The notes under the pieces were generated by a model that ran no database searches, was not told the origin of the DNA, and saw nothing but the letters and a program-made list of their open reading frames with translations. Shown here one piece after another: positions 1 to 50,961 of a stretch of 50,961 nucleotides of DNA. Each line of letters starts with the position of its first letter. Positions within the stretch are counted from its first letter, which is position 1. Origin of the DNA: a virus. The DNA lies in IMG/VR virus record IMGVR_UViG_3300041809_000337, positions 1 to 50,961 of that record; one strand, written 5' to 3'. A program made the position numbers and the translations under genes.

Positions 1-879
1 CCCTTTCAACTAGCCGGTGGTAACGCAGCCAACCAGGACTATGACTATCAGTCTGGTTCGGGTATGGATAATTTCATGTCCCGCTCGATTGACGAGGTGA
101 GCTGGCAATCAAGTCTAGGTACCAATTACAATACTTTGAGTGAGTTGCCGATAGGTCTCCTCCCCACCACAGCCACCCCAACCAATAATGAATCTACCCA
201 AGTCAGTGGGGCTAGTTCAGGTACGGCAGTCTTAGGCGGAACAGGTACGGGTAATGCTTCAGGCGGTGGGTCGGCTGCCAGTGGAACGGCTGCCGCTATA
301 AATATTGATAGTGGTAGCCAGAATATTACTATCTTTGACGGTACTAATAACCGGCTTATTCTTGGTCTCAATCCGACCACTAATACATGGGGAGGGTTTT
401 CAACTCCTCCTGGCATAAATATCACTAACGCTAAAACCCCACAACAATTGGCTTGGAGTACTGATTATCCTTCACTTATTGTCCTAGCTAACGAACAAGT
501 TCAGTTTCCAGCTATCCCTGTTACTACTACTGAATACGTTTGGCAACAATTTGTTATCCCTCACGGTCAACCCAACATCCCAGCCTTCTTTGCTTATGTC
601 TATATTAATTTTAAGACTACTCCGATTGCTAACTTTGCCCAGAACTATTATGCTCCGATTATATCTAATATATCTTTTGCCGACCCACAAAATACTCTTT
701 ACTCATTCTATGTCGGCGTAGATACGGTGAATCTTTATTTACAAAGATTAATTACAAACAGTATGTCTAATGTCACAGCTAACCCCAGTACGGTTACCTA
801 CCAGATACTCCAACAGACGGCTGGGGCGGTATCACTGAATCCCAATGCTGTCTATACTTCTGGCTCCCAAATTACTTAG
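1..879 (+). CDS. C-terminal part of a virion (tail) protein, 5' end outside window
   Basis: The reading frame is open from the first base, so this is a 292-codon fragment and the internal ATG at 64 need not be a start. Residues about 50-90 are rich in Gly, Ala, Ser and Thr, and the rest alternates short hydrophobic and polar stretches in the way of a beta-rich virion protein. There are no cysteines or enzymatic motifs. It lies upstream of internal virion protein genes on the same strand. The last gene of the window (from 48970) ends open in the same codon phase, so the two may be halves of one tail protein. The family is not recognised. Confidence 0.7.
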   Translation, partial: PFQLAGGNAANQDYDYQSGSGMDNFMSRSIDEVSWQSSLGTNYNTLSELPIGLLPTTATPTNNESTQVSGASSGTAVLGGTGTGNASGGGSAASGTAAAINIDSGSQNITIFDGTNNRLILGLNPTTNTWGGFSTPPGINITNAKTPQQLAWSTDYPSLIVLANEQVQFPAIPVTTTEYVWQQFVIPHGQPNIPAFFAYVYINFKTTPIANFAQNYYAPIISNISFADPQNTLYSFYVGVDTVNLYLQRLITNSMSNVTANPSTVTYQILQQTAGAVSLNPNAVYTSGSQIT

Positions 880-890
880 TGATACTTTTA
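877..890 (+). promoter_or_regulatory. Recurrent stop-codon-linked spacer motif, copy 1
   Basis: The sequence TAGTGATACTTTTA begins with the stop codon of the preceding gene. Close copies occur at 23489, 42687 and 46895, always starting at a TAG stop and always ahead of a virion gene. Its function is unknown; a late promoter or RNA-processing site would fit. Confidence 0.45.
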
Positions 891-921
891 ATTTCTAACC
901 TAATCAAGTAATACTAACAAT

Positions 922-2133
922 ATGAACCCTACATTACAAGGTGGTGGCATTTCTCTAAACACTCCAAGTGCCCCAACTTCTTTTTCTACCCAAGCAACTC
1001 AAGGTGGGGCAGCTAGTGCCTTACAGGGTGGCGGGAATATTTCAGTACAAAATGGTGCTAGCCCACAAACAACCATTAATCCTCAAGCAGGGGCGTCTAA
1101 TGTAATTCAAAATCCGGCCGGTGGTGTAATTCCTACAGCTGCACCTCCAGCCTCAACCCCAGCCAATAATCTTCTGCCGAACGGGATGACAGTTGACCAG
1201 CTCTATGCCCAAATTCTAGCTGGTGAAAAACAAGTGGTTGCTAATACTCAGCCATTTCAAGGGAACATAGATATAAACGCCTTGCAATCCCAAGCCCAGG
1301 CATCAGCCGGAGCCGCTGTTAATCCTCTATATACGAATTATATGAATCAGTATCTTCAGGGTTTAGCCGGTCAAGCTGGTTCGAGTGATGTGAACACGCT
1401 TCTTAATGCTGCTAATACAGGTAATTACAGTGGCTTAAATGGCGCAGCTGAAGTTCAGAACGCTATGAATCTTCAGCAAGAACAAGCTGCTCTTGGGAAT
1501 ACACTGGCCGTCAACACCCAAGCTCAGAACTACGCCGGCCAGCAGAACGCCGCTACCCAAGGGAACATCAATGCTCAGGCTGCTAACTATCAACAACAGA
1601 GTGCTCTGGCTAATAATGCCAAGATACAAGCGTTGCAAGCAGCTGGTGGTGCTGCCGGATTGGGTGCGTCGGGTTATGGGCAAGGTCAGCTCTGGCAAGC
1701 TGAGAATGCTAGAAACGTAGCTGATGCCCAACAGCAAGGTCAGTTTCAATATCAGAGAAATACTTCTAACATGTCCACCCAAGATACCTTTGCCCAACTT
1801 GCCCAGTCCAGTGCCTACGCTCAGACCGGCGAGCAAGAACAAGAAACTCAGACTAACTTTAATCTTAATAACTACTTACGCCAGGCAGCTGCCAGTGACC
1901 AGAGTGCCCAAGAACAAATCCAGACTGCCCAACAAAATGCTATCAATGCTGCCACCTCACAATATATGTCTCAAAATGTCACAAATGCACTTGCTCCTTA
2001 CCAAAGTAACCCACAGCAGTACGGTATGGGTATGCAACAGTACGCATCTTATCTAAACCCAAGTTCGTCAATGGCAGCAGCACCGGATATAGGTGGTATG
2101 ATATCGCAACTTGGAATAGGGAGTAATGTATAA
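922..2133 (+). CDS. Gln/Asn/Ala-rich virion-associated protein
   Basis: This 403-aa protein is very rich in Gln, Asn, Ala and Gly and has almost no charged residues in its first 150 positions. The middle (about 170-340) is a long heptad-like stretch of Ala and Gln, likely an extended helix. There are no cysteines or catalytic motifs. It overlaps the next gene by one base, and the next two genes look like ejection or internal virion proteins, so it probably belongs to the same internal-core group. This assignment rests on composition and position only. Confidence 0.65.
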   Translation: MNPTLQGGGISLNTPSAPTSFSTQATQGGAASALQGGGNISVQNGASPQTTINPQAGASNVIQNPAGGVIPTAAPPASTPANNLLPNGMTVDQLYAQILAGEKQVVANTQPFQGNIDINALQSQAQASAGAAVNPLYTNYMNQYLQGLAGQAGSSDVNTLLNAANTGNYSGLNGAAEVQNAMNLQQEQAALGNTLAVNTQAQNYAGQQNAATQGNINAQAANYQQQSALANNAKIQALQAAGGAAGLGASGYGQGQLWQAENARNVADAQQQGQFQYQRNTSNMSTQDTFAQLAQSSAYAQTGEQEQETQTNFNLNNYLRQAAASDQSAQEQIQTAQQNAINAATSQYMSQNVTNALAPYQSNPQQYGMGMQQYASYLNPSSSMAAAPDIGGMISQLGIGSNV

Positions 2134-3023
2134 TGAATCCACAAGCACCAGCAGTAACACCAGGACAACCAGTAGCTCCGTTAGCTAACAACGTCAACCC
2201 ACAAGGCACTGTTACTCCTCAGGCTATGGGTGCGCCAACCCCCTCCCAATTACCTACAGCTCCCACACCTGTAACTCCTCCGCCAGTGTCAGCTATTCCC
2301 CAACAAACTAATCAGCTTCCGCAACAGCTTAATAATATTGCCGACTACTATTCAATCCCTCGCCAGACTGCGGCCATGGTAAATGCTGCCCAAGCTCAAG
2401 GTGCTAACGCCCAACAGGCAACTAAGTACTCGACGGCTCAAGCTGGATTTAGCGTGGAAACAGCCAAGCAGATGCTAGACCCCAGTAGTTATAATATAGT
2501 TCAAGACTCCAGCAGTCCTATGGGTGTTAAAATTACTAATCCTATGGGTGAAGAAGTAAGTTTATCTACTTATAATAATCTGACAGGACAGGAAAATCCC
2601 GTATCAGTTCTTGAAAACTCTTCTAACCCACAAGCCCAGCAACTATATGCTGACTACACCAACTTAGAAAACTATATCCAGACCAGGCAGGCTGCCGACA
2701 ATGGTAGCGTAGCTGCTATACAAGCCTTGGGCGATTACTATGACGCTAATCCAGGTTTAAAGAATGTTGATCTGGGGCAGCTACAATCAGCCTTTATGAA
2801 TACTTACGGCCAACAACTATATGGCGTAACTCCAGGCGGACAGAACCTACAGCAGTCTATAGGTACTAACAATATCCAATCCGCTGCCAACCCAGCCACC
2901 CAGAGTGCTTATGAGGATCCAGCTTACGTTGCTGCTCAACAAGCTAATCCCTATAACACGGCTACCCAAGCTGGTGGTTCGCCATCTCAAATGTTATCTT
3001 TACTCAATAACGCAGGACAATAG
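2133..3023 (+). CDS. Putative internal virion protein
   Basis: This 296-aa protein has a Pro/Thr/Ala-rich N-terminus (residues 1-65) and then a mainly helical, Gln- and Ala-rich body. The start ATG overlaps the stop of the previous gene (TAATG), so translation is probably coupled. It has no membrane segments, cysteines or known catalytic residues. It sits between the Gln/Ala-rich protein and the 1,128-aa glycine-zipper protein, the usual place for the smaller ejection proteins of short-tailed phages. The function is inferred from context. Confidence 0.6.
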   Translation: MNPQAPAVTPGQPVAPLANNVNPQGTVTPQAMGAPTPSQLPTAPTPVTPPPVSAIPQQTNQLPQQLNNIADYYSIPRQTAAMVNAAQAQGANAQQATKYSTAQAGFSVETAKQMLDPSSYNIVQDSSSPMGVKITNPMGEEVSLSTYNNLTGQENPVSVLENSSNPQAQQLYADYTNLENYIQTRQAADNGSVAAIQALGDYYDANPGLKNVDLGQLQSAFMNTYGQQLYGVTPGGQNLQQSIGTNNIQSAANPATQSAYEDPAYVAAQQANPYNTATQAGGSPSQMLSLLNNAGQ

Positions 3024-3025
3024 TC

Positions 3026-6000
3026 ATGGCCGATCTAGTTATGAACTTTCTGGAAAAAGCCCTTCCGACTGTCGGTATGGTGGCCGGTGGTGCAATCGGT
3101 GGTTTAGTTGATCCGTTTGGTGGCGAAGTTATCGGCGGTGCATTAGGCAGTGCTCTAGGCAAAGCAGGTGAAAATGCAGCTACCGGACAAAAAGTTACCA
3201 GTGGAGTAATGGGTTCAGCTGCCGGTGGTGCGTTCGGTGCATTAGGCGGTTCGTTGGCTGGTTCGTTCTTGGAAGGTGCAGCTCCAGAAATAGCAGGCGC
3301 TACTGGCGTATTCGGCAAAACGATGGCTGGAGCAATTAAAGGTTCAGTGACTGGCGGCGCAGGCAGTACGGCTGGAGCAGTGGCTCAAGGCGAACCCATA
3401 ACTGGTAAAAATCTGACTATGAATTTCTTACAAGGTGCAGCTATTGGTGGAGTAACTGGCGGGGTGCTAGGCGGTGGCGCAGAGGCTCTTAAATCAGCCA
3501 GACGGCTTAACCAAGTTGGCGGTATTAATAACCCGATTGATGATGATACTGCCCAAAAAGCTGCTGAAGAACAAGACCCGACTAAAGTTGAGAAAATTCT
3601 TCAGCCAGAGACTGGCCCAGTAGTGTCTAAAGATGTTGCTCCGGCTGTAGCTACGACCAGCAAAGGCGACCCAGAAATTGTTAAGAGTATAGTCCAAAAT
3701 GATATTAATAAGAAAATATCGCCAGCAACAACCCCCTCCCCTGCCCCGACCCCCCTGCCACCCACCACCCCTGTTAGCGATATAAATACCCCACAACAAG
3801 TTGCAGGGCAGGCAAGTGCTGCTGAAGAAAACTTTATGAACCCACCAAGCGAAACACCCACGCCTGAAATCGCTTCTACAAAAGTCAGTAAGTTAGGTAC
3901 GATGAGTGAGATGGGCGACATACTAAATACGGGCGGTACGACTGATGAAGCCCTTTATCATTACATGACAAAAGTGCCTGGTGCTAATATGTCAGACGCC
4001 CAGAACGCTCTTGACCAGACAATCCAATCAGCCGGTGTAGACAAAAGTAAAATCAATGCTTCACTGAATCCGCAGTCAGACAAAGTAAGTTTTGCTCCAG
4101 TTAAAGAGGGTGATGATATGGGTGCGCAACTGAACGGCAGGTACGCTGGCGAGAAGCTAGGCCAAAACGGTGCGCCTGCCTACGAAGCTATGCAAGCTCT
4201 CGATCCATCAGACCGTGAGCTTACTAGGTACTTGCGTGGCAAGAACGCCCAACAAGTGGAAGACATCATCAAGCAAGCCAAAGACCCAGCAGCTTTCAGA
4301 ACCTACGTCAATGCCGCTAAGAACTATAACGATTACGCCCAAGCTGGTGGTGCCCAATTAGGCCAGCCACTGCCGTATCGGGTGAACTACGGTGGCCGTA
4401 CAGCTTACGAACCGCCCGAAGGACTGCCCGAAGCTGGTCCTAAAGGCGCAGCCAACCCAACCACTCCTGCTTATACACAGCAACGCTACTTCAATACCCA
4501 CGAAGAAGCCCTGGCTGCCGGTTACACCCCTCGCTATGACGACCCGCTGGAAGAACTCAAGAACGACATTAACCAACGTGGCTACAACCAAACTCAGCTG
4601 GCTCTGGCTAAGGGTTACGAAGACGCCCATCCAGGCCAAGTCCAACTTCTTAATGACAACACTCCCTTAAAAGCTGGCTATCACCAACTCCTAGTGCCAG
4701 GCGGTGAGCATATCGCCATGCCCTCAAGTATAGCCGACCCAATCAATAATCGTATTATGACCAGTACGCCTGGAAAAATCTTAGGTAAGTATGACACTAT
4801 CAACGCTGCCGGTAAGCAACTGGAACTAGGCGGTGGTACGTTCCACGGTTTCAATACCATGGGTGCGTTTGCCGGACAGCAACTGAGCAGCGGTAAACTA
4901 TTCACTGATCCTGGTGCGCTAGGTAAAGTAGTTTCCAACTTCTTCAGCGATAGAAACATGGAGAAATACATAGCCGATAACAGTGACGCTTCAGTCAACC
5001 CCAGTGGCGGGGTGGATACCAACCACAGCGTATCAGATGGTGCTAAGGCAGCTGGACTGAACATTAAGAACACTTCGATAGACTTAGATAACCCTGGAAG
5101 AGAGGGTCTGGCTGGCAAGATTGCCAATATTCCAGGCTTGAAACAAATCCATCAAGCAGTCTTTGACAGACAGATCCCGTCTATGATGTTAGAAACCTTT
5201 AAACAGAAGACTGCCGGTTTGGACATTTTCGGCAGTGCTGATGATCGTCTGCAGGCTGAGAAGATCGCTAGAGGAATCAATAAAGAGTTTGGTGTAACTG
5301 ACCACGACTTGGCGGGTATGACATCTAGGCAATTCAAAGCAGCTGGACGGGTGCTGCTTGCGCCAGGTTATCAAGAGGGAGTTATCCACACCCTGATGAC
5401 AGCCCTTGACCCAAGAAGCTTAGGTACGGCTGAGGGTTTATTAGCCAGACAAGCAGTCATAGGTAAGGCTCTAGTGATGGGTGGGCTGGCTACAGCTGGT
5501 GCTGTTGCCGGTGGGGATTTTCAAGGCATGACACCCAAGCAAGTGGCTATGGGGATTATGAATAAAGCGATCAACCCCAGCTTCACGATTGCTGGCTATA
5601 AGGTCAGTACTCCAGCCACATTTATTTCAGATGTTGCCAAGCCAGTTGAGGAGTCTGTCGCTAGCGCCAAGCAGGGTAAAGGTATCGCTGCTGGTGCAGA
5701 AGATTTTGCTAGCTCGCACTTAGCCTTTGCGCCCAGTAAAATTGAGGAGTTTGCTACCAATAAGAACTACGAAGGTAACGCTATTTACGGGACGGACTAC
5801 TATGGCCGACCCATCCCAGCTACTAATGTAGCTCAGAACTTAGCTAGTGGTGTGTTGCCTATCCCTCTAGCCCAGACCAGTCAAGCAGCAACAGGAGCAC
5901 AATCATGGCAGGCTGCACTGGCTAACGAGGTAGGCTTCAACGCCGGCCCATCTAGTAACCTAGATTATGCTCCTGTAGCAGCTCAGACTTACGTGCAACA

Positions 6001-6412
6001 AATGGAAGGCACGCCCAATGTTCCAAGTAGTGTATTAAAAGCTAACACTGACTTCGCTAAAGCTTTAGGCAGTCTTAATGTTTCACGCACTAAAATAGTT
6101 GCCAAAGCTGAGGCTGCTTACATAGCCAAGGATACTTCTAAGATGCAATCCATCATGTCCAGCTATAATAATAAACTTCTAACTGCACTCAAGCCTCTTG
6201 AGCAAAACGGCGAATCAAAGAATGTTACACCATATATGTTAGAATTACTAAGACAACAAACGATTACCTATAAAGACATGACTAATAATGCTGCTTACGC
6301 AACTAAGACAAACCCGACAGCTTATGGCGTGCCTATCGCAGCTCTAGCTAGCGTACCCACACCAAGTAATAATGCCAATACTTTAATCAATAACACAGCT
6401 AACGGTATTTAG
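3026..6412 (+). CDS. Large internal virion (ejection-type) protein with glycine-zipper N-terminus
   Basis: This 1,128-aa protein is one of the largest in the window. Residues about 15-155 form a continuous Gly/Ala zipper with repeated GxxxG spacing, typical of segments that insert into membranes. Residues about 160-290 are Pro/Thr-rich and probably disordered. The remainder is a soluble alpha/beta region, with a second hydrophobic Gly/Ala patch around residues 810-830. I see no lysozyme or transglycosylase signature. Size, zipper and position suggest an ejection protein that forms part of the DNA channel through the host membrane. A polyvalent protein delivered with the DNA is an alternative. 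Confidence 0.6.
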   Translation: MADLVMNFLEKALPTVGMVAGGAIGGLVDPFGGEVIGGALGSALGKAGENAATGQKVTSGVMGSAAGGAFGALGGSLAGSFLEGAAPEIAGATGVFGKTMAGAIKGSVTGGAGSTAGAVAQGEPITGKNLTMNFLQGAAIGGVTGGVLGGGAEALKSARRLNQVGGINNPIDDDTAQKAAEEQDPTKVEKILQPETGPVVSKDVAPAVATTSKGDPEIVKSIVQNDINKKISPATTPSPAPTPLPPTTPVSDINTPQQVAGQASAAEENFMNPPSETPTPEIASTKVSKLGTMSEMGDILNTGGTTDEALYHYMTKVPGANMSDAQNALDQTIQSAGVDKSKINASLNPQSDKVSFAPVKEGDDMGAQLNGRYAGEKLGQNGAPAYEAMQALDPSDRELTRYLRGKNAQQVEDIIKQAKDPAAFRTYVNAAKNYNDYAQAGGAQLGQPLPYRVNYGGRTAYEPPEGLPEAGPKGAANPTTPAYTQQRYFNTHEEALAAGYTPRYDDPLEELKNDINQRGYNQTQLALAKGYEDAHPGQVQLLNDNTPLKAGYHQLLVPGGEHIAMPSSIADPINNRIMTSTPGKILGKYDTINAAGKQLELGGGTFHGFNTMGAFAGQQLSSGKLFTDPGALGKVVSNFFSDRNMEKYIADNSDASVNPSGGVDTNHSVSDGAKAAGLNIKNTSIDLDNPGREGLAGKIANIPGLKQIHQAVFDRQIPSMMLETFKQKTAGLDIFGSADDRLQAEKIARGINKEFGVTDHDLAGMTSRQFKAAGRVLLAPGYQEGVIHTLMTALDPRSLGTAEGLLARQAVIGKALVMGGLATAGAVAGGDFQGMTPKQVAMGIMNKAINPSFTIAGYKVSTPATFISDVAKPVEESVASAKQGKGIAAGAEDFASSHLAFAPSKIEEFATNKNYEGNAIYGTDYYGRPIPATNVAQNLASGVLPIPLAQTSQAATGAQSWQAALANEVGFNAGPSSNLDYAPVAAQTYVQQMEGTPNVPSSVLKANTDFAKALGSLNVSRTKIVAKAEAAYIAKDTSKMQSIMSSYNNKLLTALKPLEQNGESKNVTPYMLELLRQQTITYKDMTNNAAYATKTNPTAYGVPIAALASVPTPSNNANTLINNTANGI

Positions 6413-6428
6413 GAGAGCAGAAAGAATC

Positions 6429-6833
6429 ATGTATATATATAAACGCAGTCCCATAGCTACAGGTGAAAGACAAGGTGAGTGGGTTTACTTCAGAAATAAC
6501 CTCATTACTAAAGAAGCCACAGTCCCGCACGAAGTCAAAGATAAGTTAGAGTACGCCCCCAGCGTGGAGTTTGACGAGCAACCCGATAAAAAACATTGTA
6601 TATTCTGTGACGCACCTTCATGCCGCACACGCCTGCTCAACTTAGTGACAGTTGAACTTTGCGAGTGGCACTATCAGAATATGAACTTAGGGAAGATAGC
6701 CTTCCAAGTTAACTTGCTTCGTAAAGAGGCAGAAAGGAAAGAAAATGGCATTCACCAAGAGGAACTCCGGCGAAGGAAGACCCAAAAAAAACACAAACGG
6801 GCCAGTCGGAAAACCGAAGTTGCACTCCATTAA
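6429..6833 (+). CDS. Small protein with Cys/His zinc-site and basic tail
   Basis: This 134-aa protein has a Cys-x2-Cys pair near residue 58 (HCIFCDAPSC) followed by a second cluster (CEWH), a pattern fitting a small treble-clef or zinc-ribbon fold. The last 30 residues are strongly Lys/Arg-rich. It starts 17 nt after the large virion gene, with purine-rich sequence upstream (GGAGAGCAGAAAG). Its 3' end overlaps the next small basic gene. The function is unknown; nucleic-acid binding is a reasonable guess. Confidence 0.55.
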   Translation: MYIYKRSPIATGERQGEWVYFRNNLITKEATVPHEVKDKLEYAPSVEFDEQPDKKHCIFCDAPSCRTRLLNLVTVELCEWHYQNMNLGKIAFQVNLLRKEAERKENGIHQEELRRRKTQKKHKRASRKTEVALH

Positions 6834-6897
6834 TGCTGGCAAAAGCGGCCATCCTGTCAAGGGTAAGGGTACTAAGTTAGCTGGTAAGGCATACTAA
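6745..6897 (+). CDS. Tiny Lys/Gly-rich basic protein (50 aa)
   Basis: ATG at 6745 follows a good ribosome binding site (AAAGGA) and opens a 50-aa frame that overlaps the end of the previous gene. The product is rich in Lys, Gly, Asn and Pro with almost no acidic residues. It is the first of four consecutive tiny, highly basic proteins packed end to end, which argues that the frame is real. It may be a DNA-binding or packaged protein. Confidence 0.55.
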   Translation: MAFTKRNSGEGRPKKNTNGPVGKPKLHSINAGKSGHPVKGKGTKLAGKAY

Positions 6898-6898
6898 A

Positions 6899-7030
6899 AT
6901 GTCTCGAACCTATCAGAATGGATACCGGCCTAAGAGCAAGGGCTCTAAGAAGAAACGATCTATTCATGTCTCAATTGACAAAGGCTTAAATGTCAAGTCG
7001 GTTAAGATTAAGTTGAAAGGGAAATCGTAA
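6899..7030 (+). CDS. Tiny Lys/Ser-rich basic protein (43 aa)
   Basis: The start lies one base after the previous stop and the stop (TAATGG) overlaps the next start. The 43-aa product has a Lys/Arg cluster at residues 12-20 and a second Lys-rich stretch at the end, with one acidic residue. The family is not recognised. The coupled arrangement of four such genes suggests co-translation at fixed ratios. Confidence 0.55.
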   Translation: MSRTYQNGYRPKSKGSKKKRSIHVSIDKGLNVKSVKIKLKGKS

Positions 7031-7197
7031 TGGCTAAGAGTATGAAACTAGGTGGTGGTGGTCGTTTTGCTGCCCTAGCTAAGAAAGCTGGTGGTGGTAA
7101 GAAAGGCGCAGCTATAGCTGCTGCTATCGGGCGTAAGAAATATGGTGCTAAAAAGATGGCTAAGATGAGTGCTGCTGGCCGTAAACGGAGTAAGTAA
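7030..7197 (+). CDS. Tiny Gly/Ala/Lys-rich basic protein (55 aa)
   Basis: It starts inside the previous stop codon (TAATG) and ends two bases before the next ATG context. The 55-aa product alternates Lys pairs with Gly/Ala stretches and has no acidic residues, a composition like histone tails or small core proteins of DNA viruses. It is the most basic of the four adjacent tiny proteins. The function is inferred from composition only. Confidence 0.6.
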   Translation: MAKSMKLGGGGRFAALAKKAGGGKKGAAIAAAIGRKKYGAKKMAKMSAAGRKRSK

Positions 7198-7440
7198 ATG
7201 GCTAAGAATTATGGCAGAAAACCAACCACCCCACAAGGCAAGAAACTCAGCATTGACCATCTTAAACTGCAGGCCAAGATAGATAAGCAGAAGGCCAAAG
7301 ACCACGACGAGCTGGCTAAGAAGGGTATTGACCTTGCTTATAACACCGCCCACTCCAAAGCCCATAAGAAAGATGTCAAAGACCGTATGAAGTATATGAA
7401 GAAAGTCCGTAAACTTAAGGTTAAAGCAGCCAAAATATGA
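7198..7440 (+). CDS. Small Lys-rich helical protein (80 aa)
   Basis: This 80-aa product is about one third Lys, Arg or His and has a predicted long amphipathic helix (residues 20-78). It directly abuts the preceding basic gene and its stop overlaps the next start (ATGA). It is the fourth member of the basic cluster and may condense or coat DNA in the particle. No family is recognised. Confidence 0.65.
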   Translation: MAKNYGRKPTTPQGKKLSIDHLKLQAKIDKQKAKDHDELAKKGIDLAYNTAHSKAHKKDVKDRMKYMKKVRKLKVKAAKI

Positions 7441-7757
7441 GCCCTCAAACTCCTACTCTTGATGTACTGGCTACTAGGATAGAAGGTTTAACCGATGGGA
7501 TGAACCAACTCAACCAACGATTCGATGTTTTTCAAGCCAACTTCACTCGTAATGATGTTTATACAATCAGGCATGAAGAACTTATTAAAGAGGTCGCCGC
7601 TGTCAGAACCATGGTAAATAACCAAACTAACCAGTTACAGAATTTCAAAGAAGAGAGTGACCGCATGAAAGGTGCTATTAACCTGCTTAAAGTAGTTGGC
7701 ACCGTATTGACAATCTTCGCTGCGATAATGGGTAGTCTATGGTGGACGAGGAGATGA
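7437..7757 (+). CDS. Coiled-coil protein with C-terminal membrane anchor
   Basis: This 106-aa protein has heptad-like spacing through residues 5-80, then a hydrophobic stretch (about 83-101) ending in Trp-Trp-Thr-Arg-Arg. This topology, a coiled coil followed by one C-terminal transmembrane helix, is common among lysis-cassette genes near endolysins (holin- or spanin-like) and among XhlA-type haemolysin-like proteins. It starts four bases inside the previous gene. A lysis-related membrane protein is likely but not proven. Confidence 0.65.
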   Translation: MSPQTPTLDVLATRIEGLTDGMNQLNQRFDVFQANFTRNDVYTIRHEELIKEVAAVRTMVNNQTNQLQNFKEESDRMKGAINLLKVVGTVLTIFAAIMGSLWWTRR

Positions 7758-7758
7758 A

Positions 7759-8187
7759 GTGGTTAAGTGTTCAGTCGACCAGAACGCCCAAGATATAGTT
7801 TCGCTTAAAGAATACTTCAGTAATATCATAAGTGATTATAAAGATAGGGTTGATGAACGGTTTAACTTGCAAGACAAGGCTGTCCAAGCTGCTCTAAATT
7901 CAGCCGAGCGGGCTGTTACTAAAGCTGAAACTGCTACCGAGAAAAGGTTTGAGGGCGTCAATGAGTTTCGGGCTGCCCTGTCCGACCAATCCCAGAACCT
8001 ACTTTCCAGGTCTGAATATGCGACAGGCCACCAATCGTTAATTGAAAAGATTGATGGTTTGACTACGAGAGTGGCAGCTATGGAAGGCGGTAATAAAGAT
8101 AGGGTTCAGGCGATAAGTTTTCTCATAGGCGGGGCTGGAGTGTTGGTAGCATTAATAGTGGGCATCCTTTATATTGTAAAGAAATGA
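7759..8187 (+). CDS. Second coiled-coil protein with C-terminal membrane anchor
   Basis: It starts with GTG after a strong Shine-Dalgarno (GAGGAGA). The 142-aa product has the same plan as its upstream neighbour: a long charged coiled coil (about 10-110) and one C-terminal transmembrane helix (about 118-139) ending Val-Lys-Lys. The pair look like diverged relatives. The position ahead of the lysozyme suggests a role in lysis or in anchoring a membrane complex. Confidence 0.65.
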   Translation: MVKCSVDQNAQDIVSLKEYFSNIISDYKDRVDERFNLQDKAVQAALNSAERAVTKAETATEKRFEGVNEFRAALSDQSQNLLSRSEYATGHQSLIEKIDGLTTRVAAMEGGNKDRVQAISFLIGGAGVLVALIVGILYIVKK

Positions 8188-8522
8188 GTAAACAAGATTT
8201 TGATAAGAACTTAGCTCTATGGGTAACCAGCCATGTCAGTACGATGAACTGTGCCTACCTGTTCTGTATTATCGCTCTGGTATCTTTACCGGCTATTCTG
8301 ACCGACGCTTTCCATATACATGTCTTTCCCAGCTGGATGATTGCCAATGGCTTGATTCTAATCGTGGCTTGGATTGCCCAGACTTTTATTCAACTTGTGC
8401 TATTATCAGTAATTATGGTCGGACAGCAATTACAGGCTGAAGCTACAATTAATCACGTCACACAAAAACACGATGAACTTAAACGGCATTTAAATAAGTT
8501 ACATAAAGGAGTAAAGAAATGA
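8184..8522 (+). CDS. Small membrane protein, two transmembrane helices
   Basis: This 112-aa product has two hydrophobic segments (about 20-42 and 52-85) followed by a charged, helical cytoplasmic-like tail with His and Lys. It overlaps the previous gene (ATGA) and the next gene by four bases. The topology and location ahead of the endolysin fit a holin or holin accessory protein. No family motif can be named. Confidence 0.6.
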   Translation: MSKQDFDKNLALWVTSHVSTMNCAYLFCIIALVSLPAILTDAFHIHVFPSWMIANGLILIVAWIAQTFIQLVLLSVIMVGQQLQAEATINHVTQKHDELKRHLNKLHKGVKK

Positions 8523-8707
8523 TTGGAACACTACTCGTAATACTATGGGGAATCCTGCTTTGTATTAGTCAGGTATTCTTGCAGTGGGTGACATTTACTG
8601 TCACTGGGTTTAAGGTTATAGGTTTCATTGGTTTGGTTGGGTTCGTTCTGTGGCTGGTCAGCGGCTACTACCGGCACGCCAACCCCAACGCACCTAAGTG
8701 GTTGTAG
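8519..8707 (+). CDS. Small membrane protein, two transmembrane helices (62 aa)
   Basis: It is almost entirely hydrophobic, with two predicted helices (about 3-25 and 30-50) and a short polar tail. ATG overlaps the previous stop, and AAAGGAG lies just upstream. It is one of four adjacent membrane proteins before the lysozyme gene, so it is a holin candidate. Confidence 0.6.
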   Translation: MIGTLLVILWGILLCISQVFLQWVTFTVTGFKVIGFIGLVGFVLWLVSGYYRHANPNAPKWL

Positions 8708-8721
8708 ATTTACCATTTAGT

Positions 8722-8731
8722 ATGTTATAGT
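8722..8731 (+). promoter_or_regulatory. Extended -10 promoter element ahead of lysis gene
   Basis: The 10-mer ATGTTATAGT contains an extended -10 (TG-N-TATAGT). The identical 10-mer precedes terS at 20321. The -35 position (TTGTAG, 18-nt spacing) is poor. A transcript would start near 8738, upstream of a good AAGGAG ribosome site. Confidence 0.45.
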
Positions 8732-8756
8732 GAGTGAGTAATAAGGAGAATAAATT

Positions 8757-8987
8757 ATGGCAGTATTAGATGATGCGGTGGCCTCACTGCAAGCAGTACA
8801 AACAGACGACGCTGATGTCCAGGCAAAAGTGGCAGCAGCTCTAACAGCGGTGCAAGCGGCACAGGCAGGAGAAACAGTGGACCCCAACGACGCATTAGTA
8901 GCAGCTATAGTGGCAGCCTTTGTAGCTGCTGGCTATACGGTTACACCCCCAGCACCAGTAGTACCCGAAATACCTGCGGTAGCCTAA
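8757..8987 (+). CDS. Small Ala/Val-rich protein upstream of the lysozyme
   Basis: This 76-aa product has Ala, Val and Gln in a helical pattern (residues 1-60) and a Pro/Val-rich tail. A clear AAGGAG site precedes the ATG. There are no cysteines and no obvious transmembrane helix, though residues 45-60 are hydrophobic. The gene ends one base before the lysozyme ATG, so it is co-translated with it. It resembles small coiled-coil proteins found beside phage tail or lysis genes; its function is unknown. Confidence 0.65.
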   Translation: MAVLDDAVASLQAVQTDDADVQAKVAAALTAVQAAQAGETVDPNDALVAAIVAAFVAAGYTVTPPAPVVPEIPAVA

Positions 8988-8988
8988 C

Positions 8989-9963
8989 ATGGCTTGGCTA
9001 GGAGGCTGTGACGTATCTCGTTGGCAGGGCAACATTGATTGGGTTGCCCTTGACCCAGGTACGGCCTTCGTAGTCATCAAAGCATCAGGCGGAGATGATG
9101 GTTTATATCGTGACTCCCAGCTCACCGCTAATCAGACCGGCGCTCGCAGCATCTCATCCACTACGGGCGTCGGTTATTATCACTTCGCGGGCGGTGGTGA
9201 CCCAATAGCCGAAGCCGATTATTTTATACAACAAGTCGGTAACTTAGAGCAGGGTGAGTTTCTAGCTTTGGATTGGGAGATTGCCAACTCCGACCCAGTG
9301 AACTGGTGCCTGGCCTTCGTCAATGAAGTCCATGCCAAGACTAACATCTGGCCGCTGCTGTACGTCAATGCCTCAACTCTTAATAAATATACTTGGACAC
9401 CAGTAACGTCTAATTGCGGAGTATGGGTGGCCGATTGGGCAGTCAGCCCAGACGCCAGCATTGGCACCTCTTATACATACGTCATGCAGCAGTATAAAGA
9501 CAACGGTACGTTTCCAGGCATTACAGGTAATGTTGATGCTGATGCGTGGTTTGGAACCTTAGACGAACTTAAAGCCTACGGCTATCAGACAGCCTCTGTG
9601 CCTACTCCTGTGCCTACACCAGTACCTGTGCCAGCCCCAGCCCCTACGCCTGTTCCAACGCCCCCTACGCAGCCCACTTCACCTGTTATAGTCAATCAAC
9701 CAGTCAAGCCAGTTCCAGTCCCTGCTCCAGCCCCTAAACCGACACCCATACCAGTAGTATCAACTTTTAATGAGGATTTAACAGTGTTTGAAAAGTTTAT
9801 CCAAGAGCTGGGCAAACCAGCTAAGTATTCCAAGTTCTACGTAGCCATACTGGGCGTAGTAATCGCTTACTTGACCCACAAGTACGGCTCAACACCGTGG
9901 CTGACAGACGTGATCTACGCCCTGACCGCAGCAGGGGTTTATGTTGCACCCAATGTAAAATAG
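8989..9963 (+). CDS. GH25 lysozyme (endolysin) with Pro-rich linker and hydrophobic C-terminal domain
   Basis: This 324-aa protein cleaves the peptidoglycan glycan strand. Residues 1-200 carry the GH25 hallmarks: CDVSRWQGNIDW at 7-18 with the catalytic-site Asp8, and LALDWE at 92-97 with Asp95 and Glu97 as acid/base candidates. Residues 203-258 are a Pro/Val/Thr linker built from PVPTPVP-like repeats. The last 65 residues contain two hydrophobic helices (about 280-295 and 304-320), resembling small holin-like C-terminal domains. There is no signal peptide. It follows four small membrane proteins, which together form a lysis module. Confidence 0.93.
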   Translation: MAWLGGCDVSRWQGNIDWVALDPGTAFVVIKASGGDDGLYRDSQLTANQTGARSISSTTGVGYYHFAGGGDPIAEADYFIQQVGNLEQGEFLALDWEIANSDPVNWCLAFVNEVHAKTNIWPLLYVNASTLNKYTWTPVTSNCGVWVADWAVSPDASIGTSYTYVMQQYKDNGTFPGITGNVDADAWFGTLDELKAYGYQTASVPTPVPTPVPVPAPAPTPVPTPPTQPTSPVIVNQPVKPVPVPAPAPKPTPIPVVSTFNEDLTVFEKFIQELGKPAKYSKFYVAILGVVIAYLTHKYGSTPWLTDVIYALTAAGVYVAPNVK

Positions 9964-9967
9964 ACCG

Positions 9968-10216
9968 GTGGAACACTTTCCTTGCGAACCGAACGCTGCC
10001 TGTAAGAACTGGCCTCATTGTTATTCGGATGTCCACCACCTCTATTATCCTGCTTGTGATTATAAAACACGTCTTGAAAAAGAGTTTCGTGACTTGGAAG
10101 TTAATAAAATAGCCATTTGCCGAGCCATCCATGATGAGATACACGCCGAGGATACACCCCCAGATAAGCCCAGCCATCGGTTCATGTGCGAAGAAGTTAG
10201 AGAACACTTGAGATGA
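9968..10216 (+). CDS. HNH-like small protein (His-His-Leu-Tyr-Tyr-Pro type)
   Basis: This 82-aa frame starts at GTG five bases after the lysozyme stop. It has two Cys pairs near the N-terminus, then a VHHLYYP segment, a basic helix, and CRAIHDEIHA near residue 51. The paired His motifs look like a degenerate HNH/treble-clef nuclease fold as seen in small phage proteins. Catalytic competence is uncertain. It overlaps the next gene by four bases. Confidence 0.6.
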   Translation: MEHFPCEPNAACKNWPHCYSDVHHLYYPACDYKTRLEKEFRDLEVNKIAICRAIHDEIHAEDTPPDKPSHRFMCEEVREHLR

Positions 10217-10407
10217 ACCCTAAAGAAGAAATAATGTTAGCACTTGAGTTCTGGGATGGCGAAAAGTATATGGCTGAACTTGCCTTAGCTGAAGCTAACG
10301 ATTACCTGCGAGTCCTCGAAGAGGGGCTGTGCGCTGTATATTTAGAGGAGCAAAGGGGACTTCCTCAAACCAACCCAGATACTTCCGTTCCTCCGCCGTT
10401 ATCTTAA
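10213..10407 (+). CDS. Small acidic hypothetical protein, last rightward gene
   Basis: This 64-aa product is acidic and helical in the first 50 residues with a Pro/Ser tail. ATG overlaps the preceding stop (ATGA). It is the last frame of the rightward block and its 3' end overlaps the last leftward gene tail-to-tail by about 110 bases. Function unknown. Confidence 0.5.
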   Translation: MNPKEEIMLALEFWDGEKYMAELALAEANDYLRVLEEGLCAVYLEEQRGLPQTNPDTSVPPPLS

Positions 10408-10540
10408 ACTTCCTCTCGCACTCAAGTCTCTCAGCTTCTGCTATGGCTTCGGCTTCTGCTACTCCTGCGAATAGTTCATCCGACAACGACTTTATTCTGT
10501 AATGGGTGCGCGTTAGACGTTTCATGGGGGCGTAACTCAT
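10295..10540 (-). CDS. Small hypothetical protein at the end of the leftward operon
   Basis: I chose the ATG at 10540 because TAAGGAG lies 10 nt upstream; an earlier ATG at 10564 lacks a site. The 81-aa product is rich in Glu, Ala and Arg with a helical stretch (residues 15-50). It overlaps the previous leftward gene by about 65 bases and the convergent rightward gene by about 110 bases, so one of the two convergent frames may be spurious. Confidence 0.4.
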   Translation of the reverse strand: MSYAPMKRLTRTHYRIKSLSDELFAGVAEAEAIAEAERLECERKFKITAEERKYLGWFEEVPFAPLNIQRTAPLRGLAGNR

Positions 10541-10691
10541 GGGGGGAAAGCTCCTTAGGAGCAAATTGCACGTTACGCTTGGGTTTCCTGGTTAATATGA
10601 TAATTAGAATAGCAATAAAGTTGCCGACAATCAACACGTAGGGTGCGAGTTGTCTGGCGAAGTACACTGTATCATCGAATAAATAGCCCAT
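10476..10691 (-). CDS. Small single-pass membrane protein
   Basis: This 71-aa product has one strong transmembrane helix (about 17-35), a Lys/Arg-rich stretch right after it, and a polar His/Pro-rich tail. It begins two bases after the stop of the NinG-like gene. Function unknown. Confidence 0.55.
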   Translation of the reverse strand: MGYLFDDTVYFARQLAPYVLIVGNFIAILIIILTRKPKRNVQFAPKELSPHELRPHETSNAHPLQNKVVVG

Positions 10692-10692
10692 C

Positions 10693-11220
10693 TTATTCCT
10701 TTATTTTTATTAGATACTCTAACTGGGTTTTTGAGTCTGTAATAATTCCCATTAGCTCATCTTTACTGAATTTATAGTATGGGGTGGCTTTGTCTAGCTT
10801 TTCCAGCTCGTCCGGTACTTCGTCGCCATACTTGAGTTGGAGTGCTGGGCGATATTTCTCTGGGTTGCCGTTCAGCCACTTGTTACAGTGGTTCTTGCAT
10901 TGTAGGTTGACGTTCATCTCGTTGTATTTCACGACCTTGCGGCCACGCTTGATGTAATGTCCAGCGTCCCACCCCAAATCAAAGTGTAACTTACCGTCTG
11001 GGGTAAAGTGAGCCACCCGCCCAGAGTGTGAACAGCTTATACACGTCCCATACCAAGCCGTGTCCTTAAATACACTGTCACGCAAACGGACGTATTTACT
11101 GAACCACTCCCACGCCACTCGGTCTAACTCTTGGGTATTTTTCTGGGCTAGGGTCTTATATTTTCTAGGCTTCTGGTTTGGGTGTCCCCAAAGTTTCGGC
11201 CTTTTCTTCGCTCTTAGCAC
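10693..11220 (-). CDS. NinG/Rap-like recombination nuclease
   Basis: The 175-aa product matches the NinG (lambda Rap) pattern. An N-terminal basic region precedes a Cys-x2-Cys pair (CISC), then DAGHYIKRG, then NLQCKNHCNKWLNGN with a second Cys/His cluster. NinG proteins are HNH-like structure-specific nucleases that act on branched DNA during phage recombination. The best available start is GTG at 11220, which overlaps the previous gene. It lies downstream of a PD-(D/E)XK nuclease in the same operon, so both probably serve recombination or DNA processing. Confidence 0.85.
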   Translation of the reverse strand: MLRAKKRPKLWGHPNQKPRKYKTLAQKNTQELDRVAWEWFSKYVRLRDSVFKDTAWYGTCISCSHSGRVAHFTPDGKLHFDLGWDAGHYIKRGRKVVKYNEMNVNLQCKNHCNKWLNGNPEKYRPALQLKYGDEVPDELEKLDKATPYYKFSKDELMGIITDSKTQLEYLIKIKE

Positions 11221-11356
11221 GTCTAGCCTCTATTCCTTTCCTTTGTGCAGCCCTGGCTGCCTCTTTATTTTCAAAGTAGTGGTATGGGTGGCGCCTCTTA
11301 GCCTGCATGGCACGCATGTACTCGCTGATAATTAACTGTCTGGCTTTCTCTTTCAT
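11165..11356 (-). CDS. Small basic helical protein (63 aa)
   Basis: Start ATG directly follows the stop of the previous leftward gene (TAAATG). The product is rich in Ala, Arg, Lys and Glu and predicted helical, with a Pro/Glu tail. It overlaps the NinG-like gene by about 56 bases. Function unknown. Confidence 0.55.
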   Translation of the reverse strand: MKEKARQLIISEYMRAMQAKRRHPYHYFENKEAARAAQRKGIEARRAKSEEKAETLGTPKPEA

Positions 11357-11851
11357 TTAGTCCTCCAAGAAATTTTCTGGCATGGGTTCGCGCTCTGTGT
11401 CATAGTGGTCATCAAAGTCCTCGTCCGAGGTGCTTTTCTGGTAATAAGGACCGTGGGCATTTACCGGTATCTCCGGTATTTCCGGTGTTGGTTCGTCTTC
11501 GCCCACCAGCTTATCAATCTTTTCTTCTATTCGTCTGAGTGCTTCCATCATCTCACCATCAGAACGGGTCTGTGAGCTTAATACAGGCTTTGTGGGCTGT
11601 TCTGGGTTTGAAGCTGACTCAGACACCACCTTGACCTTACGAAGCTGCCAATAGGTAGTTCCGTTCTTAGACTTTTTCATGGTCTTTTCTTCAGCCGTTA
11701 TGTCCATACCTTCTACGATATCTTGGTTGGACGAATTAAAACTTATCGGGGTGTCGTCACCCTCAGCGTAACCCCAGTACCTTTGAAAGTACATGGGGTC
11801 GAACTCACCCTGTTTGCTGATCTTAGTCAAAGTAAATTCAAACACGGGCAT
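11357..11851 (-). CDS. Hypothetical early protein with beta-rich N-terminus and acidic tail
   Basis: The frame is open further upstream to 12052, but that part overlaps the KGG-like gene. I place the start at ATG 11851 (MPVFEF), giving 164 aa and a 14-base overlap. Residues 1-75 look beta-rich with aromatic residues; residues 95-125 contain a helical stretch (EALRRIEEKIDKLV). The tail is acidic. The acidic tail and beta N-terminus are reminiscent of single-strand binding proteins, but I see no diagnostic motif. Confidence 0.6.
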   Translation of the reverse strand: MPVFEFTLTKISKQGEFDPMYFQRYWGYAEGDDTPISFNSSNQDIVEGMDITAEEKTMKKSKNGTTYWQLRKVKVVSESASNPEQPTKPVLSSQTRSDGEMMEALRRIEEKIDKLVGEDEPTPEIPEIPVNAHGPYYQKSTSDEDFDDHYDTEREPMPENFLED

Positions 11852-12098
11852 GCTCCAATCCTTTGTCAAATGGCTCATCATTCGGCCTAAACCAAGGCTC
11901 TTTGTTCTTAATACCTTTACGTGAGCTCTTAGCCCCGCCAAGTTTTCCACAGGCAACAGCCCGTTCGTGGTCGTTCCAAAAGCCTCCGGTGTGGCCGCGC
12001 TGGCCGCCAATCCTGCCGATACGCTCGTAGAAATCACGCCCATACTTAGCATAGTTCATATCTCTGCCTTTTATCCCGCCTACTTTTGTAGCACTCAT
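11838..12098 (-). CDS. KGG-repeat-like small protein
   Basis: A perfect AGGAGG site precedes ATG 12098. The 86-aa product has two Gly-Gly motifs, RIGGQRGHTGGF and GKLGGAKSSRKG, similar to the short (K/R)GG repeats of stress-induced KGG-type proteins, which recur in phage genomes. It contains many aromatic and basic residues. The molecular role is unknown. Confidence 0.7.
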   Translation of the reverse strand: MSATKVGGIKGRDMNYAKYGRDFYERIGRIGGQRGHTGGFWNDHERAVACGKLGGAKSSRKGIKNKEPWFRPNDEPFDKGLEHARV

Positions 12099-12113
12099 GA
12101 TGTTAATCCTCCT

Positions 12114-13304
12114 TCATGCTTCCGTTAAATTTAAATATTCACCTAACCCAATTCCGAAAGCCCTGGCTTGGCATAAATCAGCATCGCCTATCTCGCCGAC
12201 TTTAGGCTCAACCCACTCCAAGAAAACCCTATCAGTACTAGCATCTTTCATAACTATGCAGTATTCAGTCGAACCAGTATCCATGAAGTTTTTAACACGG
12301 TAAAGTTTAGTGCCTTTCTCTCCGGTATGTATGAGTTCGGCTTTCATCTGTTTGAGAAGCCTGTCTGGGCGGAGCATAGATAAGGCAGCAGCCCGTTGGT
12401 CGGCATTACCAATCGTCAGTACGTCTTTGGCGGTTACTTTATGGTTGATTATCTTGTTGTAAAGTTTCTCGTCAAACTGTACGCCTTGAAGAAAATAGAA
12501 TCCTGTCCCATTTGACCACTCCACCGCTTTGCCGTGGTCGTAGTGAAGTCGCTGGTCATTAGTAATCATGCGAGGCATAGGCACTAGGATTAATTTATCT
12601 TTCATGGGAAAGAAAAAGCCTAAGCCATTCTCTAGGGCTTTCAGGCTTTCGGTAGATATTTCAATCCATTTAAGGATAGATTTATCTTTTTTTTCAGAAT
12701 TGAGTAATCCAGCTAAAGACGCTGCGTCCCACGCTGCGTCCCGCGCTGCGTCCCACGCTGCGTTCCACGCTACGTTCCGCGCTACGTTCCGCGCTACGTT
12801 CCGCGCTGCGTCCCACGCTGCGTCCCGCGCTGCGTCCCGCGCTACGTTCCGCGCTGCGTTCCGCGCTGCGTCCCACGCTGCGTTCCACGCTGCGTTCCAC
12901 GCTACGTTCCGCGCTACGTTCCGCGCTGCGTTCCACGCTACGTTCCGCGCTACGTCCCGCGCTGCGTCCCGCGCTACGTCCCACGCTATTTGAAACCCAA
13001 TTACCATATCTTCGGCAATTTCAACATTAGGCATTTTTGTACCTAAAATTTCGTATTGTCGCTCAAAGCATTTTAAAACTACCTTCTCATTCCAGTAAGG
13101 TTCATCATAGTTAAGTTTTGCCAACCTATCTATAACTTTCTGGGCAGCTTTATTAATCTTTGGTGGCGTAAGTGACTGGTCTCCAGCAATCGTAGCCCCG
13201 ACTTGCCATAATGCGCCAAGTTGTGCAAAATTCTGTTGAGCCGCCTGCTGATTAGCCTGATTAAGCTGACTCATTAAATTAGATAAGTTATCTTCATTAT
13301 CCAT
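12114..13304 (-). CDS. Protein with long Ala-Ala-(Arg/Trp)-(Asp/Asn) tetrapeptide repeat
   Basis: This 396-aa protein has an N-terminal Gln/Asn-rich segment (1-40) and a helical region. Residues about 106-195 are made of some 22 tetrapeptides of the type A/V-A-R/W-D/N. The C-terminal half (200-396) is a mixed alpha/beta domain without recognised motifs. The repeat is encoded by 12-bp units. Similar Ala/Arg/Trp/Asp runs occur in many phage proteins of unknown role, usually inside an otherwise globular protein. It lies in the leftward early-type operon. Confidence 0.75.
   Translation of the reverse strand: MDNEDNLSNLMSQLNQANQQAAQQNFAQLGALWQVGATIAGDQSLTPPKINKAAQKVIDRLAKLNYDEPYWNEKVVLKCFERQYEILGTKMPNVEIAEDMVIGFQIAWDVARDAARDVARNVAWNAARNVARNVAWNAAWNAAWDAARNAARNVARDAARDAAWDAARNVARNVARNVAWNAAWDAARDAAWDAASLAGLLNSEKKDKSILKWIEISTESLKALENGLGFFFPMKDKLILVPMPRMITNDQRLHYDHGKAVEWSNGTGFYFLQGVQFDEKLYNKIINHKVTAKDVLTIGNADQRAAALSMLRPDRLLKQMKAELIHTGEKGTKLYRVKNFMDTGSTEYCIVMKDASTDRVFLEWVEPKVGEIGDADLCQARAFGIGLGEYLNLTEA
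12721..12987. repeat. 12-bp tandem repeat inside the Ala-Arg-Trp-Asp protein gene
   Basis: About 22 copies of a 12-bp unit of consensus GCGTYCCRCGCT (with GCTACG variants) lie in tandem without spacers. Because the unit is a multiple of three, gain or loss of copies keeps the frame. Long open frames on the opposite strand are a by-product of the repeat. Confidence 0.9.
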
Positions 13305-13312
13305 ACTTACCT

Positions 13313-13639
13313 CTAGTCGAAAACCCTTTGGGTTACTTTAGACCAAGGGTTGTACTCTTTCTTATAAGTAACTTTGTACTTGCCCTTAGGTACAGTCAAA
13401 GTCTTATGGGCGTCAATTTGTTTCTGGTGGACTAACTTGGCTGGCTCGAACAGTTCTAAGTAAAGCTCTTGCTTATCTTTAGCTGTCCAGACTTTAAATT
13501 CTTTCTCGGCTTCAAGCACATGATGGTGGCCGGTCTCAGAATGGCCGACTATAAAACTCTTAAACTCTTTGCCTTTTCTCTTTGGCACTGACTCTACTTC
13601 TTGTAATAGAACTTCGCCGTGCCTGATTGAATGTCTCAT
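13313..13639 (-). CDS. Conserved-type small phage protein (108 aa)
   Basis: ATG follows a strong AGTAGGAGG site. The product starts MRHSIRHGEVLLQEV and contains GHSETGHHHVLE around residues 32-43, a His-rich motif that may bind a metal. I recall similar HGEVLL/GH(S)ETGHHH proteins from other phage genomes but know of no assigned function. It is a soluble protein of mixed alpha/beta character. Confidence 0.65.
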   Translation of the reverse strand: MRHSIRHGEVLLQEVESVPKRKGKEFKSFIVGHSETGHHHVLEAEKEFKVWTAKDKQELYLELFEPAKLVHQKQIDAHKTLTVPKGKYKVTYKKEYNPWSKVTQRVFD

Positions 13640-13647
13640 ATATCCTC

Positions 13648-14046
13648 CTACTTATTAAATAACTTAAACTTATGTTCATCAACCACAGCGTGGTCAGATA
13701 GCCACTTTAGGTTAGTGTCTATGCCGCTCAATCGAGTATCAATTCCATCTATCTTATCGTAGATATTATTGAGTATTCTGCTACAGGCATCAGCCGGTTC
13801 TGGTACTGGGTCGGGAACCACGTCTAGCATTGGTTCTGGTTTCTGTGCTGGTTGCTGTGGATGATTACTTAAATACCGCTTCTCTTTATATTCCTTAAAG
13901 CAGGCAGAAATATGTACCAGGCTGAGTGTACCGGCAGCTTTACCCGATAATCTTTTTATGTCCTCTATTGTGGCTCCTCTTTCTTGAAGGGCTTTGATAA
14001 ATTCAAAGTCCGCTTTGGTTAGGTGTTTAGTTCCTTTAACTCCCAT
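13648..14046 (-). CDS. Putative helix-turn-helix protein with Pro linker
   Basis: Residues 1-45 of this 132-aa protein form three predicted helices with a helix-turn-helix-like spacing (FEFIKALQERGATIEDIKRL followed by a GKAAGTL turn). Residues 65-88 are a Pro/Glu/Val linker. The C-terminal part (90-125) is an amphipathic helix with repeated GIDT/DGID, probably an oligomerisation coil. It could be an operon regulator. The helix-turn-helix call is by eye. Confidence 0.55.
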   Translation of the reverse strand: MGVKGTKHLTKADFEFIKALQERGATIEDIKRLSGKAAGTLSLVHISACFKEYKEKRYLSNHPQQPAQKPEPMLDVVPDPVPEPADACSRILNNIYDKIDGIDTRLSGIDTNLKWLSDHAVVDEHKFKLFNK

Positions 14047-14047
14047 T

Positions 14048-14857
14048 TTATATACCCTCCTTGATTAACTTACTTAACGGTGCCAACATCTTATATAACT
14101 TTAACACTTCCAAAAACTTCACTTCACACTCTCTGACGGTCAGCCCCAACTCTGACGCCCTCAATGTATTAACTACTCCCTCTTTACCTACCCTGATAAC
14201 CATTAAGTCAGTGGGATATTCGTCTGCATAGTTATGCCCTAACTCTTTATGTAATCTAGTAAACTTTTCCTCACGGTAAGCTAAGTTATACCCACCTAAC
14301 TGTAAGAAATGCTCGCTGTAAATCCCTAGCGGCGCAGTCCGTGAAGCATTGGTTGTCTTCCAGTCGCACAGCACCACCTCACCATTAATTCTTAAGATGG
14401 CGTCAAAGGTTCCGGCATAATCATTTGCCTTTGAGTAAACTATCTTTTCTATACTTAATACTTCGGGCTTAAACTTATCAACCCATCCCAGAAAAGCTTT
14501 ATATGGTTTCTGAATATCATCAGGTATATCAAGATGTTCACCTTTCAGATGGCTTTCAATCGCACCGTGTACACGCTTACCAACATCCTTGCCCGTATCA
14601 CCTTTAATAAGATAGGCATGGAGAGCTTCGTTTAGCATGGGTTCGTCAACCGGTACGCCACTTTGGACAAACTGACGAACATATTTATCATATTCATTCA
14701 TTGGCCACATCATCAATGCCGGTTTGGATAAGGTGTCAAGGACGGTAGTCACGCCAACTGGTGATCGTCCAGTTTCAGCGATCAAATATCGATTACGGGC
14801 TAGGGGATCAAAGTTAACCGTGATGGTGTCGTTATACAGTTTAGTTATACTAATCAT
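14048..14857 (-). CDS. PD-(D/E)XK exonuclease (RecB/Cas4-like)
   Basis: I start the gene at ATG 14857 (MISITKL), eight bases after GGAGAT, giving 269 aa. The nuclease signature is clear: KRVHGAIE (motif I region), AGTFDAIL with the metal-binding Asp, then about 10 residues later LCDWKTT, the (D/E)xK element. A further QLGGYNLAY motif matches the QxxxY element typical of RecB-family nucleases. Such phage enzymes trim DNA ends for recombination or degrade host DNA. There is no Cys cluster, so it is not a canonical Fe-S Cas4. Confidence 0.85.
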   Translation of the reverse strand: MISITKLYNDTITVNFDPLARNRYLIAETGRSPVGVTTVLDTLSKPALMMWPMNEYDKYVRQFVQSGVPVDEPMLNEALHAYLIKGDTGKDVGKRVHGAIESHLKGEHLDIPDDIQKPYKAFLGWVDKFKPEVLSIEKIVYSKANDYAGTFDAILRINGEVVLCDWKTTNASRTAPLGIYSEHFLQLGGYNLAYREEKFTRLHKELGHNYADEYPTDLMVIRVGKEGVVNTLRASELGLTVRECEVKFLEVLKLYKMLAPLSKLIKEGI

Positions 14858-14996
14858 TTGGATCATCTCCATACTGTTCCTCATACCAAAGGCTGAAATC
14901 TGAAAAGTCTGGGTGCGTACCTGTTTGCTCGCAATCAAGCACGTACAGCTGCCACAGATAATCAATTTCTGTTCTGGTTAATTCAAATAAGTTCAT
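14850..14996 (-). CDS. Small acidic protein (48 aa) coupled to the exonuclease
   Basis: The frame runs from ATG 14996 (overlapping the upstream stop, ATGA) to a TAG that overlaps the exonuclease ATG by eight bases. The 48-aa product is acidic and aromatic, ending in a run of Glu, Tyr and Asp. Tight coupling on both sides supports it as a real gene. Function unknown. Confidence 0.6.
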   Translation of the reverse strand: MNLFELTRTEIDYLWQLYVLDCEQTGTHPDFSDFSLWYEEQYGDDPND

Positions 14997-15241
14997 GTCT
15001 TAATCCTATCACTAACTGAGCGGTTATGCAAGGGCTTATCCACATGCTTGGGGTATCTGCCGCAAGGCTTGTCCCAGACCTCGGAATACCAGGCTTCGAC
15101 CTCATCACCAATCTCGGAAGGCTTGTAATGTGGGATGGTGTAGGTTTCATCATCGTCCAGAATGACAGTGTTTAAATAAAAGGCTGAGTGGAATTTACTC
15201 CACTTCTTTTCTACGCTTACTACTTTAATGATTTCTTTCAA
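14993..15241 (-). CDS. Hypothetical early protein, start uncertain
   Basis: The frame is open from TTG 15304. I prefer TTG 15241 (LKEIIKVV), because GGGGAG sits seven bases upstream; GTG 15259 is another option. The 82-aa product is beta-rich with several Trp and Tyr residues and ends in a basic stretch. Upstream, an alternative 36-aa frame (ATG 15337) overlaps the previous stop and may also be translated. The family is not recognised. Confidence 0.5.
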   Translation of the reverse strand: MKEIIKVVSVEKKWSKFHSAFYLNTVILDDDETYTIPHYKPSEIGDEVEAWYSEVWDKPCGRYPKHVDKPLHNRSVSDRIKT

Positions 15242-15331
15242 ACCCGCACTCCCCGTCACGCCCGCTACACGTATAGCCGGCCAGGTATTTGGGGCATAGC
15301 CCAAGCCGGTGTAAAAGTCTTTGCATCATTT

Positions 15332-15550
15332 TCATTTCCTACCTTTGTCCTGGGGCGGCATTATTCCGCTTACTGTATAACTTTCTTTATAAATATTTTG
15401 TTTAATTGCTATGGGTTGCCCGCAAGTTGGACAATGAACACAATGTTCTTTATCGTGTGTTCGTTTTGCTTTAGCATATCCTTCAGGAGACATACCCCAG
15501 CTTTCAAAATTACCCGTATCACTTGGACAATATGGACAATTCGCACTCAT
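15332..15550 (-). CDS. Small zinc-ribbon protein
   Basis: This 72-aa product contains CPYC near the N-terminus, and CVHCPTCGQP around residues 37-46, giving two Cys-x2-Cys knuckles and two nearby His residues. It is most likely a one-zinc ribbon. It overlaps the preceding small gene by four bases (ATGA). Phage proteins of this type often bind nucleic acid; no specific role can be given. Confidence 0.65.
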   Translation of the reverse strand: MSANCPYCPSDTGNFESWGMSPEGYAKAKRTHDKEHCVHCPTCGQPIAIKQNIYKESYTVSGIMPPQDKGRK

Positions 15551-15726
15551 TCCAGTCCTTTCTTTTTAGTTATGGGTCGCATTATATTGCTTCTAATTTT
15601 CAGACAGCCATAGCAAATCTGGGTGAGGGCGGTTTTAGCATCACAGTAAGTACAGGGCAATAAGCCTATTTCGCAGGTATGTTGGTCTGTTACAAATGTT
15701 TCAATTATTTCGTCTAATTCAGTCAT
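15547..15726 (-). CDS. Small Cys-rich protein, paralogue of the gene at 16051
   Basis: The 59-aa frame starts inside the previous stop (ATGA). It contains CEIGLLPCTYC and CYGC, four or five Cys positions suited to zinc. From residue about 33 it shares the segment LTQICYGCLKIRSNIMRPIT exactly with the product of 16051-16242, only 0.5 kb away, showing a recent partial duplication. Confidence 0.7.
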   Translation of the reverse strand: MTELDEIIETFVTDQHTCEIGLLPCTYCDAKTALTQICYGCLKIRSNIMRPITKKKGLE

Positions 15727-15977
15727 AGCTTGCTCCTGGGATGGGTGGGGTCAACGTATCGTACATATTGCCACCATTGATTATCATACGGGTCATATAT
15801 ATAGTCGTAGAGTTGGCAACGCCGTCTATAAACCCAGCATAGCCAGACAACACCATCATCTAAAGTGTCATGAGGCAACCATGCAAATTTCTTACGCCAA
15901 GATGTTATGGGAACCCCAAATCTCGGTTTATTGTCATACCAATCCGCACCCACTCCAGCCTCACCGTTCTTAGTCAT
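15723..15977 (-). CDS. Small Trp/Tyr-rich hypothetical protein
   Basis: I place the start at ATG 15977, which overlaps the upstream stop and has GGAG eight bases before it; an in-frame ATG lies at 15986. The 84-aa product is unusually rich in Trp (8) and Tyr and contains a YDYIYDPYDNQWWQY segment. No family is recognised. Confidence 0.6.
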   Translation of the reverse strand: MTKNGEAGVGADWYDNKPRFGVPITSWRKKFAWLPHDTLDDGVVWLCWVYRRRCQLYDYIYDPYDNQWWQYVRYVDPTHPRSKL

Positions 15978-16054
15978 GATGTCCACTCCGTTCCACCACC
16001 GCGTGAACCAGGGTATTTGATTTTATGATTGTAAAGTTGTTTAAGTGTTTTCAT
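15974..16054 (-). CDS. Tiny basic protein (26 aa)
   Basis: ATG 16054 overlaps the previous stop (AAATGA) and follows AGAAGGAAAG. The stop overlaps the next start. The product is basic and ends in a Gly-rich stretch. Only the coupled context supports it. Confidence 0.45.
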   Translation of the reverse strand: MKTLKQLYNHKIKYPGSRGGGTEWTS

Positions 16055-16242
16055 TTGCTTTCCTTCTGTTTAGTTATGGGTCGCATTATGTTACTGCGAA
16101 TTTTTAAGCAGCCGTAGCAAATCTGGGTGAGGGCATCGTGGAAACTAGAGTAAGCCACCTGTTGCATGTGATGTCCCTCGCACTGCTGAATATGTTTGCG
16201 GACTTCTGTTTGGGTTGGCAGATATTCGTAATCAAAGGTCAT
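16051..16242 (-). CDS. Small Cys/His protein, paralogue of the gene at 15547
   Basis: This 63-aa protein has an acidic, aromatic N-terminus, a CEGHH motif near residue 21, and the CYGC-containing C-terminal half that it shares exactly with the 59-aa product downstream. The pair differ only in their N-terminal halves. Start overlaps the preceding stop by four bases. A zinc-binding role is likely; the target is unknown. Confidence 0.65.
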   Translation of the reverse strand: MTFDYEYLPTQTEVRKHIQQCEGHHMQQVAYSSFHDALTQICYGCLKIRSNIMRPITKQKESK

Positions 16243-17003
16243 CTTAGCTCCTTTAAGTCTTTAGCTAGCTTGAGCATGTAAGCATTAATCTTTTTGGTTA
16301 AGGCGTCATTGGCGGCATAGGTGGCATCGGTGGCATCGGTGGCATAGGTGGCGGCATAGGCGGCGGCATGGGTGGCGGCATTGGTGGCATTGGTGGCGGC
16401 ATTGGTGGCGGCATAGGCGGCATAGGCGGCATTGGCGGCGGCATAGGCGGCATCGGCGGCATAGATGGTGGCATTGGCGGTGGCATTGGCGGTGGCATTG
16501 GAGGCGGCATAGGCGTTATAGGTGGCATAGGCGGCATTGGCGGCGGCATAGGCGGCATTGGCGGCGGCATCGGCGGCATAGGCGTTAGCCTTAGTCGGCT
16601 TCTTTAGATATTTCTTAGCCGCCTCGATTGCATTTCTTGGTCGCTTATCATTAGGGTATTGCTTTTCGTAAATGTCAATGACTAGCTCGGCGGCGTAAAC
16701 CGCCAACTTGACCGAAGTTATCTTATCCCACTCCCACGCCTGAACTATCCGCATTTTCTGATGACAGTGCTTATCATTTTCAGCGTCTTTGTCTTTTTTA
16801 CCGGCAACTTCAACCTTAGCCAGGACTGTTCCGCTCACATACGAAAAGGCTTGGTAAATCTTATCCGAACAGTGTAAGCCGTTGTGACAGCACCTTATCT
16901 TGCCCTTAACCTCTTGCCATTCGTTTATACGCCAAGTAACATTACCAGAGCGTGACACAATCTTCTTGCGATGGAGGTCTAGGAATTTGTAATAAGTTTT
17001 CAC
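16239..17003 (-). CDS. Protein with N-terminal globular domain and Ala/Tyr/Asn repeat tail
   Basis: Residues 1-135 of this 254-aa protein are globular, with several Cys/His (CCHNGLHCSD) and aromatic residues. The segment WRINEWQEVKGKIRCCHNGL resembles the start of small domains found in phage proteins of unknown function. Residues about 138-237 are a low-complexity run of Ala with Tyr, Asn, Thr and Asp every third or fourth residue. The last 17 residues are a Lys/Leu-rich helix. It parallels the Ala-Arg-Trp-Asp repeat protein encoded 3 kb downstream. Confidence 0.7.
   Translation of the reverse strand: MKTYYKFLDLHRKKIVSRSGNVTWRINEWQEVKGKIRCCHNGLHCSDKIYQAFSYVSGTVLAKVEVAGKKDKDAENDKHCHQKMRIVQAWEWDKITSVKLAVYAAELVIDIYEKQYPNDKRPRNAIEAAKKYLKKPTKANAYAADAAANAAYAAANAAYATYNAYAASNATANATANATIYAADAAYAAANAAYAAYAATNAATNATNAATHAAAYAATYATDATDATYAANDALTKKINAYMLKLAKDLKELR
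16303..16590. repeat. GGC/GGY-AT(A/T) short tandem repeat in the Ala/Tyr/Asn tail
   Basis: The plus strand reads as imperfect 6- and 9-bp units (GGCGGCATA, GGTGGCATT and similar) for about 290 bp. The unit keeps the reading frame, so length changes would alter only the protein tail. Open frames coding Met-Pro-Pro or Gly-Gly-Ile repeats here are shadows. Confidence 0.85.
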
Positions 17004-17299
17004 TTTAACTCCTTATTAGTTATGGGGGCGGTATTATCTATTATTTTTTTGGGTATTCGTTCAACCATGCCATAATGTTCGCCGAATTGTTCTGTCTTGG
17101 GGCTGTATCGCCCAGCCAACACCACGCATAAATCGTCTTCATAAACTCGCCACCCCACGCTTGTAACTTTATATGCTTCGTCTTTAGCAAAACTCGTTAA
17201 CTCATCTGTATCATGCCAACTACCGGCTACGTTTTGGACATCAACCCAATCAACCTTTACTATCGGGGGATAATCGACCCTACCAATATCACTTGCCAT
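17000..17299 (-). CDS. Hypothetical early protein (99 aa)
   Basis: This 99-aa product is acidic in the middle and beta-rich, with several Trp and Tyr residues (SVGWRVYEDDLCVVLAGRY). It looks like a small soluble fold. It overlaps both neighbours by a few bases. No family is recognised. Confidence 0.6.
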   Translation of the reverse strand: MASDIGRVDYPPIVKVDWVDVQNVAGSWHDTDELTSFAKDEAYKVTSVGWRVYEDDLCVVLAGRYSPKTEQFGEHYGMVERIPKKIIDNTAPITNKELK

Positions 17300-17540
17300 G
17301 ATTAGACTCCCCTAGGTGTTTTTCCCACCCATCATATTTTAATTCAGTTCTGGTATGAATTTTGCCGTCTAACCCTTCATAGTCTTCTGTCTTGGTGGGT
17401 GGGTTAAAGTAATAATCAGAGTTACCGACCTTGATAACTACTGCCTTGCCGCTGTCTAAAATTACGGCGACTGCCCCATTCCTAAACAATTGATTGAGCA
17501 TATCCAACTTACCAATGGCTTTTATACTATCAGGGTTCAT
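17289..17540 (-). CDS. Hypothetical early protein (83 aa)
   Basis: I use ATG 17540 (MNPDSIKAIGK), which overlaps the previous stop; an extended start at 17564 would overlap the upstream gene needlessly. The product has a helical N-terminus and a beta-rich middle (AVILDSGKAVVIKVG). Function unknown. Confidence 0.6.
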   Translation of the reverse strand: MNPDSIKAIGKLDMLNQLFRNGAVAVILDSGKAVVIKVGNSDYYFNPPTKTEDYEGLDGKIHTRTELKYDGWEKHLGESNHGK

Positions 17541-17907
17541 TGTGATTATCCTCTCCCTCAGCATTGGGGTTAGACTTTAATTGTTTGATACGAGCTTCTA
17601 TCCACTTAAGTTCAATATCTTTAATCATAAAAATGGATAACATCAAAGAAGATTTAATATGTTCTTTATACTTCTCAGCTTCGTCAATCCTACCTTTAAC
17701 TACTTCTTCAGCAAGTACCTGTTCAAAGTTAGCTTCATGTAATTTATGGAGTTCGTTATTAGCTTTTACTGCTTCAACCTCACGCCTATTACAATAATCA
17801 TTGATGGCTTGTTTGGCTTCTTGCCGGTAGGAAATAACCTCACTATCGTGGATATCTAGTTGGTCTAATAGTTTTTCTAGCTCATCATTTGAAGTATCTT
17901 TAGTCAT
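17530..17907 (-). CDS. Coiled-coil hypothetical protein (125 aa)
   Basis: Nearly the whole protein is predicted helical with charged heptads (residues 5-115), rich in Glu, Lys, Ile and Leu. Only one Cys is present. ATG overlaps the upstream stop (ATGA). It could be a small structural or scaffold-like protein of the early operon; nothing more specific is visible. Confidence 0.65.
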   Translation of the reverse strand: MTKDTSNDELEKLLDQLDIHDSEVISYRQEAKQAINDYCNRREVEAVKANNELHKLHEANFEQVLAEEVVKGRIDEAEKYKEHIKSSLMLSIFMIKDIELKWIEARIKQLKSNPNAEGEDNHNEP

Positions 17908-18071
17908 GGAGTGGGTGAGGAAGTATCCTCACAACTCCTCTCCTCGAACAATTTGTCGAACTCATCGGTCAGGTAAGTAGGGAAGTCTTCTATCTCTACC
18001 TCTTGAAGTTCTAACAGAGCTTTAGCTATCTCTAGTTCTTTTTGCACTTCTATGAGTTGGTCTTCATTCAT
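17904..18071 (-). CDS. Small acidic protein, first gene of the leftward operon
   Basis: This 55-aa product is acidic, with a helical first half and a Ser/Thr/Pro tail. It is the first gene after the promoter at 18083-18112. The ATG lies only 12 bases from the -10 element and no Shine-Dalgarno precedes it, so the mRNA may be nearly leaderless. Its stop overlaps the next start. Confidence 0.6.
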   Translation of the reverse strand: MNEDQLIEVQKELEIAKALLELQEVEIEDFPTYLTDEFDKLFEERSCEDTSSPTP

Positions 18072-18082
18072 GTCTTTAGTCT

Positions 18083-18112
18083 AGCATAGCTGTTCAGTAA
18101 TGTCCAGTGTAA
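18083..18112 (-). promoter_or_regulatory. Sigma-70-type promoter of the long leftward operon
   Basis: Reading the minus strand, TTACAC (18112-18107) is followed after 18 nt by TATGCT (18088-18083). The predicted start is near 18076, about five bases before the first ATG. The -35 is imperfect, so this is a moderate call. Confidence 0.45.
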
Positions 18113-18133
18113 CATAAATGCCTTGTGATAACT

Positions 18134-18142
18134 TGTGGATAA
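18134..18142 (-). other. Perfect DnaA box (intergenic)
   Basis: The minus strand reads TTATCCACA, the consensus DnaA box, in the non-coding gap upstream of the leftward operon. A second intergenic copy lies at 20015-20023. Whether DnaA acts here is unknown. Confidence 0.4.
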
Positions 18143-18151
18143 GTCGGGGTA

Positions 18152-18182
18152 TAAAAGAAAAGCCCCCTATTGCTAGGGGACT
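18152..18182 (-). terminator. Rho-independent terminator for leftward transcripts
   Basis: On the minus strand a hairpin (AGTCCCCTA / TAGGGGGCT, 4-nt loop) is followed by TTTTCTTTTA. It would end leftward RNA coming from beyond 18182 just before the promoter of the next leftward operon. Confidence 0.75.
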
Positions 18183-18196
18183 AAGCTTACGACGGC

Positions 18197-18229
18197 TTGA
18201 CAACATACTAACACGTGGATTATTATAAT
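18197..18229 (+). promoter_or_regulatory. Candidate promoter for a rightward non-coding RNA
   Basis: A perfect -35 TTGACA (18197-18202) is followed by TATTAT after 18 nt, or TATAAT after 21 nt. No gene of meaningful size follows on this strand; a series of strong hairpins does. The CTAACACGTG repeat lies in the spacer. Confidence 0.45.
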
Positions 18230-18233
18230 GTCA

Positions 18234-18510
18234 ACTCTAGGCAGGCTCACGACGGCCACCAGGGGAGTATAAAGAACCTGGTACACAGCTCGAAAGAGCC
18301 CACAAGTCGGACAGAGGCTAGGCGTATGGCCAGTGATACGCCCACAGTGCATGGTCTGCAAGCTCATTAACAAATTTAGATTGTCACAAATATTGTTACT
18401 AGTCTTGTTAGATAAACAATAAAGACAACCTAACATTTAGCGCACCCATGCATAGTGGGCGAGTTGTGAGGTTGCCTACACCTAGAGGGTTATTAAAAGA
18501 ATAGGCTTAT
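18234..18510. ncRNA. Candidate structured non-coding RNA
   Basis: This 280-nt non-coding stretch contains five drawable hairpins: ACCAGG/CCTGGT (18258-18282), GCTC-GAAA-GAGC with a GNRA loop on the plus strand (18288-18299), GGCGTAT/ATACGCC (18321-18342), CGCACCCA/TGGGCG (18441-18461), and an outer 9-bp stem AGACAACCT/AGGTTGCCT (18423-18477) enclosing the last one. The plus strand has a consensus promoter and the GNRA loop. The minus strand has the T-rich terminator at 18152, and the outer stem gains a G-U pair there. No known RNA family is recognised and the strand is undecided. Confidence 0.4.
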
Positions 18511-18521
18511 TTGACGTGTAT

Positions 18522-18551
18522 TAAAAAAGCCCGGCAGCATAACTACCGGGC
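18522..18551 (-). terminator. Rho-independent terminator of the short leftward operon
   Basis: On the minus strand the stem GCCCGG (18551-18546) pairs with CCGGGC (18534-18529) over an 11-nt loop and is followed by TTTTTT. It ends the operon of genes 19832 to 18620. Confidence 0.8.
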
Positions 18552-18619
18552 AAGTTCAGAATGATGGGTTCCGCTGGATGGCCTTGTAACCATGGTGCCG
18601 AACCCACTACATTATACAT

Positions 18620-18712
18620 TCAGAACATAACAAATATAAACGCACCCAGTAAGTATAGAAATATCCCAAAGCCTAAGACTTCAAGAACATCTATCCATAG
18701 CTTGTCTTTCAT
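18620..18712 (-). CDS. Tiny single-pass membrane protein (30 aa)
   Basis: ATG 18712 follows AAAGGAAATAAAA, a good ribosome site. The 30-aa product has a charged N-terminus (MKDKLWID) and then one continuous hydrophobic helix with no charge. It is the last gene before the terminator at 18522. Small phage membrane peptides often modulate host proteins; the function here is unknown. Confidence 0.6.
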   Translation of the reverse strand: MKDKLWIDVLEVLGFGIFLYLLGAFIFVMF

Positions 18713-18982
18713 TTTTATTTCCTTTATTTATTATTTATTACAATTCTACAACATTATATTAATGGGTTCGATTTACACTAGACCGACGGCCAGTATTGTT
18801 ACGCAGGCAAGACCTGCCGCAAATCACCCTGACCCGTCCCTCCAGTACAAACCAACCCACTCCATTAAACACTTCATTAGTAACAGTACCTAACACGTGT
18901 ATAGGTGGTTGGCTGTAGGCATGCGGCCTCATTTAAACCGTCGCAACTGCATTACTGCTGTAGTTGAAGGTCACCAACACCA
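18713..18982. other. Non-coding gap in the short leftward operon
   Basis: I see no credible gene in this 270-bp stretch. It holds a hairpin (GCAGG-CAAGA-CCTGC, 18803-18817) and one copy of the CTAACACGTG repeat (18890-18899). Confidence 0.5.
18890..18899. repeat. CTAACACGTG repeat, second of three copies
   Basis: Exact 10-mers occur at 18208-18217, 18890-18899 and 19196-19205, all intergenic and within 1 kb. The core CACGTG is palindromic, as in many operator half-site pairs. Confidence 0.5.
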
Positions 18983-19153
18983 TTATTCTACTACTTGGAA
19001 CTTACGGGCCCACCAGATTTCTCGGCTGCCCATTTCGTTTCGTGCTTCTTCTATTGCTTCTCGCCAATCGTGTCCGGAACAAAGTAATACTTGTGGTTCC
19101 CAGAACCCGAATTGCTCATACTGAACTTCACAGGTTACAATAAAGTGTTTCAT
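18983..19153 (-). CDS. Small hypothetical protein (56 aa)
   Basis: ATG 19153 follows GAAAGGTG. The product starts MKHFIVTCEVQYEQFGFWEP and is a compact mix of aromatic and charged residues with a helical middle (WREAIEEARNEM). Two cysteines are present. It has the look of a small folded host-takeover or regulatory protein. No family is recognised. Confidence 0.65.
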   Translation of the reverse strand: MKHFIVTCEVQYEQFGFWEPQVLLCSGHDWREAIEEARNEMGSREIWWARKFQVVE

Positions 19154-19256
19154 GATTTTACACCTTTCATGATTGTTATATAATATTGCGAACCCCTAAC
19201 ACGTGCTAAACACTGTTACTAATTGATAGGCACATCACAGACTAGCGGTTAATTAA

Positions 19257-19595
19257 TTAAGCGTAAACTTGGCTATTTACTAACTTTTGTATCTCACGGG
19301 CTAGCAAATGCTTGTATAAGTCCCATACTTGCTGATTGCTATATTTCTTATTCTCTGGATTAATACCAAGTGAATTTAAGAAATCTTCTTGCTCTTGGTA
19401 ATAGATTAAAAATGTACCACCTTCAACCAAATGTAGGCCGGTCATATAATTATTCTCGTTACCGATTCGCATTGAATTGATTTGCTCTGTTAAATTAGCA
19501 GTAGAATTGTCGTTATTCCATCCCATATCAGATGTAAAATAACTCAAAACATGTTCTTGCACTTTAGCAATGACTTGCTTGTTGTCCGTTCTCAT
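19257..19595 (-). CDS. Hypothetical early protein (112 aa)
   Basis: This 112-aa product has helical termini and a beta-rich middle (NNYMTGLHLVEGGTFLIYYQEQEDFL). It starts three bases after the stop of its upstream neighbour. Base composition is AT-rich compared with the structural genes. Function unknown. Confidence 0.65.
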   Translation of the reverse strand: MRTDNKQVIAKVQEHVLSYFTSDMGWNNDNSTANLTEQINSMRIGNENNYMTGLHLVEGGTFLIYYQEQEDFLNSLGINPENKKYSNQQVWDLYKHLLAREIQKLVNSQVYA

Positions 19596-19598
19596 ATT

Positions 19599-19832
19599 TT
19601 ATATCCAATCCTTAGGGAAGGTTTTACTCCAGTTTATGCCTAGATAATCAGCGTAAGCTTTTGCATAGCCTTCCGTAATAGCTAAATCAGCACCATGATT
19701 AGTAACCCATACATAAGATTGTAAATCTTTAATTTTATCTTCGTACCACTGTTTAACAGTAGTCTTATTTGGCTTGAATTGATTCAAGTGGCTGCTCATA
19801 CCATTGTAAAAGTATTTAGTCAGAGTTTTCAT
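19599..19832 (-). CDS. Hypothetical early protein (77 aa), first gene of the short leftward operon
   Basis: An AGAAAGGAT ribosome site precedes ATG 19832. The 77-aa product is basic at the N-terminus and rich in Tyr, Trp and Lys. It is the first gene downstream of the near-perfect promoter at 19965-19993. The family is not recognised. Confidence 0.65.
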   Translation of the reverse strand: MKTLTKYFYNGMSSHLNQFKPNKTTVKQWYEDKIKDLQSYVWVTNHGADLAITEGYAKAYADYLGINWSKTFPKDWI

Positions 19833-19861
19833 AGTGTTTAATCCTTTCTGTGAAACTTATT

Positions 19862-19879
19862 GATAACTTAATTGTTATC
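19862..19879. promoter_or_regulatory. Inverted repeat, possible operator
   Basis: GATAAC-TTAATT-GTTATC is a perfect 6-bp inverted repeat with a 6-bp spacer. It lies in the leader of the short leftward operon, between its promoter and first gene. It could be an operator or an RNA hairpin. Confidence 0.45.
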
Positions 19880-19964
19880 TTAATAAGCCCTTACTGATGC
19901 TTTACCGTGATTGATTTGTGAAGTTTCAAGTTAAGTAATATCTTTTTGGCTTAACCTAACCTCT

Positions 19965-19993
19965 ATTGTATGCTCACATAACGGCTATGTCAA
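19965..19993 (-). promoter_or_regulatory. Strong sigma-70-type promoter, short leftward operon
   Basis: On the minus strand TTGACA (19993-19988) and TACAAT (19970-19965) are separated by exactly 17 nt. The start would be near 19958, leaving a leader of about 125 nt that contains the GATAAC inverted repeat. Confidence 0.75.
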
Positions 19994-20320
19994 TACCCAT
20001 TATTAAAGATTATCTGTGGATAACTTAATATTTTACGACAGGCCATTTACAAGCCGCACCCACCCATTACAACCTTTAAACACTAAAATATACTACTTAA
20101 AGCCTAGAAGCGGTTTAAAATGCTTTAAAATGCGTCTAACGAGTTACCAGACTGAGTTACAACCTTGACATACTTACGCCCACTCAAAACGCACCCAACC
20201 CAATACATTAAAAGATGTACTAAAGTCTTAGGTTTATTCAATTGATTGTTTTTATAGTAGATTGTATTTTTATTCATAGCATTATCATAATATCACATAT
20301 TCATTTATAAGTCAATGATT
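19994..20320. other. Divergent non-coding control region with DnaA box and short repeats
   Basis: No gene fits here. The region is AT-rich and contains a perfect DnaA box (TTATCCACA on the minus strand, 20015-20023), a tandem pair TTTAAAATGC (20115-20134) and a GAGTTAC pair (about 20140-20160). It separates the leftward and rightward transcription blocks, so it is the best place to look for an origin. Confidence 0.4.
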
Positions 20321-20321
20321 A

Positions 20322-20330
20322 TGTTATAGT
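20322..20330 (+). promoter_or_regulatory. Extended -10 promoter of terS, possibly leaderless
   Basis: TG-T-TATAGT forms an extended -10 within the 10-mer ATGTTATAGT, which is repeated at 8722. A start 6-7 nt downstream would coincide with the terS ATG at 20337, so the mRNA may have no leader. Confidence 0.45.
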
Positions 20331-20336
20331 TGATTT

Positions 20337-20795
20337 ATGGTTGAGTTATCTGAGAAGCAAGAGAAATTGATCGAGCTTAAGTCACAAGGCATGAAAAATA
20401 AGGATATAGCCGCCATATTATATCCTGAGGCCACAGAACACGCCGGGGCGGTGATTATATCACGTGAGTTACAAAAACCCCACGTCGCAAAATACGTCCA
20501 ACAGGGAAGAGACGCAATACTAAAGAAATATGATATCAATTGGAATACAATAATCGCCAAACTTGTGATCATGTTAAACGCAGAGAAGACAGACGGTTTA
20601 ACCGGTGAGATCAAGCCGGATTATGTCTTGCAACTCCAGGTTATCAAGACAATCCTACCCATGCTTGACAAGGCCAACCCACAACAAAACCCCATTAAAA
20701 ACTATCCAGAACTACAAAGAGCTTTAGACAAAGGGAATGAGGTTGAATTACAAAGACTTGTTTTCAAGAAAAACGAACCCATAACAAACCCATAA
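20337..20795 (+). CDS. terS: Terminase small subunit-like protein
   Basis: This 152-aa protein begins with a helix-turn-helix-like segment (MVELSEKQEKLIELKSQGMKNKDIAAILYPEA), the DNA-recognition part expected of small terminase subunits. A helical central domain follows (GRDAILKKYDINWNTIIAKLVIML), then a basic tail. It is the first rightward gene and lies 1.2 kb before terL. The small subunit selects phage DNA and regulates the large-subunit motor. The family is variable, so the call rests on domain order and context. Confidence 0.7.
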   Translation: MVELSEKQEKLIELKSQGMKNKDIAAILYPEATEHAGAVIISRELQKPHVAKYVQQGRDAILKKYDINWNTIIAKLVIMLNAEKTDGLTGEIKPDYVLQLQVIKTILPMLDKANPQQNPIKNYPELQRALDKGNEVELQRLVFKKNEPITNP

Positions 20796-21273
20796 CAAAT
20801 ACTTAAACAACTCATAATATAGACAAGTAAGAACAGATAAAAACTAACGAATACGGAACAGACAAGCAGACAACAGACTGGACTAGACAAAGCTTAAGCA
20901 TTTACAGCCCTTTTAAGCCTTTTTAATCTGTTAAGTTGTATCAATCATCAACTATAGAACTAACTATACAGTCGCACATTACACATTGTACATTACACAT
21001 TGCACATTGTACGACCTAACTAACAGATACAGCCAACTCACTACATACATATACATATATACACACTATATATAGCGTACACATAACATATTAAGATATT
21101 ATATTAACCAACTTGCTAGGTTGACAATCAACAAGATTAACAGATACAGCTTGCCTAGTTGAGTGCTACACACCGTCATGTAATCTACACACTATATATA
21201 CATATATTAATCAGACAGTCCGATTCACCCAGTCAGATTCTTCTCTCGCTGGCTAGAAAAAAATTTATCTCTA
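20796..21273. other. AT-rich non-coding spacer with short repeats
   Basis: I see no gene on either strand in this 480-bp gap. It holds overlapping repeats of ACATTACAC/ACATTGTAC (20977-21011), two AACAGATACAGC copies (about 21024 and 21140), two ACACACTATATATA copies (about 21060 and 21187) and a GTTGA-CAA-TCAAC inverted repeat (about 21119). Position between terS and terL would suit a packaging (pac/cos) site or an origin; neither is shown. Confidence 0.45.
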
Positions 21274-21302
21274 TTGACAATGTATAATGTATAAGGTACA
21301 AT
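21274..21302 (+). promoter_or_regulatory. Strong sigma-70-type promoter upstream of the terL region
   Basis: TTGACA (21274-21279) and TACAAT (21297-21302) are separated by exactly 17 nt. The start would be near 21309, and an AAGG ribosome site precedes ATG 21325. Confidence 0.75.
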
Positions 21303-21324
21303 GTATACATTAAAGGTATAAGGT

Positions 21325-21606
21325 ATGATTCAAATAACAGCCTATCTTAAAGATGAAGAAGATTTAAAGATATGGAAGAAGGTGGAGAACAAGTCAGCCT
21401 TCCTGCACAATACATTACAAGGTATACATGGTAATGTACAAGGTAGTAAACCAGTCAGAATTGATACTGTTCCTGAAGCTGAAGAAGCTGTCAAACAATT
21501 AAAGCAAGGAAAGAAAGTTAAGGACATGCATACTTGTCCTAATGGTCATTTGGTCCCAGAAGGTAGTACTAAATGTATGGCGAAAGGTTGTAAGTATAAT
21601 GGATGA
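21325..21606 (+). CDS. Small protein with C-terminal zinc ribbon
   Basis: This 93-aa product has a mixed alpha/beta N-terminal part and a C-terminal CPNGH...CMAKGC segment, two Cys pairs (with a His) fitting a rubredoxin-type zinc knuckle. It is the first gene after a strong promoter and overlaps the next gene by eight bases. Its role may be linked to packaging by location, but this is unproven. Confidence 0.65.
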   Translation: MIQITAYLKDEEDLKIWKKVENKSAFLHNTLQGIHGNVQGSKPVRIDTVPEAEEAVKQLKQGKKVKDMHTCPNGHLVPEGSTKCMAKGCKYNG

Positions 21607-21943
21607 GAGCGATAAGTTCGAATTTACGATAAAGATTGGGCCTGATGATGAGTTCAGGGGTTTGGTTGAAGCCAAATCTAAAGTTAGAAAAGTCGGTAAT
21701 GGAGATAAGGATTGGGTAGACGTTCCATTAGCTGCTGTTCCTATTATTAAAGATGGCTGGCCACCCATGCCGGATTACATGGATGGACGTCAGTACTATT
21801 TGTGGTGGAAGAACGGATTCAAGCTTCAGAACAAGGAAGGTTGGGCTGGGTTCGGTGAACCGGAAATATTTAATCCCTACCCAGAATACCCCAATGCAGT
21901 TATAGTTATGGCTGGTGCGAATAGTAGAAGGTGGGGAGCGTGA
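21599..21943 (+). CDS. Hypothetical protein upstream of terL
   Basis: I start at ATG 21599 (MDESDKFEF), which overlaps the previous gene by eight bases; the frame is open further upstream but covered by that gene. The 114-aa product is rich in Trp, Pro and Tyr with a PPMPDYMDGRQYYLWW segment. No family is recognised. Confidence 0.6.
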   Translation: MDESDKFEFTIKIGPDDEFRGLVEAKSKVRKVGNGDKDWVDVPLAAVPIIKDGWPPMPDYMDGRQYYLWWKNGFKLQNKEGWAGFGEPEIFNPYPEYPNAVIVMAGANSRRWGA

Positions 21944-21955
21944 TACACTTAAGGA

Positions 21956-23491
21956 ATGGACGCTAACCAGCTCAGTCTTATCAAGATAGCCCAGCGATGC
22001 CGGTGGGACCTGTTCTTTCTCGCTAAGTACATCCTCCATTATGATCTGATGACTGAGGATGTCCATGGGGATATGTGCAGATATGCCGAGTCCCTCTACC
22101 AAGCCCATCCTGCGGATTGGATACCGCCGGAAGAAAAAGTAGGCGAAGGGCTGGAAGACCAGTTCCATTACGGAAACTCGGATCTGATGATCCTTATGCC
22201 CAGAGGCACGTTCAAAAGTTCCGTCATCACTATCGGGTTCGCCCTCCAGTATATCCTGAACGACCCCAATGTCAGAATCCTGATAGACTCTGAGACGTTC
22301 TCCAAGAGCAAGGCGTTCCTGGCAGAGATCAAGGGACATATGGAATCCAACGAAGAGTATCGGGAAATCTTCCGGACGGTCCATGGGATTTATCCCAATG
22401 AAGGCAGGAAGAAAGAAATCCTCTGGACTGATTCACATCTGAATATCGCCTGCCGGACACGCCAGAGGAAGGAACCGACACTCTCCTGTGCCGGAATCGA
22501 CGTCACCAAGACGGGTATGCACTTCGACCTGATACTTTTCGACGACCTGCACTCCGAGACCAACGTGACGAACAAGGACCAGATCGACAAGGTCAAGGAC
22601 CACTGGAGACTGTCCTATTCCCTGCTCGACCCAGGCAAACCGATGATTATCGTCGGTACACGTTGGCACTTCGACGACCTCTACCAGATGATTCTCGATG
22701 ATTATCGGGACACGTTCAACATCCTGATAAGAAAAGCCATCCTGCCGGACGGCAAGGCGTTCTTTCCAGAGAGGCTTCCCTTGCCTGAACTGACTAAACT
22801 TAAACATAAGTTAGGTAGTGGGAATTTCAGCAAGCAGTATCTCAACGAACCTATCGACGATGAGACGGCCACGTTCAAGAGAAGGGACATGATTAAGCGT
22901 GACTGGGCGCTGGTCAAGGACAGGCCCGTCAACTGGTATCTCTCGGTCGACCCTTCCTACGCCGGTGAGTATTCAGACTACGCCGCCCTGGTCTGCGTGG
23001 GGATGGATTTCCTGCGGGAACTCTATGTGCGTCATGTCACCCGTCAGAAGATGACCTACTCGGAAATCATCGGTAAGATATTCGAGCTGAACCAGCAGTA
23101 CCAGCCCAAGATGATTATCTTAGAGACCGTCTTCGCCCAGAAATCCATCATGTACGAACTCAATAATGAGATGAAACGACGTGGGGTGTGGCTGCCCATC
23201 CAGGAAATCAAACAGCAGAGCAAGAGCAAAGAGGAACGGATTAGAGCCTTAGCTCCCTTCTACGAGTTCCACCACATCTACCACATTAAAGGTTGTCCCC
23301 AGCTGGACGAACTGGAGTACGAACTGTTACGCTTCCCGTCCGGTAAGAACGACGACACTATCGACGCCCTGGCTAACGTTCTCGGCTTTGCCCAAGCCCC
23401 TACTGCTAGGACGAAGGCGACTGAGGGTTATCCTGACGACCCCCGCCCTACTGCTTACAGACCACGCATTTCTCGCATTACGGGCTACTAG
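21956..23491 (+). CDS. terL: Terminase large subunit
   Basis: This 511-aa protein is the ATPase-nuclease motor that pumps DNA into the capsid. The ATPase domain has a Walker A-type loop MPRGTFKSS (81-89), a Walker B LILFDD (192-197) and a coupling motif GTRWHFDD (234-241). The nuclease (RNase H-like) domain starts at SVDPSYAGEYSDYAAL, with metal-binding Asp332 and Asp341, and ends with DDTIDALAN. Length is normal for the family. The gene has more G/C at third codon positions than its upstream neighbours. Its stop codon starts the recurrent spacer motif. Confidence 0.96.
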   Translation: MDANQLSLIKIAQRCRWDLFFLAKYILHYDLMTEDVHGDMCRYAESLYQAHPADWIPPEEKVGEGLEDQFHYGNSDLMILMPRGTFKSSVITIGFALQYILNDPNVRILIDSETFSKSKAFLAEIKGHMESNEEYREIFRTVHGIYPNEGRKKEILWTDSHLNIACRTRQRKEPTLSCAGIDVTKTGMHFDLILFDDLHSETNVTNKDQIDKVKDHWRLSYSLLDPGKPMIIVGTRWHFDDLYQMILDDYRDTFNILIRKAILPDGKAFFPERLPLPELTKLKHKLGSGNFSKQYLNEPIDDETATFKRRDMIKRDWALVKDRPVNWYLSVDPSYAGEYSDYAALVCVGMDFLRELYVRHVTRQKMTYSEIIGKIFELNQQYQPKMIILETVFAQKSIMYELNNEMKRRGVWLPIQEIKQQSKSKEERIRALAPFYEFHHIYHIKGCPQLDELEYELLRFPSGKNDDTIDALANVLGFAQAPTARTKATEGYPDDPRPTAYRPRISRITGY

Positions 23492-23514
23492 TGATACTAC
23501 TAGTGATACTTTTA
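23489..23514 (+). promoter_or_regulatory. Recurrent stop-codon-linked spacer motif, copy 2 (doubled)
   Basis: TAGTGATACTAC is immediately followed by TAGTGATACTTTTA, so the motif occurs twice in tandem. It begins at the terL stop and precedes the portal gene by 31 bases. Confidence 0.5.
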
Positions 23515-23544
23515 TAAAACCAAGGTCTGTGGTTAAGTCGGTAT

Positions 23545-25962
23545 ATGGCAAATATACCTCAGGCTAATACTTCTGGCTATACCGACCCATCAACCATCCC
23601 TGTAGACGTCAACTATCCAGTCAATACCCAAGGCACCGGCGGTACGACTAACACTGGCATGGGCGGGCGTCCGGCCCTCAGAGGCCAGATCAGTTACAAC
23701 CCGGCCAACAAGAAAGAACGTGAAGTCAGACGTCAGACCTACTACCGCTATTACCAGATGCGGGACAACGACTGGCGGACAGAGGCTGAGCGGGAGTGGG
23801 AAATGGCCGACAAGGAATACCAGCTCTGGCTGAGTGACGAGGCCCTATCCTCGATGACCACCCAGAACAGTTCTTCAGCCGCTGCTTTTAATTATTCTTA
23901 TCCCACCACGGGAATACCCGACCCAGACGAAACCCGCTCCAAACTGAAACTGCCTGACGCTTTCGCCGCTATCCAGTCCCACATGCAGGAAACTATCGCC
24001 AGGAAAAGCCGTCCGACCCTGACAGCCACCAACTCGTCGGAAGAACCTGTCCAGGAATTTGCCAACTCAGTCCTGAACTACAACATGAACAACACCAACT
24101 TTGATTATAACTATTATATGAGTGGGTTGGCCGCAGCGATTCGGGGCACGAGTTTCCTCTACGACTACTACCGGCTGGAGCAGCGCTGGGTCAAAGACCT
24201 TGATGACATCGATAAGGACGGTAACTATATATATAAGGAAAGACAAGTCACTGACTGGGACGACGACTTCACCGAGTGGCTGCCCAACGAGTTCTGCTAC
24301 ATAGACGAGAAAGCCCGAACGATTGACTACGCTGACGACGGTGTCCGCCGTGAGATACTGAATATCCGTGATTTCCAGCGCATCTACGGCATGAAGAAAG
24401 ACTTCATCAACCAGGACCTCGTCACCCGTGGCGGCGAAACCACCACCCGCAGTTTCTTTAAACTGCCTAAAGACATCACCGGCAATGACGTTGAGGTACT
24501 CCACTATTTCAACCGTGCCCTGGATGCCTACTGGGTGGTAGCCAACAACGTCGTCATCCACTACGGCCCGCTCCCCACCAAGCACAAGGAGATTCCGTTC
24601 GCTGTCCGCTACTACTACCGGGTGCCTGGACGGTTCTGGGGTATGGGGATTCCGAGAATTATCCACATGCTGGCCGAAGAGCGCAACACGATTAGGAACA
24701 TGAACATGGATCGCCAGCACATGCAGATCAACCAGATGTTCTTCCATAACAACATGTACGATATCGACGAGGAAGACCTGGTCACCCGCCCAGGCGGGCT
24801 GATTTCCATCGACACCAACGGCCTGCCGATTAACCAAGCTATCCAACCCCTTGTTATCCCAGACGTCGGGCCGTCTTACTTCAAGACCGACGAGATTATG
24901 ATTCAGGATATTTCCAGGGCAATCGGTATCGACCTGGAGAAAGAGGAAGAACCCAGTGCGACGGCGACGGCTGCTGCCCTCAAGCAGGAGAACTACCTGA
25001 AGCGGATTGTCATGCTGGCTACGCTCGACGAAATGGAAACGATAATTAGAGTCGGACGTCTGAAGTGGAGCAACATCCAGTTCTTCTATCCGCTGGGACG
25101 GATGGAGAAAGTCACCGAGACCCGTGAGGAGAAAGAGCAGCAGGTCTTCAAGACCATCACCACCGACGGCAAGAAGTTCCAGGTCAAGAACGTCAACGGC
25201 ACTCCCACCCTGAACGTGGAAGACGTTATCGGCGCTTCTTCGTTTGAACTCAACAAGAAAATGGCCAAGTATCTGGAGGGCAACTTCGATATATCGGTTG
25301 ACGCCACCCAGTTCACCCCCGTATCCAGAACTGTCCAGCAGACCAGGACGACAGAGATGTTCACCTTATTTATGAGCAACCCCCAGACCGCTGCCCTGAT
25401 AGACATCGGTAAGGGCATGTCCCGTGTCCTTAAGGTCAATGACGAGAAACCGCAGGACTGGCTAGCAGGCTTCAACCAAGACCCAGGCAGCGCCATGCTC
25501 CAGGCCGAAACTGAGAACCGTGTCATGGCTGCCGGACAACCCCTCGGCCCCACCCCAGGCGCTACCGAGGAACACACCCTTATCCACATCATGTTCACCC
25601 AATCCCAGGAGTACAACCAACTCATCCAGACCAAACCGTTTATTAAACAACTCTTCGCCCAGCACATCATGGGCGAGCACGAGGCCAACCCCGCCACCAA
25701 CTCGGCATCCCAGGCCATGAGCGCCAACGGGCTGGGCGGCAACCAGAACGGCCCGCCAGCGCCTCCAGGCAATCCGCAGATGCAAGGCCCTAACGCCCAA
25801 CCGCCAATGGGTGCCAACCGCCCCACCCCGCCGACAGCCGTCGGTCAAATGCCCAACCTACCGGCTATGGGTCTGACCTCTCAACCCCAGAACCAGCCTC
25901 TCGCCCAAGCTGGCGGTTTCACCCAGACCCCACTTAATAAACCAGTACGTACTAGCGTGTAG
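23545..25962 (+). CDS. Portal protein
   Basis: This 805-aa protein directly follows terL. Residues 60-130 are charged with repeated Trp and Tyr. The middle contains the long mixed domain of large portals, with a characteristic RFWGMGIPRIIHMLAEERNTIRNMNMD segment (crown of the wing/stem) and a long helix (TAAALKQENYLKRIVMLATLDEMETIIRVGRLKW). The C-terminal 100 residues are Pro/Gln/Asn-rich. Portals of about 700-800 aa are typical of short-tailed phages. The portal forms the dodecameric DNA channel at one capsid vertex. Third codon positions favour C/G, as in terL. Confidence 0.85.
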   Translation: MANIPQANTSGYTDPSTIPVDVNYPVNTQGTGGTTNTGMGGRPALRGQISYNPANKKEREVRRQTYYRYYQMRDNDWRTEAEREWEMADKEYQLWLSDEALSSMTTQNSSSAAAFNYSYPTTGIPDPDETRSKLKLPDAFAAIQSHMQETIARKSRPTLTATNSSEEPVQEFANSVLNYNMNNTNFDYNYYMSGLAAAIRGTSFLYDYYRLEQRWVKDLDDIDKDGNYIYKERQVTDWDDDFTEWLPNEFCYIDEKARTIDYADDGVRREILNIRDFQRIYGMKKDFINQDLVTRGGETTTRSFFKLPKDITGNDVEVLHYFNRALDAYWVVANNVVIHYGPLPTKHKEIPFAVRYYYRVPGRFWGMGIPRIIHMLAEERNTIRNMNMDRQHMQINQMFFHNNMYDIDEEDLVTRPGGLISIDTNGLPINQAIQPLVIPDVGPSYFKTDEIMIQDISRAIGIDLEKEEEPSATATAAALKQENYLKRIVMLATLDEMETIIRVGRLKWSNIQFFYPLGRMEKVTETREEKEQQVFKTITTDGKKFQVKNVNGTPTLNVEDVIGASSFELNKKMAKYLEGNFDISVDATQFTPVSRTVQQTRTTEMFTLFMSNPQTAALIDIGKGMSRVLKVNDEKPQDWLAGFNQDPGSAMLQAETENRVMAAGQPLGPTPGATEEHTLIHIMFTQSQEYNQLIQTKPFIKQLFAQHIMGEHEANPATNSASQAMSANGLGGNQNGPPAPPGNPQMQGPNAQPPMGANRPTPPTAVGQMPNLPAMGLTSQPQNQPLAQAGGFTQTPLNKPVRTSV

Positions 25963-25999
25963 TGTTGATTGCTAATTATGAAAGGCTGTGTATAACTTA

Positions 26000-26245
26000 A
26001 TGACAGGACTTAGTTCAAAAGACAAGCAAGCCCTTGCAACTTTATACGAGTATCCAGAATACAAAGCACTGATTAAGTGGAACGAGACTAAGATTAACGA
26101 AATCGGCTCCCAGATTATTAGCGTAGTCATGGGTCAGCCAGGCTCGTCGGAACGTGTCGCCATGCTACAGGGACAGGCCAACGCCCACCGCTTTATGCTG
26201 CTGGAACTTAAGAAAATCCATAAAGACAATACCAAAGAACCTTGA
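26000..26245 (+). CDS. Small helical protein between portal and scaffold
   Basis: I use ATG 26000 (MTGLSSKDKQALATLYEYPEY); GTG 25988 is possible. The 81-aa product is helical and charged. Small proteins of this kind occur between portal and scaffold genes in many podoviruses, but no role can be assigned. Confidence 0.6.
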   Translation: MTGLSSKDKQALATLYEYPEYKALIKWNETKINEIGSQIISVVMGQPGSSERVAMLQGQANAHRFMLLELKKIHKDNTKEP

Positions 26246-26380
26246 GTTTCTGTGAGTTTCTGTGAGTTTCTGAATGTTGATACCTGCGGACCCACCCTCC
26301 CCGCAGATACCAGCATTTAGCTGGTTAGAAAAAATCTAATTACGGGAGCAATCCCAGGGAAAAAATCCCAGGAGTTTAAA
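26246..26380 (+). repeat. Spacer with TGAGTTTCTG triplet repeat and hairpins
   Basis: Three tandem copies of TGAGTTTCTG start at the preceding stop codon (26243-26272). They are followed by two hairpins: CTGCGG/CCGCAG (26284-26306) and CCAGC-ATTTA-GCTGG (26310-26324), the second with an A-rich rather than T-rich tail. ATCCCAGG occurs twice just before the scaffold ribosome site. This may be an RNA-stability or attenuation element. Confidence 0.5.
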
Positions 26381-27259
26381 ATGGCAAAACTATCTGACAA
26401 GCAAAAGGCCGCAGCAATCTTAGGGGACGTAGAGGGAACCCCAGTCGAAACCCCCATACGAGACGAGACAGGCCCAGCGCCCGAAGAACAGCAAACCAAC
26501 GATGAAATCGAACCAGTCGAGGAGAAATCAGAGCTTGAACCCGAAGAAGAGGAAGTAGCAGCAGCTAATCCTCCCGAAGAGAAAGAGCCTGAAACCGAGA
26601 CTAAACCTTTTACAAAGCAATTCCCTAATCTTAAAGGTGAAACAGCTGAAGAATATCTGCCGGAACTTGAGAAAGCCTACGACAACAGTTTCAAAGAAGC
26701 CTTGAGATTGAAGAAAGAGAACGATGAGATGAAGGCCACCGTTGCCCAGGCGCAACAGGTTATCGCCCAAGTTCCAACTCAGACTCCACCGCCTCCAGCC
26801 GAACCCACCCCAACTGTTCCTGCACCTGCTTCAATATCTACACCCGCTACTTTAGCCGAACAAAGAATACTGGCTATGGATACCACAAATATGTTTGCGG
26901 CCTTTGATGAGTTTACCAAAAGTTATCCACAGGCCAGAAACGAGCAGGAGTTCGCTGATTTCCAAAAAGTCAGCAATGGCGTGAACCAAGCCTTGACCGA
27001 CAGACTAGGCCGCACCCCGACCTGGCTGGAACTATACCAAGGTATCGCTGGTACGCTCAGTTGGCAACCCACTACCCCCACCCCGACCAAAGACGCAGTC
27101 ATTAAAGACGCAGGCGTCAGCTCACACACTAACTCCACTACCCTGCCGCCGGCCAAAAGACCGAAAGTCAGCGATGCCCAAATAGACGCTTATCAAAAAA
27201 TGTTCACCTCTAAGACTAGGGAAGATGCTATAAAAGATTTGTCCGAAGTAGTCGCTTGA
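26381..27259 (+). CDS. Putative scaffolding protein
   Basis: This 292-aa protein is very acidic in residues 20-80 (runs of Glu and Pro), then has a charged coiled coil (95-130), a Pro/Thr linker (133-155), and a basic helical C-terminus. This plan, together with its position between portal and capsid genes, is typical of scaffolding proteins that guide procapsid assembly. AGGAG precedes the ATG. Confidence 0.75.
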   Translation: MAKLSDKQKAAAILGDVEGTPVETPIRDETGPAPEEQQTNDEIEPVEEKSELEPEEEEVAAANPPEEKEPETETKPFTKQFPNLKGETAEEYLPELEKAYDNSFKEALRLKKENDEMKATVAQAQQVIAQVPTQTPPPPAEPTPTVPAPASISTPATLAEQRILAMDTTNMFAAFDEFTKSYPQARNEQEFADFQKVSNGVNQALTDRLGRTPTWLELYQGIAGTLSWQPTTPTPTKDAVIKDAGVSSHTNSTTLPPAKRPKVSDAQIDAYQKMFTSKTREDAIKDLSEVVA

Positions 27260-27288
27260 ACTCCATTTACTAACTAAAGGAGTTTACT

Positions 27289-27807
27289 ATGTCTCAAACT
27301 GTAGCGGGACTACAAGTCCCAACAGCTATAGGACGTATAGACGGCCACACCAACTATGCCTCTCAAGCCTTCGTGGTAGCGAGCGGTGTAACTGTTACCA
27401 ATGGAGATTTTGTATATTTCTCCAGTGGTGCGATTACCTCTGCTGCAGCTTACCAAGCAAGACTAATCGGCATGGCAGAAGGTACTGGTACGGGTACGGC
27501 AACGGGAACAGTTACTGTTTCTGTTTGCGTTGACCGTAACATGCGATATCTACTGAAGTCGGTAACTTCGTTGACCATTTCTAATGGCACCAACAGTTAC
27601 ATCGGTCAGTATTTTGATATCACGAACGGTACCGGTACTGGTGTTCAAACGGTTACTGCAGTCGGAACAACTGTCGGTCAATTTGTACTGATAGGTATTC
27701 CTGGTATGACTGGTTTCCCATCATCGGGATTGACCGGTTTGCCAACTGGTAACTATGGCGTGTTTGTATTAGCAAACTCATTCTTAAACCCATACGTGGC
27801 GGGTTAG
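27289..27807 (+). CDS. Putative capsid decoration/stabilising protein
   Basis: This 172-aa protein is rich in Gly, Thr, Val and Ser and looks entirely beta. It starts after an AAAGGAG site, directly upstream of the major capsid gene. Small beta-rich proteins immediately before the capsid gene are usually decoration (head-stabilising) proteins. It has two internal Gly-Thr runs (TGTGTATGTV). No enzymatic motif is visible. Confidence 0.65.
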   Translation: MSQTVAGLQVPTAIGRIDGHTNYASQAFVVASGVTVTNGDFVYFSSGAITSAAAYQARLIGMAEGTGTGTATGTVTVSVCVDRNMRYLLKSVTSLTISNGTNSYIGQYFDITNGTGTGVQTVTAVGTTVGQFVLIGIPGMTGFPSSGLTGLPTGNYGVFVLANSFLNPYVAG

Positions 27808-27819
27808 GAAGGATAAATT

Positions 27820-28110
27820 ATGGCATCACAGAGACCTACCTGGCCAGACATCCTCGACCCAGCTTTCCGTAAGATTTACGGTGACGAAATTCGTCAGTTG
27901 CAACAGCAAGTATTCTCTATCTTTAATGTCGACACCTCGGTGAAAAACATTGAAAAGGATTCGAGTGCTACTGGTTTGTCACGCTTGGTTCAAACGAGTG
28001 AGTCTGCGCCTATAACATACGAAGATGAAGTTGAAGGGTACAACGTTATATATACCCACCTAAAGTTTGCTAAGGGTACTTCGGTGTCTCAGGAACTTTG
28101 GGAAGATGAT
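27820..28110 (+). CDS. Major capsid protein, exon 1 (residues 1-97)
   Basis: It follows AAGGAT and starts MASQRPTWPDILDPAFRKIYGDE. The frame reads on into the intron for 35 codons, but the natural protein appears to leave it after ...SQELWEDD, at the group I 5' splice site (after T28110). Exon 1 is exactly 97 codons. The segment THLKFAKGTSVSQELWEDD is typical of the region before the spine helix in HK97-type capsid proteins. The host of the intron is the most highly expressed gene of the virion, a common site of intron insertion. Confidence 0.85.
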
Positions 28111-28742
28111 TTTGTAACACTGGTCATCGATAAACTGAAAATGATAAAGGGAACGCTAAAGCAATTAAAGCAATTTGCCACGCCAACCCTTAGCAAGCAG
28201 GGATTAACAATTTGAATAAGAAGCACTTGAAGCAGCGAGCATATCTGGCTGGCTTCGTTGACGGGGAAGGTTGCATAACCATTGTCCGTTCAGCAGGTCA
28301 AGCGAGATGTAAAATCGGCTACTCAATACGTGTAGATGTCGGCCAAAAGGACGGCAAACTGATGGACTTACTATATGGACTCTACAACGGCCACGTTTGT
28401 CAAGAGTTAAAAGATGGTAAGTTCGCCCATTACCGTTGGACGGTATACGGCAAATCAGCCTACAAAATTTTACACGACATTGAGCCTTTCTTGATTATCA
28501 AGAGAGAACAAGCTCGGCTCGCTATGGAATTCTTTGACCGTTCATTAAAACGGCGAGAGGATTCCGGCAGATATAGTCTGACTCCAGAAGTTATCGAACG
28601 TAATGATAGCGACTGGAGTAAGATTCGAAAGCTTCATAAAATATACAGTCAATCCCATGCAGCTGCAGAGACTAAGTTTTTCAGCGCTCCAAAGAGCGAA
28701 GCGATAGTCCACCCTTAGATGAAAGTCTAGGATAAGGTACAG
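28111..28742 (+). mobile_element. Group I intron in the major capsid gene
   Basis: Exon 1 ends GATGAT, which pairs with GTCATC at 28123-28128 to give a 6-bp P1 with the expected U-G pair at the splice site. P7 is GACTA (28670-28674) with TAGTC (28705-28709). P8 is CGCTC/GAGCG (28685-28698). P9 is CTTAGAT-GAAA-GTCTAGG (28714-28731) with a GNRA loop. The intron ends ...TACAG with the terminal G at 28742. Splicing joins codon 97 to TTT GGC GTG ATG in frame. Together these are strong by-eye evidence; P3-P6 were not fully drawn. Confidence 0.88.
28212..28718 (+). CDS. Intron-encoded LAGLIDADG homing endonuclease
   Basis: This 168-aa protein starts with TTG. It has a single LAGFVDGEG motif at residues 12-20, the catalytic dimer-interface helix of the LAGLIDADG family, so it should act as a homodimer. 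A beta-strand/helix pattern follows. Its last 20 codons also contain the intron's P7 and P8 sequences, and its stop lies in P9, so protein and ribozyme overlap. It cuts intron-less capsid genes to spread the intron. Exon 1 read-through stops (TGA) inside its start region. Confidence 0.88.
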   Translation: MNKKHLKQRAYLAGFVDGEGCITIVRSAGQARCKIGYSIRVDVGQKDGKLMDLLYGLYNGHVCQELKDGKFAHYRWTVYGKSAYKILHDIEPFLIIKREQARLAMEFFDRSLKRREDSGRYSLTPEVIERNDSDWSKIRKLHKIYSQSHAAAETKFFSAPKSEAIVHP

Positions 28743-29381
28743 TTTGGCGTGATGAGGAGAAAGCCCCAAAACCTCGCCAATGCTAAGATTCGGACAATTG
28801 AGCAATTCGGTGCTGATATTCTCAACAACGGATTTACCGCCGGTGGTGGCGGTTCAGCGCCTTTTACAGGCCCTGACTCAGTAGCGTTGTTCTATAATGC
28901 CCACCCTCGTGAAGACGGTGGTTCCACACAGAGCAACTACATCACCGCTGACCTGAGTGAAGATTCGATTGAAAACGGACTCGTTACTATGCGAGCTACT
29001 CTCGATGGTAAAGGTCAGCTCATGTTAGTTAACCCCCAGACATTACTAGTTCCGCCAGCCTTGGAAAAGGAAGCTAGAATCCTAATGGATTCCATGCAGC
29101 GGACTGGTACGACTAACAACGATATCAACCCCTATAAGGGTCGGCTCGAAGTTAAAGTTTGGGATTACTTGGGTTCCGTAGCCGGTGGTTCGGATACAGC
29201 TTGGTTCATTTATGATAAGGCTGTTTCAGAACTTAACTGGTTTAACCGCTCAGATTTAGGTCTGCAAGGCCCCGATTGGGATTTCGATACTACTACCGCA
29301 AGGTGGAAAGTCGTTTGCCGTTGGAGTGCCGGTTGGTCAAACTGGCGGGGGTGGTATGGTAGCCTAGGTACTAACGCTTAA
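28743..29381 (+). CDS. Major capsid protein, exon 2 (residues 98-309)
   Basis: This exon supplies 212 codons. Joined to exon 1 it reads ...ELWEDD|FGVMRRKPQNLANAKI, a smooth continuation. The long helix (NLANAKIRTIEQFGADILNNGF), the P-domain-like segment and a beta-rich C-terminus suit an HK97-fold capsid protein of 309 aa. An isolated start at GTG 28749 would give a protein lacking its N-terminal arm, so splicing is the better explanation. Confidence 0.85.
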   Translation, partial: FGVMRRKPQNLANAKIRTIEQFGADILNNGFTAGGGGSAPFTGPDSVALFYNAHPREDGGSTQSNYITADLSEDSIENGLVTMRATLDGKGQLMLVNPQTLLVPPALEKEARILMDSMQRTGTTNNDINPYKGRLEVKVWDYLGSVAGGSDTAWFIYDKAVSELNWFNRSDLGLQGPDWDFDTTTARWKVVCRWSAGWSNWRGWYGSLGTNA

Positions 29382-29398
29382 ATTAACGTCTAGGTAGT

Positions 29399-29418
29399 GG
29401 GCGGCAATTAAGCCGCCC
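29399..29418 (+). terminator. Strong hairpin after the capsid gene
   Basis: GGGCGGC-AATTAA-GCCGCCC forms a perfect 7-bp stem. It is not followed by a T-run, so it may be a weak terminator or a 3' stabiliser that raises capsid mRNA levels relative to downstream genes. Confidence 0.55.
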
Positions 29419-29444
29419 CATCCCTAGCGAAAGGATTTTTAATT

Positions 29445-30305
29445 ATGGCAATTGGAGATAAAACATACCCCTGGGCGATGCATACTGCTTGGGGCTTAAG
29501 TGTACCGCAGGTCTTGAAAGATGTAATTGAGACCACTGGTGGTTACACTAATAATAAGAAAATGGTTTCAGCAGGTACGGCAGCGGCAGTTTTAGCTTCA
29601 ACGGCTGGTGCGGCAACAAAACAAACTATTACGGCGGGTATTACCAACCCAGACGTACCAAGAGTTCTAGCCATCACAATTGGTGGTTCTGGATATTCTT
29701 CTGACAGTATTCTTATCAACGGCGTAAACGTTGAAGGTAAACCGATTACCGATACAATAGCTTATACGGCTAATGCCCAGGTAATTGGTTCGTTGGTATT
29801 TAAACGAGTTACTTCTATAGTCATCCCAAGTACATCAGGTACTTCGATGACACTTACGGTGGATACTACGAACCGCATCGGCCTTGACCACCGTCTAGTC
29901 CCTAATTACTCGACTATCGCTTGTCTGTCGGCCACGCTGACAACAGCTTACACCGACCACACCACAACAGCTTTCCATACTAACTTCCCGATTGTGGAAG
30001 CAGCCGTTTCGGCTTCTAACATTGACGGTGAGTTCGTGGAAAAGAACTGGGCGCAGCCAGCCACCGCACCTAACGGAACCACTTACCTGATATTCTTCTA
30101 CTGGTTCTACAAAGTTCTGGTCTATCCGCCAAAGGATTCGCCGGAGTTCTACTCGACGACTACTTCAACAAGTTCATCGACTTCTTCGACGAGTACTTCA
30201 AGTACTTCAACCAGTGCAAGTACGTCTGTCAGTTCAACTTCAGTTTCGACTACAAGTATCTCAACATCAAGTACATCAACTTCGACAACCACGTTGCCGG
30301 TATAA
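29445..30305 (+). CDS. Virion protein with Ser/Thr-rich C-terminal tract
   Basis: This 286-aa protein has a beta-rich globular part (1-235) with many Thr, Val and Gly residues. The last 48 residues are almost only Ser and Thr in STSTSS-like repeats (30150-30297). It follows the capsid gene after a strong hairpin. It may be a head or neck decoration protein whose tail extends from the particle. The same kind of tract occurs in two tail/fiber proteins encoded 14-20 kb away. Mucin-like tracts are typical O-glycosylation sites. Confidence 0.7.
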   Translation: MAIGDKTYPWAMHTAWGLSVPQVLKDVIETTGGYTNNKKMVSAGTAAAVLASTAGAATKQTITAGITNPDVPRVLAITIGGSGYSSDSILINGVNVEGKPITDTIAYTANAQVIGSLVFKRVTSIVIPSTSGTSMTLTVDTTNRIGLDHRLVPNYSTIACLSATLTTAYTDHTTTAFHTNFPIVEAAVSASNIDGEFVEKNWAQPATAPNGTTYLIFFYWFYKVLVYPPKDSPEFYSTTTSTSSSTSSTSTSSTSTSASTSVSSTSVSTTSISTSSTSTSTTTLPV

Positions 30306-30318
30306 GGAGGGCTAATAT

Positions 30319-30672
30319 ATGGCTATGTTACCAGGCGACTATCAAAGTAGAATAGGAAGTACTAACAGAGGTGCAGCGATTAACTCGGGGTTGGCTGTCA
30401 GCCCCGTCTACTTCGCTGGCGGCGAAACAGGTGCACAAGTTACTGGTGCAGGCAGCATCATTACAACTACTTCAGTCAACGCCACTTCAACCAGCGGAGT
30501 CAGCATGTGGTTTCAGGACACTGCTGGAACTAAACAGTACATCATGCAGGGCGCACTCACAGCCAGAGACTATAAGCAAAACTTTTTCTGTCCTTGGCCA
30601 GTCTACATAACTACCGACGCGAGCGTAACGGTTTACGTAGCACCGCTTGCTAAGGGAGAGACTACGGGCTAA
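30319..30672 (+). CDS. Small beta-rich virion protein
   Basis: This 117-aa product is beta-rich with Thr/Gly/Ala stretches. It starts after an AAGGAGG site and its stop overlaps the next start (TAATG). Position after the capsid gene suggests a head-completion or neck protein, but no family is recognised. Confidence 0.6.
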   Translation: MAMLPGDYQSRIGSTNRGAAINSGLAVSPVYFAGGETGAQVTGAGSIITTTSVNATSTSGVSMWFQDTAGTKQYIMQGALTARDYKQNFFCPWPVYITTDASVTVYVAPLAKGETTG

Positions 30673-31031
30673 TGGGTACACTCTATCGGGCTAAATCTGA
30701 AAACTTCTGGTCGGCAGCAGCTGTCGGCGCACCTAACCAATGGGTACATATGGATTCCGGTAATACCGGAACTGTAACGATTGTTCCGGCCCAACAGACA
30801 CTCAATACTACGTCTGGAGATATTAAACCGATAATTCTCCAGAGCGTGACTGTTAATGCTGCTGGTTCGTCGGCAGGAACAATCATTTCTGACTCAGCCA
30901 GAGGCGTGATTGCTATCCAGAAAGCGTCTATTCAGGAGAAGGACTACCACTACAACATACCCTTGAGAGGAAATCTGGTGGTAAACAATAGTGGTGGTTC
31001 CGACCTCACGATAGCGTATATTAGAGACTAG
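30672..31031 (+). CDS. Small beta-rich virion protein
   Basis: This 119-aa product is coupled to the previous gene. It is beta-rich, with an ITIAYIRD-like end (SGGSDLTIAYIRD) and no cysteines. Likely another small head or neck component; the specific role is unknown. Confidence 0.6.
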   Translation: MGTLYRAKSENFWSAAAVGAPNQWVHMDSGNTGTVTIVPAQQTLNTTSGDIKPIILQSVTVNAAGSSAGTIISDSARGVIAIQKASIQEKDYHYNIPLRGNLVVNNSGGSDLTIAYIRD

Positions 31032-31032
31032 T

Positions 31033-31236
31033 ATGGTCTGTGCTAACTGTAAGAAAAAGATTCCAGAGGATTCCTTTAGGATTAACTGTTCGTATTGCAA
31101 GGATTTTTGCGACGAGATTTGTTACATGAAGTTCCATGACAAAAGGCATGGCTGTATCAACCAACCCAAACCAGAAGTAACTCAAGAGAGTAAATTCAAA
31201 AGGTTGGTAAAAAAGTTGACAGTGATGTTTGAATAA
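31033..31236 (+). CDS. AN1-like zinc-finger protein
   Basis: This 67-aa protein carries Cys3, Cys6, Cys19, Cys22, Cys26, Cys30, His35, His39 and Cys41. The CSYCKDFC...H...H-x-C order resembles the AN1-type zinc finger. The rest is basic with a Lys-rich helix. It sits at the border between the structural genes and the sugar island and overlaps the first glycosyltransferase frame. It may bind RNA or protein. The AN1 name is by pattern only. Confidence 0.65.
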   Translation: MVCANCKKKIPEDSFRINCSYCKDFCDEICYMKFHDKRHGCINQPKPEVTQESKFKRLVKKLTVMFE

Positions 31237-31252
31237 TGTTACGTTTGTGTTA

Positions 31253-32578
31253 ATGGATAACTCCAAACGTAAGATTTACATATTAACTAATTTCGGCCAA
31301 TATCTTAAAAGTTACTCACCCATAATAGTCGTTTCATCCCAGGTCAATATGTTCAAACGGGCTGGTTATGAACCAGTTCTGATTGCTACTGAGTCTTGGA
31401 ACCCACCGGAAGAATCTATCTTTGCTGGCGTGGAAACCAAACGTATCCCCAACGTAGTGATTGACGGCACGACAGTCGACCAGGCGTTTGAAGATGACGT
31501 CGATATGCTCTATGACCACCTGGATAAGATAATAGAAGACGAATCGGTGGTTTTCACCCATGACTTAATCTTCTTACCAGACTACGTCAAGCACAATGTG
31601 GCTTGTCGCAGGATTGCCGAAGAACGCCCCTCAATCCAGTGGATACACCTTATCCACTCGGCTACCGCTCCAGGCTCTCTTATTAAAGAACGGGCTATGT
31701 TTGGCGAGAAATATGAGGAGTTGCTGAACTCCAAGTTCCCGAACTCCATCATAATGTACCCCAACGCTTATGATATTCCCCGTGTGGCTGCCAATTATTC
31801 TTATGAAGAGAACGAAATTGTAGAAGTTCCCCACGCTACCGATCCGGTTGAGGGGATGAGCCGGATAGTCAAACGGCTATATGACGAATTGAGCCTCGGC
31901 GACCCTGAAGTATTAGTCTTATACCCATTAAGGTTAGACAGGGGGAAGTACGCCGAGGCTGATGTCTACCTTATGGCTGGTTGTAAGTTGAACAACATGA
32001 CCTCACACGTCATCTTTTGTGACTTCCAGAGTACCGGCGGTGACAAAGTGACCTATCGGGAAGACCTGAAACGCCTCGCCAAAGAGCTTGAGGTGGAAGA
32101 TCGGGTGACTTTCCTGTCCGAATTTGATGAAGCTGCCTCTATGGAAGTACCGCATGAGGTAATTTTAGAGCTTTTCACCCTGTCCAACGTCTTTTTACTG
32201 CCCAGCAAGAGTGAAACCTACTCACTGATAGCCCAGGAAGCCATGCTGAGGGGCAATCTGTGCCTGCTCAACCACGATTTCGCCCCATTCAGGCAAATCT
32301 ATGGCAAAAATGCCCTTTATAAGCAGTTCAGCGGTGCAAATATCGCCATAAACGGTGAAGACGGGGAAATTACCACCACCCATTCCAACATTAACGAGTA
32401 TTACCGGACAATGGCCAGTAATATTAAGTACTATTTGGAAAATGAGAAGGTTATCAGGGCCAAAACGTGGGTCAGGACTAAGCGAAACCCAGACCACATC
32501 TTCCACAATTATATAGAACCACTTTTAAACATGGAGCAACCCAGTGCCGACGTTCAGCGTGACGATTCCCGTATATAG
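31253..32578 (+). CDS. GT-B fold glycosyltransferase (GT4-like)
   Basis: I take ATG 31253 (MDNSKRKIYILTNFGQYL); TTG 31229 is an alternative, and neither has a clear ribosome site. The 441-aa protein has two Rossmann-like halves: an N-terminal acceptor domain and a C-terminal donor domain with LRLDRGKYAEADVYLMAG, then SNVFLLPSKSETYSLIAQEAMLRGN, the E-x7-E type motif of GT4 enzymes that binds the nucleotide sugar. It opens the sugar island; its 3' end overlaps the next gene by 35 bases. Confidence 0.82.
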   Translation: MDNSKRKIYILTNFGQYLKSYSPIIVVSSQVNMFKRAGYEPVLIATESWNPPEESIFAGVETKRIPNVVIDGTTVDQAFEDDVDMLYDHLDKIIEDESVVFTHDLIFLPDYVKHNVACRRIAEERPSIQWIHLIHSATAPGSLIKERAMFGEKYEELLNSKFPNSIIMYPNAYDIPRVAANYSYEENEIVEVPHATDPVEGMSRIVKRLYDELSLGDPEVLVLYPLRLDRGKYAEADVYLMAGCKLNNMTSHVIFCDFQSTGGDKVTYREDLKRLAKELEVEDRVTFLSEFDEAASMEVPHEVILELFTLSNVFLLPSKSETYSLIAQEAMLRGNLCLLNHDFAPFRQIYGKNALYKQFSGANIAINGEDGEITTTHSNINEYYRTMASNIKYYLENEKVIRAKTWVRTKRNPDHIFHNYIEPLLNMEQPSADVQRDDSRI

Positions 32579-33416
32579 TGAGCTAGAGCCCATCCAAAGC
32601 GGCGCGTCTGGTAGGCGTCATTTTAGAGGTAAGTCAGTCCAGCGGGCTATCAAGTCAGTAATGAACCAGCAATTCCGTGACTGGGAGCTGATTATAATAG
32701 ATGACGGCTGTGTGGACAACATCACGCCTAAGATTTTGGATTCATTCGCTAAGATGAGCGACAAAATCAAAGTTATCCACAATGAAACTAATATCGGCCG
32801 GTCGGCAGCCAGGAATCTAGGTATGGAACACTCGACTGGCGACTGGTTGTGCTGGCTGGATTCAGATGATGAGTATTCTACAACATATCTCAGGGACTTA
32901 AGCAGGGCTGTAGAGGAGTTTCCAGAATATAAGATATTCAACTTCGGCAGTATTATCTATTGGGGTGATTACCACACGGAAGTCAGGAACGCTTTCAAGC
33001 CTGCCATTGAGGGCAAAGGGCATGAGTGGTTCAGGTCGGGTCATGTCGGAGCAGGTTCGTTTATTTTCAGGCGGGATTTGTGGCTAAGTGATGAAAAGTA
33101 TCGTATCCCTGATGACGGCAGTCCCTATCATTTTGCGGCGGCCAGTAAAATCCCACTCAAACTTGACCCAGTAGAGGACAAATATAAGTGGGATAATACC
33201 GAAAACCCTGCTGGGGCTTTTCAAGACGGCGTACTCAGGCATGGTCTTTCGCTGGGCAACCCTTACGGGGATGACTACTGCCAGTTCTACTACCTGACTC
33301 GTGATAACCTGAGCAAGCCCTTAGATATGTATCTTTATATCCAGTACCCCAGAACCAGCGAGGATGTCTATAAGGACTTCGGCGAAGTCTTCGATACGGG
33401 GGTGATTGATGGTTGA
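32544..33416 (+). CDS. GT2-family glycosyltransferase
   Basis: This 290-aa protein starts with GTG, with GGAG eight bases upstream. It begins with the GT-A pattern TFSVTIPVYSELEP, then LIIIDDGCVDN (nucleotide binding), NIGRSAARNLGM, and LDSDDE at 105-110, the DxD metal site. Length and order fit GT2 enzymes that add single sugars to glycans or proteins. It overlaps both neighbours. The sequence between the first strand and the helix has a Gly/Arg-rich insertion. Confidence 0.85.
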   Translation: MPTFSVTIPVYSELEPIQSGASGRRHFRGKSVQRAIKSVMNQQFRDWELIIIDDGCVDNITPKILDSFAKMSDKIKVIHNETNIGRSAARNLGMEHSTGDWLCWLDSDDEYSTTYLRDLSRAVEEFPEYKIFNFGSIIYWGDYHTEVRNAFKPAIEGKGHEWFRSGHVGAGSFIFRRDLWLSDEKYRIPDDGSPYHFAAASKIPLKLDPVEDKYKWDNTENPAGAFQDGVLRHGLSLGNPYGDDYCQFYYLTRDNLSKPLDMYLYIQYPRTSEDVYKDFGEVFDTGVIDG

Positions 33417-34203
33417 TATTCACCTGGTCTCTTGGAACCGCCCAAACATAACCAAACTGGTTATTGGTACTATCCATAGGAACAGCTGGACAGATACCTA
33501 TAGGTTGCATGTCTTAGACAACGGTTCAAATAAAGAAACAACCACCATGCTCCAAGAAATGTTTGATAAGAACCTGCTTCACTCCTATATCAACCTGATG
33601 GAGAACAAGGGGCTGGAGTTCGCCAGAGAGTATATGCTGGAGAGAAACACATTCAATGATTACTTCATAGACGCAGACAATGATTGCCTGCCCTGTCAGA
33701 TGACTGTTGACGGTGACTGGATTTCCCGTCTGGTTGACCTGATGGACAAGTACGAAGATTACGCTGCTATCGCCTGCCGTACCCAGGTGATGATTGGGAC
33801 GGGTAATATATTTGAAGATGACTCAAAGGATATTACGGACTTTGCTCACCCAGGCGGTAGTTTAAGAATAATGCGTACTGAAGCAGTCAAACGGGTGGGT
33901 GGCTGGGACAGGGAGATGTCAGGCCGAGGCCAAGAAGAACGCTATATCTGCGGTAAACTTCGAGACGCTGGTTATAAGACTGGCTTCGCCACCCATATCC
34001 CTACGCTGCATTTATTCGGCATTAAAGATGACACCGACCGCTGGGGATATCCTAAAGAGTGGAAACCCGAACAAAGCGGCCACTCGGACATCTGGCACCC
34101 AGCCCTAGACCAAGGTGATACTTTCGTAGATATTGAACCATTTGCAGGTGAAGAATTAACAAGGATGTATTTTAATGTTGACAGTTATAGTCAGAAGAAC
34201 TGA
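33409..34203 (+). CDS. GT2-like glycosyltransferase (GT-A fold)
   Basis: ATG 33409 is used; TTG 33406 is in frame. The 264-aa protein begins VDIHLVSWNRPN, followed by LHVLDNGSN, NKGLEFAREYML, and FIDADNDCLPC, the DxD metal-binding site. GGWDREMSGRGQEERYICGKLRDAGYKTGF is the acceptor-side ED(E)-type motif of GT2 enzymes. It overlaps both neighbours by a few bases. Confidence 0.82.
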   Translation: MVDIHLVSWNRPNITKLVIGTIHRNSWTDTYRLHVLDNGSNKETTTMLQEMFDKNLLHSYINLMENKGLEFAREYMLERNTFNDYFIDADNDCLPCQMTVDGDWISRLVDLMDKYEDYAAIACRTQVMIGTGNIFEDDSKDITDFAHPGGSLRIMRTEAVKRVGGWDREMSGRGQEERYICGKLRDAGYKTGFATHIPTLHLFGIKDDTDRWGYPKEWKPEQSGHSDIWHPALDQGDTFVDIEPFAGEELTRMYFNVDSYSQKN

Positions 34204-34885
34204 AGAACCTAAGGTTATTCAGATGACCCAATCAGATTTAGTTAAACAGCTTGACCCAATACAGGGGTCTGAGATTCTGCTGGAAGACTCGTGGACAGTC
34301 GGACTCAAGAAAGTCCGTACCCCTTACGTCTGTCTGGTGGAGGCTGATTGTACCCTAAGCGGACAGTACTTCTTAAACAACTTCAACCTGCTTAAAAAGA
34401 GCGAGTTTACCAATCCAGCCAGCAAGGGTTCCAGGCGTGGGTTGGCTGAGGGCGGTTATAAGAAACTGGCAATCCTCAGTTCGGCTCTGGGAATTAAGAA
34501 CTTCGCCAACCGGATTTATAACTTTCACCTTGAAGAAACCCAAGACATAGATGTCAACGGAGTTACGGGCAAGAGTTATCATGTCCAGCCCCAGCGTGAG
34601 AAATTAGACATTTACCTCTATGCCGTACAGATAGGTTTCATACCTGGGGCGATTATGCGTATGGCCTCGATTGAAGACGTGATTGACAAACTCCACTGGG
34701 ATGAGAGCGACCTTATAAAATTATCGACTGAAGTTTGCTTCCATTTGTGGGATACTAATAGGCGTGTCGCACTCAATCCAAGTACTACTTACGTCACTAA
34801 CCAAGAGGGCTATGAAACCCCACCCCTGTTCACTACTAAAGTACCGGATAACGCTATCCATATCTTCCAGAGGGAGTATCTGTAA
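34175..34885 (+). CDS. Glycosyltransferase-like protein lacking the N-terminal strand
   Basis: This 236-aa protein has LKKVRTPYVCLVEADCTLSGQYF, which resembles the central GT2 strand with an ExD in place of DxD. The usual N-terminal nucleotide-binding strand is very short. It overlaps the upstream gene by 29 bases and the downstream gene by one. It may be a diverged or degraded GT2 enzyme; activity is uncertain. Confidence 0.6.
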   Translation: MLTVIVRRTEEPKVIQMTQSDLVKQLDPIQGSEILLEDSWTVGLKKVRTPYVCLVEADCTLSGQYFLNNFNLLKKSEFTNPASKGSRRGLAEGGYKKLAILSSALGIKNFANRIYNFHLEETQDIDVNGVTGKSYHVQPQREKLDIYLYAVQIGFIPGAIMRMASIEDVIDKLHWDESDLIKLSTEVCFHLWDTNRRVALNPSTTYVTNQEGYETPPLFTTKVPDNAIHIFQREYL

Positions 34886-35499
34886 TGGCTGATTTCTGGG
34901 CGAAACTTATGAGCAATGACGAGAATACTGCCGCCCATTACATGGAAACGTATGGCGAGGGTATAGGCTCGGACACCCGTATGATACTCGGTTCGTTCAT
35001 TAATGATAAGGAAACAGTCCTAGATGTGGGTTGCGGGCCAGGCTGGAACTATGCCCACTTTATGAAATACGGTCCGAACGTCAGAAACTATAAGGGTCTG
35101 GATTATTCCCCCATGTTTGTCAAAGTAGCCAAGGAGCGTAACCCAGAAGCCGATTATCAGCTTGGTGACTGCCGTAAGCTGGAAGAGGCAGACAAGTCCT
35201 GGGATGTGGTTATACTCCAGGATGTACTGGAACACACCAATGGGTTTGAGAAACCCGTCCTAGAGGCTCTTAGAGTGGCTAAGAAGCGGATTATCATCAC
35301 CTTCTGGCACTTGAAAGACATGGACGACCCACACATCAATGATGACGGAGATGACGGTTGGGGAGCGTGGTATGATAAACGGGAGTGGGAGAAGTTCTTA
35401 GACACACTGGATTACCACTGGCTAATGACTGAAACCCCACCCACCGCCAACAGGCAACATCTCTTTTACATTTTAGACAAGAAAGAACCCCATGGTTAA
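34885..35499 (+). CDS. Class I SAM-dependent methyltransferase
   Basis: This 204-aa protein has the SAM motif I VLDVGCGPGWNYAHF, motif II YKGLDYSP, and LQDVLEHTNGFEKPVLEALRVAKKRIIITFW. This set is typical of small-molecule or sugar methyltransferases (UbiE/type-11 group). In this cluster O-methylation of sugars is the likely job. It overlaps the next gene by eight bases. Confidence 0.85.
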   Translation: MADFWAKLMSNDENTAAHYMETYGEGIGSDTRMILGSFINDKETVLDVGCGPGWNYAHFMKYGPNVRNYKGLDYSPMFVKVAKERNPEADYQLGDCRKLEEADKSWDVVILQDVLEHTNGFEKPVLEALRVAKKRIIITFWHLKDMDDPHINDDGDDGWGAWYDKREWEKFLDTLDYHWLMTETPPTANRQHLFYILDKKEPHG

Positions 35500-36844
35500 A
35501 GACATCATTGTGGGCTATGGTCAGATCGGCCAGGCTGTTCACGAGGTCATCTGTCCCGATGCCCATACCTACGACATTAACCAGAAGAACCGTAAGGCTG
35601 CTCCGGTAGGCGTGATGCATATCTGTTTCCCCTACTCCGAAGATTTTGTCGAGCAAGTGAAAGGCTACATCACACGCTACGAACCGCAACATGTTGCTAT
35701 CTGGTCAACCGTGCCGATTGGCACGACTGATAAATTCCCTCAAGCTGTCCACACCCCCGTTGAGGGCGTCCACCCAAACCTAGCTAAGAGCATTAAACTA
35801 ACGACCCGCTGGATTGGTTACAACCGTAAGATGTCAGGTGCGTTCTTTGAGCATTACTTCAAGGAACGCCATCTCCAAGTACGGCTCGTACCCAATACCA
35901 GATACACCGAAGCCCTTAAACTCTTAAGCACTACTGAATATGGGCTGAATATAGTCTTTGCGGATTACAAAGCTGAGGTGGCTAAAGCGATAGGCATGGA
36001 CTACCAACTCACCAAAGACTGGAATAAGGACTACAACCAGCTTTACAAAGAACTCGGCTTAAAGCAGTTCCAGAAGTTCATACTCGACCCACCCAAAGGG
36101 AAGATTGGCGGCCATTGTCTAATCGAGAATGCAGTACTTCTAGATGAAGTTTATCCTTCTACGTTGCTTAAGAAATTATTATCTCTTAATAAAGACCTAT
36201 CGACTATTAAAGAAGTAAAGCCTTATCTTAATCGTACATGGCTTTATGCGGAATATTGGGGGAAAGAGAAAAGCTCTGAGGATATAGGTAAAGAATGGGG
36301 ATGTACAGGCGCTAATATTTTGCGAGTGATGAAGCAGTTTAATATAAAGCGCCGGACTCAGAAGTGGAGTGCAAGCGAGATTGAAGCATTAGTTAAACTT
36401 TCTGTAACAAATACTTTTAAAGAGATATCAGAAGAAGTTGGAAAAACGCATGACGCTGTTCGCTTGATGGCAATTAAGCTTGGCCTGAAGAGTATATATA
36501 ATCCTGGAGAGAGAGATGAAGTCACTAGGCAAAAAATAAGTGCTTCTCTTCAAGGGATATCTTTAGAAGAATGGGACGGTTTTAAGGAAACAGTTAATCA
36601 ATTAATCAGAAAATCTGAAGCTTACCAGGATTGGCGCAAGTCAGTCTTTGAACGAGATAGCTACACTTGTCAACATTGTGGAGCTAGTAGCGGTAGCGGA
36701 AAGGCTGTCGTTTTACATGCTGACCATATAAAACGATTTGCTGAGTATCCTGAGTTAAGGTTTGACATTAATAATGGTAGAACCCTGTGCGTAAATTGTC
36801 ATCGTAAGACAGATACCTGGGGTGGAAGGAAGGTAAAGAAATGA
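35492..36844 (+). CDS. Nucleotide-sugar dehydrogenase-like protein fused in frame to an HNH homing endonuclease
   Basis: Residues 1-233 form a dehydrogenase-like unit: an NAD-binding start (VGYGQIG, 8-13) and KGKIGGHCLIENAVLLD at 202-218, resembling the GGHC catalytic-Cys motif of UDP-sugar dehydrogenases. Residues about 240-345 contain two helix-turn-helix-like repeats, and 378-445 an HNH domain with Cys393-x2-Cys396, His409/His412, Asn428 and Cys433-x2-Cys436-His437. Base composition becomes AT-richer at about 36130. The endonuclease was probably inserted at the end of the host gene, giving a fusion. NAD(P) use and substrate are inferred. Confidence 0.78.
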   Translation: MVKDIIVGYGQIGQAVHEVICPDAHTYDINQKNRKAAPVGVMHICFPYSEDFVEQVKGYITRYEPQHVAIWSTVPIGTTDKFPQAVHTPVEGVHPNLAKSIKLTTRWIGYNRKMSGAFFEHYFKERHLQVRLVPNTRYTEALKLLSTTEYGLNIVFADYKAEVAKAIGMDYQLTKDWNKDYNQLYKELGLKQFQKFILDPPKGKIGGHCLIENAVLLDEVYPSTLLKKLLSLNKDLSTIKEVKPYLNRTWLYAEYWGKEKSSEDIGKEWGCTGANILRVMKQFNIKRRTQKWSASEIEALVKLSVTNTFKEISEEVGKTHDAVRLMAIKLGLKSIYNPGERDEVTRQKISASLQGISLEEWDGFKETVNQLIRKSEAYQDWRKSVFERDSYTCQHCGASSGSGKAVVLHADHIKRFAEYPELRFDINNGRTLCVNCHRKTDTWGGRKVKK

Positions 36845-37464
36845 TTATCTTTGACGCCGATGATTTCGCTTGCTCGCACGTTATCTCAGACCAGTGTCAA
36901 TCCCATGACTGTCGGGATAAACTGGACGAGTTCCACTATACTAATCCTAGTTTTAAGGCTACGCTGTTCGCCATCCCAGGCGAGATGACCTACGAGCTGT
37001 GCGAGTGGTGTAGGGCTAATAACAGTTGGATACAACTGGCAGTACATGGCTTCTTGCACAGCTCAAACTACGAGTGCAGCGAGATGTCCTACGATGAGTT
37101 CGACCAGCACGTACGTGATTTGCAACCCATGATAGACAACTACTTCGTTAAAGGTTTCAAAGCCCCAGGCTGGCAGATAAGCGATGACTGCTATCTTTGG
37201 CTCAAGGCTCATGGCTGGTGGTTGGCAGACCAATCCTACAATAATATGCGCCGAGCTAATTTAGCCAAAGAGATACCAACCTACGTGAATAACAACGGTA
37301 ACTTCGTGGCTTGGAACGGCAGTCAAGATACTGACCTTAGTGGTGGTATGCATTTCCATTGTTGGGATTGCGTCGGCAATGGTGTATATGAACTATCCAA
37401 CCAGATTAAGGATCAAATTAAAGATGAAACGAATTTTAAGTTCGTAAGCGAGGTATTACTATAA
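36841..37464 (+). CDS. Polysaccharide deacetylase-like (NodB-type) enzyme
   Basis: This 207-aa protein has FDADDF near the N-terminus (catalytic and metal Asp), then LAVHGFLHSS (metal-binding His pair, HxxxH), KGFKAPGWQIS (the RAPG-like motif), and MHFHCWDCVGNG near the end (a further His). This order matches NodB-family de-N-acetylases. It would remove acetyl groups from GlcNAc-type sugars of the glycan made by this island. ATG overlaps the upstream stop. Confidence 0.8.
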   Translation: MIIFDADDFACSHVISDQCQSHDCRDKLDEFHYTNPSFKATLFAIPGEMTYELCEWCRANNSWIQLAVHGFLHSSNYECSEMSYDEFDQHVRDLQPMIDNYFVKGFKAPGWQISDDCYLWLKAHGWWLADQSYNNMRRANLAKEIPTYVNNNGNFVAWNGSQDTDLSGGMHFHCWDCVGNGVYELSNQIKDQIKDETNFKFVSEVLL

Positions 37465-38078
37465 GTGGACATTACGGAGGCAATCCTTATGCGTGGGGCG
37501 GAGGCGGTTCTAATGGGCCGCATATTTCCAGGTACTTTATGGCTCGTGGCTGGGTAATGCCTGGCGAAACTGTCATAGATGCGGCCTGTGCTACAGGTTA
37601 CGGTTCTCATTTAATCGGCCAGTATGCAGGTAAGGTTATCGGACTGGACATAGACGAGGGCTGTATAGCTGAGGGCTATCACCGTTGGGGCGCACCCAAC
37701 CTAGAGTTTAAACAATTTGACCTAAGTAAAGACGAACTACCAGACGCTGATACCCTGATTAGCATTGAAACCTGCGAGCACATCAACGACTTAGACCACT
37801 TTATAGACCAGACCTGGAAACACATCCGGCGGTGTATAGTGATATGTTCACCTATCGGCGGTACAAGCTGGGACTACACCCCAGAACAACTCAAAACTCC
37901 GGCTGGCGAGAATAATGATTTCATTACCGAGGGAGACTTAGCCAGACCGTTTGTCCAGCGTGGCTGGGTAGAGGAGTGGCACAACTCGATTGGCTACTCA
38001 TCAATGTTTATATTCTTTAAAGTACCCCCGACAGTCCCAGAGGGCTATACGGAAGGAGCGTTTAAAATTGAAAATTAG
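37461..38078 (+). CDS. Class I SAM-dependent methyltransferase with non-canonical start
   Basis: The first ATG (37539) would cut off a convincing N-terminus, SGHYGGNPYAWGGGGSNGPH, that is open upstream. I place the start at ATA 37461, seven bases after GAGG; ATT 37455 is the other option, and no ATG, GTG or TTG is in frame. The SAM motif is VIDAACATGYGSHLIG, followed by VIGLDIDEG and SIETCEHINDLDHF. It is a sugar-type methyltransferase of about 205 aa. The start codon is the uncertain part. Confidence 0.75.
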   Translation: MSGHYGGNPYAWGGGGSNGPHISRYFMARGWVMPGETVIDAACATGYGSHLIGQYAGKVIGLDIDEGCIAEGYHRWGAPNLEFKQFDLSKDELPDADTLISIETCEHINDLDHFIDQTWKHIRRCIVICSPIGGTSWDYTPEQLKTPAGENNDFITEGDLARPFVQRGWVEEWHNSIGYSSMFIFFKVPPTVPEGYTEGAFKIEN

Positions 38079-38136
38079 CCCAGAAGATCAAGAATTAGTT
38101 GATAAATATGAATGGCGTGTTAATAGTCGAGATTAA
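38068..38136 (+). pseudogene. Remnant of an HNH homing endonuclease 5' end
   Basis: A 22-codon frame starts at TTG 38068 after GGAAGGAG and encodes KISPEDQELVDKYEWRV, the typical opening of HNH/AP2-type homing endonucleases (compare DDDDYEWLNQWKW in the gene at 40070). It stops before any catalytic residue. It looks like a degraded endonuclease between the methyltransferase and the next glycosyltransferase. Confidence 0.5.
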
Positions 38137-38149
38137 ACGAGGTAGCAAT

Positions 38150-39016
38150 ATGAGAGTTCCAGATTATTCTGTAGTTATACCAAGTCTATATGAAGTAGAC
38201 AGTAAATATTTAGAATTATGCGTAAATAGTCTTAGGGGTTCTGGTTTTGGGGGGGATATTATTGTTGTTACTAATGGTGGAAAAGCTAAACCAGACTTAC
38301 GACATATACCTAATATCACTGTACATATGCATAATAGGAACCAAGGACAATGTTCTGCGGTTAATGTGGGTGTTCAAATTGTCAATCCAGCCCATAAATA
38401 TATTATGGTTAGTAACAGTGATATGTACTACGCCCCAGGCTGGGATAAGCACTTGGTCAATTGTGTCGACGAGGAAACCAGACAGTTCAAGTACCTGTGT
38501 ATGAGCCCGAACCTTGTCGAACCCACCAATAACAACGGTAGTGCCGACCCATTCCTGAAATATGGTAATTACTACAACATAGAGGACTTTGAGAAAGAAG
38601 AGGTAGACAAGCAGATTAAGCACTTACTGACTGGGAAAAGCCTTAAGCCGGAACCAGGCTTTAATCTGCCGTTCATTATCAACGCCCAGCTCTGGCGGGA
38701 TATTCAGGGGTATGACGTAGCCTACGACCCCTGGGGAAGCAACTCTGACACTGATTTACAGACCAAGATAAACTTAGCTGGCGTTAAACCAGTTAGGCTT
38801 CGAGATGTCTTGGTCTATCACTTCTCGAATAAGTCGGGGACATTTGACGGCACCCACCAAGAAGAGTGGCAGAAGAACTTCGACTATTACCGTACTAAAT
38901 GGGGTTACACCCGTGATGACGAACCCAAGGCAGATGTGTGGTATAACAAGAACATGGTACTTAAAGACAAGTTAATCTATCATCCGGTTTACGAGGGTAA
39001 ATATGCTGACTCTTGA
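38150..39016 (+). CDS. GT2-family glycosyltransferase
   Basis: I use ATG 38150 (MRVPDYSVVIPSLYE), which follows GAGGTAGCA; a longer frame from 38099 lacks a ribosome site. The 288-aa protein shows IIVVTNGG, NRNQGQCSAVNVGV and YIMVSNSDMYYAPGW, the NSD being the DxD metal site, and GYDVAYDPWGSNSDTDLQTKINLAG as the acceptor-side ED motif. This matches GT2 enzymes. The 5' half is AT-richer than the 3' half. Confidence 0.82.
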   Translation: MRVPDYSVVIPSLYEVDSKYLELCVNSLRGSGFGGDIIVVTNGGKAKPDLRHIPNITVHMHNRNQGQCSAVNVGVQIVNPAHKYIMVSNSDMYYAPGWDKHLVNCVDEETRQFKYLCMSPNLVEPTNNNGSADPFLKYGNYYNIEDFEKEEVDKQIKHLLTGKSLKPEPGFNLPFIINAQLWRDIQGYDVAYDPWGSNSDTDLQTKINLAGVKPVRLRDVLVYHFSNKSGTFDGTHQEEWQKNFDYYRTKWGYTRDDEPKADVWYNKNMVLKDKLIYHPVYEGKYADS

Positions 39017-39098
39017 AGAAATGGAACTCAAAGCTAAACTGGGAGCTTTCAGTATCTATGACATAGAAATCTTTGTAAATGTAATGCGTTTTATATAA
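39003..39098 (+). CDS. Small protein (31 aa) between glycosyltransferase genes
   Basis: ATG 39003 follows GAGGGT and lies inside the end of the previous gene. The product is an amphipathic 31-aa peptide starting MLTLEEMELKAKLGAFSIYD. It is short enough to be chance, but the ribosome site and overlap are typical of phage genes. Confidence 0.4.
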   Translation: MLTLEEMELKAKLGAFSIYDIEIFVNVMRFI

Positions 39099-39107
39099 GG
39101 AAAGAAT

Positions 39108-40031
39108 ATGCGAATACTTAGTATTGGGAACTTCTCTGGTAGAGCATGGGATGGTTCTATAACTGACGAGAACCATATCGCTAATGCGTTAGAACAATTA
39201 GGGCATGAAGTAATCAGGCAACAGCGTGAAGATAATAATTTAAATACTGGCGGTACTATCAATACAGGCCAAAGTGATAACGTAGATTTTATACTTATTG
39301 CCCAATGGGACAGATACCCAGAAAATATGGTACCAGACTTAAAAAAGACATTTAAAGTACCGATAGTTTACTGGGCGTTTGACTATCAGGCTGATGGTCA
39401 AGACTGGCATGAGAAGTTAGTAGTGAGTTCCGACTTGTATCTTTCAAAGCGAATAGCCGACTCTAAATACCCTGGCTGGCAATGGCTTTCACAAGATTAT
39501 GCACCTGAGTTTCTACGGAAAGCACCTTATCCCAATAAAGATATAGACGTACTTTTCACGGGCTCTTACTTACCGTGGGCTAAAGAACGTAATGAAACCC
39601 TCAAAGCAGTTGATGAAAAGTTTAACCTAGTAATCCATAGCGTTAATGAGTGGCCTGGGTTCAAAGATGTGCGCCCACCCATACTAGATGAAGGACTACC
39701 TGGACTGTATTCCAGAGCTAAGGTTATCCTCTCTATAGACCATACAATCGAGGCTGGCTACTGGTCAGACCGCACCGCCCAGATAATGTGCTGTGGGCGC
39801 AGACCGCTATTCCGATACGTTCCCCTGTCTGAAGTCAGGTTCAGAGATTGCGTGGATTATTTTTATAACGTGGATGATTGTCTGAAAAAGATAGAAGAGC
39901 GTTTGGTAAAAGACAATCCCAAGAAGGACCAGAAGAGCTGTAAGTTTGGCCAAAGATATTTGCGAACCCATAACAGAGTGAAGGACTTACTAACTATAGT
40001 CAATGCGTATCTCAATGTTCGATCCGTATAA
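39108..40031 (+). CDS. CgeB/GT-B-like glycosyltransferase
   Basis: This 307-aa protein starts MRILSIGNFSGRAWDG after an AAGGAAAG site. DVLFTGSYLPWAKERNETLKAV and GLYSRAKVILSIDHT...DRTAQIMCCGRRPLF are the donor-domain landmarks of CgeB-type GT-B enzymes. Its last 30 bases overlap the start of a truncated copy of the next glycosyltransferase (40003-40068). Confidence 0.78.
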   Translation: MRILSIGNFSGRAWDGSITDENHIANALEQLGHEVIRQQREDNNLNTGGTINTGQSDNVDFILIAQWDRYPENMVPDLKKTFKVPIVYWAFDYQADGQDWHEKLVVSSDLYLSKRIADSKYPGWQWLSQDYAPEFLRKAPYPNKDIDVLFTGSYLPWAKERNETLKAVDEKFNLVIHSVNEWPGFKDVRPPILDEGLPGLYSRAKVILSIDHTIEAGYWSDRTAQIMCCGRRPLFRYVPLSEVRFRDCVDYFYNVDDCLKKIEERLVKDNPKKDQKSCKFGQRYLRTHNRVKDLLTIVNAYLNVRSV

Positions 40032-40068
40032 TGGCAAGTTCACCAACGATATGGTGAATGGTGTATAA
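40003..40068 (+). pseudogene. Duplicated, truncated 5' end of the glycosyltransferase at 40513
   Basis: The frame MRISMFDPYNGKFTND ends at a TAA after 21 codons. It matches the start of the intact gene 510 bp downstream (MKIAVFDPYNGKFMKD) over about 16 residues with several substitutions. A homing endonuclease lies between the two copies. Confidence 0.75.
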
Positions 40069-40069
40069 T

Positions 40070-40516
40070 ATGAATATGAAACAGATAGAGCTGACTCGTG
40101 ATAAACAAGTAATGGTGGATGATGATGATTATGAATGGCTCAATCAATGGAAGTGGTTTTACGATAATAAATATGCTGCTAGGACTACGTGGACTGCCGA
40201 AGGTCAAAAGAAAATATACATGCACCGACAGATTATGGGTTTCCCTCAACAGGCAATAGACCACAAGGACCGTAATAAGCTAAATTGTCAACGATATAAT
40301 CTACGTCCTACTACTGCACGAATTAATGCATTGAATAAAGATAAGCTATCTCGAAATACCTCTGGATATACAGGTCTTATCTGGTGCAAAGATGGGAGAT
40401 GGAAAGCTGAGGTTTATGTAAATGGTAAAGCTATTGCAAGATACTCTAAGTACAAAGAAGTTGCTATCGAAAAACTAATAGCTTTGAGAAAACACTATTA
40501 TGGAGATTTAGCATGA
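40070..40516 (+). CDS. HNH homing endonuclease with AP2-like DNA-binding domain
   Basis: This 148-aa protein (ATG 40070; 40058 and 40076 are other options) starts with MKQIELTRDKQVMVDDDDYEWL and YAART. It then has HRQIMGFPQQAIDHKDRNKLNCQRYNLR, the HNH core (His...IDHKDxNxxN), and SGYTGLIWCKDGRWKAEVYVNGKAI, an AP2-type DNA-binding strand set. It is free-standing, inserted between a truncated and an intact copy of a glycosyltransferase start. Confidence 0.88.
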   Translation: MNMKQIELTRDKQVMVDDDDYEWLNQWKWFYDNKYAARTTWTAEGQKKIYMHRQIMGFPQQAIDHKDRNKLNCQRYNLRPTTARINALNKDKLSRNTSGYTGLIWCKDGRWKAEVYVNGKAIARYSKYKEVAIEKLIALRKHYYGDLA

Positions 40517-41475
40517 AGATTGCGGTTTTCGACCCATACAATGGAAAATTTATGAAAGACCCTTGTGATTGGTGGACTAATCATGGCTACGAGGTAAAGC
40601 GGGAGACCTACTATAACCCAGAACTGGTAGATTGGGCTGACGTGGTTTGGTTTCATACCGCAGACAATAACCTACTCTCTGCGACCAACCCAGACCAAGC
40701 CCTTAAAGACGAATGGAAGTATACGAATAGACCTGGGGCTTGGGATATGCATGAGATGGACTTGTCTAATAAAAAGATAATCGTAGAGCCTATAGATATT
40801 GAGATATGGGGTGGGTCGCATGCCCACGACAATATGTGGCAGTTAGTTGATGATGTAGTTTTCTTAGCACCACACATCCAACAGATTATGATGGCCGACT
40901 CACGCCCCCAGCAAGGACACTTTAAACAATACGTAATTCCACCTGGCGTGGACTTGAACCGCTGGACATTTGCCGAACACAATCCAGGCAAAAAGATAGC
41001 CATAGTCTCCGAGAAGTGGATTATTAAAGGTATGCAGAATATCTTGCAAATAGCTTATGAGTTACCGAGAGATTACGAGTTCCATTGGGTGGGAGTTTGG
41101 TCTAATGATTACCCTTATTTTCACGACTACTGTATGGACTTTATCCAAAAACATAACCTCAACTTTATATTCTATGATTGGGTGGACAATTTAGACGAGT
41201 GGTTGGAAGACAAAAACTTTCTTTTACATGCCGGCATGAAAGAGGCTTTCTGTTTTGCGATCGCTCAAGCTATGGCTAAGGGGATTAAACCTATCCCTCA
41301 CGCTTTCTACGGGTCAGAGGACATCTGGCCTGAGCTGACCTGGAACACACCACAGGAAGCCATTAAACAAATCAAAGGTGACTACGATTCGTACTCATAC
41401 AGACAGTATCTAATTGACCATGAGTATACAATAGACCAAAGAATGGAAAAGATTGAGGAGATAATACATGGCTGA
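40513..41475 (+). CDS. GT-B fold glycosyltransferase (GT4-like)
   Basis: This 320-aa protein starts in the last codons of the endonuclease (ATGA). It has an N-terminal acceptor domain, then VIPPGVDLNRWTF, KKIAIVSEKWIIKGMQNILQIAYEL and LLHAGMKEAFCFAIAQAMAKGI, the E-x7-E-like donor motif of GT4 enzymes (Glu/Ala variant). Its first 16 codons have a diverged duplicate upstream. Confidence 0.8.
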   Translation: MKIAVFDPYNGKFMKDPCDWWTNHGYEVKRETYYNPELVDWADVVWFHTADNNLLSATNPDQALKDEWKYTNRPGAWDMHEMDLSNKKIIVEPIDIEIWGGSHAHDNMWQLVDDVVFLAPHIQQIMMADSRPQQGHFKQYVIPPGVDLNRWTFAEHNPGKKIAIVSEKWIIKGMQNILQIAYELPRDYEFHWVGVWSNDYPYFHDYCMDFIQKHNLNFIFYDWVDNLDEWLEDKNFLLHAGMKEAFCFAIAQAMAKGIKPIPHAFYGSEDIWPELTWNTPQEAIKQIKGDYDSYSYRQYLIDHEYTIDQRMEKIEEIIHG

Positions 41476-41728
41476 CGTATTAGTCTGCGGGGCTGGCGGG
41501 TTTATCGGCTCAGACGAAATGGTCAGCATCAACGAGCTGGCTGAGATGGTGATGAGGATTGCCGGCAAAAAGCTGAGGGTTAAACACATTGATGGGCCTC
41601 TGGGTGTCAGGGGGCGCAGCTCGGACAACCGGCTAATCAAGGCTAAACTTGGCTGGGCACCCACCGCTAAACTGGAAGACGGTCTGAGAGTTACTTACGA
41701 TTGGATAAGAAAGGTTGCCAATGCTTGA
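41468..41728 (+). pseudogene. Internally deleted GDP-mannose 3,5-epimerase-like gene
   Basis: Residues 1-15 (MADVLVCGAGGFIGS) are the NAD-binding start of an extended short-chain dehydrogenase. They run directly into DEMVSINELAEMVMRIAGKK...GPLGVRGRSSDNRLIKAKLGW, the C-terminal end of GDP-mannose 3,5-epimerases. About 220 residues, including the catalytic Tyr-x3-Lys, are missing, while the frame is kept. The 86-aa product cannot be an epimerase. It is a deletion relic or a repurposed fragment. Confidence 0.8.
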
Positions 41729-42689
41729 CGTTCACCCTAAGTGGAATACCTTCATTATTATCACAGTTCTGACGGTGAATATTGAGCGTTGTCTGGAAAC
41801 GCTTTACAAGTACACTGAACAGAGTAGTTTCTACGTTTATATAATTGACGTGTCAGTAAAGGGTATAGACGCCAACGCCTTGAGAGATAAGTATAAAAAT
41901 CTCATGGTGATACGCTCACCCAAAACTGACTTGCGCTATACGGGCAATCTTGGGTTTTCCACAGCCTGCAATCTGGGGATACAGTTAGTTCAAACACCTT
42001 ACTTTACTTTACTGAACGATGACGTCGAGATGGTGAACTCTGGCTGGTGGCAGGGCGTACTCGATACCTTTCATCAAGTAGAGGAGGCCACGCCTGATAG
42101 TCCGGCGGTAATAGTCTGTCCTGCATCAATCCGATTAGCCGATTGGTCAGTCGGGCGAGCAGACGGGGATGACTTTGATATCTTGCCATACAAGACTGAG
42201 TATACACAGGCAGACTACGATTTTCTACTACACGAATCCCATTACGTTAATAAACATTTAACTATTGAACCAGATTCAGTCTTTGACGGGGTGACGATGT
42301 ACGCCTGTGTCTGTGATACCCAACGGTTCTTGAAAATTGGTATGCTGGATAATAAATACTATGTCGGCTCCGGTGAAGATTACGACTACTCTTGCCGTGC
42401 TAGGATGATGGGATTCCGCTCAGTCGCTACTACTAAGAGCTGGGTCTGGCACTGGTGGTCATCAACCTTTCGGGCACTCAGGGCTGAGAAAGAAGAAGTT
42501 AAATCCCTGCAAATACCTGAGCTTAGCTGGAATCATAACCATGAGAAGTGGGGTGAGAACTTCGATATCTGGGGCGTGAAGTGTAGCAAGTGCGGTGAGC
42601 AGATGCGCTCTAAAGACGGTGTTACGGCAACTTGTTCTAAGAACCACGAAGTTTACCAAATGCCCGAAACCAACTTCTTGCCTTTGTAG
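41721..42689 (+). CDS. GT2-family glycosyltransferase with C-terminal zinc ribbon
   Basis: I use ATG 41721, six bases after AAAGG; TTG 41715 is in frame. The 322-aa protein has the GT-A order FIIITVLTVNIERCLETL, LRYTGNLGFSTACNLGI, FTLLNDDVEMVNSGWW (DxD-type NDD), and YVGSGEDYDYSCRARMMG (ED motif). After residue 280 it carries VKCSKCGEQM...TCSKNH, a small zinc ribbon not usual in GT2 enzymes. It is the last gene of the sugar island; its stop begins the recurrent spacer motif. Confidence 0.83.
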   Translation: MLDVHPKWNTFIIITVLTVNIERCLETLYKYTEQSSFYVYIIDVSVKGIDANALRDKYKNLMVIRSPKTDLRYTGNLGFSTACNLGIQLVQTPYFTLLNDDVEMVNSGWWQGVLDTFHQVEEATPDSPAVIVCPASIRLADWSVGRADGDDFDILPYKTEYTQADYDFLLHESHYVNKHLTIEPDSVFDGVTMYACVCDTQRFLKIGMLDNKYYVGSGEDYDYSCRARMMGFRSVATTKSWVWHWWSSTFRALRAEKEEVKSLQIPELSWNHNHEKWGENFDIWGVKCSKCGEQMRSKDGVTATCSKNHEVYQMPETNFLPL

Positions 42690-42700
42690 TGATACTACTA
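42687..42700 (+). promoter_or_regulatory. Recurrent stop-codon-linked spacer motif, copy 3
   Basis: TAGTGATACTACTA begins at the glycosyltransferase stop codon and matches the first unit of copy 2 (23489). It precedes the fiber gene. Confidence 0.45.
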
Positions 42701-42730
42701 ATTTAGCCTGTAAAATGCCACGCTTTAGAC

Positions 42731-42772
42731 ATGGCACTTGCGTTAGACAAATCGACTGGTAAAAGTTCGGCA
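42731..42772 (+). pseudogene. Truncated 5' end of a fiber gene
   Basis: ATG 42731 opens MALALDKSTGKS, and the coding signal is lost after about 14 codons, where an antisense HNH gene begins. The downstream fiber frame starts similarly at 43204 (IALAFVEGK...), 12 of its first 18 bases agreeing. I read this as a duplicated start separated by an endonuclease insertion. Confidence 0.5.
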
Positions 42773-43177
42773 GTTTTTACAAACATGCTTCCTCAGCACC
42801 TTGCCAGTGTATTTGCTAATCCCGTTTTTGTGAAAATCAGTTTCAGGAAATATATTTCCACACTCAAAGCATTGACGCAACCCATCCTTAGTTTTAAGAG
42901 GATTTCCAACTTTAAGTCTACCTTTACGGATTTTATCTCGCATATTATCCAGTTGGCTACCGAGAAAAAGATGGTCTATATTCACACAAGTTGGATTATC
43001 ACACGAGTGGCATACAAGCATACCACTGGGTATTTTCCCTTTATTTATAATCCAAGTATATCTGTGAGCACCTATTGTTCTACCCCTATACCACTTAGCT
43101 CCGTAGCCGTTTGGGTTTATAGCTTTATCCCACAATATGCAGTCTTTCATATAGATATTGTATACCCCAAGTGCCAT
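42743..43177 (-). CDS. HNH homing endonuclease on the minus strand
   Basis: This 144-aa protein contains GAHRYTWIINKGKIPSGMLVCHSCDNPTCVNIDHLFLGSQLDNMRD, an HNH core with His/Cys ligands typical of free-standing phage endonucleases. A zinc-ribbon-like tail follows (CFECGNIFPETDFHKNG...CKNC). It is the only minus-strand gene in the late region. It lies inside the 5' end of a fiber gene and overlaps that gene's truncated start. Confidence 0.88.
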   Translation of the reverse strand: MALGVYNIYMKDCILWDKAINPNGYGAKWYRGRTIGAHRYTWIINKGKIPSGMLVCHSCDNPTCVNIDHLFLGSQLDNMRDKIRKGRLKVGNPLKTKDGLRQCFECGNIFPETDFHKNGISKYTGKVLRKHVCKNCRTFTSRFV

Positions 43178-43203
43178 AAAGTAAAGATAGAGAGGGTAGC
43201 TAT

Positions 43204-43896
43204 ATCGCTCTAGCGTTTGTTGAAGGTAAGGTAGTAACTAACGGGACTGGCGTAGCTACTACTCCGGCTTTTACTAATACCTTTGCAGTCGGTCAACTTG
43301 TAGTTGTATCAATAATTTATAGTGGTGGCTCAAACTCTACTACATCTGTTACTGACAACGCTACCACCCCGAATACTTACGTCCCAATTCCGGGGGCAAT
43401 TATTAGTAAGGGTGGCACTCTTTCTCAAGTAGTTTACTACTCTGTAATTACAACGGCTAAAGCCAGCCCAACTGTAACTGTAAACTATAACTCCGCAGTT
43501 ACTAATGCCACTGTAGCAGTTCAATATTTTAATGGATTTGTTGGCACCCCAGAACTAGATCAAGCCTTTTCTTCTGTAAATACCTCATCGACAACAGATA
43601 CATCGGGTACTTCAGCTACTACTACTCAATCGACTGAACTAGTTATAGGTATGGGGACCTACACCGGAACGGCAACTACCTTTACTCTGGGCTCCGGTTA
43701 TACCAACTTAACAGCCGATAACGTCTCCAATGAAGCCGTGGCGATGGAGAGCAAGGTAGTTAGTTCTACCGGTACTCAAACGGCAACCTTTACTTTGGGT
43801 GCCGCAAGAGTAAATACCGGTGGAGTAGTAACTTTCTATGACCTCTCGACTGCCGTTTCGCCTATAACATTTAACCAAACTAGGAGAGTCCTGTAA
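43204..43896 (+). CDS. Beta-rich fiber protein, start codon ATC
   Basis: The frame is open from a TAA at 43177. No ATG, GTG or TTG lies near the expected N-terminus (ATG 43651 would remove 150 residues). ATC 43204 has AGAGAGGG eight bases upstream and gives IALAFVEGKVVTNGTG, similar to the truncated MALALDKSTGKS upstream. The 230-aa product is a Thr/Val/Gly-rich beta protein. Its stop overlaps the next start (TAATG). Loss or change of the start codon by the endonuclease insertion is likely; a sequencing error is possible. Confidence 0.6.
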   Translation: MALAFVEGKVVTNGTGVATTPAFTNTFAVGQLVVVSIIYSGGSNSTTSVTDNATTPNTYVPIPGAIISKGGTLSQVVYYSVITTAKASPTVTVNYNSAVTNATVAVQYFNGFVGTPELDQAFSSVNTSSTTDTSGTSATTTQSTELVIGMGTYTGTATTFTLGSGYTNLTADNVSNEAVAMESKVVSSTGTQTATFTLGAARVNTGGVVTFYDLSTAVSPITFNQTRRVL

Positions 43897-46637
43897 TGGC
43901 TACTCAAACCGTATCGGCTGTAGGCGGAAACTGGAGTTCAAGTGCTACCTGGTTACCTGGAAGTATACCCGCAGCTGGCGATGATGTAGTCCTTAATAGC
44001 AGCTCCGGTAACTTAACTATCGATGTCAACACTGTTGTAGTTCGGTCGTTTATTTGTACTGGCTTCACGGGCACTATTACGCATAACGCAGGAGTAACTT
44101 TAAATCAGGGGGGGGCAACAGCACCAGCCTCAAATATTGCGATAGTTTTTGCAGGAACCTACACAATAGGAAATGCAACCACCTCAGCCATTTCGATTGC
44201 CGACACCTCTGCCGCGATTAACACCTATAACTTCAACGGTGCAACTCTGGGAAATGTAACTATAAATAACGGCACAACAACGACTATGAAGTTAGTGACA
44301 TCCGGCTTTAATACTGGTGCAACAGCTACCGTTACGCATACCCAAGGTGGCCTTAACCTTAACAGCCTAAACTGTTCGTGGGGTTTTTATAGTTCGGCTA
44401 ACTCAAATACGCGTGCGCTTAATCCTGGCACTGCAACTATTACACTTACCGGTGCCGGTGGTACTTCACTTAACTTAAGTCCGGCTACCAATATGACTTA
44501 TACGTCATCTACTGAAACGTGGATTTTGAGCGGATTAGCTCCTGCGGTTGCCATAGCAAGCAATGTTACTTTTGCTACAGGAAGCACGATTGCGTTTACC
44601 GGCGGCGGCGGCGCAGTCATATTTGGTAATAACCAGTTCGGCAATATTACTTACACCGGCACGGCTACCAAAACCTGTAGCCTTACCATCCTATCGTCAC
44701 GAACAAATACCGGTACGCTAACCATTAACGGTAATAGTGCGACCAATCGTGTCCTTTTTGGTGTTAGTCTGGTTGGTTCACAATATACAGTTACCAGCGC
44801 GGCCAATTCATTTTCAAATGTCGATTTTCAAGGCATTACTGGCGCTGGCGCAGCATCTTGGGACGTACATGCTATAACTGGTAACTCTGGTGATTGCGGC
44901 GGTAATTCTGGCCTTATGCTTACTAGTTCCGTACAACAAACCTGGAGTGGCACATCGGGTGGTAACTGGTCGGCAAATGCCTGGACTACACGAGTACCAT
45001 TACCACAAGACGATGTAGTGATTAGCTCGGCTTTTTCAGCCTCTCAAACCATTACATGCGATATGCCGCGTCTCGGCCGCAGTATTAACTGGACGGGGGC
45101 AACAGGCAACCCGACATTTGGCTTTACCGTAACTTCAAACACAATGTATGGGTCACTAACCCTAATTTCCGGCATGACCTACACCGGTAGCGGTGCGCTA
45201 ACATTCGCCCCCAACGGCAGTTATAACTTAACAACCGCTGGGCTAACACTTACCAATGGGCTAACACTTGCTAGTGGTGCTGCCGGAACTTTAACGCTGC
45301 AGGGCAATCTTGTAACTAGTAGCTCGCTGACATTAAACGCCGGCACATTCATCGACAATGGCTATACAGTAACTTCTACTACCGTTTCAGTCACGGGTGC
45401 AACTTTAACTAAAACCGGTAACTGGTCACTTACCTCAACCTCTGCAGCCACTGTTTGGAACTGCACAGCGGGAACGATAAGCGACACGGGCACGACTACT
45501 ATAACGAATGCAAGTACGAATACCAGAACCTTTGCCGGAGGCAGTAAGACTTACGGCACCCTTACCTATACTGTGGCCGGTTCAACTGGTCTACTAATTA
45601 TTACTGGCTCCAACAGTTTTGCGACTATTAATTTTAGTGATGCTAGCAATGCGCGAACTCTACAGTTACCTTTTGGCTCGACAAACACTTTCGGGAGCGG
45701 TTTTAATGTAAACGGCACAAGCGGCAAGCTCATGACCGTTAACTCTAGTTCTGTGGGTAATGCTGCGGCAATTAGCTATAGCGGTACAGGGCCTATAAAC
45801 TGCAACTACTTATTCATACAAGACAGTGCACCGGCGCAAACAAATACTTGGTTTGCGGGTAATAACTCAACGCTTGAATCAAACACCGGCAACTGGATTG
45901 CTGGTACCAGTACCAGTACCAGTCAATCGTCTACCTCTAGCAGTACGTCTCTCTCTACCTCTACTTCTATAAGTTCTACGTCCAGCTCAACATCCCAGTC
46001 CACCTCCACCTCGATTAGTTCCACTAGCAGTAGTACCTCTACCAGCCAGAGCTCTACCTCATCCTCTATTTCCCAGTCGACTTCCACTAGCATCAGCTCA
46101 ACCTCAAGCAGTATATCTACCACTCAAAGTACTTCTACTAGCCAGTCCAGCACTAGCTCATCAATCAGTACGTCTCAATCAACCTCCACCAGCGTGAGTT
46201 CCACATCCAGCAGCACCTCGACCACCCAGTCCACCAGTACTTCACAATCCTCTACCAGCTCGTCTATCAGTACCAGCACTTCCCAGTCCAGTACGTCTAG
46301 CTCTACCTCTACATCCCAATCATCCACTAGTAGTTCTACATCACACAGTACCTCAACTTCCCAAAGTTCTACCAGCAGCAGCACCTCGCAGTCAACTTCT
46401 ACCAGCCAGTCAAGCACTTCCAGTTCCGTATCAACCAGTACTTCCTCTACCAGTTCATCAAGTAGTATTAGTACTTCTTCGACCTCATCCAGTATCAGTA
46501 CAACGGTTAGTTTCACCACTTCGACTTCCAGCACCTCTACAAGCAGTACTTCCAGCTCTACCAGTTCTACTACCACGCTGATTGACTATGGGTTTAAACC
46601 ACGCATAACAAGTCACTGGAGGCTCAAATGGCGTTAG
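43896..46637 (+). CDS. Large beta-helix-like fiber protein with long Ser/Thr tract
   Basis: This 913-aa protein is made of short Thr/Asn/Gly/Ser beta repeats from residue 1 to about 665, with two copies of a W(S/T)G-x-GNWS-like start (GGNWSSSATW; GGNWSANAW), typical of beta-helix fibers. Residues about 670-890 are an almost pure Ser/Thr run (45903-46575) with occasional Gln, Ile and Val. The last 20 residues (DYGFKPRITSHWRLKWR) are basic and aromatic. Codon use is T/A-ending compared with terL and portal. It is a probable host-recognition fiber. Confidence 0.78.
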   Translation: MATQTVSAVGGNWSSSATWLPGSIPAAGDDVVLNSSSGNLTIDVNTVVVRSFICTGFTGTITHNAGVTLNQGGATAPASNIAIVFAGTYTIGNATTSAISIADTSAAINTYNFNGATLGNVTINNGTTTTMKLVTSGFNTGATATVTHTQGGLNLNSLNCSWGFYSSANSNTRALNPGTATITLTGAGGTSLNLSPATNMTYTSSTETWILSGLAPAVAIASNVTFATGSTIAFTGGGGAVIFGNNQFGNITYTGTATKTCSLTILSSRTNTGTLTINGNSATNRVLFGVSLVGSQYTVTSAANSFSNVDFQGITGAGAASWDVHAITGNSGDCGGNSGLMLTSSVQQTWSGTSGGNWSANAWTTRVPLPQDDVVISSAFSASQTITCDMPRLGRSINWTGATGNPTFGFTVTSNTMYGSLTLISGMTYTGSGALTFAPNGSYNLTTAGLTLTNGLTLASGAAGTLTLQGNLVTSSSLTLNAGTFIDNGYTVTSTTVSVTGATLTKTGNWSLTSTSAATVWNCTAGTISDTGTTTITNASTNTRTFAGGSKTYGTLTYTVAGSTGLLIITGSNSFATINFSDASNARTLQLPFGSTNTFGSGFNVNGTSGKLMTVNSSSVGNAAAISYSGTGPINCNYLFIQDSAPAQTNTWFAGNNSTLESNTGNWIAGTSTSTSQSSTSSSTSLSTSTSISSTSSSTSQSTSTSISSTSSSTSTSQSSTSSSISQSTSTSISSTSSSISTTQSTSTSQSSTSSSISTSQSTSTSVSSTSSSTSTTQSTSTSQSSTSSSISTSTSQSSTSSSTSTSQSSTSSSTSHSTSTSQSSTSSSTSQSTSTSQSSTSSSVSTSTSSTSSSSSISTSSTSSSISTTVSFTTSTSSTSTSSTSSSTSSTTTLIDYGFKPRITSHWRLKWR
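45903..46575 (+). repeat. Ser/Thr codon low-complexity tract (longest of three)
   Basis: About 225 codons are nearly all Ser or Thr, in STSQSSTSSS-like units. Codons vary (TCN, AGY and ACN are all used), so the protein sequence rather than DNA slippage appears to be under selection. Antisense frames of Val/Glu/Leu are shadows. Confidence 0.9.
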
Positions 46638-46897
46638 ATTCACGAGTTCCGCAGGTTACAGGGAAAGCCCAACCCCATACCGTTACACCTTTAGACGGTT
46701 ATCCGTCATGTCTAGTTGATGACCCTGTTTATACAGTAGATAGTCCTTATGTATTGGTGGGTTCGCCAATCACCCCGATTGGCGACATCAAACTGGCCAC
46801 CTCAACCAATAAGCCTAAAACAACTGGCACTTCCCTGCGGATAAAGAATAAGACAGACACCAACGCCCCGCACATCACAACCCGTATTAGACACTAG
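46628..46897 (+). CDS. Small virion protein downstream of the fiber
   Basis: This 89-aa product overlaps the end of the fiber gene by ten bases and follows a GGAGGC site. It is Pro/Thr-rich and mildly basic. It could be a fiber accessory or tail-assembly protein. The stop begins spacer motif copy 4. Confidence 0.6.
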   Translation: MALDSRVPQVTGKAQPHTVTPLDGYPSCLVDDPVYTVDSPYVLVGSPITPIGDIKLATSTNKPKTTGTSLRIKNKTDTNAPHITTRIRH

Positions 46898-46908
46898 TGA
46901 TAGTTTTA
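46895..46908 (+). promoter_or_regulatory. Recurrent stop-codon-linked spacer motif, copy 4
   Basis: TAGTGATAGTTTTA begins at the stop codon. It differs from copy 1 at one position and precedes the fiber gene at 46940. Confidence 0.45.
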
Positions 46909-46939
46909 TATGGGTACGATTTAGTGTATAGATTAAACC

Positions 46940-47749
46940 ATGTCGTTTCCGAGTAGTACTGATTCGTTCACAGGCTTCACTTCAGGTGAAACTTTGCAAG
47001 CTGCTTCCCACGCCGCCCAGTCCAACCAAGAACAAACCGCTATAGTCGCCCTAGAAACTAAGGTGGGTACGGGTGCGTCTACGCCTGTGGCCAGTACGGT
47101 TCTCAGAGGCAACGGCACAGGCACAACGACTTACGACCAAGTACATCTGACCAGTGATGTGAGCGGTGTACTGCCGACAACCAACGGCGGAACCGGCACG
47201 ACCTCAACGACAGGCTCAGGTTCAAACGTCTTCAACACCAACCCGACCCTGACGAACCCAACCATAACTACTCCAACCCTAACCTCTCCTACTTCTACAG
47301 CCTTAAGCAACTCTAGCGGTCTTACTAATACTGGCGGCCTGACTACTGATACACTAGCAGCTTCAGGTGTGGCAACCCTAGCCTCCTTAGTCCTTAATGG
47401 TTCTCTGACTGGTACGGGATTGGTTTCACAAGTTCAGACTTATACTAATACGGGCAGCGCGGGTGGAACGGGTTACTATATAAATCTTGGCGGGATTAAG
47501 ATGTGTTGGGGACAGACTGCTTCTCAATCTAGCCATAATGCTCCAGCCTATAGCATTTACTTTCCAACCAGTTTCTTTACTACCGTACAATCTATTAATT
47601 TAACAGTTAGTTCAGTAGGTACTGACGTTACCCAATTAGTTGTTAATGGTTCTGGTTTAGTGGCAAGTGGAATATCTGCTTACTTTGATAGTGTTTCAAA
47701 CTCAGCTGGTGCTACATTAACGGCAGACTGGTTTGCAATGGGAACTTAA
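46940..47749 (+). CDS. Tail fiber protein with repeat stem and C-terminal knob
   Basis: This 269-aa protein begins with a short helical segment (SGETLQAASHAAQSNQEQTA), followed by a triple-repeat stem with NGGTGTTSTTG and the TNPTLTNPTITTPTLTSPT repeats characteristic of trimeric phage fibers. The C-terminal 95 residues form a beta knob (GYYINLGGIKMCWGQT...ADWFAMGT), the usual receptor-binding shape. There is no Ser/Thr run. Confidence 0.82.
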   Translation: MSFPSSTDSFTGFTSGETLQAASHAAQSNQEQTAIVALETKVGTGASTPVASTVLRGNGTGTTTYDQVHLTSDVSGVLPTTNGGTGTTSTTGSGSNVFNTNPTLTNPTITTPTLTSPTSTALSNSSGLTNTGGLTTDTLAASGVATLASLVLNGSLTGTGLVSQVQTYTNTGSAGGTGYYINLGGIKMCWGQTASQSSHNAPAYSIYFPTSFFTTVQSINLTVSSVGTDVTQLVVNGSGLVASGISAYFDSVSNSAGATLTADWFAMGT

Positions 47750-47770
47750 AGGACAGCAATAGGAATATAT

Positions 47771-48964
47771 ATGGTAATAAGTACATTTAACCCCGACACA
47801 TCAGACCTAGAAAAGACTTTTCTAGCCCAGTCATATAACTCAGGCGTAACCTCAATCACAGTTAGCAACAACCAACTAATCTCAAATAACAACCGTATCC
47901 AGTTAGGCGAAGCTGGCATGTCCACGACTGAGATAGTCACAGCTGGCACTCCGGCAGCTGACGGGATTACCGTACCTGTCGGGGCTACGCTGTTCTCCCA
48001 CAACGCTGATGACCCAGTCTACATACTCCAGTTCGACCAAGTCCAGTTCTACCGCTCTACAACAGGAGTGAGCGGGGTTTACACGCTAGTAGCCACAGTC
48101 AACCTTGATGTCACTAACGAGGGGCTGGAAACCTCATACAACGACCTGACCTCACAGGCCGGCTACTACTACCAGACAGCCATGTATAACTCAGTCACGA
48201 CTGTCACCAGTGCCTACTCCGACCCACTACCAGCTGTGACAGGCTGGGCTAGAAACCAAGTCGGCTATCTTGTTGACCAGATTTACACCGAGATTACCGA
48301 CCTGACGGAAGACTTGCTCTCTAGGGATGAGATGATTGGCTACTTCAATGAGGTCAATGACGACCTGATGATGGGCGTGGTCAGACCCTACAACTTCTTA
48401 CGCACACGGATAGTCTTACCGAGGGTGGCTGGGGCGAACTCAATCGCCTACCCGTCTAACTTCTGGAAGTTCGACCACATGGACTATAACTTCGTCAACA
48501 ACACCACTAGCCCTGTGACGAACAATACTTACACCGTAGAGGTGGTTGACCTGACTTACTTCCGCAACCGGCATATCACTAACGAGAACGATGTCACCAC
48601 CCAAGACGACACCGTCCAAGAGTTGTGTATCAATGAAACCATGCAGGAGTTCGACTACTATCCTTTCTCCGCCACTAGTTCACCAGCTGTCTGGTATCTT
48701 TACTACTGGCAGACTTTCACTCCGCTGGTCAGCGAGGCGAATATCATCCAGACGCCCACCCCGCGGATTTATAAACTCTACGCCGAGTACAAGTACTACC
48801 TGAAACGCTCGGCCACCAACCCCAACTATATGCAACTCTCCACCAACTACTACCAGCAATACACTATGGAAAAGATGCACATCAAACAGCAAGACCGCAT
48901 AGATGCTGGCACTCCAAGACGCTTTGAGAACGAGGGGTGGGTGCGTAAATCGTATCGGAGATAA
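47771..48964 (+). CDS. Putative adaptor/tail-tube-like virion protein
   Basis: This 397-aa protein has a Thr/Val/Asn-rich beta N-terminus (1-150) and a helical region starting at about residue 158 (RNQVGYLVDQIYTEITDLTEDLLSRDEMIGYFNEVNDDLMMGV), similar to head-tail adaptor (gp4/gp6-like) helices. A beta/Tyr-rich C-terminus follows, with a DTVQELCINETMQEFDYY segment. It immediately precedes a stubby-tail-like protein. Adaptor or nozzle-ring roles fit; no family motif is certain. Confidence 0.6.
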   Translation: MVISTFNPDTSDLEKTFLAQSYNSGVTSITVSNNQLISNNNRIQLGEAGMSTTEIVTAGTPAADGITVPVGATLFSHNADDPVYILQFDQVQFYRSTTGVSGVYTLVATVNLDVTNEGLETSYNDLTSQAGYYYQTAMYNSVTTVTSAYSDPLPAVTGWARNQVGYLVDQIYTEITDLTEDLLSRDEMIGYFNEVNDDLMMGVVRPYNFLRTRIVLPRVAGANSIAYPSNFWKFDHMDYNFVNNTTSPVTNNTYTVEVVDLTYFRNRHITNENDVTTQDDTVQELCINETMQEFDYYPFSATSSPAVWYLYYWQTFTPLVSEANIIQTPTPRIYKLYAEYKYYLKRSATNPNYMQLSTNYYQQYTMEKMHIKQQDRIDAGTPRRFENEGWVRKSYRR

Positions 48965-48969
48965 TTTAA

Positions 48970-50961
48970 ATGCCCAGACCAGGCCAGAACTCCTTTAACC
49001 TACTTGACCTATCGGGTGGTCTTCAGACTGCCACTTCCCACCTGCTCAAGAAACGCATGGAAGTCTATAACTCGTATAACGCTGCTTATAATATCCGTAT
49101 TGGGGCGGCGGCACGCAGGTTGGGTTACGAACAGCTAGGCCAGACAGTCCAATATGGTAATGATTCGCTTTACGGAGGGATTTTTAATTATGGCTCGAAC
49201 AATAACCGTATCTTTGCTGGTGTTAATAATGCTAGTGGTTCTAACGCTACTCTTAATTTTCTGGATTCGGGGGGTTCATGGACTCCTGTTATCACTAACG
49301 CTCCCGCCAATACCCGCTTCCAGTGTCTGAGTTATCTTGACCAGTTCTATGTGGCCGGTAAATCTCCTGGTAATCAGTACTTCCCGCTGACTACGATTAA
49401 CTCGCAGATGGTAGCCGATAATACCTCGAACGCTTCCAATGTCTTAGGCGCACCGCCCTGCAAGTTTATCGCCCAGTACGCTGGTCAGCTCTATGCTATC
49501 AACTGCAAGATTGGCAACAACAACTATCCCGACAGGATGTATATCTCCTCACCGGCTATGGATGTGGTCACGCAGGTGCAGACTGCGGTCAACGGTTGGA
49601 CAACCCAGATACACGTTGACTCCGTCCACTACCTGAAAGTCGGTATGACTATCGACATCTACGGCGCACTCACCCAGAACCAAGAAGTATCAGCTCTCCA
49701 GATTACCTATGTGGATAAAGTCAATAATATGATTGGCTTCTCAGGGCAGGTAATTAACGTCAATATCAATGACGAGGTGTGGATAAGTGGGCGGTTCGGC
49801 CAGCTGACGACCCTGTGGAATACCGACTACCCGACTCCCCAGACTTCCGACTGGATTAGGATTCCGACAGGACTGGATGAAAACCCAGAGTTCATTGGCT
49901 GGATTGTCAATAACAACCGGCTGTTCCTGTTCTCTAAGAATACATTCTTTAAATGGGATGGCTCGAACTTTACCCAGCTTGCGCCCTCAGTGGGTTGCGT
50001 GTCGCATGAAACTATCTGCAATATCGGCTCGTGGACGCTGTGGCTGCACACCACCGGCGTCTGGGGCTATAATGACACCACCGGCCAGCTGAAGATGATA
50101 TCACGGGCTATCGGGCCGCTTATTAAACTGATTAACCCGACTAACCTTGCCCACGCCTCAGCGGTGATTTCCAACCGGACGTATAAACTAGCTGTTTCCC
50201 AACTGATGAGTTCGACTACTAACACGACCTCGACGTCCACCAGCTCCACCTCCACCAGCTCGACCAGCTTTTCCACCAGTTCCACTTCCACGTCCAGCAC
50301 CTCAACCAGCACGGTTACGGGTACGACAACTTCCACTAGTTCCACTTCATCTTCTACATCGAGCACAAGTACCAGTTCCACTTCTGTAAGTTCTACCAGC
50401 TCAAGCACTTCGATTAGTTCGACCAGTACTTCGACTACGGTTTCTACTACGACCACCCAACCCACTACTAAACAATGTATCCGCTTCTGTTATGAGTTCG
50501 ATATGAACATCTGGTGGCAAGAAGTCCACAACCGTGAGATGCGCTTCCAGTTCATGCACGCTATGAACGGCTTTACCAAACCTTACTTCACAGACGAGAA
50601 CGGTATGGTGTTCCGTGACGAGGTCGGCAACACTGACGCCGGTCTGTCAATCCCCATGACCGTGGAGTTCGGCCGGACTAACTGCGGTATAGAGCAGCAG
50701 AAAATCTTTGACGCTGTGCAGATAGACTCCGAAAAAACTAGGACAGGTCTGATGCAGTACTCGCTAGACGGTGGCGACTGGCGGACGCTGGGGCAGATTG
50801 ACAAGGACATCACCACCATGGTCTTTCCGCAGAAGAAGCCTGAACTCAGTACTGGACACGACATCAATATCCGCTTCACCCACAACAACTCCGGCGACCA
50901 GCCACTGTTTAACGGGCTGACCTTATACTTCGACAACTACGAGTCAATTGTCGGAGAGTTG
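48970..50961 (+). CDS. Tail protein with central Ser/Thr tract, 3' end outside window
   Basis: ATG 48970 opens a frame of 664 codons that runs off the right edge. Residues 1-410 are beta-rich with WNTDYPTPQTSDWIRIPTGLDENPEFIGWIVNNNRLFLFSKNTFFKWDGSNF-like blades, resembling propeller proteins of short-tail phages (stopper/nozzle type). Residues about 412-498 are a Ser/Thr tract (50204-50463). The rest is a beta C-terminal part with Trp/Phe. It ends on a codon boundary, and the left-edge fragment begins on one, so they may join. Confidence 0.75.
   Translation, partial: MPRPGQNSFNLLDLSGGLQTATSHLLKKRMEVYNSYNAAYNIRIGAAARRLGYEQLGQTVQYGNDSLYGGIFNYGSNNNRIFAGVNNASGSNATLNFLDSGGSWTPVITNAPANTRFQCLSYLDQFYVAGKSPGNQYFPLTTINSQMVADNTSNASNVLGAPPCKFIAQYAGQLYAINCKIGNNNYPDRMYISSPAMDVVTQVQTAVNGWTTQIHVDSVHYLKVGMTIDIYGALTQNQEVSALQITYVDKVNNMIGFSGQVINVNINDEVWISGRFGQLTTLWNTDYPTPQTSDWIRIPTGLDENPEFIGWIVNNNRLFLFSKNTFFKWDGSNFTQLAPSVGCVSHETICNIGSWTLWLHTTGVWGYNDTTGQLKMISRAIGPLIKLINPTNLAHASAVISNRTYKLAVSQLMSSTTNTTSTSTSSTSTSSTSFSTSSTSTSSTSTSTVTGTTTSTSSTSSSTSSTSTSSTSVSSTSSSTSISSTSTSTTVSTTTTQPTTKQCIRFCYEFDMNIWWQEVHNREMRFQFMHAMNGFTKPYFTDENGMVFRDEVGNTDAGLSIPMTVEFGRTNCGIEQQKIFDAVQIDSEKTRTGLMQYSLDGGDWRTLGQIDKDITTMVFPQKKPELSTGHDINIRFTHNNSGDQPLFNGLTLYFDNYESIVGEL
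50204..50463 (+). repeat. Ser/Thr codon low-complexity tract in the tail protein
   Basis: About 85 codons of Ser/Thr with rare Val, Ile, Phe, Asn and Gly, similar in style to the tracts at 30150-30297 and 45903-46575. Confidence 0.88.

Follow-up and report, generated by a model that had tools for sequence, protein, structure and literature searches.

Organization of the locus

The DNA analysed – virus record IMGVR_UViG_3300041809_000337, positions 1–50,961 (50,961 nt), hereafter the window – holds a phage major capsid gene in two parts, with the reading frame of a homing endonuclease between them. The principal features are:

27820–28110, + strand: first exon (exon 1) of the major capsid gene, 97 codons, the last three being GAA GAT GAT (from homology to uninterrupted genes)
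28111–28739, + strand: predicted group I intron, 629 nt, with A28739 at the omega position (from empty-site comparison, P1/P10 and covariance model)
28212–28718, + strand: LAGLIDADG homing endonuclease ORF with a single motif, LAGFVDGEG, I-CreI/I-MsoI-like
28740–29381, + strand: second exon (exon 2) of the major capsid gene, first codon CAG (Gln) (from homology and the profile of the joined protein)

Joining the two exons gives a protein of 310 aa that matches the profiles PF25209 (Phage_capsid_4, E=1.7e-18) and PF10124 (Mu gpT, E=1.9e-11), and by these matches exons 1 and 2 encode a single predicted phage major capsid protein of the Phage_capsid_4 / Mu gpT-like type. The first-pass annotation of this DNA had named a major capsid gene as host, and exons of such a gene do lie on both sides. 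Uninterrupted homologues, 51–96% identical to the window protein, were found on 34 IMG/VR contigs. An intein was ruled out by a stop codon in the exon-1 frame; judged by sequence comparison, what divides the capsid gene is a group I intron with a LAGLIDADG endonuclease.

The endonuclease ORF matches PF00961 above cut-off (26.6 bits, E=1.1e-5) and phrog_5046 (E=5e-24), so that the family first proposed for it stands. Its sequence also matches an I-MsoI-derived chain (3fd2, E=7e-9) and I-CreI (E=1.5e-5), enzymes of similar length that share the single LAGLIDADG motif. I-CreI and I-MsoI come from algal chloroplast rRNA introns, whereas the target of the window enzyme would be a phage capsid gene. 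The TTG start of the ORF overlaps the stop codon of the exon-1 frame (TTGA), and its 3' end runs through P6', P7, P3' and P8 into the 5' strand of P9: the double constraint that had been suggested for an endonuclease frame overlapping the ribozyme core is real, and affects the last ~22 codons. Related free-standing endonucleases are without most of this C-terminal tail. A Shine-Dalgarno-like AGGG (28199–28202) sits in the 5' strand of P6, and folding of the intron would therefore hide it.

The intron core

The helices recognized in and around the intron are:

28105–28128, + strand: P1, GAUGAU (28105–28110) with GUCAUC (28123–28128), at the best-scoring junction
28119–28122, + strand: P10 guide strand ACUG, adjoining P1; its partner is CAGU of exon 2 (28740–28743)
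28135–28141 and 28678–28684, + strand: P3, CUGAAAA with UUUUCAG, from complementarity and the same layout in relatives
28147–28151 and 28187–28191, + strand: P4, AAGGG with CCCUU, from complementarity, corresponding to GGGAA...AACCC of the relatives
28197–28205 and 28651–28660, + strand: P6, GCAGGGAUU with AAUCCCAUGC, one bulge, from complementarity, with the endonuclease ORF in its loop
28661–28737, + strand: catalytic 3' domain J6/7-P7-P8-P9, from covariance model R1
28670–28674 and 28705–28709, + strand: P7, GACUA with UAGUC, with an outer pair G28668–C28710 and a bulged A28669
28685–28689 and 28694–28698, + strand: P8, from sequence
28714–28720 and 28725–28731, + strand: P9, with a GAAA loop, from sequence
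28711–28713 and 28736–28738, + strand: putative P9.0, ACC with GGU, directly 5' of A28739, from position

The core elements P3-P4-P6-P7-P8-P9 occur in the correct order; P7, P8 and P9 are placed by model R1, while P3, P4 and P6 were assigned by complementarity and by comparison with relatives, and the putative P9.0 by inspection of its position. P1, P7, P8 and the GAAA-capped P9 lie where the first-pass annotation had put them, and its 5' splice site, after 28110, holds as well: U28110 forms the expected wobble with G28123 in P1, and this is the best-scoring junction. The guanosine-binding P7 pair is present (G28670–C28709) and is invariant as G-C across 21 aligned relatives. A near-identical copy of the 5' domain, GAUAAAGGGAAC...AACCCUUA.CAAGC, is found at a related locus, L225.

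Relatives were gathered by two routes, via the endonuclease and via a P7 core pattern. The latter fits at least 120 stretches in the scan, which indicates that the intron family is common. A model of J6/7-P7-P8-P9 (R1) was built on 21 phage introns related to that of the window, which itself was excluded; the model contains 18 pairs with 91.5% paired cells, and its covariation score is 0.684, compared to 0.186 for shuffled and at most 0.120 for slid alignments. On the window, R1 gives a single match, at 28661–28737 (64.4 bits, E=1.8e-14, E-values being rough owing to a short calibration), in agreement with the original proposal of a group I intron. It gives no match to the 34 intronless capsid loci, and recovers every intron that had been spotted by eye at 13 further loci. 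The general model RF00028, which had been put forward as the check, finds no significant match in the window: the score is below the gathering score, with 9.5 bits and E=4.2 for the 3' half. Of eight family members tested, RF00028 found one, the ORF-less L215 (40.1 of 50 bits, E=6e-7); since the other seven were also missed, the negative result is uninformative, and for this predicted intron it is the family-specific model R1 that is decisive for the group I assignment.

The endonuclease alone, used as query in the viral scan, gave no relative, and the intron DNA compared to cultured phages gave one match of note, of 36 nt. A scan with a 16-mer from P7 gave two matches, both judged to be due to chance. 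At the window's own insertion site no second copy of the intron was found.

Placement of the 3' splice site

The 34 uninterrupted relatives define the empty site. In every one of them a residue stands between D-D and F (Q in 24, E in nine and L in one), without a gap. When 28110 is joined to 28740, WEDDQFGVM is restored exactly and the protein is 310 aa long; this join reads SVSQELWEDDQFGVMRRKPQ, identical to the uninterrupted locus L008. The guide ACUG-GUCAUC (28119–28128) pairs without a break with GAUGAU/CAGU, the slash marking the junction, to give a P1 of 6 bp and a P10 of 4 bp.

Because an unconstrained search for P1/P10 was swamped by false junctions, both P3 and protein homology had to serve as anchors. 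With P3 fixed at 28135–28141 and the terminal base left unconstrained, the junction 28110/28740 ranks first; among nearby in-frame junctions, 28740 scores 227 for protein and pairing combined, against 208 for the best that ends in G. (When protein homology was left out, anchoring on P3 gave noisy results across all loci, and these served as a guide only.) Since the boundary 28739/28740 follows both from the uninterrupted relatives and from P10, the intron end is put at A28739. The sequence evidence thus supports an intron that ends in A, without the canonical omega-G, and not a canonical omega-G-terminated group I intron. The first-pass annotation had ended the intron on a terminal G at 28742 and derived a 309-aa product from the splice 28111–28742. 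That splice yields D-D-F by removing CAG (28740–28742) and with it the residue found in all 34 relatives; the end was misplaced by 3 nt because the Gln codon had been counted as intron in order to finish on a G.

Omega-G is near-universal in group I introns and takes part in the second splicing step, so an A in its place should slow or misdirect splicing. The omega-G-less intron of Coxiella burnetii reportedly ends in A, and its splicing is slow. Within 3 nt of A28739 there are G's at 28736, 28737 and 28742, which may be used in splicing today. In the window itself, a single sequencing or assembly error at 28739 may be responsible for the A.

Non-G ends among related introns

Across the family, uninterrupted relatives were used to map junctions by protein homology, the last base once more being left unconstrained. 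Well-supported terminal bases obtained in this way are 34 G, three A, two C and one T; the related loci counted are a convenience sample, and several of them share one insertion site and so are not independent. Two of the apparent exceptions were left out of the non-G count: L213 (C), where protein agreement is poor, and L294 (T), where a shift of one base gives G. L225, L328 and L330 have ambiguous ends and were excluded from the count. The first homology assignments of L265, L303 and L226 proved to be tie-breaking artefacts, L303 ending in G on inspection.

Four non-G cases were retained: A is the last base in the window, L052/L321 and L041/L322, and C in L339. L041, L052 and L339 share one insertion site, DFP/IKYQ, in a different capsid family (phrog_9953 major head protein), and each has a P1 of 6–8 bp, a P10 of 6–7 bp and exact restoration of the protein. 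In L339 the intron ends at 2500/2501, where both homology and P10 make the terminal base C (AACAAAATTC/ATAAAG). For L041 the junction is confirmed by uninterrupted homologues of its gene that are up to 87% identical, the value for L331. The L052 sequence was found again in contigs of two further data sets, and a sequencing error there is therefore unlikely. A fourth intron at the FP/IK site of the phrog_9953 capsid gene, L043, ends in G. Aligned, the 3' ends of these four introns read roughly UAACA-xAAUU-[G/A/C].

The endonucleases of L041, L052 and L339 are 44–57% identical (42–57% with L043 included) and their frames are open. Given such divergence with open frames, introns without omega-G have apparently persisted and are not freshly broken. 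The four introns resemble that of the window in core, endonuclease family, capsid host gene and exact empty sites, and differ from it in capsid family, in insertion site and in the sequence from P9 to the 3' end, their terminal bases being A (L041), A (L052), C (L339) and G (L043). By these mapped boundaries, predicted non-G ends recur in phage introns at two capsid-gene sites.

A proposed mechanism and its alternatives

The core, the guide pairings, the empty sites and the exactly inherited boundaries with A at the omega position are features of the DNA. We infer in addition self-splicing, the use of A in the second step, and the activity and target of the endonuclease. Taken together, the locus is probably a mobile group I intron whose core is standard and which would use A28739 as the second-step nucleotide and leave the capsid protein unaltered. 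According to this hypothesis, an intron of a large phage family inserted between the capsid codons GAT and CAG. Its RNA would fold into the standard P3-P9 core, and the guide ACUG-GUCAUC would form P1 with the last bases of exon 1 and P10 with the first bases of exon 2. An exogenous guanosine, bound at the unchanged P7 G:C pair, would cut after U28110; exon 1 would then attack the bond after A28739 – positioned by P9.0 and P10 – and be ligated to C28740, and the ligated mRNA would give the unaltered 310-aa protein. The I-CreI-like endonuclease in the P6 loop would cut intronless capsid genes and so spread the intron.

Three other readings bear on this. A canonical intron from 28111 to the terminal G28742, with a capsid protein of 309 aa lacking one Gln, would end in G after an exon 1 that ends in U, stay in frame and use the same P1; against it, P10 shrinks to 1 bp, the residue lost is the one kept in all 34 relatives, and the three bases shifted into the intron are exactly the missing codon, a combination that makes this reading highly improbable. 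It is also unlikely, if less remote, that the boundary 28739/28740 is ancestral and that G28739 mutated to A, splicing now being shifted to a nearby G or mostly blocked and the element decaying. Omega-G matters for the second step, and neighboring G's allow in-frame use: G28742 at the cost of the Gln, G28737 together with U28111 at the cost of an additional Leu. Decay, however, is at odds with a core, a guide and an endonuclease frame that are all intact in the window, and with relatives ending in A or C whose endonucleases have diverged to the extent described above, their non-G ends having apparently persisted with open frames.

The last reading dispenses with the intron and sees two separately translated capsid proteins (27820–28215 and 28749–29381) flanking a free-standing endonuclease. 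There is a GTG start in exon 2 with AAGG 11 nt upstream of it, and free-standing relatives of the endonuclease exist, for example upstream of the capsid gene in Stenotrophomonas phage StenR_269; a complete group I core whose P1/P10 guide matches exactly at the junction, and a 310-aa protein restored exactly by joining, render this scarcely credible.

Going beyond the window, we suggest tentatively – the proposal is possible but has less than even chances – that phages carry functional group I introns without omega-G, that the second step works with A or C while P9.0 and P10 set the 3' site, and that such introns persisted at two capsid sites, possibly since slower splicing tunes capsid production. 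The four phage introns ending in A or C at these sites, beside relatives ending in G, amount to natural experiments on 3' splice-site choice, in a reaction for which the terminal G is taught as near-invariant. They also bear on annotation: a rule that an intron must end in G misplaces junctions and drops codons, as happened in the first-pass annotation.

Comparison with known introns

Mycobacteriophage LittleE carries a probable group I intron with a LAGLIDADG gene in its major capsid gene (Pope et al. 2013, PMC3706429). Comparison to an intronless relative revealed it, and RT-PCR and protein sequencing demonstrated that it is spliced (PMC3706429). The intron of the window is like it in host gene, in an I-CreI-related LAGLIDADG endonuclease and in an exon 1 that ends in U (PMC3706429). 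The LittleE intron, however, has G as its last base and its endonuclease gene on the opposite strand (PMC3706429), whereas that of the window has A as its last base and a sense-strand endonuclease gene, which lies in the P6 loop and overlaps the core. Raghavan et al. 2007, by its title as cited (ref. 20 of PMC3428280), deals with a group I intron in the 23S rRNA of Coxiella burnetii that has no omega-G. The Coxiella intron and the window element are both natural group I introns without omega-G, the former being a single element in a bacterial rRNA gene, the latter lying in a phage protein gene and accompanied by three more non-G introns (A, A and C) at a second phage capsid site. No report of recurrent non-G intron ends in phage capsid genes was found in the literature (open-access papers). 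Introns in capsid genes and one bacterial intron without omega-G are already known; the recurrence of omega-A/C at two phage capsid-gene sites appears to be new.

Additional observations

Three viral contigs (L218, L227 and L261) have three copies each of the intron core pattern among the matches listed. In L106 (IMGVR_UViG_3300033388_006548, 2209–3050) two group I cores lie ~680 nt apart, and the guide belonging to the first core matches exon sequence beyond the second (P1 of 9 bp, P10 of 8 bp), a pattern that suggests introns arranged in tandem or nested. In Stenotrophomonas phage StenR_269 (L039) the related free-standing LAGLIDADG gene occupies 1462–1911, immediately 5' of an intact major capsid gene.

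Elsewhere in the window there are further endonuclease genes and repeat-containing proteins:

12114–13304, - strand, and 16239–17003, - strand: short-repeat proteins (DAARNVAW and AANAAYA types) from repetitive DNA
30100–30305 and 45900–46600, + strand: structural-region proteins with long Ser/Thr-rich C-terminal stretches (STSSTSTS...TTL)
35492–36844, + strand: one frame with a dehydrogenase-like N-terminal part (by eye) and a C-terminal HNH endonuclease (PF01844, residues 393–439)
40058–40516, + strand, and 42743–43177, - strand: HNH endonuclease genes (HNH_3; 40058–40516 just under cut-off)

The HNH part of 35492–36844 is possibly an inserted or fused homing endonuclease. With the two further HNH_3 genes, the genome would hold at least four endonucleases of homing type.
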